Made by a program: the position numbers and the translations under genes. DNA of 41,746 nt from Candidatus Rokuibacteriota bacterium. Lineage in GTDB: Bacteria > Methylomirabilota > Methylomirabilia > Rokubacteriales > CSP1-6. This document shows positions 1 through 41,746 of the stretch, piece by piece. The stretch lies in the NCBI GenBank assembly GCA_030647435.1, contig JAUSJX010000137.1, forward strand, positions 1 through 41,746, in the 5' to 3' direction. Each line of letters begins with the position of its first letter. Within the stretch, counting starts at the first letter, position 1. A model generated the notes under the pieces. It was not told where the DNA came from. It made no database searches and saw nothing but the letters and a program-made list of their open reading frames with translations.

Positions 1-151
1 GCATCCGAGCCTGCCGGCCTACATCCTCTCGGTGTTCTACGAGGGCGGGACGGCGGCCGGCGACTACGACGAGACCGTGCGCGCGAGCCTTTTCTGCCTG
101 CTCAAGACACTGACCGACGCGCTCGACCTGGGGCGCGTCGAGGAGGCGTGA
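1..151 (+). CDS. 3' end of an unidentified gene (partial)
   Basis: An open frame enters from the left edge and ends at TGA 149-151, giving 49 residues that end in LGRVEEA. It has normal high-GC codon use, and its stop overlaps the start region of the next gene (GTGATG), as in a translationally coupled operon. A GAGGAGG motif inside its last codons serves as the ribosome binding site of the downstream hydrolase. The fragment is mostly helical in composition, with a hydrophobic stretch PAYILSVFY followed by GG and acidic residues. I do not recognise the family from this C-terminus. The function is unknown; it is probably co-transcribed with the hydrolase. Confidence 0.7.
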   Translation, partial: HPSLPAYILSVFYEGGTAAGDYDETVRASLFCLLKTLTDALDLGRVEEA

Positions 152-957
152 TGCCGGATGTCACGGTTAACGGGGTCAGGCTCCACTACGACGAGGCGGG
201 CTCGGGCCCCCCGGTGGTGTTCATCCACGCCTTCCCCGTCGGGCGGCGCATGTGGGAGCCGCAGCTGGCGGCGCTCGCCGCGAGGCACCGCGTGATCGCG
301 TACGACGTGCGAGGCTTCGGGCTGTCGGAAGCGCCGCGCGAGTCGGAGCGTTACTCACCGGGCATCCCCGTCGAAGACGCCCGCGCGCTTCTCGAAGGCC
401 TGGGCGCGGTCCCGGCGGCGGTGTGCGGGCTCAGCATGGGCGGCAACATCGCCGTCAATCTGGCTCTCGCTCACCCGCAGACCGTCTCCGCGTTGATCGC
501 CTGCGACACGGGGGCGGGCTCGGAGGGCCCGGCGGCCTTCGCTGCGCGCTGCGAGGAGTACGCGGTCGCCGCCCAGCGAGGCATCGACGCGTTCGTCGAG
601 GCCGCCTTCAGCTGGTCCGTGTTCGCCGACTACGGGGCTCAGGGGCCGGCTCAGGCCGCCCTGCTGCGTGAGCTCGTTCGTGCCCAGCCGCCCCACGGCA
701 TCGCGCTCACCGCGCGCCATGCCCTGGCGCCGCGCAAGCCCATCTATGCGCTCGAGGCCGGCTTGCGCGCGCTCCGAGTGCCGACCCTCGTCGTCTACGG
801 CGAGCGGGACGAGGCGTGCGTGCAGACGTCCGAGTTCATGGGGCGGTCGATTCCGGGGTCGCAAGTGTGGAAGGTGCCGGGCGCCACGCACTTCGTCAAC
901 CTCGACGAGCCCGAGGCGTTCAACCGGACCCTGCTCGACTTCCTCGAAGGGTGTTGA
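151..957 (+). CDS. alpha/beta fold hydrolase
   Basis: A 268-residue single-domain alpha/beta hydrolase of the usual family length. It has the oxyanion HAFPVG motif near residue 30, the nucleophile elbow G-L-S-M-G-G near residue 95, an acid in GERDEA near residue 219 and the catalytic histidine in GATHFVN near residue 247, so the triad is complete. There is no signal peptide, so it should be cytoplasmic. Known relatives include 3-oxoadipate enol-lactonases and non-heme haloperoxidase-like esterases; the substrate cannot be told from sequence. ATG 151 was chosen over GTG 148 because GAGGAGG lies about 5 nt upstream of it. It overlaps the stop of the preceding gene and is followed by a repeat element, so it is the last gene of its operon. 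Confidence 0.88.
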   Translation: MPDVTVNGVRLHYDEAGSGPPVVFIHAFPVGRRMWEPQLAALAARHRVIAYDVRGFGLSEAPRESERYSPGIPVEDARALLEGLGAVPAAVCGLSMGGNIAVNLALAHPQTVSALIACDTGAGSEGPAAFAARCEEYAVAAQRGIDAFVEAAFSWSVFADYGAQGPAQAALLRELVRAQPPHGIALTARHALAPRKPIYALEAGLRALRVPTLVVYGERDEACVQTSEFMGRSIPGSQVWKVPGATHFVNLDEPEAFNRTLLDFLEGC

Positions 958-963
958 ACAGCC

Positions 964-1140
964 CTCAGCCTGCTCAAAAGGATCCGGATGCAAGGCGGCG
1001 CCCGAGGGGCGCAGGCCGGCGAGAAGGGTCCAGATGCGAGGCGGCGCCCGACGGCCGTACGCGAGGCGTACTCCCTGTACGTTGAGCGTGCGGCCGAGGG
1101 TGCCAACGAAGCAGATGGGCCCTTATTGGCGGCCTGCTAG
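964..1140 (+). repeat. MITE-like dispersed repeat, copy 1
   Basis: A non-coding element directly after the hydrolase gene. Its core at 1026-1124 reappears inverted at 7033-7187: both copies share GGGTCCAGATGCGAGGCGGC at one end and a block of about 60 bp (GAGGCGTACTCCCTGTACGT through GAAGCAGATGGGCCC) at the other. The left border has CTCAAAAGGATCC, the right border GGGCCCTTATTGGCGGCC, which are imperfect inverted ends. The first 50 bp also contain a degenerate internal duplication of the GATGCRAGGCGGCGCCCGA segment. CGTAC-TCCCT-GTACG inside the core can form a hairpin. No transposase or open frame is present. Confidence 0.7.
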
Positions 1141-1469
1141 ACCGTCTCGGTCGGTCCTGAGATCACCGCGAAGACCAAAGCGCCAGCGGGGCTCGTGACC
1201 GTGTGCACGCAGCCCGGCGGCCGTCGAGCGTAGCTCCCGGCAGTGCAGACGCCCGTGTCGTCCGCAACTTCGCCTTCGAGCACCCAGATCTGCTCGTCGC
1301 CGATGTGGCGGTGACGCGCGATGACGGAGCCGGGCGTGTAGCGAATGAGGACGGCCTTGTGGCGGCCGTCGGCGTCCTCCCAGAGGGTTTTCCAGAAGAC
1401 ACCGGGCCGCCGCTCGACCCAAGGGACCTTGGCGCTGTCGACGAACAGGCTGACGGGAGGTGTGGTCAT
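1137..1469 (-). CDS. ChrR-like cupin protein
   Basis: A 110-residue single cupin. The metal-site pattern is visible as R-H-R-H-x5-E (RHRHIGDEQIWVLEG, near residue 52) and a later histidine in GCVHTVTS. This resembles the C-terminal cupin of the anti-sigma factor ChrR and stand-alone cupins that bind Zn or another divalent metal. ATG 1469 is preceded by GGAGAG. It lies 35 bp downstream of the DsbA-like selenoprotein gene on the same strand, so the two are probably co-transcribed. Stand-alone ChrR-type cupins often sense or detoxify oxidative species, which would suit a thiol/selenol redox neighbour, but that role is inferred. Its last codons abut the repeat element at 964-1140. Confidence 0.8.
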   Translation of the reverse strand: MTTPPVSLFVDSAKVPWVERRPGVFWKTLWEDADGRHKAVLIRYTPGSVIARHRHIGDEQIWVLEGEVADDTGVCTAGSYARRPPGCVHTVTSPAGALVFAVISGPTETV

Positions 1470-1504
1470 GCGGACTCTCCTCGATCCGGCTGCTTGGGAT
1501 CCGG

Positions 1505-2113
1505 CTACTTGGCGCCGGTTTCCTTCAGCGCCTCCCGGATCGCCTCGCGAAAGGCTTCGATGGGCTGGGCGCCGACGAGCAGCGTGCCGTTGACCAGGAA
1601 GGTGGGCGTTCCCCTGAGACCGATCGCGCGGCCCTCGGCCACATCGGCCTCCACGTCCTTGCGGAGCCTGCCGGTGTCGATACAGGTGGTGAAGGCGGCG
1701 CGGTCGAGGTTGAGGCGGCCGGCGTAGCGGATGAGGTCGTCGCGCGAGAAGTCCGGCACGCTGAGATAGAGGAGATCGTGGTACTCCCAGAAAACGCCCT
1801 GCGATCCGGCGCAGCGCGCCGCCTCGGCCGCGGGGAGCGCGCCCGCGTGGGAGGACAGCGGGAAGTCCTTGTGGACGATACGCACCTTGCCCTTGAACTC
1901 CTGCAGCACCTGGCCCAGCACCTGCTGGGCGCGCTTGCAGTAGGGTCACTGGTAGTCGGCAAACTCCACGATGGTGACGGGCGCATCGGCGGCCCCGCGT
2001 GCGAGCGCTGGGTCGATGGTCACGCTGCGGGTCTCGGACGCGCAGGCCGCGCCCCAGAAGAGCGGAGCGCACAGGGACGCCACGAGCAATGGTCTATAAT
2101 GGAATCGACGCAC
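1505..2113 (-). CDS. DsbA-family selenoprotein (U-P-Y-C active site)
   Basis: A 202-residue thioredoxin-fold oxidoreductase if the in-frame TGA at 1946-1948 is read as selenocysteine (residue 56). The frame runs VEFADYQ-U-PYCKRAQQ, exactly the DsbA/DsbG-like FADYxCPYC active site with the first Cys replaced. Both sides are conserved: an N-terminal signal sequence ending in GAACAS (possible lipoprotein), and after the TGA the family's C-terminal features KDFPL, the helical insert, and the cis-Pro loop G-T-P-T-F near residue 168. A GC-rich hairpin lies 16-33 nt after the UGA. The likely role is extracytoplasmic thiol oxidation or reduction. GTG 2113 lies 9 nt after TATACT, suggesting a leaderless transcript. 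A nonsense mutation is the alternative, less likely given the exact position. Confidence 0.85.
1913..1930 (-). promoter_or_regulatory. candidate bSECIS hairpin for the DsbA-like gene
   Basis: On the transcript, GCCCAGCA-GG-TGCTGGGC forms a perfect 8-bp stem (or 7 bp with an AGGU loop). The loop G is about 24 nt after the UGA, inside the distance range usual for bacterial SECIS elements, and the loop contains G as SelB recognition requires. No folding program was run. Confidence 0.6.
2095..2100 (+). promoter_or_regulatory. candidate -10 box upstream of the YvlD-like gene
   Basis: A perfect TATAAT on the plus strand, 73 nt before the ATG at 2174. It lies inside the 5' part of the divergent DsbA-like gene. 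No good -35 is visible 17 nt upstream, so support is moderate. Confidence 0.35.
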
Positions 2114-2122
2114 GGTCTGACC

Positions 2123-2128
2123 AGTATA
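2123..2128 (-). promoter_or_regulatory. -10 box of the DsbA-like selenoprotein gene
   Basis: TATACT on the minus strand, followed by 9 nt and the GTG start, so transcription would begin at or next to the start codon. No convincing -35 element was seen. The same arrangement precedes genes at 24501, 27149 and 33662. Confidence 0.45.
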
Positions 2129-2173
2129 CGCCGAGACGCTCCGGGTTCGACGGCTCACCGAACGGAGGCGCAG

Positions 2174-2551
2174 ATGGGATTCCTGGTGCGGGTAGCGGTC
2201 AACGCGCTCGCGATCATGCTCGCCGCGTCCATCCTGCCGGGTATCGGTGTGGACGGGATCGTCCCGGCGCTGGCCGCGGCCGTGCTCCTCGGCCTCGTCA
2301 ACGCCTTCGTCCGGCCCGTCCTGCTGATCCTGACGCTGCCGATCACGCTCGTGACGCTCGGGCTCTTCCTGCTGGTGCTCAACGGGCTTTGCTTCTGGCT
2401 GGTGGCCTCGGTGGTCAAGGGCTTCCACGTGGCGGGCTTCGGCTCGGCCATGCTGGGCGCGCTCGCAGTCAGCGCTGTGAGCTGGATCGTCACGGCGCTC
2501 ATCAGCGACAGCGGCAAGGTCGTGGTCATCACCAATCGACCGCCCGGCTGA
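2174..2551 (+). CDS. YvlD/phage-holin-superfamily-IV membrane protein
   Basis: A 125-residue integral membrane protein with four hydrophobic segments (about residues 5-23, 28-48, 52-75 and 88-112). The pattern N-A-F-V-R-P-V-L-L-x-L-T-L-P-I-T-x-x-T-L-G-L-F is characteristic of the YvlD family (Pfam Phage_holin_4_2, which despite its name is mainly chromosomal). The biochemical role is unknown; relatives are tied to envelope stress in Firmicutes. ATG 2174 has GGAGG at 2164-2168 with good spacing. It is transcribed divergently from the DsbA-like gene and convergently with the NYN-domain gene; an inverted repeat at 2547-2576 spans its stop codon. Confidence 0.88.
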   Translation: MGFLVRVAVNALAIMLAASILPGIGVDGIVPALAAAVLLGLVNAFVRPVLLILTLPITLVTLGLFLLVLNGLCFWLVASVVKGFHVAGFGSAMLGALAVSAVSWIVTALISDSGKVVVITNRPPG

Positions 2552-2576
2552 GCCGGGAACTGCGCCCCGGCTCAGC
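2547..2576. terminator. bidirectional hairpin between convergent genes
   Basis: GCTGAGCCGGG and CCCGGCTCAGC form a perfect 11-bp stem with an 8-nt loop. It overlaps the TGA of the YvlD-like gene and lies 21 bp from the end of the opposing NYN gene. There is no U-tract, so it may block RNA decay or act with Rho rather than terminate intrinsically. Confidence 0.5.
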
Positions 2577-2596
2577 CCGGCCGGCCGTGTCGCGCG

Positions 2597-3358
2597 CTAC
2601 GCGGCTCTGCCTTCCTCGACCGAGGTGATGATGTAGGTCCCGCTCTTCGAGTCCTTCTCCAGCGTCACGATCTTCTGCTTCGCCGCTTCTTCCAGCAGCT
2701 TCGAGAAGGTCGAGTAGCCGTAGTAGGACTCGTTGAAGGCGGGGTTCTTCCGCTGCATGGTCTGCTTGACCATGGAGCCCCAGAGCGTGTCCTTGTTCTC
2801 GCGCTGGAGGGCCTGGATGGCCTCGATCAGCTGCGCCATCGCCTCCATCTTCTTCTCCGGCATCCCGCGGAGCGCCGTGGTCTTCTTCGAGTCGCGGATC
2901 AGGTCCTCGTAGAAGATGAACTCGTCGCAGTTGGCGACGAGCAGCTCCGACGAGGACGACTTGACCCCGAGCCCGATCACGTAGCGGTCGTTCTCCCGCA
3001 GCTTGGAGACCAGCGGCGAGAAGTCCGAATCGCCCGAGACCAGCGCGAAGCTGTCCACGTGGTGCTTGGCGTACGCCAGGTCCATGGCGTCCACGACCAT
3101 GCGGATGTCCGCCGAGTTCTTGCCGCTGTAGCGGCTCTGGGGGACGTCGATCAGCTCGATGGCGTGCTCGTGGAAGGGGCGCTTGTACTCGGCGTAGCGA
3201 TTCCAGTCCGCGTACGCCCGCTTGACCATGATCTTGCCCTTCTCGACGAGCCTCTCGAGGACCAGCTTGATCTCGAACTGCTTGTACTGCGCTTCCTTCA
3301 CTCCCCGGACGATGTTCTCGAAATCCATGAACATCGCCAACTTCCTGTCATCGCTCAT
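2597..3358 (-). CDS. NYN-domain (LabA-like) protein with C-terminal OST-HTH/LOTUS domain
   Basis: A 253-residue protein. Residues 5-150 form a PIN-like NYN domain: the acidic motif MFMDFEN at 9-15, D-x-R-M-V-V-D-A-M-D near 85, and SGDSDFSPLV near 108 supply the metal-binding aspartates. Residues 170-250 resemble an OST-HTH/LOTUS winged helix (NPAFNESYYGYSTFSKLLEEA). Proteins with this pairing are predicted RNases or RNA binders with an RNA-guiding tail; no substrate is known here. It has no signal or membrane segment, so it is cytoplasmic. GGAAAGG precedes ATG 3358. It is monocistronic, with a recognisable promoter about 75 nt upstream. Confidence 0.9.
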   Translation of the reverse strand: MSDDRKLAMFMDFENIVRGVKEAQYKQFEIKLVLERLVEKGKIMVKRAYADWNRYAEYKRPFHEHAIELIDVPQSRYSGKNSADIRMVVDAMDLAYAKHHVDSFALVSGDSDFSPLVSKLRENDRYVIGLGVKSSSSELLVANCDEFIFYEDLIRDSKKTTALRGMPEKKMEAMAQLIEAIQALQRENKDTLWGSMVKQTMQRKNPAFNESYYGYSTFSKLLEEAAKQKIVTLEKDSKSGTYIITSVEEGRAA

Positions 3359-3439
3359 CCAATGCCTTTCCTGTTCGGGTGTTGCCCAATGGCGCCAGTG
3401 GTTCCGGGCGGGCCCATGCCCATCCTCTCGCCATTCATC

Positions 3440-3468
3440 ATTATAGGGGCAGGGCGGGGCCTATCCAA
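3440..3468 (-). promoter_or_regulatory. sigma70-type promoter of the NYN gene
   Basis: On the minus strand TTGGAT (3468-3463), a 17-bp spacer, then a perfect TATAAT (3445-3440). The expected start lies about 75 nt before ATG 3358. The -35 matches the consensus only in its first half. Confidence 0.5.
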
Positions 3469-3552
3469 CCTCTAAGCCGGGGCGCCGGCGGGGCTCCGGA
3501 GGGTAGAATTGACAGGGGCGTGACACCCGAGCGCCCGGGAGGCGGTAGGCTC

Positions 3553-4146
3553 ATGGCCATGAAGAGACTTTGGACGTGGATGCCGTTGGGGACGTGGATG
3601 CCGTTGGGGACGTGGACGGCGGTGGGGACGTGGATGGCGGCGGCGGGGCTCGTAGCGGCGCTCGCGTTCCTGGCCATGCCGCCCGGACCCGAGGCCTTCA
3701 CGGCGCGGGCCGGGCAGCCCGCGCCCGAGATCACGGGCGGACCGTGGATCAACAGCGAGCCCCTCAGCATGGAGAAGCTGCGCGGACGAGTCGTGGCAGT
3801 GGAGTTCTGGACCTTCGGCTGATACAACTGCAAGAACGTGATCCCGCAGTTGCGGGACTGGCACGGGAAATACGAGAAGGACGGCCTGACCATCGTCGGC
3901 GTGCACGCCCCCGAGTTCACCTGGGAGCGGCCGTACGACAAAGTGGTCAAGGCGGCGAAAGACCTCAAGGTCGCCTACCCGGTAGTCCAGGACAACGAGT
4001 TCAGTATCTGGAACCGCTTCGGCAACCGCTACTGGCCGGCCCTGGTGTTAGTAGACAGGAAGGGCGTCGTCCGCTACACCCATATCGGTGAGGGCGACTA
4101 CGAGGAGACCGAAGCGCTGATCAGGAAGCTGCTCGCGGAGAAGTGA
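3553..4146 (+). CDS. TlpA/redoxin-like selenoprotein (U-Y-N-C active site)
   Basis: A 197-residue protein if TGA 3820-3822 encodes selenocysteine (residue 90). The frame reads VVAVEFWTFG-U-YNCKNVIPQL, which matches the FWTxxCxNC active site of TlpA/DipZ-like redoxins with the first Cys replaced and the resolving Cys93 kept. Downstream family features are intact: VHAPEFTWE, Q-D-N-E-F, a W-P-A loop in the cis-Pro position, and VDRKGVVRYTHIGEG. The N-terminus has a hydrophobic anchor (about 27-43) preceded by an 18-bp tandem repeat encoding repeats of GTWMPL, so it should be membrane-attached facing outward. GGGAGG precedes ATG 3553. Its true stop, also TGA, overlaps the GTG of the sensor kinase, so the redox protein and the two-component system form one operon. 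Confidence 0.85.
3573..3644 (+). repeat. 18-bp tandem repeat, four units
   Basis: GACGTGGATGCCGTTGGG occurs twice exactly (3573-3590, 3591-3608), then twice with substitutions (3609-3626, 3627-3644). It is in frame and adds a repeated T-W-M-P-L-G pattern before the membrane anchor of the redoxin. Confidence 0.9.
3825..3857 (+). promoter_or_regulatory. candidate bSECIS region of the redoxin gene
   Basis: Two mutually exclusive hairpins follow the UGA. CAACTGC (3825-3831) pairs with GCAGTTG (3846-3852) around a 14-nt loop containing GUG. TCCCGC (3842-3847) pairs with GCGGGA (3852-3857) around AGUU, with the loop G 27 nt after the UGA. Either is at a suitable distance for SelB; which one forms was not computed. 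Confidence 0.5.
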
Positions 4147-5639
4147 ACCGGGCCCGCCTCCTCATCTTCGGGGCGGTCATCGCCGCCACCGCCGTCCTGG
4201 CGGTGCTCGGCTATGTCTCGCTGCGCCAGTGGCAGGCCTCGGCCGAGCTCCTCTTTCGCGAGCAGGCGCGCGACATGGCCACCATGGCCGCCGAGAAGGT
4301 CGAGATGGCCATCCTCAAGACCGAGGAGGAGTGCCTCTCGAGCCTGCAGGTCATCCTGATGGAGCCCGCCTTCCGCGCCGAGTCCCTCGAGGCCTGGAGC
4401 CGCAAGAACCCCCTCTTCGACCGAGTCAGCCTGATGGACCGCCAGGGCCGCGTGCTCTACCCGCCGGGCGGCCCCGATGCCTACCCCGGCCTCCTGCTCG
4501 AGATTCCGCAGGGGCTCTGGGAGCGCGGCGGGCGCCGCCACCTCCTCGTGGGCGATCAGGTCGTGCTGGCCGCCGTCATGCCGGGGCCCTCCGGCGCTCC
4601 CGTCCTCGCCGCCCTGGGGCGCAGCGAAGAGGCGGTCAAGCGCGAGGTTCTGGCCAAAACCCTGGGCGGGCTCGAGGGGCCGAGCGTGCTCGCCGTGATA
4701 GACCGCGCCGACAACCAGGTGTACCCGTCGCGCCCGATCGACCGGGCGCAGCGCGTCCTCACCGTGGCGTTCGGCGAGGCGCTCCCCACCTGGCGCGTGG
4801 CCCTCTACCAGCCCGACGGCGTTTCGCCGGTCAGCGGCGTCAGGCGGCAGGCGATGCTCTTCACGGCGGCCTTCGCGCTGCTCCTGGTCGTGATCGCGCT
4901 GGGACTGGGCGCGACCTACCGCGTGGTCAGGCGCGAGTCCGAGATGGCAAGGCTCAAGTCCGACTTCGTCGCCAACGTCTCGCACGATCTCAAGACCCCG
5001 CTGTCGCTGATCCGCATGTTCGGCGAAACGCTCGAGCTCGGACGCGCCCCCGACGAGGCGACCCGGCGCGAATACTACGCCGTCATCACGCGGGAGAGCG
5101 AGAGGCTGACGCGGCTCATCGACAACGTGCTGGATTTCTCGCGCATCGAGAGCGGGCGCCAGCGCTACGACATCGCCCCGCACCCTGTCGAGCCCCTGGT
5201 CCACGACGTGATGGAGGCGTTCCGCTACCCGTTCGCCCAGCGGGGCTTCAAGGTGGACGTGGTGGTAGCGCCCGACCTGGCCGACGTGCCCATGGATCCC
5301 GTGGCCGTCAAGCAGGCGCTGGGCAACCTCGTGGATAACGCCATCAAGTACTCGGGCGAGCGCCGGCGGCTGGTCGTCGCCGCCCGGGCCGAGGGCGACC
5401 GGGTGGCCATCGAGGTCGCCGACGAGGGTATCGGCATCCCGGCGGGCGAGGTGGAGCGAATCTTCGAGAAGTTCTATCGCATCGGACGGAGTGAGACCCA
5501 GGGCAGCCGGGGCAGCGGGGTGGGCCTGGCGCTGGTCAAGCACATCGCGGAGGCCCACGGGGGCCGCGTGAGCGTCGAGAGCCGCCTGGGCGAGGGCAGC
5601 CGCTTCACTCTTTATTTGCCGGTGGCCCGAGAGGACTAA
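4143..5639 (+). CDS. membrane sensor histidine kinase
   Basis: A 498-residue kinase. Transmembrane segments lie at about residues 5-26 and 238-262 and enclose a sensor region of about 210 residues with no recognised fold. The HisKA dimerisation helix carries the phosphoacceptor in VSHDLKTPL (His281), followed by the HATPase_c N box GNLVDNAIKYS, the G1 box DEGIGIP and the G2 box GSGVGLAL. GTG 4143 overlaps the TGA of the redoxin selenoprotein by 4 nt, and the response regulator begins 2 nt after its stop. A redox protein as first gene suggests that the kinase senses envelope redox state or signals through it, but the sensor domain has no visible cysteine pair; the stimulus is unknown. Confidence 0.93.
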   Translation: MNRARLLIFGAVIAATAVLAVLGYVSLRQWQASAELLFREQARDMATMAAEKVEMAILKTEEECLSSLQVILMEPAFRAESLEAWSRKNPLFDRVSLMDRQGRVLYPPGGPDAYPGLLLEIPQGLWERGGRRHLLVGDQVVLAAVMPGPSGAPVLAALGRSEEAVKREVLAKTLGGLEGPSVLAVIDRADNQVYPSRPIDRAQRVLTVAFGEALPTWRVALYQPDGVSPVSGVRRQAMLFTAAFALLLVVIALGLGATYRVVRRESEMARLKSDFVANVSHDLKTPLSLIRMFGETLELGRAPDEATRREYYAVITRESERLTRLIDNVLDFSRIESGRQRYDIAPHPVEPLVHDVMEAFRYPFAQRGFKVDVVVAPDLADVPMDPVAVKQALGNLVDNAIKYSGERRRLVVAARAEGDRVAIEVADEGIGIPAGEVERIFEKFYRIGRSETQGSRGSGVGLALVKHIAEAHGGRVSVESRLGEGSRFTLYLPVARED

Positions 5640-5641
5640 AG

Positions 5642-6319
5642 GTGCCGCGGATTCTGATCGTGGACGACGAGCCGGAGATGGTGCGGGGGCTCGAGGACAA
5701 CCTGCGCTTCGAGGGCTACCAGACGCTGTCGGCGACGGACGGCCGGCGCGGGCTCGCCCTGGCGTTGTCCGAGGCGCCCGACCTGGTCCTCCTCGACATC
5801 ATGATGCCCGGCATGAGCGGCTGGGATGTCTGCCGCGAGCTCCGCGCGAAGGGTCTCGACATCCCGGTGATCATGCTCACGGCCCGGGGCGAGGAGGCCG
5901 ACCGCGTGCAGGGGCTCGAGCTGGGCGCCGACGACTACGTCACCAAGCCGTTCGGCCTGCGGGAGCTCATGGCGCGCATTCGCGCGGTGCTGAGGCGTCC
6001 CGGGCCCAGGCAGAAGTTCGAGGAGTTCGCGTTCGGGGACGTGCGGATCCGGCTGCGAGGCCGGCAGATCTTCCGGGCGGGCAAGGAGGTGCGGCTCACG
6101 CGCAAGGAGTTCGACCTCCTGCGCTACCTCGTCGAGCACCGCGACGAGGTCATCACGCGCGACAGGCTGCTCGACGAGGTCTGGGGGTACGAGCAGTTCC
6201 CGACGACACGGACCGTGGACACGCACATTCTCCGGCTCAGGCAGAAGTTCGAGGACGACCCCGAGCACCCCGCCTACATCCTGACCGTCCACGGCCAGGG
6301 CTACCGCTTCGCGGGCTAG
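5642..6319 (+). CDS. OmpR/PhoB-family response regulator
   Basis: A 225-residue regulator. The receiver domain (1-120) has the acidic pair D8-D9, phosphoacceptor Asp52 in LLDIMMPG, Thr in MLTARG and Lys in VTKPFG. The C-terminal winged helix (130-225) contains RKEFDLLRYLVEHRDEVITR, a wing/recognition region with TRTVDTHILRLRQK, and the end VHGQGYRF. It should be phosphorylated by the kinase encoded 2 nt upstream and control transcription of unknown targets. The start is GTG 5642 with the first residues PRILIVDDEPE. The gene is followed by a 13-bp direct repeat and the YuiH-like gene, which could be part of the same transcription unit. Confidence 0.95.
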   Translation: MPRILIVDDEPEMVRGLEDNLRFEGYQTLSATDGRRGLALALSEAPDLVLLDIMMPGMSGWDVCRELRAKGLDIPVIMLTARGEEADRVQGLELGADDYVTKPFGLRELMARIRAVLRRPGPRQKFEEFAFGDVRIRLRGRQIFRAGKEVRLTRKEFDLLRYLVEHRDEVITRDRLLDEVWGYEQFPTTRTVDTHILRLRQKFEDDPEHPAYILTVHGQGYRFAG

Positions 6320-6337
6320 GTGTGGGATGCTAGGCCG

Positions 6338-6367
6338 CAGGATCGACTCCCCAACAGGATCGACTCC
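6338..6367 (+). repeat. short direct repeat in intergenic gap
   Basis: CAGGATCGACTCC occurs at 6338-6350 and 6355-6367 (17-bp period), just before the AAGGAG ribosome binding site of the next gene. It could be a regulator half-site pair or a replication slip. Confidence 0.5.
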
Positions 6368-6378
6368 AAGGAGCGGTC

Positions 6379-7020
6379 ATGAGCGCGAACTCAGAAGATC
6401 TGGCGAAGCGGACTCCCCCAGGCCAGTCGTTGACCACCAAGTGGCCGGTGCTGACCTATGGGCTGACGCCCAAGTTCAACCCGAAGACCTGGACCTTCCG
6501 CTGCTTCGGCCTCGTGGATGAGGAGGTGGCGTGGACGTGGGACGAGTTCCTCGCGCTCCCGCGCACGGAGGTCCACTGCGACATCCATTGCGTGACGCGC
6601 TGGTCGCGGCTCGACAACCGCTTCGAGGGCGTCCACATCCGCGAGATCATGAAGCGCGTGCGCCTCAAGCCCGAGGCCAAGTTCGTCATGATCCACGCCG
6701 ACCCCGACTACACGACGAACCTGCCGCTCGACGATCTCGTGGACGACGACGTGGTGCTGGCGCTCACGCACGACGGCAAGGACCTCGAGCCCGACCACGG
6801 CGGGCCACTGCGGCTCGTCGTCCCCAAGCTCTACTTCTGGAAGAGCGCCAAGTGGCTCCGCGGGTTCGAGTTCCTCGACGTCAACCCGCCCGGATTCTGG
6901 GAGGTCAACGGCTACCACATGCACGCCGACCCCTGGAAGGACGAGCGCTACTCCGACCAGGAGACGCGCGCGATGCAGCAGATGCGCGCCGAGGTCGCCC
7001 GCAAGCTCCGCTCCAAGTAG
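6379..7020 (+). CDS. YuiH-type molybdopterin-dependent oxidoreductase (sulfite-oxidase fold)
   Basis: A 213-residue soluble protein of the oxidoreductase molybdopterin-binding domain family, the short stand-alone form found in YuiH proteins. The molybdenum-ligand cysteine is in CDIHCVTRWS (Cys71), with the family's W-S-R-x-D-N, HADPDYTTNLPL, GGPLRLVVPKLYFWKSAKW and GFWEVNGYHMHADPW motifs. Short family members lack a signal peptide, and none is seen here. It has no C-terminal dimerisation domain. The physiological substrate of YuiH proteins is unknown; sulfite or a methionine-sulfoxide-like S-oxide is possible by analogy with SuoX and MsrP. AAGGAG lies 5 nt upstream of ATG 6379. It follows the two-component genes after 59 bp. 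Confidence 0.92.
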   Translation: MSANSEDLAKRTPPGQSLTTKWPVLTYGLTPKFNPKTWTFRCFGLVDEEVAWTWDEFLALPRTEVHCDIHCVTRWSRLDNRFEGVHIREIMKRVRLKPEAKFVMIHADPDYTTNLPLDDLVDDDVVLALTHDGKDLEPDHGGPLRLVVPKLYFWKSAKWLRGFEFLDVNPPGFWEVNGYHMHADPWKDERYSDQETRAMQQMRAEVARKLRSK

Positions 7021-7021
7021 C

Positions 7022-7196
7022 AGGCGGCTGAAAAGGGCCCATCTGCTTCGTTGGCGCCCTCGGCCGCACGCTCAACGTACAGGGAGTACGCCTCGCGTGC
7101 GGATCGACTCAGCCCTCGTCTCGCGTCGGCCGGCGGCCGCCGCTCATCTCGAACGGCGGGGCGCCGCCTCGCATCTGGACCCTTTTGAGCCGCCTA
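7022..7196 (-). repeat. MITE-like dispersed repeat, copy 2 (inverted)
   Basis: A 175-bp element bounded by 19-bp terminal inverted repeats: AGGCGGCTGAAAAGGGCCC at 7022-7040, and on the other strand AGGCGGCTCAAAAGGGTCC at 7196-7178 (17 of 19 identical). Its interior matches copy 1 at 1026-1124 in reverse orientation, with a different central segment. It fills the gap between two convergent genes and has no open frame. Confidence 0.75.
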
Positions 7197-7215
7197 CTGG
7201 TCTTTCTGCTTCTCG

Positions 7216-7611
7216 CTAAGGCTTTCCAGCGCCAAGCACGCCGATCGCCTCGACCTCGACGAGGAACTCCGGCGCGGCCAGGGCCCGGACCTCGACGAGC
7301 GTCGAGACGGGGAAGTCGCCGGTAAAGGCCTCGCGGCGCGCCTTCCACACTTCCTCGCGCCGCTTGATGTCCGTCACGAAGATCACGACCTTGACGAGGT
7401 CGTCTATGGTCCCGCCGGCCGCCTCCATCAGGTGCTTGATCTTGGTGAAGATGGCCTGGGCCTGGGCGTACATGCTGTCGCCGCCCACGAGGCCCGCCGG
7501 CCCCCGGGCGACCATCCCGGCGATGAACACCTGGTTGCCGACGACGAGACAGTTGGACCACGTCTGGGGCGGCGGGTCGGGCACGTGCGGGCTCGAGATC
7601 TTCTTCTTCAT
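7216..7611 (-). CDS. RidA/YjgF-family protein
   Basis: A 131-residue single-domain RidA-like protein, the usual family length. Recognisable segments are NCLVVGNQVFIAGMVA, the QAQAIFTKIKHLMEAAGGTIDDLVKVVIFVTDI block and the C-terminal STLVEVRALAAPEFLVEVEAIG. The catalytic Arg of true RidA imine hydrolases (in the C/IPxR motif) aligns with the R of EVRALA, so deaminase activity is plausible but unproven. ATG 7611 overlaps the MFS stop (ATGA) and has GGGAGA upstream, so it is the last gene of a three-gene operon with the transporter and the hydrolase-cyclase fusion. It may deaminate reactive enamines made during catabolism of the imported compound. Confidence 0.9.
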   Translation of the reverse strand: MKKKISSPHVPDPPPQTWSNCLVVGNQVFIAGMVARGPAGLVGGDSMYAQAQAIFTKIKHLMEAAGGTIDDLVKVVIFVTDIKRREEVWKARREAFTGDFPVSTLVEVRALAAPEFLVEVEAIGVLGAGKP

Positions 7612-8804
7612 GATGTCTCCCTTCGATCGGATAGGGGTTTCCAGCGGCTCACAGCGAGGGCGGCGCCTGTGACTGACACGGCGGCCGCGGTGAGGAACAT
7701 GACGGGGAAGCTCGAGCGCGCGAGCACCGCGCCGAAGCCGATGGCGCCCGTGGCGATGCCGAGCTCGAACGCGGTGTAAAAGGTCCCCAGGGCCTTGCCC
7801 CGCTCGTCCGGGGGCACGAGGTCTGCGGCCCAGGCCATGGTCGCGGGCTGGGTCGCGCCCAGCCCGAGCCCGTAGAGCGCGCCGGCCGCCGCCAAGGCCG
7901 CCATCCCTCCGCCCGAGGCCAGCACCACCAGGGCGATGGCCGCCACCACGAGACCCGCCGCGGCTACGGGGGCGCGGCCCACGCGGTCCGAGACCGATCC
8001 CGCGTAGCCTCTCGCCAGCGCGATGACGGCCGCCATCACGAGGAAGAAGACGCCGGGGTTCGCGCCGCGCGACTGCGCGTAGATCGCGAGGAAGGCGATC
8101 TGGGCGCCGTAGGTCGTCATGAGACAGAAGACGACGACGCAGGGGAGGGCGACAGCCCGGCTCAGGAGAGAGCCCCACGCAAAGCGCGAGGCGACGCGGG
8201 TGAGAAGGGTCTCTCTGTTCGCCGCGGTCAGGACAAGGGCGGAGAGCGCCACGGACGCCGAGACGTGGAACAGCGCATCGAAGCCCCAGCGGTCCATGAC
8301 CCAGATGGCGCAGAGAGGGCCCATGGCCAGCGCCACGCTGCCGGCGGCGCCCCAGAAGCCCATGGCCTCGCCCCGGCGGGCGGGCGGTGAGAGATCGGCG
8401 ACCATCGCCGCGCCGGCGGCCGGGTAGAAGCCCATGCCCGCCCCGTGCAGGAGCCGGACACCAAGCAGCGCGCCGACGGTCCGGCTCCATGGGTAGAGCA
8501 GCGTCGAGACGAGGAAGAGCGTGGCCCCCGCCAGCAGGACGGGCTTGCGTCCCCGCCGGTCGGCGCCCCAACCGGCCAGTGGTTTGATAACCATGGACGA
8601 GACCGCGAAGAACCCGATGATCAACCCGATCTGCCCCTCGGGGATCTCGAGCATCCGCGCGTAGAGCGGCAGAACCGGCAGCAGGAGATAGAACGAGAGG
8701 TAGAAGGTGAAGGAGCTCGACCACAAGAGCAGGAACTGCGGCGACGCGATCCGGGTGCCGCCACCTGAGGTCAACTGGCCCGCGTCACCGCGTAGAGCCG
8801 CCAC
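7608..8804 (-). CDS. MFS transporter
   Basis: A 398-residue major facilitator with about 12 hydrophobic helices. The loop 2-3 signature is present as GWGADRRGRKPVLLAG and repeated in the second half as GSVSDRVGRAPVAAAG, typical of drug/metabolite-H+ antiporters. The start is uncertain: GTG 8804 gives a 20-nt overlap with the upstream gene, TTG 8774 starts 11 nt after it; neither has a strong ribosome binding site, but both keep all helices. The last codons overlap RidA (ATGA). Substrate direction and identity are unknown; operon partners suggest a small organic molecule. Confidence 0.9.
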   Translation of the reverse strand: MAALRGDAGQLTSGGGTRIASPQFLLLWSSSFTFYLSFYLLLPVLPLYARMLEIPEGQIGLIIGFFAVSSMVIKPLAGWGADRRGRKPVLLAGATLFLVSTLLYPWSRTVGALLGVRLLHGAGMGFYPAAGAAMVADLSPPARRGEAMGFWGAAGSVALAMGPLCAIWVMDRWGFDALFHVSASVALSALVLTAANRETLLTRVASRFAWGSLLSRAVALPCVVVFCLMTTYGAQIAFLAIYAQSRGANPGVFFLVMAAVIALARGYAGSVSDRVGRAPVAAAGLVVAAIALVVLASGGGMAALAAAGALYGLGLGATQPATMAWAADLVPPDERGKALGTFYTAFELGIATGAIGFGAVLARSSFPVMFLTAAAVSVTGAALAVSRWKPLSDRRETS

Positions 8805-10104
8805 TCGCCGGGACGCCCTTGAGCGTGTGGGCGCCCCGCTCCTCGAAGCCGAGCCCCGAGCCGGCGACGAGGTCCTTGACGGTGCTGGACACGAGGATCT
8901 CGCCTGCTCGGGCGAGCGAGGCGACCCGGGCGCCGATGTGGACGGCGATGCCGCCGACCTTGCCGCCGATGACCTCGCACTCGCCCGTGTGGAGCCCCGC
9001 GCGGATCTCGATGCCGAGAGAGCGGACGCCGGCCGTGATGGCTGCCGCGCACCGGATGGCTCGGGCCGGGCCGTCGAAGGCCGCGAAGAAGCCGTCGCCC
9101 GCCGTGTCGATCTCGCGGCCGCGGAAGCGGGCCAGCTCCCGCCGCGCGAGGGCGTAATAGCCATCAAGCAGGTCGCGCCACTTCCGGTCGCCCAGCGCCG
9201 CGGCGCGCTCCGTCGAGCCCACGATGTCGGTGAAGAGCACCGTCGCCAGCACCCGGTCGGCCTCGGCCGCGTGCCGCGTGCCAGTCAGAAACTCTTCGAC
9301 CTCGTCGATGATCTGGTCGCTGTTGAAAAATGGCAGGTGATCGTCGCCCGGCAGCTCGGCAAGCCGCGCGCCTGGGATGCGCTCGGCGAGGTACCGTCCC
9401 TGCTCGACCCGCGTGAGGCGGTCGCCCGTCCTGTGGATTACGAGGGTGGGCACGCGGACGATAGGCAGCACGTGCCGTACGTCGATCTCCATATTCATCC
9501 TCATGACGCTGACGGCGGTGCCCGGACTCCCGGCGAGGCGCAGGTAGTTGGCCCACCAGTGGCGAAAGCGCTCGCCGCCGGCCATGCTCGGCACCCAGAT
9601 CTCGACGCCGACGGGCCCGCCCCACTCGCGCTCCATGGTCTCGATGATGCGGCCCATCTCCTCGTCCGTGCGCCCGAAGGGATGATCGGGCGCCCACGCC
9701 CGGCGTGCGTATGAGCCGTACAGCACGAGCGCTGATGTGCGCTCGGGATACGTCGCGGCAAAGAGCAGCGACATCGGCCCACCTTCCGAGATACCGAAGA
9801 GCGCCGCGCGCTCAGAGCCCACGGCGTCCATGACGGCCCGCACGTCGTCCATGCGTTGCTCGAGCGTCGGGATGCCGCCGACCCGGTCGGAGAGCCCAGT
9901 GCCGCGCTTGTCGAAGCGGATCAGACGGGAGAAGGAGGACAGACGCTCGAAGAAGCGGGCCGACTCAGGATGCTCCCACTGGTATTCGAGGTGGGACACG
10001 AACCCGGGCACAAAGACGAGGTCCAGCGGCCCGGTGCCCGTCACCTGGTAGGCGATGTGGAGGTCGCCGCTCTTCGCGTATTGGGTCTTGGGTGGTGAAG
10101 GCAT
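8785..10104 (-). CDS. alpha/beta hydrolase fused to a class III adenylate/guanylate cyclase domain
   Basis: A 439-residue protein. Residues 8-275 are an alpha/beta hydrolase with nucleophile Ser106 in GISEGG, an Asp near 228 in HRTGDRL and His256 in GDDHLPF. Residues 287-439 are a cyclase homology domain: the first metal Asp in TVLFTDIVGSTE (Asp293), the second in TAGDGFF (Asp337), then GLHTGE and a VGGIAVHIGARV block with the transition-state region. This fusion is known from mycobacteria and proteobacteria. The hydrolase part probably senses or processes a ligand and the cyclase makes cAMP. ATG 10104 begins the operon that continues into the MFS gene. The C-terminus ends GGSTR, slightly shorter than some homologues. 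Confidence 0.92.
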   Translation of the reverse strand: MPSPPKTQYAKSGDLHIAYQVTGTGPLDLVFVPGFVSHLEYQWEHPESARFFERLSSFSRLIRFDKRGTGLSDRVGGIPTLEQRMDDVRAVMDAVGSERAALFGISEGGPMSLLFAATYPERTSALVLYGSYARRAWAPDHPFGRTDEEMGRIIETMEREWGGPVGVEIWVPSMAGGERFRHWWANYLRLAGSPGTAVSVMRMNMEIDVRHVLPIVRVPTLVIHRTGDRLTRVEQGRYLAERIPGARLAELPGDDHLPFFNSDQIIDEVEEFLTGTRHAAEADRVLATVLFTDIVGSTERAAALGDRKWRDLLDGYYALARRELARFRGREIDTAGDGFFAAFDGPARAIRCAAAITAGVRSLGIEIRAGLHTGECEVIGGKVGGIAVHIGARVASLARAGEILVSSTVKDLVAGSGLGFEERGAHTLKGVPASGGSTR

Positions 10105-10155
10105 GGGGCGGTGCCAAGAATATGGACGGCCAAGGGGAAGCGGTCAAGTCGGCGG

Positions 10156-10215
10156 CCCCCTCACCCTACCCTCTCCCCCGGTGGGGGAGAGGGGGAAGTT
10201 GGGCGGTGGGGGAGA
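10156..10215. repeat. GC-rich hairpin repeat, copy A
   Basis: CCCTCTCCCCC (10169-10179) and GGGGGAGAGGG (10183-10193) form a perfect 11-bp stem with loop GGT, preceded by CCCTCACCCTA and followed by a second GGGGGAGAGGGG. A close relative lies at 15696-15780. This is the common CCCTCACCC-CCTCTCCC type of dispersed palindrome; here it lies in the gap between two divergent genes. Confidence 0.8.
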
Positions 10216-10317
10216 GGGGAATGGGGGGAGAGGAAGTGCAGAAAGGGGAAGGTCGTTGCAAAGGCCGCGCGCGGCCTGTAGATTCTGCTGCATACCGGAG
10301 CCGCCAAGGAGGTGTCC

Positions 10318-11862
10318 ATGGCAACACACGCGATCACTGATGTCGCCATCGTGCTCAACCCCGGGGACGATGTCGCCATCGCGAAGAAGGAGATCCCCGC
10401 CGGCACTGTCCTCGAGGACGCGGGCGGGCGCATCGAGGTCCGCCAGGACATCCGCCCGGGGCACAAGGTGGCGCGGCGCGCGCGTAGCCTGGGCGAAGAG
10501 GTGCGTCGCTACGGGCAGGTCATCGGCTTCGCAACGGCCGACATCGCTGTCGGTGATCACGTCCACACCCAGAACCTGGCCGTGGGCGACCTCCACCGCG
10601 AGTACGAGATCGGCACCGACGTGCGTCCGGTGAGCTTCTACCCGCCTGACAAGATGCGCTATTTCGACGGCTACCTTCGCGAGGACGGGCGCGTCGGCAC
10701 GCGCAACTATGTCGCCATCATCTCCGGCGTCAACTGCTCGGCCAGCGTGAGCCAGTTCGTCAAGGACAAGTTCCGCGACGTATCCAAGGACTACCCGAAC
10801 ATCGACGGTGTCCTCGCCGTCACGCACAAGTCGGGCTGCGGTACCGAGCTTTTCGGCGAGGACCACATGGCGCTCCAGCGCGTCCTGGCGGGCTACGCCA
10901 AGCACCCCAACGTCGCCGCCTACATCCTGATCGGGCTCGGCTGCGAGGTCAACCAGGCCGCCGTCATGGTGGACAAGCAGCGCATGGCGGCGCCCGGGCA
11001 TCCCGAGCGCAAGCCGATGGTCATCAATATCCAGGAGGCGGGCGGCATCAAGAAGACCGTCGAGAAGGCCGCGGCCGAGGTCGCCAAGCTCCTGCCCATG
11101 GCGAACGCCGCCAAGCGGTCGAAGCAGCCGGTATCCGAGATCACGCTGGCGACCAATTGCGGCGGCTCCGACAGCAACAGCGGCATTACCGCCAACCCCG
11201 CGCTCGGCTGGGCGGTGGACGAGCTGGTGCGCTACGGCGGCACCGGCGTGCTGGCGGAGACGCCCGAGATCTACGGCGCCGAGCATTTGCTTATCCGGCG
11301 TGCCGTGAGCGAAGGCGTCGCCAAAAAGCTCATCGACCGCTACAAGTGGTGGGAGTGGTACTGCCGCGGCATCGAGCGCATGGACAACAATCCCGCGCCC
11401 GGCAACAAGGCGGGCGGCATCACCACGGTGTTCGAGAAGTCGCTGGGCGGCGTCACCAAGGGCGGGACTACACCCATGATGGACGTCTTCCTCTACGGCG
11501 AGCCCATCACCACGCGCGGCTTCGTTTTCATGGACACGCCGGGTCACGATCCGGTGTCCATCACGGGCCTCGTGGCGGGCGGCTGCAACCTGATCTGCTT
11601 CACAACGGGCCGCGGCTCGGTTTTCGGCTGCAAGCCCGTGCCCTCGATCAAGCTCGCGACCAATTCGCTCATGTACCGCCACATGCAGGAGGACATGGAC
11701 ATAAACTGCGGCGTCATCCTCGAGGGCACGCCGCTCCCGGAAGTCGGGCGGCAGATCTTCGAGGAGATCGTGGCGGTCGCCTCCGGTAAGCGCTCCAAGA
11801 GCGAGCTCTCCGGCGTCGGCGAAGAGGAGTTCGCCCCCTGGATCATCGGGCCGGTAATGTAG
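10318..11862 (+). CDS. UxaA-family (altronate/galactarate-type) dehydratase
   Basis: A 514-residue protein with both modules of altronate dehydratase in one chain. Residues 1-100 form the SAF domain, with the VLNPGDDVAIAKKEIPAG start and IGFATADIAVGDHVHTQN. Residues 115-514 form the large GD/AH domain: R-x-G-T-R-N-Y, THKSGCGTE, LGCEVNQ, NCGGSDSNSGITANPALG, the PAPGNKAGGITTVFEKSLG block and the C-terminal metal-binding CFTTGRGSVFGC. It should dehydrate a sugar acid or related polyhydroxy acid to a 2-keto-3-deoxy acid using Fe2+. ATG 10318 was chosen because AAGGAGGT (10306-10313) ends 5 nt before it. No other hexuronate gene is nearby, so the exact substrate is open. Confidence 0.92.
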   Translation: MATHAITDVAIVLNPGDDVAIAKKEIPAGTVLEDAGGRIEVRQDIRPGHKVARRARSLGEEVRRYGQVIGFATADIAVGDHVHTQNLAVGDLHREYEIGTDVRPVSFYPPDKMRYFDGYLREDGRVGTRNYVAIISGVNCSASVSQFVKDKFRDVSKDYPNIDGVLAVTHKSGCGTELFGEDHMALQRVLAGYAKHPNVAAYILIGLGCEVNQAAVMVDKQRMAAPGHPERKPMVINIQEAGGIKKTVEKAAAEVAKLLPMANAAKRSKQPVSEITLATNCGGSDSNSGITANPALGWAVDELVRYGGTGVLAETPEIYGAEHLLIRRAVSEGVAKKLIDRYKWWEWYCRGIERMDNNPAPGNKAGGITTVFEKSLGGVTKGGTTPMMDVFLYGEPITTRGFVFMDTPGHDPVSITGLVAGGCNLICFTTGRGSVFGCKPVPSIKLATNSLMYRHMQEDMDINCGVILEGTPLPEVGRQIFEEIVAVASGKRSKSELSGVGEEEFAPWIIGPVM

Positions 11863-12022
11863 GGGGAGCCGCAGCCGCAGGCGAGGCGACCACAAGATGA
11901 GCGCAGGGGGAGCCGCAGCCGCAGGCGAGGCGACCACAAGATGAGCGCAGGGGGAGCCGCAGCCCGTTTGGGGAGCCGCAGCCGAAGGCGAGGCGACCAC
12001 GGCGACAGCGAGGCGACCACAT
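11861..12022 (+). repeat. 44-bp tandem repeats with degenerate tail
   Basis: Two exact 44-bp units (11861-11904 and 11905-11948), beginning AGGGGGAGCCGCAGCCGCAG and ending AAGATGAGCGC, then a degenerate third unit and two further copies of GCGAGGCGACCAC up to 12020. The first unit overlaps the TAG of the UxaA-family gene. No protein or RNA function is visible; CGAGGCGACCAC recurs four times. Confidence 0.85.
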
Positions 12023-12141
12023 GGACAACGAGGTGGATGAAGTCCAGAAATGTTGGCGACAACGCCGAGGCCCCGGTTATCATGATCGGCGGTAGGCGGC
12101 GGACCTGATCCTGAGGATGTAGGCAGCCTAAGGGGGAGCGG

Positions 12142-12429
12142 ATGGCGGGACGTCCTGGGATGTACCGCGGCGACCGGCGACGGAAGGAAGACGCGCGCAA
12201 GGCCAAGCAGGAGGCCAAGAAGGCGCGCAAGGCGGAGCGGAAGGAGACCGGCGAGTCGGGCCCGGAGATGGGCGAGGCCGCCGAGGCGCTCGGTCAGGGC
12301 GCGGTGGAGTGGGTGTGGTTCTCGCCCAGCAAGGGACGTACCCTCACGACCTCCTCAGCCGAGGCTCCCAACGTGCCCAGCATTGACGACTGGACCTTGG
12401 TCAGCGGGCCCCCGGCCCAGCAGTCCTAG
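12142..12429 (+). CDS. small hypothetical protein, basic N-terminus
   Basis: 95 residues. The N-terminal third is strongly charged and helical (RRRKEDARKAKQEAKKARKA), likely a short coiled coil or nucleic-acid-contacting helix. The middle is acidic and glycine-rich, and the C-terminus holds VEWVWFSPSKGRTLTTSSAE and IDDWTLVSGPP. GGGGGAG lies 4 nt before ATG 12142. There is no membrane segment, signal peptide or known domain. I do not recognise the family. Codon bias matches neighbours and the ribosome binding site is strong, so I accept it as a gene, though it follows a repeat region and has no operon partners. Confidence 0.55.
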   Translation: MAGRPGMYRGDRRRKEDARKAKQEAKKARKAERKETGESGPEMGEAAEALGQGAVEWVWFSPSKGRTLTTSSAEAPNVPSIDDWTLVSGPPAQQS

Positions 12430-12571
12430 CAGCCGCTCGTTTACGGTTGAATAAGCCGGCCGCCGCCTTGCCGGGGGCCGGTATTGGTGAGCCCGTCACA
12501 CCGTAGCGGTCCCACAGGCGAAGGCCGTGGCGACCCGGTGCCCGCCGGGGCCCTGGGTAAAAGCGGCGGGA

Positions 12572-12709
12572 TTAGAAGCGGCGATCCCGGCGCGAGTTGA
12601 CGCGGGCGTAAGCCGCGCGGCTGAGCGGCAGGATCCAGAAGAACGGCACCACGAGCGTTCCCACCACCATCCAGAACTCCTGCCTCATGTACCAGGGTGC
12701 TCGTGTCAT
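12572..12709 (-). CDS. small single-pass membrane protein
   Basis: 45 residues beginning MTRAPWYMRQEFW, with one hydrophobic segment (about 13-30, VVGTLVVPFFWILPL) and a basic C-terminus (RVNSRRDRRF). GGAGACG lies a few bases before ATG 12709. Such small one-helix proteins are common and often undetected. I cannot assign a function. It is isolated: 190 bp separate it from the end of the ClpS-like gene upstream and 142 bp from the small gene downstream. Confidence 0.5.
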   Translation of the reverse strand: MTRAPWYMRQEFWMVVGTLVVPFFWILPLSRAAYARVNSRRDRRF

Positions 12710-12899
12710 GCGCCGTCTCCTCGCTGTCGTCGTTGTCGGTTGCGCCCTGCTTGCCTTTGTACAGAGCAAAGCTGGTGCCAGCGGCCCGGATCGGCGTAAA
12801 CGCAGAAATTCACGAGGCTAAAGCGCGTGTTCGTACGCTGACACACGCGGCTCCGACAAAAAGGGGAAGGGCGGGCGACGAAACGCGGGGGACTGCGGC

Positions 12900-13217
12900 T
12901 TAGGACTGGGTGACGGTGACCACCAGGCCGATGGCGGCCAGGATATTGCCGACGCGGACGCACTCGGTCTCGGGGCCGACCTTGACGACGGCCTTGCCGG
13001 TGTTGTGGACCTCCCAGGCGAGCTCCCACGCCCGCTCCTCCGAGCAGCCGATGGCCTTGAGCAGCTGCTTCACCACGTCCTCGAAGGTATGGCAGTCGCA
13101 GTTATGGAGGATGGTGATCCAGGGCGGCGCCAGCGCGACCTCTTCGCCGTGCTCCGCCTCGACCTCGGGGGCCGTCCCCGCGCCGGCGGCGGCGTACGGG
13201 ACCAGTAGCTCACTCAC
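12900..13217 (-). CDS. ClpS-like adaptor protein
   Basis: 105 residues. After a variable acidic N-terminus (about 1-35), the chain follows the ClpS core: P-P-W-I-T-I-L-H-N at about 33-41, FEDVVKQLLKAIGCSEERAWELAWEVHNTGKAVVKVG, and a final strand pair VRVGNILAAIGLVVTV. The ligand-pocket residue Asn of LHN is present, but the usual D-D-Y/F that follows is C-D-C. Canonical ClpS hands N-degron substrates to ClpAP; the altered pocket may change specificity. GTG 13217 overlaps the stop of the acyl-CoA dehydrogenase gene (GTGA), so it is translated as the last gene of the long catabolic operon, an unusual place for a ClpS. No clpA is nearby. Confidence 0.8.
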   Translation of the reverse strand: MSELLVPYAAAGAGTAPEVEAEHGEEVALAPPWITILHNCDCHTFEDVVKQLLKAIGCSEERAWELAWEVHNTGKAVVKVGPETECVRVGNILAAIGLVVTVTQS

Positions 13218-14497
13218 CCCTTTATTTCCTTGAGGATCTCTCGGGCAATCAGGAACTTCATGATCTCGTCCGATCCCGCGCCGATCCTCAGCAGGCGCGC
13301 GTTGCGGAAGATGGCCTGGATGGGGAAGTCGGTCGTGTAGCCGATCCCGCCCAGGACCTGCATCGCGTGGTCCACGATCTTCCACACGGACTCGGCCACG
13401 AAGAGCTTGGTCACCGCCGACTCGCGCTGGGCGGGGATGCCCGCCTCGACCATCTTGGCAGTGCGGTAGACGAGCTGGCGGGCGGCATCCAGCGCCGTGT
13501 ACATCTCGGCCAGCTTGAAGGACACGCCCTCGAACATGGCGATCGGCTGCTTGAACTGGATCCGCTTGGTGGAATACTCGGCGGCGATCTCGAGCGCGCG
13601 GCGCGCGGAGCCCAGTGCCGCCATGCAGTAGGTGACGCGCTCGGTGTCGAGCTCGTCCATGAGCACGTGGTAGCCGCCGTTGAGCGGCCCCAGCAGGTTC
13701 TCCTTGGGGATGTCCACGTCTTTGAAATCGATCCAGGCGTTGTCCATCATGTCGCCCATGATGACTTCGTCGAGCTGGCGCTGGATGCTTACCCCCGGGT
13801 GGTCCATGGGCACGATGAAGGTGGACATGCCCTTGTGCGGGTGCGCGCCTTCCTCGGTGATGGCGAACAGCGTCAGGTAGTCCGCGAGCCCGCCGCCGGT
13901 GATGAAGCGCTTCTGGCCGTTGATGACCCAGCGGTCGCCCTGGAGAACTGCCTTCGTCTGCATCCGCGAGGTGTCGGAGCCGACCTGGGGCTCGGTGATG
14001 GCGAGCGCGGCCAATTCATCTCCCCTGAGGCGCGCGGGGATGTGGCGCTTCTTCTGCTCGGGCGTGCCGTAGCGGAGGATTGAAATCGTCCCGAGCGTCA
14101 GCGAGACGGCGCGGATGGTGTCGCCGGGGTGCCCGGCTGCCCCCAGCTCCTCGTCGATGATGCACTCGGCGACCACGCCGCGCCCGTTGCCGCCAAACTC
14201 CTCGGGGAAGAGCGCGCCCGTGAGGCCCGCCTCGCCCAGCTGCTTGAGGTAGGCCTTGGCCAGGGCGCGGAGCTTCTCGCGGCGCTCCTTGCCTTCGTGG
14301 CGCGCCTTGATCTGCTTGACCTCGCGGTGGGCGCCGGCCGCCTGCGGGAGGATCTCACGCTGGACGAAGGCGCGGCTCTGGTGCATGATCTCGCGCTCGG
14401 CGGGCGTGTACAGGAAGGTCTGCCCGTCGCTGACCGACCAGCCGCCGGGCATGCTGATGTCGTCCATGCCGATTGCCTTGAAGCGCTCGTCGCTCAT
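13214..14497 (-). CDS. acyl-CoA dehydrogenase
   Basis: A 427-residue flavoenzyme, slightly longer than the usual 380-400 because of a charged N-terminal extension (about 1-60, including KQIKARHEGKERREK). Hallmarks are ITEPQVGSD near residue 168, FITGGGLADYLTLFA, the R-I-Q-F-K-Q-P-I motif, QVLGGIGYTTDFPIQAIFRNARLLRIGAGSDEIMKFLIAREIL with the C-terminal FAD-binding helices, and the catalytic-base region around IGAGSDEI. It should oxidise an acyl-CoA at the alpha-beta bond and pass electrons to ETF. ATG 14497 overlaps the CaiB stop by 4 nt, so it is translationally coupled to the CoA transferase. Confidence 0.93.
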   Translation of the reverse strand: MSDERFKAIGMDDISMPGGWSVSDGQTFLYTPAEREIMHQSRAFVQREILPQAAGAHREVKQIKARHEGKERREKLRALAKAYLKQLGEAGLTGALFPEEFGGNGRGVVAECIIDEELGAAGHPGDTIRAVSLTLGTISILRYGTPEQKKRHIPARLRGDELAALAITEPQVGSDTSRMQTKAVLQGDRWVINGQKRFITGGGLADYLTLFAITEEGAHPHKGMSTFIVPMDHPGVSIQRQLDEVIMGDMMDNAWIDFKDVDIPKENLLGPLNGGYHVLMDELDTERVTYCMAALGSARRALEIAAEYSTKRIQFKQPIAMFEGVSFKLAEMYTALDAARQLVYRTAKMVEAGIPAQRESAVTKLFVAESVWKIVDHAMQVLGGIGYTTDFPIQAIFRNARLLRIGAGSDEIMKFLIAREILKEIKG

Positions 14498-15807
14498 TTG
14501 CCGATGACTCCTTCCGCCCGGAGCCGGGCGATGGTCTGGCTTCCGTAGCCCAGGATCTCGGTCAGGATCGCTTCGGTGTGCTGGCCGAGGGCAGGGGCGG
14601 GCGCCGGATGCCGGATCTCGCCCTCGGTCCTGATGGGGCTCGCCACCTCGCGGATGCGGCCGAACTGTGGGTGGTCCACCTCGACGATCATCTCGCGGGC
14701 GCGCACCTGCTCGTCTTCGAGCGCCTGCGCCACGGTGTTCACGGGCGCGCATGGCACATGCCCGCGCAGGTGGGCCAGCCATTCGGCCGTGGTCTTCTCC
14801 ACGAAGCGCGCCTCCAGGATGGCGACCAGCTCCGCCTTGTGGGCGAAGCGATCCGGGAAGCCGGTGAAGCGCGGGTCCTGTCCGAGCTCGGGCAGTCCCA
14901 TCCGCTCGATCAGCGCCTGCCAGAACTTGTCCTTGTTGCAGAAGACCACGATCCAGCCGTCCCTGGTCGGGAAGTTCTGCGTCGGCACGAGGGTCTGGTG
15001 GCCGGAGTGCGCCACGCGCTGAGGCTCCCAATCGCGGTTGAGCGCCCAGATCGCGAAGTACGAAAGCATGCTCACCGCCGTGTCCAGGAGCGAGATGTCC
15101 ACGTTGCGGCCGATCCCCGTGCGCTGGGCGTCGTAGAGGCCGACCATGAGGCCGACCATGCCGGCGTAGCCTCCCGCGAAGTCGATGACGGACACGCCGC
15201 ATTTTCCCGGAGGGCCGTCGGGCTCGCCGGTGACGGTCATGTAGCCCGCGTAGCCCTGGATGAGGTAGTCGAAGGCCGGCTCGGCGGCGCGCGGCCCCGT
15301 CGTCCCGAAACCGGTGAGCGAGCAGCAGACGATCCGGGGGTTGACGGCCTTGAGCACGTCGTAGGTCAGGCCGAGCTTGGCGGGAAGGTCGCCGCGGAGG
15401 TTGTTGAAGACCGCGTCGGAGACCTTGACGAGGTCGTGGAGCACGGCCTGGCCCGTCGGATGCTGGAGGTTGAGCGTCAGCGACTTCTTGCCGCGGTTGA
15501 ACGACTGGAAATAGAGCGAGTCCTGCTCGTGCTGGTACGGCGGCACGTACCGCGAGCTGTCGCCGCCCACGCCCGGGTCCTCGATCTTGATGATCTCGGC
15601 GCCGAGATCCGCCAGCACCTGCGTGCCGAACGGGCCGGCCCCGAACTGCGAGACGGACAGGATGCGCGTGCCTTCGAGCGGTGCCCGACTCGCCTCCCCC
15701 TCACCCTGCCCTCTCCCCCTCGGCGGGGGAGAGGGTTGCAGAGCGCCTCCCGCTGCCCCCTCGGGAGAGGGCCGGGGTGAGGGGCTGGGGTGAGGGTCGG
15801 TGGTCAT
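14494..15807 (-). CDS. CaiB/BaiF-family CoA transferase (formyl-CoA transferase type)
   Basis: A 437-residue class III CoA transferase. Residues 46-437 match the family: PLEGTRILSVSQFGAGPFGTQVLADLGAEIIKIEDPG, then YFQSFNRGKKSLTLNLQHPTGQ, the NLRGDLPAKLGL and FAGGYAGMVGLMVGLYDAQRTGIGRNVDISLLDTAVSML blocks including the active-site Asp. It should activate an acid by transferring CoA from another thioester, feeding the acyl-CoA dehydrogenases of the operon. The first 45 residues, rich in Pro, Ser and Gly, are encoded by a GC-rich hairpin repeat and are foreign to the family; no alternative in-frame start lies between the repeat and PLEG, so the extension may be translated from ATG 15807. Confidence 0.9.
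   Translation of the reverse strand: MTTDPHPSPSPRPSPEGAAGGALQPSPPPRGRGQGEGEASRAPLEGTRILSVSQFGAGPFGTQVLADLGAEIIKIEDPGVGGDSSRYVPPYQHEQDSLYFQSFNRGKKSLTLNLQHPTGQAVLHDLVKVSDAVFNNLRGDLPAKLGLTYDVLKAVNPRIVCCSLTGFGTTGPRAAEPAFDYLIQGYAGYMTVTGEPDGPPGKCGVSVIDFAGGYAGMVGLMVGLYDAQRTGIGRNVDISLLDTAVSMLSYFAIWALNRDWEPQRVAHSGHQTLVPTQNFPTRDGWIVVFCNKDKFWQALIERMGLPELGQDPRFTGFPDRFAHKAELVAILEARFVEKTTAEWLAHLRGHVPCAPVNTVAQALEDEQVRAREMIVEVDHPQFGRIREVASPIRTEGEIRHPAPAPALGQHTEAILTEILGYGSQTIARLRAEGVIGK
15696..15780. repeat. GC-rich hairpin repeat, copy B, inside a coding region
   Basis: CCCTCTCCCCC (15709-15719) and GGGGGAGAGGG (15725-15735) form an 11-bp stem around TCGGC, flanked outside by CCCTCACCCTG and CGGGGTGAGGGG, with a second smaller hairpin (CCCTCGGGAGAGGG). 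It shares the stem sequence exactly with copy A at 10169-10193. It lies in frame in the 5' end of the CaiB gene. Confidence 0.8.
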
Positions 15808-15808
15808 G

Positions 15809-16291
15809 TCAGTAGGGAAGTTTCCCTTCTCCGAGCGTGGCGTGGTTTTTCTTCGGCACGAGAACCTTCCGCGTGTACGAGCAGACCTGGTCTCCCCGCT
15901 GGTTGGTCGCGATGGTCTCGACGGTGACGATGCCGCGATCGCCTTGTCTCGACTCGCGAAGCTCGAGCACGCGGCTCTGCGCGTAGAGGGTGTCGCCGAT
16001 GAAGGTCGGCTTCTCGTGCTTGAGGGCGTTCACCTCGAGGTTGGCGATGGCGCGCCCCGAGATGTCGGCGACGCTCATGCCGATGACGACGCTGTAGACG
16101 AGCGGTCCCAGCACCACGCGCTGCTTGTGCTGGGTGTACGTCTCGGCGTAGTGGGCGTCCGAGTGGAGCGGGTGCTGGTTCATGGTCAAGAGCGCGAACC
16201 ACGTGCAGTCCGCCTCGGTGATCGTGCGCCCGGGCCAGTGCCTGAAGGCCTGCCCGACGGCGAATTCCTCGAAGTAGCGCCCGTAGCTCAC
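15809..16291 (-). CDS. MaoC-family (R)-specific enoyl-CoA hydratase
   Basis: 160 residues forming one hot-dog domain. The hydratase site is seen as T-M-N-Q-H-P-L-H-S-D near residue 36, with the conserved histidine, followed by V-L-G-P-L-V-Y-S and the strand FIGDTLYAQSRVLELRESR. It should hydrate the trans-enoyl-CoA made by the acyl-CoA dehydrogenases (related members act on mesaconyl- or methylfumaryl-CoA). GTG 16291 overlaps the stop of the double dehydrogenase gene (GTGA), and its stop lies 1 nt before the CaiB ATG. No signal peptide, cytoplasmic. Confidence 0.92.
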   Translation of the reverse strand: MSYGRYFEEFAVGQAFRHWPGRTITEADCTWFALLTMNQHPLHSDAHYAETYTQHKQRVVLGPLVYSVVIGMSVADISGRAIANLEVNALKHEKPTFIGDTLYAQSRVLELRESRQGDRGIVTVETIATNQRGDQVCSYTRKVLVPKKNHATLGEGKLPY

Positions 16292-18567
16292 GCCGATCCG
16301 CCGTGCAGATAGTTGTTGGCCACGGCGTGGCGCGCGATGGCGCGGCGAAGCGCCTCGTCGCCGGCCTCGCCAGCCAGGAGCGCGGCGGCGTCACGATAGT
16401 AGCGTTCCACGGGGAACTCGGCGCTGTAGCCGTAGCCGCCATGGATGCGCATAGCCTCGAGCGTCACCATGTAGGCCGTCTCGGCGGCGTGGAGATGGGC
16501 CATCGCCGCGTGCGCCGGCGTTGCCTCGCCCGCCCCGTCTTCGGCGGCGGCCCGGTGGGTGAGGAGACGGGCCACCGCGATGGCCGTCGCCATGTCGGCC
16601 AGCTTGAGCTGGATCGCCTGGTGCTGGCAGATGGGCGCGCCGAACGCGCTGCGCTGCTGGGAGTAGCGGAGCGCCGTCTCGAAGGCGGCCTGCGCCAGGC
16701 CGACGGCGGCGGCGGCCTCGCGCACCCGCGCCGCCGCCTGGACCCCCGCGATGACCGCGGCGTCGGGAGCGGCCGTGCCGCCGAGCGTCTGGCGCGCCGG
16801 CACGACGCAGCCCTTGAGCTGGGCGTGCCAGAGATCGGCGCCGCGGCGCCCGGGCGTCTCGAAGGGCTCGGTCATGGCGAAGCCCGGCTGCCCCGCCGCG
16901 AGGACGAAGGCGAGCATCTGCTCGTCGACGGGCGCCAGAAGAACGAACAGGTCCGCGTGTCGGCCGGGGCCGGCGACGAGGCCGTCGCCGCTCAAGATGA
17001 AGTCGTCGGCATGCCTGAGCGCGTTCAGCTCGCGTACCGCCGGTTCGCGCAGGCGCCTCAGGATTCCGCCGCGGCGCTTGCCAGAGGCCAACCCGGGCAG
17101 GAGCCGCAGGCGCTGCTCGGCCGAGCCCAGGCGCAGGATGAGATCGGCCGCGTCGAGGTGGTCCTGGAGCACGGATGCGACCGACGCCGAGCCGCGCCCG
17201 ATCTCCTCGGCGATGAGGGCGTAGGCGAGGCCGTCGAGGTTGAGGCCTCCAGCATCCTCCGGGATGACGGCGCCGAAGAGCCCGAGATCCGCGAGCTTGT
17301 CCAGCGATGCCGAAGGGAAGCGCCCGGCGCGGTCGTCCTCGACGGCGGCCGGGGCGATCTCGCGCTCGACCAGTTGACGCACGGCGAGAGCCATCTGCCG
17401 GCGCTCTTCGGGCTCGGCCTCGAGCGACGTGAGGGCGCCCAGCCGCTCGCCATGGCGCTGGAGCAGGTTCTTCGCGATGATCGTCCGCTGGATCTCGTTG
17501 GTGCCTTCGCCGATCATCATGAGGGGCGTGTCGCGAAAGAGGCGCTCGACCACGCCAGAAGTCGCCTGGCCGGGGCCGCCGAGGATGCGGATGGCGTCGG
17601 CCGCGGCCTCCTGGGCGCTTTCCGAGGCGTACAGCTTGGCCATGCCGGCCTCGAGATCGCAGCGCTCACCGCGGTCCTTCATCCCCGCCGCCCAGTAGGT
17701 CAAGAGCCTCGCTCCGTCCACCCGGATGGCGATCGAGGCCAGCGCGGCGGGCGGCTCGACCACGCCGAGGGCGCCGCGCGCGGCTTCCTCCAGCGCTGCC
17801 TGCGCGACGCCGACGGCGCGCGCGGCGATGTTGATGCGTCCCGTTTCGAGCCCCGACATGACGTGCTTGAAGCCTCGCCCCTCGACGCCTCCGACCAGAT
17901 TGGCGGCGGGGCAGGGGAACTTTTCGAAGAGGAGCTCGGCGGTGTCCACGCCCTTGTAGCCGAGCTTGGCGATGGACTTCACGACCTGGAGACCGGGCTC
18001 TCCCTTCTCGACGATGAAACACGACATGCCGCGGTAGCGCGGCCGCGCCGAGGTGTCGGTCAGGGCGAGGAGCGCGAAGGTCGTGCCTTCGCGGCCATTG
18101 GTCACGAACATCTTGGACCCGGAGATGAGATAGCCATCGCCGTGCCGCGCGGCCACGGTCCGGATGGCCTGGACGTCGGAGCCCGCGTGCGGTTCCGTCA
18201 GACAGAGGCCGCCGCGCGCCAGGCCGCTGGCAAAGCGCGGCAGCAGCCGGCGCTTCTGTTCGTCCGTGCCGTGTTGGAGCACGATCAGGGCCGCCATCGT
18301 GTGGCTGTTGATCACGCCCGCCAGCGACATGAAGCCGCGGCAGATCTCCTCGATGACGCGCGCGTAGGTGGAGACGTCGAGACCGAGGCCGCCGTATTCG
18401 CCGGGCACGAGCGCGCCGAAGAGGCCCATCTCCCGCATGCGCGCGACCAGGTCGTGGGGATAGGCGTCGGCGTGCTCGAGGGCGGAGGCCGCGGGGACGA
18501 CCTCCTTGTCCACGAACCGGCGCACCGCCGCGACGATCGGGTGCGCGTGGTGGAGCGGAGTCGGCAT
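16288..18567 (-). CDS. tandem-fused double acyl-CoA dehydrogenase
   Basis: A 759-residue protein made of two acyl-CoA dehydrogenase halves (about 5-375 and 385-750). The first half keeps the FAD/substrate motif CLTEPHAGSD (122-131) and the catalytic-base motif GEGTNEIQR (Glu354), but the family's R-x-x-FG-x-P-I-x-x-HQ segment is replaced by a shorter unrelated stretch (262-285). The second half has that segment intact (QQRSAFGAPICQHQ, 637-650) yet lacks TEPxxGSD, showing LREPAVRELN instead (506-515). The motifs lost in one half are kept in the other. It is the third enzyme of the liv-linked operon; ATG 18567 starts 15 nt after the M20 gene. Confidence 0.9.
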   Translation of the reverse strand: MPTPLHHAHPIVAAVRRFVDKEVVPAASALEHADAYPHDLVARMREMGLFGALVPGEYGGLGLDVSTYARVIEEICRGFMSLAGVINSHTMAALIVLQHGTDEQKRRLLPRFASGLARGGLCLTEPHAGSDVQAIRTVAARHGDGYLISGSKMFVTNGREGTTFALLALTDTSARPRYRGMSCFIVEKGEPGLQVVKSIAKLGYKGVDTAELLFEKFPCPAANLVGGVEGRGFKHVMSGLETGRINIAARAVGVAQAALEEAARGALGVVEPPAALASIAIRVDGARLLTYWAAGMKDRGERCDLEAGMAKLYASESAQEAAADAIRILGGPGQATSGVVERLFRDTPLMMIGEGTNEIQRTIIAKNLLQRHGERLGALTSLEAEPEERRQMALAVRQLVEREIAPAAVEDDRAGRFPSASLDKLADLGLFGAVIPEDAGGLNLDGLAYALIAEEIGRGSASVASVLQDHLDAADLILRLGSAEQRLRLLPGLASGKRRGGILRRLREPAVRELNALRHADDFILSGDGLVAGPGRHADLFVLLAPVDEQMLAFVLAAGQPGFAMTEPFETPGRRGADLWHAQLKGCVVPARQTLGGTAAPDAAVIAGVQAAARVREAAAAVGLAQAAFETALRYSQQRSAFGAPICQHQAIQLKLADMATAIAVARLLTHRAAAEDGAGEATPAHAAMAHLHAAETAYMVTLEAMRIHGGYGYSAEFPVERYYRDAAALLAGEAGDEALRRAIARHAVANNYLHGGSA

Positions 18568-18582
18568 GACCGCTCTCAGGCG

Positions 18583-19806
18583 CTAGGCCGCGCCGGCGAG
18601 CTTGGAGGCCGCCAGCAGGAGGGTGTTGGCGCCCTTCTCGATGTCATCCATGGACGTGAACTCCTCCTCGCAGTGGCTGCGCCCGTCGCGGGATGGGACG
18701 AAGATCATCCCCGTGGGGCAGATGGCCGCCATGTACTGCGCGTCGTGTCCGGCTCCGGAGAGGATGCGCCGGTAGCCGTACCCGAGACCCTTGGCCGCTT
18801 CCTCGATCGTGTCCACGACCTCGATGTCGAAGTGGGTCCGCGGCACGCGCCAGTAATGATCGAGCTCGTACGTCACCCCTTCGACGCGGGCGGCGTCTTT
18901 GACGAGACGGTCGAGGAAGCCCAGGGCGCGGGTGACGTGATGCTCGTCGGGCGCGCGCAGGTCGACGGACAGGCTGACGCGCCCCGGGATCGCGTTGGGA
19001 ATATTGGGCGTCAGGTCGAGCCGGCCGACGGTCGAGACCATGTCGCCGCCGATCTTGCGCGGGATCTCGCGCACGCCGCGGACGATCTCGGCGGCCGCGA
19101 CGAGCGCGTCGTGGCGGATACGCATGGGCGTCGGGCCCGCGTGATCCTGCACGCCCGTGAGCGTGAGCCGCGACCAGGAGATCGCGACGATGCCCTCGAC
19201 CACGCCCACCGAGAGGTGCTGCTCCTCGAGGATGGGGCCCTGCTCGATGTGGAGCTCGAGGTAGGCGCGAAGCGGGCGCGGAACGCAGGGCTCCGAGCCG
19301 AGATAGCCGATCCGCTCGAGCTCGTCGCCCAGCCGGACGCCGCCCCTGTCGCGCGCGTTGTAGGCGTCTTCGAGTGGGATTTTCCCTGCCATGACCCCCG
19401 AGCCGATCATGGCGGGCTGGAAGCGCGCCCCCTCCTCGTTGGTGAAGATGGCCATCGCGACCGGGTGGCGCGTCGCGGCCTTGCGGTCGTTGAGGGTCCG
19501 GATGGCCTCGAGCGCGCAGAGGACGCCCAGCTGGCCGTCGTACTTCCCGCCCGTCGGCACCGAGTCGGCGTGCGAGCCCATCATGACGGGCGCCACGCCG
19601 TCCGATCCGGCGCGCTGGCCGAAGATGTTGCCCATCTGGTCTACCGTGACGCTGAGACCGGCCTGGCGCATCCATTCCACGAGGAGATCCCGGCCGCGGC
19701 GGTCGTCGTCGGTGAGCGCCACGCGGTTGAGCCCGCCCTTGGCGGTCGCGCCGACTCGCCCGAGCGCCTCCATGCTCTCCTCGAGCCGCTTGCGGTTGAT
19801 GCGCAT
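18583..19806 (-). CDS. Zn-dependent M20 amidohydrolase (hydantoinase/carbamoylase family)
   Basis: A 407-residue member of the N-carbamoyl-L-amino-acid hydrolase / allantoate amidohydrolase / beta-ureidopropionase group. Metal ligands are visible in MGSHADSVPTGGKYDGQLG (His and Asp), IFTNEEGARF (Glu pair), the LELHIEQGP histidine and the C-terminal LSGAGHDAQYMA histidine. A dimerisation insert (about 205-320, beginning GVQDHAGPTPM) is present. It should release ammonia or carbamate plus an amino acid from an N-carbamoyl or amide compound. It follows LivF by 13 nt and has GGAGGGG before ATG 19806. This links the ABC importer to hydrolysis of an N-acyl or ureido substrate before CoA activation. 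Confidence 0.92.
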   Translation of the reverse strand: MRINRKRLEESMEALGRVGATAKGGLNRVALTDDDRRGRDLLVEWMRQAGLSVTVDQMGNIFGQRAGSDGVAPVMMGSHADSVPTGGKYDGQLGVLCALEAIRTLNDRKAATRHPVAMAIFTNEEGARFQPAMIGSGVMAGKIPLEDAYNARDRGGVRLGDELERIGYLGSEPCVPRPLRAYLELHIEQGPILEEQHLSVGVVEGIVAISWSRLTLTGVQDHAGPTPMRIRHDALVAAAEIVRGVREIPRKIGGDMVSTVGRLDLTPNIPNAIPGRVSLSVDLRAPDEHHVTRALGFLDRLVKDAARVEGVTYELDHYWRVPRTHFDIEVVDTIEEAAKGLGYGYRRILSGAGHDAQYMAAICPTGMIFVPSRDGRSHCEEEFTSMDDIEKGANTLLLAASKLAGAA

Positions 19807-19819
19807 GGCCCCTCCGTGG

Positions 19820-20524
19820 TCAGAGTCCGAGATACGCCTTCTTGAGCCGGTCGTCCGCGGCCAGGTCGCGGGCGGCGCCGGCCAGCACGAGACGCCCATT
19901 TTCCAGCACGCAGGCCCGGTGGGCAAGTGCCAACGCCCGGCGCACGTTCTGCTCGACGAGGAGGATGGTCACGCCCGCGCGGTTGATGGTGGCGACGGTC
20001 TCGAAGATCTTCTGGACGAGCACCGGGGCGATGCCGAGGGTCGGCTCGTCCAGCATGAGCAATCGCGGCTTCGTCATGAGCGCCCGGCCGATGGCGCACA
20101 TCTGCTGCTCGCCCCCCGAGAGGGACCCCGCCAGCTGGCTCGTCCGCTCGCTCAGGATTGGAAAGAGGTCGAGGACGCGGTCGAGGCTCTGTGCCTGCTC
20201 GGCCCGCGCCGCGGCCGGGTGCGCGCCCAGGAGCAGGTTCTCGCGGACCGTCATGAAGGGGAAGAGGCGACGCCCCTCGGGCACCTGGACGATGCCGCGG
20301 CCGACACGCTCGTGCGCGGGGACGCGGGAGAGGTTCTCGCCGTTGAAGGTGACGCGGCCGGCGCCGGCGGGCAGCGTGCCCGAGATCACGCGGAGCGTGG
20401 TCGTCTTGCCGGCGGCGTTGGCGCCGACCAGCGCCACGATCTCACCCTCGCGCACGTCGAGGCTGACGCCGTGGAGGGCCTGGAGGTCGCCGTAGAAGGC
20501 GTCGATGCCCTCAAGCGTCAGCAA
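19820..20524 (-). CDS. livF: branched-chain-type ABC transporter ATPase LivF
   Basis: A 234-residue ATPase: Walker A GANAAGKTT near residue 33, the Q-loop region QVPEGRRLFPFMTVRENL, signature LSGGEQQM, Walker B LLMLDEPTLG, and the LivF-specific tail with LVEQNVRRAL and KKAYLGL. It powers import together with LivG and the LivHM permeases. The start codon is TTG 20524, supported by GGGGAGGAG 6 nt upstream; it overlaps the LivG stop by 14 nt. Substrate is set by the binding protein, not by this subunit. Confidence 0.95.
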   Translation of the reverse strand: MLTLEGIDAFYGDLQALHGVSLDVREGEIVALVGANAAGKTTTLRVISGTLPAGAGRVTFNGENLSRVPAHERVGRGIVQVPEGRRLFPFMTVRENLLLGAHPAAARAEQAQSLDRVLDLFPILSERTSQLAGSLSGGEQQMCAIGRALMTKPRLLMLDEPTLGIAPVLVQKIFETVATINRAGVTILLVEQNVRRALALAHRACVLENGRLVLAGAARDLAADDRLKKAYLGL

Positions 20525-21236
20525 GCACGAACTCCTCCCCGAGGTAGGCGTCGACGACGCGCGGGTCGCGCGCGATGCTCTCCGGCGGGCCTTCGGCGAT
20601 CTTCTCGCCGTGGTGGAGGACGACGATGCGCTGGGCGAGGCGCATCATGGCCGCCATGATGTGCTCGATGATGATCAGGCCGAGTCCCTCGGCATGGAGC
20701 GCCCGTATCAGCGCGATCATTTCGCCGATCTCGGTCGCGTTGAGGCCCGCCATGACCTCGTCGAGCAGGAGGAGTCGCGGCCTGGTCGCGAGGGCGCGCG
20801 CGACCTCGAGACGCTTTCGCAGCCCGATCGGCAGCGAGCGCGCGGGGCTCGCCGCGTAGGGCTCGAGCCGGCAGAGAGCGATGACTCGGCGGGCTTCGTC
20901 GCGCGCCGCCGCCACGGACGTCAGGCGGGTGAGCCCGCCGATCATCACGTTGTCCTCGACGGAGAGGTTGCCGAAGGGCTTGACGATCTGGAACGTGCGA
21001 CAGAGGCCGAGCGCGCAGATCTTGTGTGCCGGCACCCGGGACACGTCACGGCCGTCGAGGAGGACGCGGCCGCCGTCGGGCGCGAAGAAGCCCGAGATGA
21101 CATTGAAGAGGGTGGTCTTACCCGCTCCGTTCGGGCCGATGATGCCGACGATCTCGCCCGGCGCGGCCCGGAGCGAGATCTCCCGCACGGCGGTCAGGCC
21201 GCCGAAGCGCTTGGTGACGGCGTCAAGCTCGAGCAT
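20511..21236 (-). CDS. livG: branched-chain-type ABC transporter ATPase LivG
   Basis: A 241-residue ATPase: Walker A GPNGAGKTT near residue 34, LCRTFQIVKPFGNLSVEDNVMIG (Q-loop), a variant signature LPIGLRKRLEVARAL of the type common in LivG proteins, Walker B LLLLDEVMAGLN and the H-loop IIEHIM. The E in LLDEVMAGL is the catalytic glutamate. It overlaps LivM by 14 nt at the start and LivF by 14 nt at the end, so the four transport genes are tightly coupled. Confidence 0.95.
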   Translation of the reverse strand: MLELDAVTKRFGGLTAVREISLRAAPGEIVGIIGPNGAGKTTLFNVISGFFAPDGGRVLLDGRDVSRVPAHKICALGLCRTFQIVKPFGNLSVEDNVMIGGLTRLTSVAAARDEARRVIALCRLEPYAASPARSLPIGLRKRLEVARALATRPRLLLLDEVMAGLNATEIGEMIALIRALHAEGLGLIIIEHIMAAMMRLAQRIVVLHHGEKIAEGPPESIARDPRVVDAYLGEEFVLADA

Positions 21237-22194
21237 AGCGACGCATGACGCGGAAGCGCTGGCCGAACCAGCCGACCAGGCCCTGGGGGATGAGGCGGAC
21301 CACGACGATCAGCAGGCAGCCGTAGATGATGAGGTAGATGCCGACCAGCCCGCCCCGAATGTCGCTGAAGGCGGCGCGGAGGAACGTTTCGAGCGACGTG
21401 ATCAGGATGGAGCCGATGAAGGGGCCCATGGCCGTGCCGATGCCGCCGATGATCGCGTTGAGCGCGAAGCGGATCGAGAGATCCACGGAGAAGACGTAGA
21501 AGGGATCGACGAAGCCCACGTACTGAGCCCAGAGCGTGCCGCAGACGCTTGTCAGCGCGGCGCTCGCCGCCACCGCCATGACCTTGAGCCTGCGGCTGGG
21601 GATGCCGAGCGCCTGCGCGGCGTCCTCGTCCTCGCGGACGCCGGCCAGCTGGTAGCCGATCCGCGAGTGCTCGAGGTAGACCTGTACGAGGTAGACGGCG
21701 AGCGCCAGACAGAGGACAAGGTAGACCCACGAGACCTTGCTCGCAAAGCCGAGCGTCCAGAGGCCCGGTCTGAAGGGTACGGGCACACCCTCTGAGCCCG
21801 CGGTGAAGCCGCGCCAGCGGCTCGCCACGATGAGCAGGACCTGGGAGAAGGCGATGGTCGCGAGCGCGAAGTAGGGCCCCTTCAGCCTGTTCGACAGGTA
21901 GCCGATGACGAGCCCGGCGCCCATCGCCAGCACGACGCCCGCCAGCATGCCGAGCCAGGGCGAGGCGTTCCAGCGCGTGGCCATCAGCGCAGCCGAGTAG
22001 GCGCCGATGCCGAAGAAGGCCGAGTGCCCGAGCGACACCTGGCCCGCGTAGCCGCCCGCGACGTTCCAGGCGCCCGAGATGGCGCCCCACATCAGGATGA
22101 GGATGAGGCTGTCGAGGAAGAAGCCGTCACGGATGACGAGCGGCGTCAGCGCGGCGGCGCCGAAGACAACGAGGGCGAGGGCGTGGCGGCGCAC
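21223..22194 (-). CDS. livM: branched-chain-type ABC transporter permease LivM
   Basis: A 323-residue membrane permease with about 9-10 hydrophobic helices. The family blocks NVAGGYAGQVSLGHSAFFGIGAYSAAL, the middle cytoplasmic EAA-like loop (VREDEDAAQALGIPSRRLK) and the C-terminal GGIGTAMGPFIGSILITSLE are clear. It pairs with LivH to form the channel. The start is GTG 22194, 13 nt after the LivH stop, with no strong ribosome binding site, so translation probably depends on coupling. Confidence 0.95.
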   Translation of the reverse strand: MRRHALALVVFGAAALTPLVIRDGFFLDSLILILMWGAISGAWNVAGGYAGQVSLGHSAFFGIGAYSAALMATRWNASPWLGMLAGVVLAMGAGLVIGYLSNRLKGPYFALATIAFSQVLLIVASRWRGFTAGSEGVPVPFRPGLWTLGFASKVSWVYLVLCLALAVYLVQVYLEHSRIGYQLAGVREDEDAAQALGIPSRRLKVMAVAASAALTSVCGTLWAQYVGFVDPFYVFSVDLSIRFALNAIIGGIGTAMGPFIGSILITSLETFLRAAFSDIRGGLVGIYLIIYGCLLIVVVRLIPQGLVGWFGQRFRVMRRYARA

Positions 22195-22207
22195 TATGGC
22201 AGCCGCG

Positions 22208-23089
22208 TCAGGCGCCGAGCGCTTCGGCGCCGCGCTGGCCCAAGATCCCGGCGGGCCGGAAGATCAGCACCGCGATGAACAGGACGAAGTAGATGACTTC
22301 CTTCCAGGCCGAGCCGAAGACGTAGGAGCCGATGACTTCGATGCCCGCCACGATCAGGGCGCCCAGGAGCGCGCCGACCATGTCACCGAGACCTCCCAGG
22401 ACGACGACGACATAGGCGAGGAGCACGAACTGGAGCCCGGCCGTCGGGTACACGGAGTACAGGGGCGAGACCAGCACGCCCGCCACTCCGACGCAGGCGA
22501 TGCCGATGGCGAAGGCAAGGCGGTAGACGCGGTCGGTGTTGATGCCCATGAGCGTGGCGGCCTCGCCGTCCTGCGCGGTTGCGCGCATGACGCGACCGGC
22601 GTGCGTCCACTTCATGAAGGCGAAGAGGGCGAGCGTGAAGAGGCAGGCGACGGAGAACGCGATCACCTGGGACAGGTTGGTGGCGGCGCCGAAGATGCGG
22701 ATGACCACCGAGGACTCCCAGGGCCTGACGAAGCGGAAGTCGCCCGTCCAAAGAACGAGCGCCACGTTCTGGAGCGCGGTCGAGAGCCCCACGGTGGTGA
22801 AGATCTGGACGTTGTGGCTGGCGTGGATGACCCCTCGCATGACGAGGGCATAGACCGCGAGCCCGATCGCGAAGAAGAGCGGAATCGCGACCACCAGGAT
22901 GAAGTACGGGTCTAGGCCCCAGAGCGTGAAGGACCAGAACGCCAGGTACATCCCCAGCATCAGGAACTCGCCGTGGGCGAAGTTGACCACGCGCATGATC
23001 CCAAAAATCAGCGTCAGGCCCACCGCGATGAGGGCGTAGATGCCGCCCAACAGGACGGTGGAGACGAGCAGCTGCGGGACCGCTGACAC
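22208..23089 (-). CDS. livH: branched-chain-type ABC transporter permease LivH
   Basis: A 293-residue permease with about 8 helices. Characteristic motifs are LLGGIYALIAVGLTLIFGIMRVVNFAHGEFLMLG near the N-terminus, the cytoplasmic loop MRATAQDGEAATLMGINTDRVY and VVLGGLGDMVGALLGALIVAGIE near the C-terminus. It starts with GTG 23089, 15 nt after the binding-protein gene. Together with LivM it forms the membrane pore of the importer. Confidence 0.95.
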   Translation of the reverse strand: MSAVPQLLVSTVLLGGIYALIAVGLTLIFGIMRVVNFAHGEFLMLGMYLAFWSFTLWGLDPYFILVVAIPLFFAIGLAVYALVMRGVIHASHNVQIFTTVGLSTALQNVALVLWTGDFRFVRPWESSVVIRIFGAATNLSQVIAFSVACLFTLALFAFMKWTHAGRVMRATAQDGEAATLMGINTDRVYRLAFAIGIACVGVAGVLVSPLYSVYPTAGLQFVLLAYVVVVLGGLGDMVGALLGALIVAGIEVIGSYVFGSAWKEVIYFVLFIAVLIFRPAGILGQRGAEALGA

Positions 23090-23104
23090 CGGGGTCGCGG
23101 GCCC

Positions 23105-24391
23105 TTACTTACGCTGGTCCCAGGCGCCGAGCGGGATCCACTTCGCCCGGCCCGTCGTAAACTCCTCCGGCCACACTGTCATCATCCGTCCCTGCTGCCA
23201 CTGCAGCATGTAGTGCTGGACGCGCTCGTTGGCGTTCTGGCCGTTTTCGGCGAACTTGACCCCCCAGCCGTTCAGCATCGAGCCGACAGGCATGTCGAGG
23301 GCCAGAACTGTCGCGCGGAACTTTTCGAGCTCGTCGGTCTTGGACTGGTCGAGGACGACCTTGAGCACCCAGAGCCCGGATCCGGCCAGGCGGTGACTCG
23401 CCAGCGGCTCGTCGCCCGTCCGTTTCTTGATCGCCTCGCTGAAGTCCTGCTCGAGCTTGCGGGCTTCCGGCCGGAACGACTCGAGACGGAGACCGGGGCC
23501 GGGTTCGGCCAGGACGAAGGGGCCGTTGCCGTCGGCGCCCAGCGCCTTGCCGAAGTCGATGGAGCCGTAGCCCGTGGCGCCCGCGTGGACCAGCGCCTTG
23601 AACTGGAAGTTCTGTTCCTTCGACTGCCGCCAGAAGAGCACGGCATCGGAGCTCCGCGCGATGTGGTGGACGACATCGGGGTTCAGCTGCTTGAACTTGG
23701 CGATGATCGGCGAGAAGTCATTGGTCGAGGCATAGGCGTAGTACTCGAGGGCGACTTCCTGCATTCCGAAATCGTTCTTGGCCCGCAGCCGCGCCGCCTC
23801 CGTCACACCCTGGCCGTAGGAGGAGTCCTCGGCGAGAAAGGCGACCTTGATCTGATTCGGCTTGAGGTTGAAGCGCGGCGCGAGGTGCTTGGCGATGAAC
23901 TCGACGTTGTACCAGCCGAAGCCGGTCGCGTCGATCTCGGTGCGGAAGACGTTCTTCAGGCCGCGCTTGTTGAAGCGCGGGTCCACGCAGGAGGACTCCC
24001 AGTAGATGACGTTCTGACGAGAGGCCGCCTCGCTGGCCGCGCCGCAGAGCGTGGAGGAGTACGTGCCGGTGATGATCTTGACGCCCTCGCGGGTGATGAG
24101 CCGGTTGGCTTCGCTGGCCGCAGCCGTCGGGTCCGTGGCGTCACCCACGACGAAGACGAGCTTCTTGCCCATGACGCCACCCTGCGCGTTGATCAGGTCG
24201 CGCATCACCTCGTAGCCGTCGAGGTGCCGCTTGCCCTCGAAGGCCAGGGGCCCTGTCAGGGGCTCCAGGAGGCCGATCTTGTACTCGCCCTGGAGGGCCT
24301 GGCCCTCGGTGCTCCGAACGAAGGGGGGCGAGATAAAGGTGAGCGCGATGACCGCGATGAAGGCAGAGAGAACGGCGTGGCGACGGCGCAT
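23105..24391 (-). CDS. ABC transporter substrate-binding protein (type I, LivK-like)
   Basis: A 428-residue periplasmic binding protein. It has a signal peptide (about 1-33, MRRRHAVLSAFIAVIALTFIS, cleavage near EGQA), then the LivK-like fold: YKIGLLEPLTGPLAFEGKRHLDGYEVMRDLIN, VFVVGDATDPTAAASEANRLI, and a lobe with YSSTLCGAASEAASRQNVIYWESSCVDPRF. It belongs to the amide/urea/branched-chain amino-acid binding group, but relatives bind many ligands including aromatic acids. GGAGGAGG precedes ATG 24391 and a sigma70-like promoter lies at 24447-24475. It is the first gene of the 11-gene catabolic operon. Confidence 0.93.
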   Translation of the reverse strand: MRRRHAVLSAFIAVIALTFISPPFVRSTEGQALQGEYKIGLLEPLTGPLAFEGKRHLDGYEVMRDLINAQGGVMGKKLVFVVGDATDPTAAASEANRLITREGVKIITGTYSSTLCGAASEAASRQNVIYWESSCVDPRFNKRGLKNVFRTEIDATGFGWYNVEFIAKHLAPRFNLKPNQIKVAFLAEDSSYGQGVTEAARLRAKNDFGMQEVALEYYAYASTNDFSPIIAKFKQLNPDVVHHIARSSDAVLFWRQSKEQNFQFKALVHAGATGYGSIDFGKALGADGNGPFVLAEPGPGLRLESFRPEARKLEQDFSEAIKKRTGDEPLASHRLAGSGLWVLKVVLDQSKTDELEKFRATVLALDMPVGSMLNGWGVKFAENGQNANERVQHYMLQWQQGRMMTVWPEEFTTGRAKWIPLGAWDQRK

Positions 24392-24446
24392 GAAGGTTCC
24401 TCCTCCGGGAGGGGTTGGGTACTTCGAGTCAAGGTTGTAGGCCGCA

Positions 24447-24475
24447 GTTCTACACCGGCCGCGCCCGGGTGTCAA
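24447..24475 (-). promoter_or_regulatory. sigma70-type promoter of the liv catabolic operon
   Basis: On the minus strand a perfect TTGACA (24475-24470), a 17-bp spacer and TAGAAC (24452-24447). The likely start is near 24440, about 50 nt before ATG 24391. It is the only promoter recognisable across the 11.5-kb run. Confidence 0.6.
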
Positions 24476-24485
24476 CGCCCGGTGG

Positions 24486-24491
24486 TAAACT
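24486..24491 (+). promoter_or_regulatory. -10 box of the Nudix gene
   Basis: TAAACT is followed by 9 nt and the GTG start at 24501, indicating a leaderless or nearly leaderless transcript. The upstream stretch overlaps the opposing liv promoter, so the two may compete. Confidence 0.4.
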
Positions 24492-24500
24492 GACAACATC

Positions 24501-25037
24501 GTGAGCGATTCGCACCTGCACCACCAGCTGTCGCCCCAGAGCATCCGCTTCTGCCCGCTCTGCGGCGGCGCGCTCGAGCGGCAGGCCGTGCCGCCGGAAG
24601 GCAAGCGCGAGATGGTCTGCGCCGGCTGTTCCTTTGTCTTCTACCTGAACCACAAGGTCGTGGCCGCGACCATCCCCGAGGACGAGGGGCGCGTCCTGCT
24701 CACGCGCCGGACCATTCAGCCGGCGCGCGGAAAGTGGACCTTCCCCGGCGGTTTCGTAGATTGGGGCGAGCCCGTCGAGGACGCGGCGGTGCGGGAGACC
24801 TGGGAGGAGACCGGACTGAAGGTGGATCTTTCAGGCCTCCTGAACGTCTATTCCTACCCCGGCACGCCGATCGTGATCGTCGTCTACCGGGCGCGCGTGA
24901 TCGAAGGCGAGGTCAGGACGTGCAGCGAGAACGACCGCGTCGAGTGGGTGGTGCCGGCCGAGATTCCATGGGAGGAGCTGGCCTTCCCGTCCACCGAGGC
25001 GGCGCTCCGCGATTTCCTCTCCGGCCGGATCCTCTAG
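24501..25037 (+). CDS. Nudix hydrolase with N-terminal zinc ribbon
   Basis: 178 residues. Residues 18-45 form a zinc ribbon with two Cys pairs (CPLCG and CAGC). Residues 50-175 are the Nudix domain: the box GGFVDWGEPVEDAAVRETWEETGL (72-97 region) fits G-x5-E-x7-R-E-x2-E-E-x-G. Related proteins resemble NADH pyrophosphatase NudC, or ADP-ribose/NUDT14-like hydrolases, but the QPARGKWTFPGG entry suggests a general nucleoside-diphosphate-X hydrolase. The start is GTG 24501; no ribosome binding site is visible, consistent with leaderless translation. It ends 6 bp from the convergent MaoC gene. Confidence 0.92.
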   Translation: MSDSHLHHQLSPQSIRFCPLCGGALERQAVPPEGKREMVCAGCSFVFYLNHKVVAATIPEDEGRVLLTRRTIQPARGKWTFPGGFVDWGEPVEDAAVRETWEETGLKVDLSGLLNVYSYPGTPIVIVVYRARVIEGEVRTCSENDRVEWVVPAEIPWEELAFPSTEAALRDFLSGRIL

Positions 25038-25043
25038 CTCGCG

Positions 25044-25487
25044 TCAGCCGCGCGAGACGAGCGAGGCGGTCGCTTTACCGGTTATGACCTTCTCACCCTT
25101 CTGGTTCTCGGCCCAGAGCTCGAGGTCGACCAGGTAGGGGTCGTCTCCGTCCTTGGGCGGGCGCTTGGCGACGACCTTGCCGCGGCAGGTGACGACGTCG
25201 CCCAGGCGAACCAGCGCGGCGAAGCGCACGCCGACCTTCCTCACGCTGCCGACTCCGAGCCAGTCGGTCACCGACTGCGCGACGAAACCCATGGACAGCA
25301 TGCCGTGGGCGAAGACGTCGCCCATGCCCGCCGCCTTCGCGAAAGCGGCGTCCTGGTGGATGGGGTTGAAGTCGCCCGAGGCGCCGGCGTAGCGCGTGAG
25401 CTGGATCTGCTGGATGGGCGGCTTGACCAACGGCGGCATCTCGCTGCCGACCTGGACATCTTCCGCGTAGACCTTGGCGTATTTCAT
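25044..25487 (-). CDS. MaoC-like dehydratase (HadB-like catalytic subunit)
   Basis: A 147-residue hot-dog domain with the full hydratase motif: YAGASGDFNPIHQDAAFA near residue 33, with Asp and His in D-F-N-P-I-H, and GMGDVFAHGMLSMGF after it. It should dehydrate or hydrate (R)-3-hydroxyacyl thioesters. It starts with ATG 25487, 1 nt after the stop of the HadA-like gene, so the two subunits are probably made together as a heterodimer. Confidence 0.9.
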   Translation of the reverse strand: MKYAKVYAEDVQVGSEMPPLVKPPIQQIQLTRYAGASGDFNPIHQDAAFAKAAGMGDVFAHGMLSMGFVAQSVTDWLGVGSVRKVGVRFAALVRLGDVVTCRGKVVAKRPPKDGDDPYLVDLELWAENQKGEKVITGKATASLVSRG

Positions 25488-25488
25488 G

Positions 25489-25944
25489 TTAGAGACGCAC
25501 CACCGACGTCTGGCGCATGAGTGCGACGATCTCGTTGTCCGAGTCGGTTACCGTGATCTCGCGGAGGACGAAGGCCATGGGGCCCGACTTGCCCGCCTTC
25601 TCGTAGATGTCCGTGATGCGCCCGCGGCAGAGATAGGTCCGGCCGGGCCGGATGGGCTTGAAGTGCTCGAACTCCTGCTCGCCGTGGAGCAGCCTGCTGA
25701 TGTCCACGCCGAGATCGCGCAGGAGAACGCCCGTGTCTGACCGCTCGTCTCGGAAGCTGATGGGGAAGGTGGGCGGCGCGATGATGTCGCCCCACGGCCC
25801 CGCCTTGGCGACGTCGTCGTCCAGATAGAAGGGCGACAGGTCGCCGATCGCGCGGGCGAACTCCTTGATCTTGCCGCGCTCCACCGTAACGGGATAGGGC
25901 GGGTACTCCTTGCCCTTCACGGCCGTGTTGATCTGGATCGCCAT
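25489..25944 (-). CDS. MaoC-N / FAS1 dehydratase-type protein (HadA-like subunit)
   Basis: A 151-residue hot-dog domain of the N-terminal MaoC type. It aligns with HadA: YPVTVERGKIKEFARAIGDLSPFYLDDD, where the catalytic histidine position is replaced (FYLDDD), followed by APPTFPISFR. This loss of catalytic residues is typical of the non-catalytic, substrate-holding partner in HadAB-like enzymes. Its ATG shares one base with the thioesterase stop (TGATG). The role is inferred from the pairing with the catalytic MaoC gene directly downstream. Confidence 0.88.
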   Translation of the reverse strand: MAIQINTAVKGKEYPPYPVTVERGKIKEFARAIGDLSPFYLDDDVAKAGPWGDIIAPPTFPISFRDERSDTGVLLRDLGVDISRLLHGEQEFEHFKPIRPGRTYLCRGRITDIYEKAGKSGPMAFVLREITVTDSDNEIVALMRQTSVVRL

Positions 25945-26339
25945 CAGGCCTTGCCTTTGCTCATGGCGCGCGCGAGGAACTTCTCGAGGTTGGGCACGAT
26001 GAAGCGCTCGTGACGGCCCTCGGCGATCTTCTCCACCTCGTCGAAGACGTCCACCTGGAAGAGGCAGCGCTTGCCGTCGGTCTCGACGAGCGTCGCCTTG
26101 GCCCGCACCTTCATGCCGAGCGGCGTCGCCGCCAGGTGCTTCATCTCCACCGTGGTGCCGACGGTGCCGGCCCCCGGGGGCAGGTGGGAGGCGATGGCCG
26201 CCTGGGCGGCGGTCTCCATGAGGCAGACGACGAAGGGCGTGGCGTAGACGAGAACGCCCTTGTTGCCAAGCGCGTCGGCGGTCAGATCCTGGGTGACGAC
26301 CTGCTCCACTTCAGCGGTGAGCCCGACCTGGATGGCCAT
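25944..26339 (-). CDS. acyl-CoA thioesterase (fluoroacetyl-CoA thioesterase FlK-like fold)
   Basis: A 131-residue hot-dog thioesterase. The FlK-type catalytic positions are seen: Thr in YATPFVVCLMETAA, Glu in that same helix and His in VEMKHLAATP. It should hydrolyse an acyl-CoA that blocks or ends the pathway. It is the first gene of a three-gene run with the HadA/HadB-like pair. ATG 26339 has weak upstream purines (AGAGGG). Substrate is not known. Confidence 0.88.
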   Translation of the reverse strand: MAIQVGLTAEVEQVVTQDLTADALGNKGVLVYATPFVVCLMETAAQAAIASHLPPGAGTVGTTVEMKHLAATPLGMKVRAKATLVETDGKRCLFQVDVFDEVEKIAEGRHERFIVPNLEKFLARAMSKGKA

Positions 26340-26390
26340 AGTGGCCCTCTTCTACCCGATTGAAGCTCTGCGGTCAACCCGTCGCTGGAG

Positions 26391-27125
26391 TCAGCGCGAG
26401 GGCCAGAGCAGGAACTGGAGGCCGAAGGTGACGAGCAGGACCTCGAGGATGCGGAGGAAGGTCTTCTCGCTCATGCGGTCGACGAGCCGGCGGCCTATCC
26501 ACGCGCCGCCGATCATCACCACGCCGATGTAGAGGCCGGTCAGGATGAGCGGGCCGGTCAGGAGGTCGGCGCGGCGGAACATGATCCCGCGGGTGATATA
26601 GGAGCCCACCGTGCAGAGGGCCTCGGTGGCCAGGTAGCGCCCCTTGCGCAGTCCGTGGCTCAGGAAGAAGGGCGTCATGATGGGACCGACCGCCCCCACG
26701 ATGGCCGAGAGGAAGCCGAAGCCGGCCCCGATCAGCGGGAAGTGGCGGAGCCGCACGGTGATGCCGCTGTGGACGAGCCAGTACCGGAGCGGGACGGCGA
26801 GGATCATGAACACGCCGAGGATGCGGGAGAGCCACTCGCTGTCGATGCGCGTGTAGAGCGTCGCGCCGACGATGGTCGTAGGCACGGCGCCCACGAGGAA
26901 GGCGGCGACCACGCGCCACTCGATCTCGCGGCGGCTGAACCAGACGCGCGCGCTGTTGCCGACCAGCATGCAGACGGTCAGCACGGGGACCGTCGCCTTG
27001 ACGCCCACGCTCCAGGCGATGGCCGGGATCATGATGACGCCTGTGCCGAAGCCGGCGACGCCGCCGATCGTGGAGCCGACGATGGCCGCCGCGCCCAGGA
27101 TCAGCCATCCGGCTGTGTCGTGCAT
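26391..27125 (-). CDS. TauE/SafE-family sulfite/organosulfonate exporter
   Basis: A 244-residue membrane protein with 7-8 hydrophobic helices and the family's GGVAGFGTGVIMIPAI and GAGFGFLSAIVGAVGPIMTPFFLSHGL repeats (short, glycine-rich re-entrant loops). It should export sulfite, sulfoacetate or related anions. ATG 27125 is divergent from the MFS gene, with only 23 bp between starts. The pairing of a sulfur-anion exporter opposite the MFS-UGSC selenoprotein operon suggests that the region handles sulfur compounds, but this is an inference. Confidence 0.9.
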   Translation of the reverse strand: MHDTAGWLILGAAAIVGSTIGGVAGFGTGVIMIPAIAWSVGVKATVPVLTVCMLVGNSARVWFSRREIEWRVVAAFLVGAVPTTIVGATLYTRIDSEWLSRILGVFMILAVPLRYWLVHSGITVRLRHFPLIGAGFGFLSAIVGAVGPIMTPFFLSHGLRKGRYLATEALCTVGSYITRGIMFRRADLLTGPLILTGLYIGVVMIGGAWIGRRLVDRMSEKTFLRILEVLLVTFGLQFLLWPSR

Positions 27126-27135
27126 GACGCGCTAG

Positions 27136-27141
27136 TATACT
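27136..27141 (+). promoter_or_regulatory. -10 box of the MFS-UGSC operon
   Basis: TATACT followed by 7 nt and ATG 27149. The spacing matches the TATAAT-N7-ATG before 33662 and implies a leaderless start. The motif overlaps AGTATACT, a perfect palindrome, and lies between divergent genes. Confidence 0.5.
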
Positions 27142-27148
27142 CGACGCC

Positions 27149-28336
27149 ATGCCCGTCCTCCTGGCGGCAGCGGGTTTCCTGCTCGTCGGGCTCGACGGCT
27201 CCGTCAACATCGCCTTCCCCGCCATGTCCGCGGCCTTCCGGGTTGGTCCCACGACCATCCGCTGGGTCATCATCTGCTATGTCGGGACGTACGCGCTGAC
27301 CGCCTTCGCCGCCGGCGTGCTCGCGGACAGGCTCGGCCCGGGCCGCGTCGTGCGCGCGGGGCTCGTCCTCTCGCTCCTCTGCTTCGGGGCCTACGCGCTG
27401 GTGTCCTCCTTCGAGATCTTCCTGCTCCTCCGCGTGCTCCAGGGCGTGAGCGGCGGGCTGATCTACGGCGCCTCGCCCGCGCTCGTGACGCTCTCGCTGC
27501 CGTCCTCTCGCCACGCCTGGGGGCTCGGCTGGGTGAGCATGGGTCTCGGCATCGGCTTGAGCGTGAGTCCGATGATCGGCGGCGCGCTCGTGGGCGTCTT
27601 CGGCTGGCAGGCCGTGTTCCTCTACCGCGTGCCGGTCACCGCCGCGATCATCGTCCTGGCCGGCTGGACGCGCGAGACGCCTCACGATGGCCGCGGCGCG
27701 TGGCGGATGGTTGTGCCCGCCGACATCTTCCGCTGGCCGGTCCTCCAGGCCGGGCTCCTCGCCTTCCTCGCCAACTACGCCCAGTTCGCGGTGTGGCTCC
27801 TCGCTCCCTACTACCTCATCGGCGAGCGCGGCCTCTCCGCCGCCGCGGGCGGGCTCCTCTTCATGCTGACGCCGCTGGCGATGGCCATCGCGGCGCCCGT
27901 CGCAGGCCGCGCGGCCGACCGCTGGGGCGCGCGCGGGCCCATGGCCGTCGGGCTCGCGGCCGAAGCCGCGGGGCTTCTTTTCGTCGCCCGCTGCGACGGC
28001 TCGACGCCGATGGCGCTCGTCGGCGCCGCGCTCGCCCTCGTCGGGCTGGGAGTCGGCGTGTTCCAGGTGCCGAACCTCGCCCAGGCCATGGCCGCCTTTC
28101 CGCCGCGACAGCAGGGCGCTGCCGGCGGCTTCGCCTTCCTCTCGCGCACCTCGGGCGTCGTGGTCGGCGTCCAGACCGCGGCCTGGCTCTTCCACGACCG
28201 CGCGCAGATCCTGGGCTTCCTGCCGGCCTTCCGCTTTACCTTCGCCGCGGCGGCCGCCGTCTGCGCGCTCGCCGCGGTCATTTCGCTCGTGCGTGGACGG
28301 GAGCGGGCACCGCGTGCTACAAGGCACGAGGCATGA
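27149..28336 (+). CDS. MFS transporter 1 of the UGSC operon
   Basis: A 395-residue major facilitator with about 12 helices, the loop motif GVLADRLGPGRVVRAG and GRAADRWGARGPMAVG in the second half. The first helix carries LLVGLDGSVNIAFPAM, a pattern of the DHA2 (14-helix) drug exporter group, though this protein is short for 14 helices. The last codons overlap the next MFS gene (ATGA). It heads an operon that ends with the fused UGSC selenoprotein. The substrate is unknown; two carriers in tandem suggest uptake and release of related compounds. Confidence 0.9.
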   Translation: MPVLLAAAGFLLVGLDGSVNIAFPAMSAAFRVGPTTIRWVIICYVGTYALTAFAAGVLADRLGPGRVVRAGLVLSLLCFGAYALVSSFEIFLLLRVLQGVSGGLIYGASPALVTLSLPSSRHAWGLGWVSMGLGIGLSVSPMIGGALVGVFGWQAVFLYRVPVTAAIIVLAGWTRETPHDGRGAWRMVVPADIFRWPVLQAGLLAFLANYAQFAVWLLAPYYLIGERGLSAAAGGLLFMLTPLAMAIAAPVAGRAADRWGARGPMAVGLAAEAAGLLFVARCDGSTPMALVGAALALVGLGVGVFQVPNLAQAMAAFPPRQQGAAGGFAFLSRTSGVVVGVQTAAWLFHDRAQILGFLPAFRFTFAAAAAVCALAAVISLVRGRERAPRATRHEA

Positions 28337-29544
28337 GCCGCTACCGGTGGGTCATCCTCGGCGTCTGTCTCCTCGGCTTCATGCAGGTCCACATCCACCG
28401 CGTCGGCTTCGCCCCGCTCATCCCGACCTTCATGGGAGATCTCGGCATCACGTACGCCGCGGCCGCCACCATCATGACCGCCTACTTCTGGACGTATGCG
28501 CTGGTGCAGGTGCCCGTGGGCGTCCTCGCCGACCGGTTCGGGCCGCGGCGCATGATGCTGACCTTTCTCGGGATCCTCGTTGTCGGCGTGATCGCCTTCC
28601 CGCTGAGCCGCGACTATACGCAGAGCCTCGTCACGCGCAGCCTCATCGGGCTCGGCGCGGCGGGAGTCTGGCTGCCCGGACTCCGGCTCATCCACGAGTG
28701 GTTTCCGCCCCAGGAGCGCGGCCGGGCGACGGGGCTCTTCTCGGCGGGTGGCGGCATCGGCGGCACCGCGGCGCTGGTGCTGGTGCCGGTGCTGGCGGCG
28801 CATCTCGGCTGGCGGTGGGGCTACGCCATGACGCTGGTCCCGCTCCTGACCACGCTCGCGCTGATCTATCTCCTCGTCCGCCCGGGCCCGCTCGCCGAGC
28901 GGCGCTCCCCGGCCGCGGCCTCCCGCGGCACCACGGCCGTGTTAAAGGATGTGCTGAGCGTCGCCGCCCTGTGGCCGATCAACATGGCGGTGCTCTTCTC
29001 TTACGGAGCCTTCTTCGCTCTTGTCACCTTCCTGCCGGCCTTCCTCGTCAGGCAGGAGGGGCTGACGCCGGGCCGGGCCGGACTCGTCACCGGCCTCATC
29101 ACGGCGGGTACCGTGGTTTCTTGGCCACTCGCCGGCTTCATCTCGGATTGGGTAGGCCGGCGCAAGGTCATCTACCTCTTCAGCCAGGGCATGTGCGTGC
29201 TCTCGTGCCTGGCCTTCGCCCTGCTCGTCCCGGGCACGGGGTGGGCCGGCGCCGCCCTCGTGGCGCTCTTCACCGGTTTCATGCTGGGCGGGCTCGTGAC
29301 GCCCTTCGTGATGGTGGTCGAGCTGTTCCCCGCCGACCTCATCGGCACGGCCTCGGGCGTCGTCAACACGTTCTGCTTCGTGGGAAGCTTGCTCATTCCC
29401 GTGCTCGTCGGCAAGATACTCGACATGAGCGACAGCTTCCCGGCGGCCTTCACGGCGTGCGCGGCCTTCGAGGCCGTGGCGCTCGCGAGCGCCGCCTTCA
29501 CCCGTGAGACGGGAATGCACCGGCGCCCCGTCATGGTGACCTGA
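28333..29544 (+). CDS. MFS transporter 2 of the UGSC operon
   Basis: A 403-residue major facilitator with about 12 helices, VGVLADRFGPRRMMLTF in loop 2-3 and GFISDWVGRRKVIYLFS in loop 8-9. The N-terminus has a GFMQVHIHRVGFAPLIPTFMGDLGI segment typical of organic-anion (hexuronate-type, ACS-like) importers. It begins inside the last codons of transporter 1 and ends 2 nt before the ATG of the UGSC selenoprotein gene. Co-translation makes it a likely supplier of the substrate for the UGSC enzyme; the substrate is not identifiable. Confidence 0.9.
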   Translation: MSRYRWVILGVCLLGFMQVHIHRVGFAPLIPTFMGDLGITYAAAATIMTAYFWTYALVQVPVGVLADRFGPRRMMLTFLGILVVGVIAFPLSRDYTQSLVTRSLIGLGAAGVWLPGLRLIHEWFPPQERGRATGLFSAGGGIGGTAALVLVPVLAAHLGWRWGYAMTLVPLLTTLALIYLLVRPGPLAERRSPAAASRGTTAVLKDVLSVAALWPINMAVLFSYGAFFALVTFLPAFLVRQEGLTPGRAGLVTGLITAGTVVSWPLAGFISDWVGRRKVIYLFSQGMCVLSCLAFALLVPGTGWAGAALVALFTGFMLGGLVTPFVMVVELFPADLIGTASGVVNTFCFVGSLLIPVLVGKILDMSDSFPAAFTACAAFEAVALASAAFTRETGMHRRPVMVT

Positions 29545-29546
29545 CC

Positions 29547-31133
29547 ATGCGCATCGTCGATCCGATCGGGAGCAGCGCCGTCTCCGCCAAGTCCTTGGCG
29601 GCCCGGCCGCGCTCGCTCGAGGGCGTGACCATCGCGCTGCTCGACAACTCCAAGCCGAACGCGGGCGTCCTGCTCGAGCGCGTGGGCGCGCTCCTGGCCG
29701 CACGCGGCGGCGCCCGCGCGGTACGGGCATGGAGCAAGCCCGGCGCCTCGACGGGCGCCGCGCCGGCCGTCATCGAGGAGATCGCAGCCGCCGCGCGCGT
29801 CGCGCTGACCGCCTCGGCCGACTGAGGCTCCTGTACGTCGTGGAGTGTCCACGACGCCGCGGAGCTGGAGGCGAGGGGAGTAGCCTGCGTGGTGCTGGGA
29901 ACCGACGAGTTCATTCCGCTGGCGCGCGCCCAGGTGGCGGCCCAGGGCCTGCCCGGGCTTCCCATCGTCACCGTGCCGCATCCGATCGGCGGGATCCCGG
30001 CGGCGACCGCGGCCGCCAAGGCCGCGCCGATCGTCGAGAGCGTGCTGCGCGCGCTCACATCCGACCCTGCCGCGGCTGTACACGCGGCGAGCGCGGCCGC
30101 GGGCGACGTCGAGGCGCCCGACGATCTCGACCGCTTCCAGGCATGGCTGATGGAGCGGGGCTGGGGCGACGGCCTGCCCGCCATCCCGCCCACCCGCGAG
30201 CGCGTCGCGGCGATGCTCGCGGGCACTCGCAGGAATCCCGACGAGGTCGTCGCACTCCTGGTGCCGAGGCTCGGTAGGGCGACAGTCGAGGCCATAGCCG
30301 CCAACGCCGTGATGGCGGGGGCGCTTCCCGAGCACCTGCCCGTGGTGCTGGCAGCCGTCGAGGCCGTGGCAGACGCATCCTTTAACCTGCAGGCCGTGCA
30401 GACGACGACCCACCCCTGCTCGCCGCTCTGCATCGTCAACGGGCCGATCGCGGGGCGTCTCGGCATGAACGCCGGGGGCAATGTCTTCGGGCAGGGGACG
30501 CGCGCCAACGCCGCCGTCGGACGGGCGCTCAGGCTGGCGCTCCAGAATGTGGGCGGCGCGCGACCCGGCAAGGAGGACCGCGCCACCCACGGCCAGCCGG
30601 GCAAGTACGCCTACTGCATTGCCGAGAACGAGGCCGCGTCTCCCTGGGAACCGCTGTCCGTCGAGCGGGGTTTCTCCTCCCGGGACAGCACGGTGACCGT
30701 CTGCGGGTCGGAGGGGCCGCACAATATCAACGACCACGGCTCGACCACGCCCGAGGGTATCGTGACGACCGTGGCGGGGACGGCGGCGATCGCCGGCTCC
30801 AACAATATCTACCTGGGCGGCGAGCCGCTGATCGTCCTGGGGCCCGAGCACGCCGCGACCGCCGCGTCCTCCGGCTGGAGCAAGGAAGACTTCAAGCGCG
30901 CGGTGTGGGACAGGGCCCGCGTGCCGCTCGCGCGCCTGGCGCCGGAGAACATCGAGCGCTTCGCGACCATCTACCCGGAGGGCTTCAAGGACAGGCCGCC
31001 CGAGACGCTGGCGCCCATCGCGCGCGACTGGCGGGACGTCATGGTCATCGTGGCGGGCGGCGCGGGCAAGCACTCGGTGTTCATCCCGACCTTCGGCAGC
31101 ACGCGGTCGGTCACCCGACGCATCGCAGACTGA
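29547..31133 (+). CDS. UGSC-family selenoprotein fused to a UGSC-associated domain
   Basis: A 528-residue protein if TGA 29823-29825 is selenocysteine (residue 93), read in one frame without any other stop. Residues 1-165 are the UGSC domain: an LDNSKPNAGVLLERVG segment, then TASAD-U-GSCTSWSVHDAAELEARG and the VPHPIGG motif. Residues 190-528 are a large domain of unknown function with GWGDGLPAIPPT, NAVMAGALPEHLPVV, CIVNGPIAGRLG, GQPGKYAYCIAENEAASPW and SEGPHN. That second domain is homologous to the separate gene at 33662-34711. No signal peptide or membrane helix, so cytoplasmic. It follows MFS transporter 2 after 2 nt. The enzyme activity is unknown. A frame-preserving nonsense mutation is the alternative, argued against by the intact hairpin and by the second UGSC gene. 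Confidence 0.88.
29836..29856 (+). promoter_or_regulatory. bSECIS hairpin of the fused UGSC gene
   Basis: CGTCGTGGA (29836-29844) and TCCACGACG (29848-29856) form a perfect 9-bp stem with loop GUG. The loop G is 20 nt after the UGA. The geometry is identical to that in the second UGSC gene at 35009-35029. Confidence 0.8.
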
Positions 31134-31148
31134 TCAGCGACGCCCGCC

Positions 31149-31964
31149 TCAGCGTGAGACGGCCCCCTCGCGCAAACGCACGTCGTGCGCGCTGGCCGGG
31201 GCGCCGATGCCGAGGGCGCGAAAGGCCTCGACGAGAGACTGGTAGAGCTCGGGCTCGGCCGGGACCACGTCCACCACGCGGACCCATGCCCAGGCCGCGA
31301 TCTTGATCCCGGTGTCCTCCACGGACGCGATGCCCACGCTCGGCGCCGGGTCCTTCAGCACGCGCGCGCTCTGTGTCACCACCTGGCTGGCCGCGCGGAG
31401 CGCCGCGTTCAGATCCGTCGCGTGCGGCACGCGCAGCGTCAGCGTCAGCTGGCGGATGGTGCCGAAGTTGTGCAGGATCTCGCCGACGATCTTCCTGTTC
31501 GGCACGATGACGCGCGACATATCCGCCTGGATCAACGTCGTGGTGGAGAGCTCGACCGCGGCCACGTCGCCGCGCACGTTGTTGATCTCGATATACTCGC
31601 CGACCCGGAAGGGCTTGGTGAAGATAATGGTCAGGCCCGCCATGATGTTGCCCAGCACGCCCTGCAGCGCGAAGCCGATGCCGATGCCCGCCACGCCGAT
31701 GCCGGCCACCAGCGGCGCGATGGAGAAGCCGAACTTGTCGAGCGCCACCACGAAGGCCATGACCAGGACGAGGATCTTGATCACGCGGACCATGAGGATC
31801 CGCATGGGCGGCTCCATCTGCTGCTTCTGGAAGCGCTGGTCCGCCATCCCGCCGAGCCACCGCGCGACCAGGAAACCGACCGCAAGGATCGCGATGGCGC
31901 CCAACACCTGGAAGCCGTAGCGGAGCAGGAGCTCCATCGTCATCTCTTTCATGTTCATGTTCAT
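31149..31964 (-). CDS. MscS-family mechanosensitive channel
   Basis: A 271-residue small-conductance channel. Three transmembrane helices lie at about 10-35, 54-80 and 84-118; the pore-lining helix contains AGIGVAGIGIGFALQGVLGNIMAG, followed by the beta domain FRVGEYIEINNVRGDVAAVELSTTTLIQADMSRVIVPNRKIV and a C-terminal alpha-beta domain. It releases osmolytes under hypo-osmotic stress. ATG 31964 has GGAGG 6 nt upstream; the first residues MNMNMKEMTM contain several further ATG codons. It converges with the fused UGSC gene, leaving 15 bp between stops, and lies 33 bp after the glucan phosphorylase gene's end on the same strand. Confidence 0.93.
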   Translation of the reverse strand: MNMNMKEMTMELLLRYGFQVLGAIAILAVGFLVARWLGGMADQRFQKQQMEPPMRILMVRVIKILVLVMAFVVALDKFGFSIAPLVAGIGVAGIGIGFALQGVLGNIMAGLTIIFTKPFRVGEYIEINNVRGDVAAVELSTTTLIQADMSRVIVPNRKIVGEILHNFGTIRQLTLTLRVPHATDLNAALRAASQVVTQSARVLKDPAPSVGIASVEDTGIKIAAWAWVRVVDVVPAEPELYQSLVEAFRALGIGAPASAHDVRLREGAVSR

Positions 31965-31997
31965 GAGGGCCTCCTTCGAGGATGGCGCCGCAGCAGG

Positions 31998-33587
31998 CTA
32001 CGGCGCGGTGTAGAGACGGGTGAAATATTCGCTGACCATGCGGTTCGAGGAGAAGCGCTCGACGGCCATCGCGATCGAGGCGCGCATCATGCGCGCCCAG
32101 CGCCCGGGGTCGGCCCACGCGGGGAGCACGTCCCGCTCGAGGGTTGCGTAGAGGGCCTCGAGGTCGCGCGCGTCCTGGTCGCCCCCGACGCGCTCGTCGC
32201 CGATCGCCCAGCCGGTGACGCCGTGCTCGCACCCCTCCGGCCACCAGCCGTCGAGGATGGAGAGGTTGAGCGTGCCGTTCATGGCGGCCTTCATGCCCGA
32301 GGTTCCGCTCGCTTCCATGGGCCGCCGCGGGGTGTTCAGCCACACGTCGCAGCCTCGGGTCATGAGCCTGCCCAGCGCCATGTCGTAGTCCTCGAGGAAG
32401 ACGATGGACTCGGGCCACTGCCGGATTGTCTCGACGAGGAGGGCGATGACGGACTTGCCGGCCTGGTCGGCCGGGTGCGCCTTGCCCGAGAAGACGAGCT
32501 GGACGCGCCGGTCCTTGAGGAGCGGCGCCAGCCTGTCGGGGTCGCGCAGGAGGAGATCGGGGCGCTTGTAGGTCGCCGCGCGGCGCGCGAAGCCGATGGT
32601 GAGCGCGTCGCTGTCGAGCCTGACTCGTGTGCGGGCTTCGACTTCGGCCAGCAGCTCGTCCTTCATCTGCCGCCGCACGGCGCGGAGCGCGTCATCGTGA
32701 GCCGAAGCCGCCGCGGCGATCCGCGGGTCCTGCCAGGTGCCGCGGTGCACGCCGTTGGTGACGGCGATGATGGGCGCGCCGCCGTCCACGTGTGCCCACA
32801 TGGCGCGCGCGGTCTCGCCGTGGAGCTGCGCCACGGCGTTCGCGCGGCGGGCGAGTCTCAACCCGGCCACGGTCATGTTGAACGGATCGCCGCCGATCTC
32901 GCGCAGCTCGGCGTCCACGAGCTCGCAGCCCGCGCCGAGCCGCCGCAGGTCCGGAACGGCGTGGACCTCGTTGCCGGCGGGCACGGGCGTGTGGGTGGTG
33001 AAGACGATCTTCTCCCGCGCCTCCCGCCATGCCGAGTGGAAGTCCGTCCCGGCCTCCATCCGGTCGGTGATCAGCTCGATGCCGGCGAAGACCGCGTGCC
33101 CCTCGTTGAAGTGGTAGAGATCGACGGGAAGGTGGAGGGCGCGGAGCGCCCGCACGCCGCCGATGCCGAGCAGCATCTCCTGGGCGATGCGGCAGTCGGG
33201 TGCGGGGTCGTAGAGGCGGCGGGTGATCCAGCGGTCGCGCGTGTCCACCGACTCGAGCAGGAAGAGCGGCGCGATGGCGTAGCGGCCGACGCGCCAGACG
33301 CGGCACTCGACCTCGCGCGCGGCCACGCGCACCCGGACGCGGACGCCCGTGTCCGTGAGCGCGTCGGGCGGGTAGTCGCGCCACTCGTCGTATGGATACC
33401 CGTCGGGCCCGATCCGCTGGACGGTGTAGCCCTGCGCCCAGCGGAGGCCGATGCCCACGACGGGGAGGCCGAGGTCGCCGGCCGACTTCATGAAATCGCC
33501 GGCGAGGATACCGAGCCCGCCGGCGTAGGAGTGGAACTCCTCGTGGAGCCCGTACTCCATCGAGATGTAGGCGACGAGCGGCGTCAC
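31998..33587 (-). CDS. alpha-glucan phosphorylase (GT35, short form)
   Basis: A 529-residue short-type glucan phosphorylase as found in bacteria and archaea (the classical form is about 800). Matching segments are AYISMEYGLHEEFHSYAGGLGILAGDF at the N-terminus, FNEGHAVFAGIELI, VTNGVHRGTW, IGFARRAATYKRPDLLL and the PLP-binding motif EASGTSGMKAAMNG (Lys433). It should release glucose-1-phosphate from alpha-1,4-glucans. GTG 33587 lacks a clear ribosome binding site, but the first codons (TPLVAYISMEYG) align with the family start. Its 5' end faces the split UGSC operon, 74 bp away. Confidence 0.9.
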   Translation of the reverse strand: MTPLVAYISMEYGLHEEFHSYAGGLGILAGDFMKSAGDLGLPVVGIGLRWAQGYTVQRIGPDGYPYDEWRDYPPDALTDTGVRVRVRVAAREVECRVWRVGRYAIAPLFLLESVDTRDRWITRRLYDPAPDCRIAQEMLLGIGGVRALRALHLPVDLYHFNEGHAVFAGIELITDRMEAGTDFHSAWREAREKIVFTTHTPVPAGNEVHAVPDLRRLGAGCELVDAELREIGGDPFNMTVAGLRLARRANAVAQLHGETARAMWAHVDGGAPIIAVTNGVHRGTWQDPRIAAAASAHDDALRAVRRQMKDELLAEVEARTRVRLDSDALTIGFARRAATYKRPDLLLRDPDRLAPLLKDRRVQLVFSGKAHPADQAGKSVIALLVETIRQWPESIVFLEDYDMALGRLMTRGCDVWLNTPRRPMEASGTSGMKAAMNGTLNLSILDGWWPEGCEHGVTGWAIGDERVGGDQDARDLEALYATLERDVLPAWADPGRWARMMRASIAMAVERFSSNRMVSEYFTRLYTAP

Positions 33588-33648
33588 AGGCGAAAGGATA
33601 CGACAAAGCGCGCCTCGGCGCGAGCCTCGCGAAGGCGCCGGGCTGGAG

Positions 33649-33654
33649 TATAAT
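33649..33654 (+). promoter_or_regulatory. -10 box of the split UGSC operon
   Basis: A perfect TATAAT, then 7 nt and ATG 33662; the transcript would start at or next to the start codon. No ribosome binding site is visible. No good -35 is seen, but the 74-bp gap holds only this promoter. Confidence 0.55.
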
Positions 33655-33661
33655 CCCGCGT

Positions 33662-34711
33662 ATGACGACCCAACTCGCCTCCAAGCGCTATGCCGTCGAA
33701 GACCTGAACCACGCCATCGAGTTCTGCTACCAGCAGGGCTGGACCGACGGCCTTCCCGTCGTCCCCCCGACCGAGCGCGCCGTCCGCGCCATGCTGGACG
33801 CGGCCGGCCTCGAGCCCGACAAGCAGGTCGCCTTCATCACCAACCGCCAGGTCGCCGTCTCCGCCGAGAAGGTCGCGGTGAACGCCGTCATGGCAGGATG
33901 CCTTCCGGAGTACATGCCCATCGTCGTGGCGGCGGTCGAGGCGCTCGCCGAGCCGAAGTGGGGGTACCACGGCCCCGCCACGTCCACGGGTGGCGCCGCC
34001 GTCCTCATGATCGTCAACGGTCCCATCGCGGCCCGGCTCGGCTTCAACTCGGGCGACAACCTCTTCGGACCCGGCTGGCGGGCCAACGCCACGACGGGCC
34101 GCGCCGTCCGCCTGGTGATGCGCAACGTCATCGGCACGCTGCCGGGCGCGCTCGACCGGGGGACGGTGGGGCATCCGGGCAAGTACAGCTACGTCATCGC
34201 CGAGAACGAGGCCGACAGCCCGTGGACGCCGTTCCACGTTGAGCGCGGCTTCAAGGCGGAGCAGAGCGTGGTGACCGTCATGGCGGCGGAGGGGCCGCAC
34301 CAGTTCTACAACCAGCTTTCGAGCACGGCCAAGGGCGTGCTGACCTCGCTCTGCGACGACATGAAGCATCACGGCAGCACCAATGGCCAGCCGCAGTACG
34401 TCGTCGTGCTCGCGGGCGAGCATATGCGCACCATCGCCAGGGACGGCTGGTCGAAGGCCGACATCCAGAAGTTCGTCTTCGAGAACACGCAGAACTCGCT
34501 GGCGCACATCAAGCGCGTGGAGCGGCTGGCGGGGGCCGTGACCCCCGAAGACGAGACCACGATGCGGCCGCTCGTGCCGAGCCCGGAGGATGTGCACGTG
34601 ATCGCGGCGGGCGGCCGGGCGGGGGCGTTCTCCTGCTACATCCCCGCGTGGGCCGGCGGCAAGAAATCGAGCCAGAGCGTTTCGAAACTCATCCAGGACA
34701 GGAGGGCATGA
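33662..34711 (+). CDS. UGSC-associated large protein (stand-alone partner)
   Basis: A 349-residue protein homologous to residues about 190-528 of the fused gene at 29547-31133. Shared blocks are GWTDGLPVVPPTE, NAVMAGCLPEYMPIVVAAVEALAEP, IVNGPIAARLGFNSGDNLFGPGWRANATTGRAVRL, HPGKYSYVIAENEADSPW and AEGPHQF. The fused copy has Ala where this has Cys in VMAGC, so no cysteine is conserved between the two and this domain is unlikely to be the thiol partner. No signal peptide. Its stop overlaps the ATG of the UGSC selenoprotein gene. Function is unknown; gene coupling and the natural fusion imply a complex with UGSC. Confidence 0.85.
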   Translation: MTTQLASKRYAVEDLNHAIEFCYQQGWTDGLPVVPPTERAVRAMLDAAGLEPDKQVAFITNRQVAVSAEKVAVNAVMAGCLPEYMPIVVAAVEALAEPKWGYHGPATSTGGAAVLMIVNGPIAARLGFNSGDNLFGPGWRANATTGRAVRLVMRNVIGTLPGALDRGTVGHPGKYSYVIAENEADSPWTPFHVERGFKAEQSVVTVMAAEGPHQFYNQLSSTAKGVLTSLCDDMKHHGSTNGQPQYVVVLAGEHMRTIARDGWSKADIQKFVFENTQNSLAHIKRVERLAGAVTPEDETTMRPLVPSPEDVHVIAAGGRAGAFSCYIPAWAGGKKSSQSVSKLIQDRRA

Positions 34712-35247
34712 TGGCAGGCTTCGAAATCCTCGACCCGACGGTCGAGCCGCGGAAACAGGCGCTGACGTACGTGCCGAGGCCCGGCTCGCTCAAGGGCAAG
34801 CGGATCGGCCTCGTTGAGAACACCAAGTTCAACTCCGACAAGCTGCTGGCGAAGGTCGGCGAGATCCTCAAGAAGGAGTACGGCGCCGCCGAGTACAAGA
34901 TGTGGCGCAAGCACAACTCGAGCGTCCCGGCGCACGACGAGATCATCGACGAGGCGAAACGCGGTGTCGACTGCGTCGTCGCCGGCGTCGGCGACTGAGG
35001 GTCCTGCTCGTCGGGCAGTGTGCTCGACGGAATCCTGTTCGAGAAGGCCGGCATCCCCGCCGCGTCCATCGTGACCGACGTCTTCGAGGGCACGGGTCAT
35101 GCGATGGCCCAGTCCTGGGGCCTGCCGGACTACAAGTTCCTCTCGCTGCCGCACCCGATCGCCAACCTCAGCGAGGCGCAGCTGGACCAGCGGGCGCGCG
35201 AGATCGTGCCGGAGATCGTCAAGCTGCTCCTCCAGGGCCAAGAGTAA
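34711..35247 (+). CDS. UGSC-family selenoprotein (stand-alone)
   Basis: A 178-residue protein with selenocysteine at residue 96 if TGA 34996-34998 is recoded. It reads AGVGD-U-GSCSSGSVLDGILFEKAGIPAASI, then a VFEGTGHAM segment and LPHPIANLS. The N-terminal half has the GKRIGLVENTKFNSDKLLAKVGEIL block, matching LLDNSKPNAGVLLERVG of the fused gene. This corresponds to what databases call UGSC family (seleno)protein (from memory). AGGAGG lies 5 nt before ATG 34711, which overlaps the partner's stop. Cytoplasmic. The motif resembles the U-G-T-C of glycine reductase GrdB. An assembly error or stop mutation would have to have hit the same motif twice in this window, which is improbable. Confidence 0.88.
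35009..35029 (+). promoter_or_regulatory. bSECIS hairpin of the stand-alone UGSC gene
   Basis: CGTCGGGCA (35009-35017) and TGCTCGACG (35021-35029) form a 9-bp stem with one G-U pair and loop GUG. The loop G is 20 nt after the UGA, the same as in the fused gene, although several stem bases differ, with pairing kept. Confidence 0.8.
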
Positions 35248-35269
35248 GCGCGACACGGGAGCCTCGAGC

Positions 35270-36247
35270 GTGACCATCGGCCCCGACTACCGCCCGCCTT
35301 GGTGGTATCGGGGCCGCCATCTCCAGACGCTTTGGGGCCCGCTGCTCAGGCGCGGCCGGCAGCCCGCGCTCCGCCGCGAACGGGTGGAGACGCCCGACGG
35401 CGATTTTCTCGACCTCGACTGGCTGACGGGGCGCGACCGCGGCGCCCCGCTGGTCGTCATCCTCCACGGCCTCGAAGGATCGTCACGCTCGCACTACGCG
35501 TCTGGCTTGCTGCGCGAGGTGGAGCAGGCCGGCTGGCGGGGCGTCGTCGTCAACTTCCGCGGGTGCAGCGGCGAGGTCAACCGCTCTCGCCGCATGTACC
35601 ACTCCGGGGAGACGGAAGACCTCGACTTCGTACTCCGCCGCCTGACCGGGCGCGAGCCCAACATGCGCCTCGGGCTGGTGGGCGTGTCGCTCGGCGGCAA
35701 CGTCGCGCTCAAGTGGCTCGCCGAGCGCGGCGACGAGGCCCCGGCGCAGGTGGCGGGGGCCGTGGCCATCTCTACGCCCTTCAACCTGGCCGCCTGCGCC
35801 GCCGCGCTCGACCGCGGGCTCAACAGGGCGCTGTACACGGTGAACTTCCTCGCGACCATGAAGGTCAAGCTCGATAAGAAGGCGGCGCTCTACGAGGGCG
35901 TGATCAACCTGCCGGCGGCGCGGAAGGCGAAGACCTTTGCCCAGTACGACCGGCTGGTGACGGCGCCGCTCGGCGGCTTCGCCAGCGAGCGCGACTACTG
36001 GGCGCGCTCGAGCAGCGGGCCGCTGCTGCTCCAGATCCGCCGGCCGACACTCCTGATCAACGCGCTCAACGACCCGTTCATGCCGGCCTCGGCGCTGCCG
36101 CGCGCCCTTATCGCCAAGTCGCGCTGGCTCGAGGCCGCGTTCGTGGCCGGGGGCGGGCATGCGGGCTTCCTTCAGGGCGCCTCGGGCGCGCGCTCGTGGG
36201 CCGAGGCTCGCGCCGTCGAGTTCCTCAAGCGTCACCTGCCAGGATGA
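35270..36247 (+). CDS. YheT-family alpha/beta hydrolase
   Basis: A 325-residue hydrolase of the YheT/UPF0017 (ABHD1-3-like) family. Landmarks are PPWWYRGRHLQTLWGPL at the N-terminus, the VILHGLEGSSRSHYASGLL oxyanion region, NFRGCSGEVNRSRRMYHSGETEDLDFVL, the nucleophile GVSLGGN (Ser near residue 142) and the histidine in GGGHAGFLQ near 298, with an Asp in NALNDPFMP. It acts on a carboxyl ester of unknown identity. GTG 35270 has GGGAG upstream. It starts 22 nt after the UGSC gene, and its TGA overlaps the next small ORF. Confidence 0.92.
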   Translation: MTIGPDYRPPWWYRGRHLQTLWGPLLRRGRQPALRRERVETPDGDFLDLDWLTGRDRGAPLVVILHGLEGSSRSHYASGLLREVEQAGWRGVVVNFRGCSGEVNRSRRMYHSGETEDLDFVLRRLTGREPNMRLGLVGVSLGGNVALKWLAERGDEAPAQVAGAVAISTPFNLAACAAALDRGLNRALYTVNFLATMKVKLDKKAALYEGVINLPAARKAKTFAQYDRLVTAPLGGFASERDYWARSSSGPLLLQIRRPTLLINALNDPFMPASALPRALIAKSRWLEAAFVAGGGHAGFLQGASGARSWAEARAVEFLKRHLPG

Positions 36248-36456
36248 CCGCCGTGGGATTAAAGGATGCCTACGGCAACCCAGTCTCCTCGTCCTCTAGG
36301 GCGGCCGTCGACGCGTACGACCGCGGCGTGCGCGCCCTCCTCGGCTTCGGCGCCTCCGTCATCGACGACTTCCGCGCGGCCGTCGAGGCGCTCCTCGATC
36401 GGCGCGTCGCCAAGCGGCCCAACCCGGGACGGCACTGGCTGGAGGCCCGCGCCTGA
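36244..36456 (+). pseudogene. N-terminal remnant of a TPR-family gene
   Basis: A 70-residue frame starting at ATG 36244 (overlapping the YheT stop by 4 nt) and ending at TGA 36454-36456, which overlaps the next ATG by one base. GLKDAYGNPVSSSSRAAVDAYDRGVRALLGFGASVIDDFRAAVEAL resembles the start of the TTC38-like tetratricopeptide family, whose members are about 400 residues and continue with a DPxFALAH segment. Here the frame stops after LLDRRVAKRPNPGRHWLEARA, so only the first helical pair is left. It could still be translated as a small protein because it is seamlessly coupled on both sides, but the likeness to a truncated gene is the better explanation. Confidence 0.5.
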
Positions 36457-37784
36457 TGGACTGGACGAAGATCGGCGACGAGACGGTCGACCTGATGCGC
36501 GCCTACCTCCGGATCAACACGACCAACCCCCCGGGAAACGAGCTGGAGGGCGCGCGCTTCCTGGCCCAGGTGCTCGAGGGCGACGGCATCGCGAGCGAGA
36601 CGGCCGAGTCGGCGTCCGGGCGCGCCAACCTCGTCGCGCGCCTCAAGGGCGACGGATCGCTCGGCGGCATCGTGCTTCACCACCATATCGACGTGGTCTA
36701 CGCGGACGAGCGCTACTGGACCGTGGACCCCTTCGGCGGCCTCCTTCGGGACGGCTACGTCTACGGCCGCGGGGCGCTCGACATGAAGTCCACGGGGATC
36801 CTCCAGCTGGCGGCCGTCCTCGCCATCAAGCGCGCGAAGGTGCCCCTGAAGCGAGACCTCATCGTGCTCGCGACGGCGGACGAGGAAGCCGGGAGCCGCT
36901 TCGGCGCCCAATGGGTCGCCGATGAGCGTCGGGTCTGGCTCGAAGGTGCCGAGTACGCGCTCTCCGAGCTGGGGCTGATCGCGGCCGGCGACGCGCCGCA
37001 CCGGGCGCCCTTCGGCTCCATCGTCATCTCGGAGAAGACCGGCCTGCCGCTCAGGCTCACGGCGCGGAGCGACCCGGGCCACGGGTCCATGCCATGGCCG
37101 GACACCGCGCCCCACCGACTGGTCCGCGCTCTGGGCCGGCTCCTCGCCGCGGAGCGGCCGCCGCGCATTCTGCCGGAGATCCAGGAATACTTCGCGCGCA
37201 TGGCCTCGGTCCTGCCGGCGGGAGAAGGCGCCGGCTACGAGCGCCTCGAAGCGTCGCTCCGCGATCCGGCCTTCCGCGCCCGCTTCTTCGACGACCGCCA
37301 CCGCGCCGCGCTCGTGCGGACCACGTTCGCCGTCACCATGCTCAAGGGCAGCGAGAAGCGCAACGTCATCCCGCCCGAGGCGGTCGCCGACCTCGACTGC
37401 CGGATGCTCGAGGGAGAAGACCCCGAGGAGATCATGGCCTGGGTGAGGCAGGTCATCGCCGATCCCCACGTCGAGGTCAGCGTGACATCCACGCCCAAGG
37501 TGCCGAACCTCTCGCCGCCGGACACGGAGCTGTACAAGAGCCTGGCCGACGCGCTGCGCCGCCGCGCGCCCGGCGTGGTGGTGGCGCCCGAGATCATGAC
37601 CGGGTTCACGGACAACTGGGTATTCAGGCGCTGCGGGCTACACGCCTACGGTTTCGGGCCGTTCGTCCTTGACGAAGCCGAGTGGCGGCGGGTCCACGGC
37701 AACGACGAGCGCATTTCCGTGGAGAACCTATGCGCCGGCGTGCGCTGCTACACGGAGATGCTGCTGGACATGGCCGCGGCCTGA
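36456..37784 (+). CDS. M20-family metallopeptidase/deacylase
   Basis: A 442-residue M20/M25/M40 hydrolase. Metal ligands are visible in IVLHHHIDVVYAD (His, Asp), YGRGALDMKSTG (bridging Asp), TADEEAGS (catalytic Glu and ligand Glu) and a C-terminal His in RRVHGNDERIS. A dimerisation insert runs from about residue 190 to 310. Substrates of this group are N-acyl amino acids or dipeptides; ArgE/DapE-type deacylation is possible. ATG 36456 shares one base with the preceding stop (TGATG), and its own stop does the same with the next gene. Confidence 0.92.
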   Translation: MDWTKIGDETVDLMRAYLRINTTNPPGNELEGARFLAQVLEGDGIASETAESASGRANLVARLKGDGSLGGIVLHHHIDVVYADERYWTVDPFGGLLRDGYVYGRGALDMKSTGILQLAAVLAIKRAKVPLKRDLIVLATADEEAGSRFGAQWVADERRVWLEGAEYALSELGLIAAGDAPHRAPFGSIVISEKTGLPLRLTARSDPGHGSMPWPDTAPHRLVRALGRLLAAERPPRILPEIQEYFARMASVLPAGEGAGYERLEASLRDPAFRARFFDDRHRAALVRTTFAVTMLKGSEKRNVIPPEAVADLDCRMLEGEDPEEIMAWVRQVIADPHVEVSVTSTPKVPNLSPPDTELYKSLADALRRRAPGVVVAPEIMTGFTDNWVFRRCGLHAYGFGPFVLDEAEWRRVHGNDERISVENLCAGVRCYTEMLLDMAAA

Positions 37785-38269
37785 TGGCGCGGCCGCGGCT
37801 CGCGATCCGCCGCGGGACGGCGCGGGACCTGCCGACTATCCTCGCCCTGATCCGCGGTCTCGCCGAGTACGAGCACCTGGCGCACCAGATGGAGGCGACG
37901 CCCTCCAGGCTCAGGCGCCACGGCTTCGGACGGCGGCCGTACTTCGAGACCCTCGTCTGCCGGCGTGGGCGCACGCCCGTGGGCTTCGCGCTCTACTTCT
38001 ACACGTACTCGACCTTCCTCGGCCGCCCGAGCCTCTATCTCGAAGACCTCTTCGTGCTGCCCGAGGAGCGGGGCCGGGGCGCCGGCAAGGCGCTGCTGAG
38101 GGCGCTTGCGAAGATCGCGGTCGCGCGCGGCTGCGGCAGGATGGAGTGGACGGTGCTCGACTGGAACACGCCGTCGATCCGTTTCTACAAGAGCCTGGGC
38201 GCCCGCCTCCACAAGGAGTGGGTGCTGACGCGGCTCACCGGCCCGGCGCTCCGCCGCCTGGCGCGATGA
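37784..38269 (+). CDS. GNAT N-acetyltransferase (diamine/SSAT-like)
   Basis: A 161-residue GNAT with IRRGTARDLPTILALIRGLAEYEHLAHQMEAT at the start, then FYTYSTFLGRPSLYLEDLFVLPEERGRGAGKALL, which carries the acetyl-CoA binding R-G-x-G-x-G/A motif (around residue 105), and VLDWNTPSIRFYKSLGA. This pattern is typical of spermidine/spermine and thialysine acetyltransferases (RimI-like superfamily). It is the last gene of the split UGSC operon, beginning with TGATG overlap. The acetyl acceptor is uncertain; a polyamine or an amine produced by the operon is plausible. Confidence 0.9.
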   Translation: MARPRLAIRRGTARDLPTILALIRGLAEYEHLAHQMEATPSRLRRHGFGRRPYFETLVCRRGRTPVGFALYFYTYSTFLGRPSLYLEDLFVLPEERGRGAGKALLRALAKIAVARGCGRMEWTVLDWNTPSIRFYKSLGARLHKEWVLTRLTGPALRRLAR

Positions 38270-38367
38270 GCGGCCACGCTTCCGGACCTGGGCGGCGCTG
38301 ACGCCCTGGGCCGCGGGGCGCCATGACCGAGAACGGGTTTTATGTTATTTGCGCTCCCCGGCCTGTT

Positions 38368-39354
38368 CTATCGGACGGCGTCGATCGCGACCCGAAGACC
38401 CTCGATCATCCGGTCGATCTCGGCGCCCGTGACGTTGAGCGCCGGCATGAGGCGGATGGCGTCGGGCCGCGGCGAGTTGAGCAGCAGGCCCGTGTTCTCC
38501 CAGCCCGGGTGCTTCTGGAGCTCGTCCCGCGCGTAGGTCACCACCCTGCTCCCGAAGCCGGCGTCCAGGTCGAGCGCGCGCAGCAAGCCCAGACCCCGCT
38601 CGTGGGACAGGCCGAGCTCCCGCACCAGGGTGGTCAGCTGCGCGCCGAGATAGTTCCCGGCGTCGACCACGCTCCGCAGGAACCCCGGCCTCAGGACCTC
38701 CTCCAGCACGGCGCAGCCGACGGCCGTCATCAAGGGACTGCCGTTGAAGGTGCCGCCCTGCTCGCCGTGCTCGAAGACCGAGACCTTCTCCGTCGCGCAC
38801 AGGGCGGCCAGCGGCACGCCTCCGCCGAACCCCTTGCCGAGCGTCATGATGTCTGGCGCATCGGCGGCGCTCCGCGCGAAGTGCTCGTAGGCCCAGAGCC
38901 TGCCGGTGCGACCGACGCCCGTCTGCACCTCGTCGACGATCATCAGGCAGTTGCGCCGCCGGGTGAGCGCGCGCAGCTCGCGCAGGAACTCGACCGTGGC
39001 CGGGACGACGCCGCCTTCGCCCTGGACGGGCTCCAGCATCACGGCCGCGGTCCGCCCCGTGATCCGCTCTTCCACGGAGGCCAGGTCGTTCAGCGTGGCC
39101 TTGGGGAAGCCCTCCACGTAGAACGCCGGGCTCGGCGTGATGAGCTCCCGCGCCTGGGCGGCCAGGGCGTCCCCGACCACGCGCGGGCAGTGCCCCAGGC
39201 ACGTGACCGCCCAGCCCTGGACGAAGTCGAGATAGCGCTTCCCGCGATGGTCGGTCAGCCAGGCGCCCTGCCCCTTGACGAAGACGATCTCCGGTCGTTC
39301 CGTCACCTCCATGAGGCTCTGGACGGGAAACTCCAGGTCGCGCGCATGTATCAT
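38368..39354 (-). CDS. class III aminotransferase (ArgD-like) with internal deletion
   Basis: 328 residues, against about 395 for acetylornithine aminotransferases. The N-terminal part ([25 protein letters not shown]) and everything from [10 protein letters not shown] onward ([24 protein letters not shown], Lys174 in [11 protein letters not shown]) are well preserved, but the usual 65-70 residues containing the PLP-phosphate segment (TNSGAEANE type) and HGRT are missing. The junction is near residue 80 (nt about 39114), where SPAFYVE runs directly into GFPKATLND. The frame is kept. It is the last gene of an argR-GNAT-argD-like operon; ATG overlaps the GNAT stop. Probably non-functional as an aminotransferase, or a local assembly collapse. 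Confidence 0.8.
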
Positions 39355-39791
39355 CTGCGGGCTCCGTAGGGATGGGGGTTGAAGACTTCCATCAGCCGAT
39401 CGGGATACCGCGCCGCTCCGAATCTGTACTGCGCGTAGAGGCCGTGAGCGTCGCGGGTGAAGAGCATGATGCGCCGCAGCCCCTGGAGGTCGGGATGCGC
39501 CATGATGGCGGCCATGAGGCTCTTGCCTACTCCGCGCCCGCGGAGCGACTCCAGCACGAAGACATCGCAGACGTAGGCGAAGGTAGCCCGGTCACTGACG
39601 ACCCGGGCGAATCCCACCTGCCGGTCCCCATCGAGAGCCCCGAAGCACAGCGAGTGCGCGACGGCCCGCTCAACCACCTCGCGCGAAATCCCGGGCGACC
39701 AGTAGGATGTGGTCAGGAAGCCATGGATCGCCTCGAGATCAAACCGTGAGGCGTCCGTGGTGATCTGGATGTCCCGCGCCGTGGCCTCCAT
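39351..39791 (-). CDS. GNAT N-acetyltransferase
   Basis: A 146-residue GNAT. Features are [63 protein letters not shown] with the acetyl-CoA motif R-G-R-G-V-G-K, and the C-terminal [20 protein letters not shown]. It matches the common stand-alone GNAT type with a DRATFAY motif rather than ArgA. ATG 39791 was chosen with GGAAGGG upstream; GTG 39794 would add one residue. It sits between argR (overlapping stop) and the argD-like gene, so arginine control is expected. Confidence 0.9.
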
Positions 39792-40288
39792 CACGCGCCC
39801 TTCCTGACGGCCCGCTTCTCGAGCGCAGCCGTGAGCCGCCGGGCGAGAAGCCGCGCCGCCCGCTCGCTGTGCGTCGCGAGGAAGATGGTGTCGTCACCCG
39901 CGATCGTCCCCGCGACCTCCGGCAGGCTCGCCTCGTCGAGGGCGCGCGCCACCGGGTGGGCGCCGGCCGCCGGCGTCTTGACAACGACGAGCGTGCCCGC
40001 CGCCCGCACCGACAGCGCCGAGCTCCGCAGGACGCGGTCCAGCTTCGCCTCGCGCAGGTCGGCCGGCGCGAACTGAAAGAGCGTGGCGTCAGGCGCGACG
40101 TATCCCCTCGGCGTCTTGGCCAGGCCCAGTTCCCGGAGATCCCGCGACAGCGTCGGCTGCGCGACGACGATGCCGCGATGCCGCAGCAGGCGCTGCAGCT
40201 CGGCCTGGGAGCGAACGTGTCCCACCCGAACGAGTCCTGCGATCGCCTCTTGCCGCCGGAGCGAGCCTGCATCGTTATTTTTATTCAT
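39791..40288 (-). CDS. argR: arginine repressor ArgR
   Basis: A 165-residue repressor. The N-terminal winged helix holds IAGLVRVGHVRSQAELQRLLRHRGIVVAQPTLSRDLRELGL, including the recognition helix TLSRDLRELG. The C-terminal hexamerisation/arginine-binding domain has ALDEASLPEVAGTIAGDDTIFLATHS with the G-D-D arginine ligand pair. It should repress arginine biosynthesis when arginine is high. ATG 40288 lies inside one of two candidate ARG boxes at 40274-40308, indicating autoregulation. Downstream genes are a GNAT and an argD-like aminotransferase. Confidence 0.95.
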   Translation of the reverse strand: MNKNNDAGSLRRQEAIAGLVRVGHVRSQAELQRLLRHRGIVVAQPTLSRDLRELGLAKTPRGYVAPDATLFQFAPADLREAKLDRVLRSSALSVRAAGTLVVVKTPAAGAHPVARALDEASLPEVAGTIAGDDTIFLATHSERAARLLARRLTAALEKRAVRKGA

Positions 40289-40308
40289 TATTATGGATAA
40301 TTATCCAT
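40274..40308 (-). promoter_or_regulatory. two candidate ARG boxes (ArgR operators)
   Basis: ATGGATAATTATCCAT at 40293-40308 is a perfect 16-bp palindrome fitting the TGNATAATTATNCA operator form. GTTATTTTTATTCA at 40274-40287 (TGAATAAAAATAAC on the minus strand) fits the ARG box 5' half and overlaps the argR start codon. The box centres are 20 bp apart, close to two helical turns, as in known tandem ARG boxes. The AT-rich stretch stands out in a GC-rich genome. Confidence 0.75.
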
Positions 40309-40538
40309 CCGCCGGCCGTTGTCAAGTCAGATCTCACGGGGGCACGCTGCAGGAGGAAGGGGCCGGAGTCGGGCTAAACGCACTGATCCGATACACGTTT
40401 CCCGCCTGCTGCGCCTCGGAGGGGAGCGGGGACGCGAGAGGGCCGCCAGCGACCATCGCTATGAAGGTGCGCCGCTCGATCATCCGGTCGGTCCTGGCGT
40501 GGGTTGGCGCGCTGCGCTGGTAGGCACGAGCGTGGTGG
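40309..40538. other. intergenic region without a recognised gene
   Basis: A 230-bp gap between the argR operator and the terminator of the CHRD gene. It contains a short frame of 20 codons (MKVRRSIIRSVLAWVGALRW) starting near 40460, without a clear ribosome binding site. I see no RNA gene or further operator. Confidence 0.4.
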
Positions 40539-40574
40539 AAAAGAAAAAGCCCGCGTTGGCGGCGGGCTGTTTCT
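40539..40574. terminator. bidirectional intrinsic terminator
   Basis: AGCCCGC (40548-40554) and GCGGGCT (40562-40568) form a 7-bp stem with loop GTTGGCG, flanked by an A-tract on the left (AAAAGAAAAA) and TGTTTCT on the right. Read on the minus strand it terminates the CHRD gene after a U-rich tract. Confidence 0.75.
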
Positions 40575-40597
40575 CAGGGCTGAGAAATCGAGGGGCG

Positions 40598-41047
40598 TTA
40601 CGGCGTCAGCTGACCGCGGATCTCTCCGCCCGGATTGGCGGCGCTGTGCACGTTGACGTAGAGGTTTCCCAACCTGAAAGCCTCGTACTGGGTGTCGTTG
40701 AGTCGGATGCTCGCCGGAACGGACCACGTGTTGTCGGCTGTTCTGTTCAGGGGGATGATCACCGGCCCGTTCTCACCCGGCACACCCAGATGGATATGGG
40801 CCGCGGTGCCGGCGACGCCGGAGGTCATCACGCTGCCGCTGACCGACCTGTCCATGAGGACCCTGATGGTGCCGCTGCCCGTCGCGGCGGTGCTCACGGG
40901 AGGTACTTCCTGGTTGCCGTTGAGTATGACGTTCGCGCCGCTAGGCGCGGGGCTCGACATCTGGGCACATCCCGCGGCGAGGAGTGCCGCTGCGCCCATG
41001 CCGCTCGCCCAGAGGACCCGCCTCACGACCTGTTGTAGTGGATGCAT
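40598..41047 (-). CDS. CHRD-domain lipoprotein
   Basis: 149 residues. The N-terminus is a lipoprotein signal: a basic start, hydrophobic AALLAAGC with the lipobox L-A-A-G-C near residue 27. The rest (35-149) is a CHRD domain: NVILNGNQEVPPVSTAATGSG, AAHIHLGVPGENGPVIIPL and NLYVNVHSAANPGGEIRGQL, with the histidines of HIHLG and NVHS. The CHRD fold is shared with chordin; in bacteria it is secreted and of unknown activity. GGAGACAGGACA precedes ATG 41047. It is monocistronic with a strong terminator after it. Confidence 0.92.
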   Translation of the reverse strand: MHPLQQVVRRVLWASGMGAAALLAAGCAQMSSPAPSGANVILNGNQEVPPVSTAATGSGTIRVLMDRSVSGSVMTSGVAGTAAHIHLGVPGENGPVIIPLNRTADNTWSVPASIRLNDTQYEAFRLGNLYVNVHSAANPGGEIRGQLTP

Positions 41048-41184
41048 TGTCCTGTCTCCGTTTGGTTGATGGTGCAAAAGAAGAGTGTTGGCCTGCGTGC
41101 TACAAGCTAACAGCCATCCAGCAACGGTATCTATTGGACCTTGGTGCAATGCACGACCTGGCACAGCCGGAGCGATGGCCCCCC
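41048..41184. other. intergenic gap, no gene seen
   Basis: 137 bp between the start of the CHRD gene and the end of the small gene at 41185, both on the minus strand. It must hold the promoter of the CHRD gene; no consensus boxes could be picked with confidence. Confidence 0.4.
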
Positions 41185-41364
41185 TCACTCAGGAGTGTCG
41201 CGACCAAGCGCCGCATTCTTCTCGGCTGCATATGCGTCGGCTCGCTCGCGGGCTTCGAAACCGCAGAACCGGACTGACCGAGGGGAGTCGCCGTCAGCGA
41301 GGTCCACCGCCTCGACAATCCAGGCGCCTGGGAAGTCCTTGCTCTCCCTGGACTGATATCGCAT
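41185..41364 (-). CDS. small hypothetical protein
   Basis: 59 residues: MRYQSRESKDFPGAWIVEAVD, DLADGDSPRSVRFCGFEARERADAYAAEKN. It reads as a compact alpha-beta domain with an aromatic FPGAW turn and a helix with acidic/basic alternation, like small proteins that accompany oxidoreductase or stress genes, but I do not recognise a named family. ATG 41364 has GGGGGTGG directly upstream. It begins 13 nt after the Crp/Fnr stop on the same strand, so it is probably in its operon. Weak evidence beyond coding character and position. Confidence 0.5.
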   Translation of the reverse strand: MRYQSRESKDFPGAWIVEAVDLADGDSPRSVRFCGFEARERADAYAAEKNAALGRDTPE

Positions 41365-41377
41365 CCACCCCCCGGTA

Positions 41378-41746
41378 CTAAGCGCGAAAGAAGCGATCGA
41401 ACTCGCCTTTGACAATGCGGTAGCACTCACAAGCTGCCGCTTCCAAACCCGCGCGATCGAGGATGGTGATCCGGCCACGCCGGTAGCTGATCAGCCCTGC
41501 CCTTTGCAAGGCGCTGGCCGCTTGACTGGCGCTCCCGCGATTTACTCCCAGCATCTGCGACAGGAGTTCTTGAGTGGACTGGATCTCGCTGGATCGCGCG
41601 CGATCCTGGGACGTCAGCAGCCAGCGACAGAGGCGTTTCTGTATGGTGTGAAACCGGTTACAGGCGCCCGACTGAGACAACACCACGATCAAGGTATGCA
41701 GGTAGTGCAACACTAACTTATTAAGCGGACCGCATCGATCAAACTC
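41378..41746 (-). CDS. Crp/Fnr-family regulator (partial, N-terminus outside window)
   Basis: 123 residues before the stop; the frame is open to the window edge, so the cyclic-nucleotide-binding domain lies beyond. The visible part holds the dimerisation helix (PLNKLVLHYLHTLIVVLSQSGACNRFHTIQKRLCRWLL) and the winged helix: STQELLSQMLGVNRGSASQAASALQRAGLISYRRGRITILDRAGLEAAACECY. In the recognition helix the residues N-R-G-S-A-S-Q stand where most Crp/Fnr proteins have R-x-x-x-S. It probably regulates itself or the small gene downstream. Confidence 0.85.
   Translation of the reverse strand, partial: EFDRCGPLNKLVLHYLHTLIVVLSQSGACNRFHTIQKRLCRWLLTSQDRARSSEIQSTQELLSQMLGVNRGSASQAASALQRAGLISYRRGRITILDRAGLEAAACECYRIVKGEFDRFFRA

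Follow-up and report, generated by a model that had tools for sequence, protein, structure and literature searches.

UGSC selenoproteins and a large partner domain, encoded in fused and in split form, are probably the halves of one enzyme in a Rokuibacteriota genome

In a soil bacterium, a Candidatus Rokuibacteriota, the UGSC selenoproteins are encoded beside a large domain of about 345 amino acids, named LG here as the partner of UGSC; since one module is hardly ever encoded without the other, both are probably parts of a single enzyme. The window, i.e. the whole stretch of 41,746 nucleotides that was analysed (contig JAUSJX010000137.1), carries both modules twice, once joined in a single protein and once as two overlapping genes (Table 1). 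We postulate, with a probability of roughly one half, that UGSC and LG make up, as its two subunits, a diversified catabolic selenoenzyme performing reductive carbon-heteroatom cleavage by selenocysteine (Sec) chemistry of the GrdB kind; its reaction, substrate class and reductant are those that we infer.

Table 1. Features of the window surrounding and within the fused and split UGSC-LG genes.
Feature	Position	Strand	Evidence
MFS transporter 1, 5' of the fused gene	27149..28336	+	PF07690 9e-60
MFS transporter 2, ending 2 bp before the fused gene	28330..29544	+	PF07690 1.5e-63
Fused selenoprotein: UGSC domain residues 1-171, LG about 185-528	29547..31133	+	single frame kept by 26 relatives
Sec93 of the fused protein, in-frame UGA	29823..29825	+	
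SECIS-like hairpin core, fused gene (CGUGGA-GUG-UCCACG)	29839..29853	+	covariation in 72 genes; fold
Stand-alone LG gene, 349 aa	33662..34711	+	AlphaFold2 residues 5-345: pLDDT 95.1, pTM 0.93
AGGAGG, putative ribosome-binding site for the split UGSC gene	34700..34705	+	read in sequence
Stand-alone UGSC selenoprotein gene, 179 aa, ATGA overlap with LG	34708..35247	+	
Sec97 of the split UGSC (residue 1 = ATG 34708), in-frame UGA	34996..34998	+	
SECIS-like hairpin core, split UGSC gene	35012..35026	+	fold; covariation in 72 genes

That the same two modules occur twice, fused as UGSC-LG and split as LG followed by UGSC, was the starting claim of the first-pass annotation and is confirmed by reading frames and sequence similarity. 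The fused frame encodes 528 amino acids with one in-frame TGA (ASAD-U-GSCTSW) and no further stop between UGSC and LG. The ATG of the split UGSC gene lies inside the LG stop (ATGA), and its in-frame TGA has the context VGD-U-GSCSSG. The two LG copies are 44% identical over 347 amino acids (E 2e-89) and the two UGSC copies 32% (E 2e-29). Both UGSC domains belong to the UGSC family (PF24696/NF041046, the UGSC-containing protein of the GOS selenoproteome) and carry the same UGSC motif. The 172-position model of PF24696 matches the whole domain in each, at residues 3-171 of the fused protein (4e-48) and 5-174 of the split protein (6e-60). Against the NF041046 cut-off of 125 bits, the split UGSC scores 145.3 and the fused UGSC 124.9, just under it. 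An assembly or reading artefact, or chance, was rejected as the origin of the fusion, since the gene is preserved as a single frame, with just one TGA, in 26 other genomes at 59-95% identity.

The two internal UGAs resemble Sec codons, to judge from a covarying SECIS-like hairpin, the conservation of the UGA and the presence of tRNA-Sec and SelB in the genome (3 kb apart, contig C56), and we infer Sec incorporation at the protein level. Exactly one internal TGA is found in all 12 UGSC copies of the genome itself and in 34 of 34 copies from 14 other genomes of the class. Cys replaces Sec in only two UGSC proteins among the 92 stretches studied in detail. The hairpin, with the loop GUG, follows directly 3' of the UGA at a fixed distance and is 98.4% paired across 72 genes, a count that omits six divergent or UGSS-type genes with a differing downstream hairpin. 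Four of its six pairs show changes on both sides in these genes, and the covariation score reaches 0.245, compared with at most 0.033 in slid controls. The hairpin bases are also under coding constraint, yet a switch from C-G to G-C occurs at one pair that joins different codons.

Across genomes, UGSC and LG are a near-obligate pair, and the notion that they rarely co-occur is refuted by two counts. Within this genome, LG lies no further than 1 kb from UGSC in 12 of 12 copies. A class survey covered 17 other genomes, 14 with UGSC and three without; LG adjoins 33 of the 34 UGSC copies in the former, the exception being cut off by a contig end, and is likewise absent from the latter. Loci fetched from several phyla, including named genomes of Rokubacteria, Dehalococcoidia, Binatota, Tectomicrobia, Nitrospinota, Proteobacteria and a Bacillus, contributed 86 pairs in which LG and UGSC share a strand and lie no more than 2 kb apart. 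Evolutionary distances among the LG sequences correlate with those among the UGSC sequences, both over these pairs (rho 0.49; highest of 1000 permutations, 0.20) and over the 12 paralogues of the genome itself (rho 0.75; permutation fraction 0.0005). Paralogue expansion has led to the 12 UGSC copies here and to as many as 16 LG-type matches in relatives.

Structure prediction of UGSC with its partner, run as the fused chain in AlphaFold2, gave confident packing (pLDDT 93.7, pTM 0.92) from an alignment of 82 rows, 30 of them fused. The pLDDT drops below 50 just in a short linker, residues 178-182. If the 175-aa domain were placed freely, a pTM near 0.7 would be expected by an estimate from domain sizes; the higher value points to a defined UGSC/LG interface in the predicted fused chain. 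A physical complex of the two proteins, as the first-pass annotation had anticipated, therefore appears likely on four counts: near-obligate adjacency, the fusions, the co-divergence and the confident fused model.

The trees, built on 86 pairs, contain few changes of gene order, namely four on the LG tree and five on the UGSC tree. In these trees the fused copy of the window falls among UGSC-first genes and the split copy among LG-first ones; the two are thus old paralogues, derived from clades that differ in order. The earlier view that the differing order speaks against a simple joining of neighbours did not hold: UGSC-first split pairs are common elsewhere and in this genome (L117 twice, L118, L119), the fusion groups with them, and by this placement the fused gene is a joining of UGSC-first neighbours. 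All true fusions (the window, L121, L123, L076 and L084) are UGSC-first. Apparent LG-first fusions in L050, L086 and L084 were discarded, as their translation had run through UGA stops. In 14 of the 26 relatives the fused gene is followed by LG on the same strand, 0.1-1 kb on, and then by UGSC where the stretch reaches. The window has the same gene order, with two unrelated genes of the opposite strand, for a mechanosensitive channel and a phosphorylase, lying between the fused gene and the split pair. Taken with the adjacency in the relatives, this order suggests that the fused gene and the split pair probably stem from one ancestral transcription unit, operon-like and containing two paralogues.

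LG itself has no match to Pfam and NCBIfam in the window, and 79 LG members gave just scattered single-member matches to these libraries. Sequence and profile searches of the PDB found nothing for LG. A Foldseek search of the PDB with the LG model found no match at E < 1e-3, with TM at most 0.27 among the matches listed; fumarase, cyanuric acid hydrolase and tubulin were rejected as fold matches (rmsd 6-20 Å). Two further identities were rejected by HHalign, namely a GrdE/PrdA pyruvoyl subunit (LG against PF09338, Prob 0.1) and the GrdB N-terminal region (LG against GRDB, PF07355, Prob 1.4). The sole PF09338 copy of the genome lies on contig C106, which is without UGSC copies; there, at positions 47718-50214, it adjoins a full GrdB-type selenoprotein (UGTCNRCG). 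The invariant residues of the 79 LG sequences include Asp25, Asn70, Arg143, Asn151, Glu177 and Trp184. Cys76 (NAVMAGC) is kept in 77 of the 79 and is Ala in the fused copy of the window (LG 30096-31130), its orthologues and L123. UGSC is missing from the flanks (2.6 to 8 kb) of at least four LG copies (L024, L045, L124, L125), so LG may also act alone in a Sec-independent role.

Profile comparison shows UGSC to be a stand-alone domain related to the C-terminal Sec domain of GrdB and PrdB. With a GrdB profile built from genomes of the same class, HHalign aligned UGSC to the C-terminal Sec domain with Sec on Sec (Prob 95.9, E 5e-9), the match extending over 93 columns, about half of UGSC. The PrdB-like selenoprotein family of these genomes also aligned Sec on Sec (E 2e-4, Prob 47.5), while the negative control, the UGSC profile against the pyruvoyl subunit family, gave E 0.02 and Prob 2.4. 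The fused sequence by itself showed a weak GrdB match at the Sec region, and the N-terminal GRDB region (PF07355) found no match in the window proteins. The Sec motifs vary alike, with UGSC and UGSS in the UGSC family and UGTC, UGTS and UGTG in the GrdB type, which we count in favour of our reading. The UxxC motif is kept in 55 of 61 UGSC proteins, and its cysteine is Ser in the other six. In the AlphaFold2 model, strands and helices alternate in the UGSC part and Sec follows strand 3; the structures that Foldseek matches to this part are flavodoxin-like, and the predicted fold is not that of thioredoxin.

GrdB, GrdF and GrdH, the selenoproteins B of glycine, sarcosine and betaine reductase (PF07355 plus the C-terminal Sec domain), share with UGSC a UGTC-type motif, an ERAGIP helix and an HPxG loop. 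In contrast to UGSC, GrdB possesses a 345-aa N-terminal GRDB region, to which LG is not detectably homologous, and the pyruvoyl-type PF09338 partner of Grd systems is unrelated to LG. As UGSC matches the GrdB Sec domain and LG is unrelated to the Grd subunits, the pair can be described as a protein B catalytic domain with a different partner. PrdB of D-proline reductase resembles UGSC in being a small Sec subunit with a separate large subunit, but its partner PrdA is a pyruvoyl proprotein of the PF09338 type, a family to which LG is unrelated. The fluoroacetate reductase FarACEB of Cloacibacillus porcorum likewise employs a GrdB-type selenoprotein for another substrate and has an MFS gene in its operon; however, it comprises GrdE/GrdB-like proteins and a radical SAM enzyme, and no LG is reported (PMC10838667). 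Many genomes of the class encode small PrdB-like selenoproteins with an in-frame TGA (UPICHQSGG, UGLCNQAVG).

In glycine and proline reductase, the selenolate attacks a carbonyl-held substrate, and a thiol then cleaves the Se-C bond (PMC10298544). For UGSC-LG, made as one chain or as two co-translated chains, we propose that LG would bind and position or activate the substrate, standing in for the pyruvoyl subunit and the GrdB N-terminal region. The selenolate, at the N-terminus of a helix in the flavodoxin-like Rossmannoid UGSC, would attack the LG-bound substrate, resulting in reductive cleavage of a carbon-heteroatom bond, and the Se adduct would then be reduced by the UxxC cysteine or another thiol. 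Duplication would have produced the many copies per genome with their varied transporter and catabolic neighbours. The fluoroacetate reductase operon, composed of an MFS transporter and GrdE/GrdB-like genes with a GrdE-like protein lacking the pyruvoyl cysteines, shows that the Sec module can be re-aimed (PMC10838667).

The neighbours of UGSC-LG are MFS, TctC, SBP_bac_5, IclR, SDR, HIBADH, ECH and acyl-CoA dehydrogenase genes, with genes for NuoE/NuoF-type NADH subunits in some loci; MFS genes stand beside the fused gene of the window and beside the split pair of L009. These transporters, regulators, dehydrogenases and CoA enzymes fit a diversified catabolic enzyme. Neighbourhoods rich in CoA, hydroxyacid and transport genes would also suit non-redox selenolate catalysis on an organic acid (lyase, racemase or group transfer), with LG as the substrate domain, whose six invariant residues named above could form a carboxylate site; we regard this as unlikely, as the Sec homology points to reductive enzymes and the UxxC motif suggests a redox step.

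Conservation of UxxC could instead indicate a thiol/selenol oxidoreductase or peroxidase, in which a redox-active UGSC with its UxxC motif would dock with LG, and a Trx-like fold was called likely for UGSC by Zhang & Gladyshev in 2008 (PMC2398784). That proposal does not fit the predicted fold, which is flavodoxin-like rather than thioredoxin-like. Moreover, UGSS variants exist and the neighbours are transporters and catabolic dehydrogenases, all of which renders such an activity improbable. Metal, metalloid or organometal handling, as proposed for the SaoB/SaoC selenoproteins, is the least plausible reading: Sec/Cys pairs bind soft metals, a 2026 review suggests metal ligands for other orphan selenoproteins (PMC13188914) and a cation efflux gene lies near the Sec-type LG-UGSC pair of Bacillus piscicola FBU1786 (locus L011), but neighbour clusters and the Pfam tally contain no recurrent metal genes, and the many paralogues per genome have organic-acid-type neighbours.

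Some observations also count against the reductive catabolic selenoenzyme that we favour, namely the Ser at the UxxC cysteine, the Ala at LG Cys76 in the fused clade, the limited HHalign coverage of UGSC and the LG copies that lack a UGSC neighbour. In addition, many UGSC hosts appear aerobic, unlike the users of Grd. More tentatively, UGSC-LG might form a class of its own among selenium-dependent reductive enzymes, its partner having a fold unseen in the PDB. Having expanded in uncultured bacteria of soil and ocean, this class would cleave carbon-heteroatom bonds of many recalcitrant organic acids, possibly with oxygen present, and the fused and the split paralogue within an operon-like unit would act together.

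The literature found on UGSC offers no function, no partner family and a guess at a Trx-like fold, whereas the present analysis provides a near-obligate partner and a predicted Rossmannoid fold. A fusion of UGSC to a domain termed 'Unknown_1' was reported by Zhang & Gladyshev in 2008 (PMC2398784), and this domain may be LG. The absence of an assigned function, noted in the first-pass annotation, is borne out by the 2026 review (PMC13188914) and by Pfam and NCBIfam scans; its wording of an undescribed selenoenzyme system is too strong, as the fusion to an unknown domain had already been published (PMC2398784). New as far as the literature searched shows are the near-obligate partner, which has neither a named family nor a solved fold, the link to GrdB, the expansion of paralogues and the operon-like unit with both architectures. 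Few selenoprotein families are commoner than UGSC in aquatic metagenomes (PMC2398784); given a near-obligate partner, a link to glycine reductase and catabolic surroundings, UGSC becomes a testable enzyme. If our reading is true, selenium-dependent reductive cleavage extends far beyond its known occurrence in a few anaerobic fermenters of amino acids, and may be important for how resistant organic matter turns over in soil and in the dark ocean.

Two minor observations concern neighbouring genes. One UGSC-LG copy of this genome has a 242-aa protein without Pfam match between UGSC and LG (L118:7820-8545). In the window, a FlK-like thioesterase (PF22636, 9e-35; 25947-26339, minus strand) is encoded near a MaoC protein and a TauE-type exporter, in a group that is divergent from the MFS-UGSC operon and does not recur at other UGSC loci; because a fluoroacetate reductase exists, a FlK-like gene near a GrdB-type selenoprotein is suggestive.
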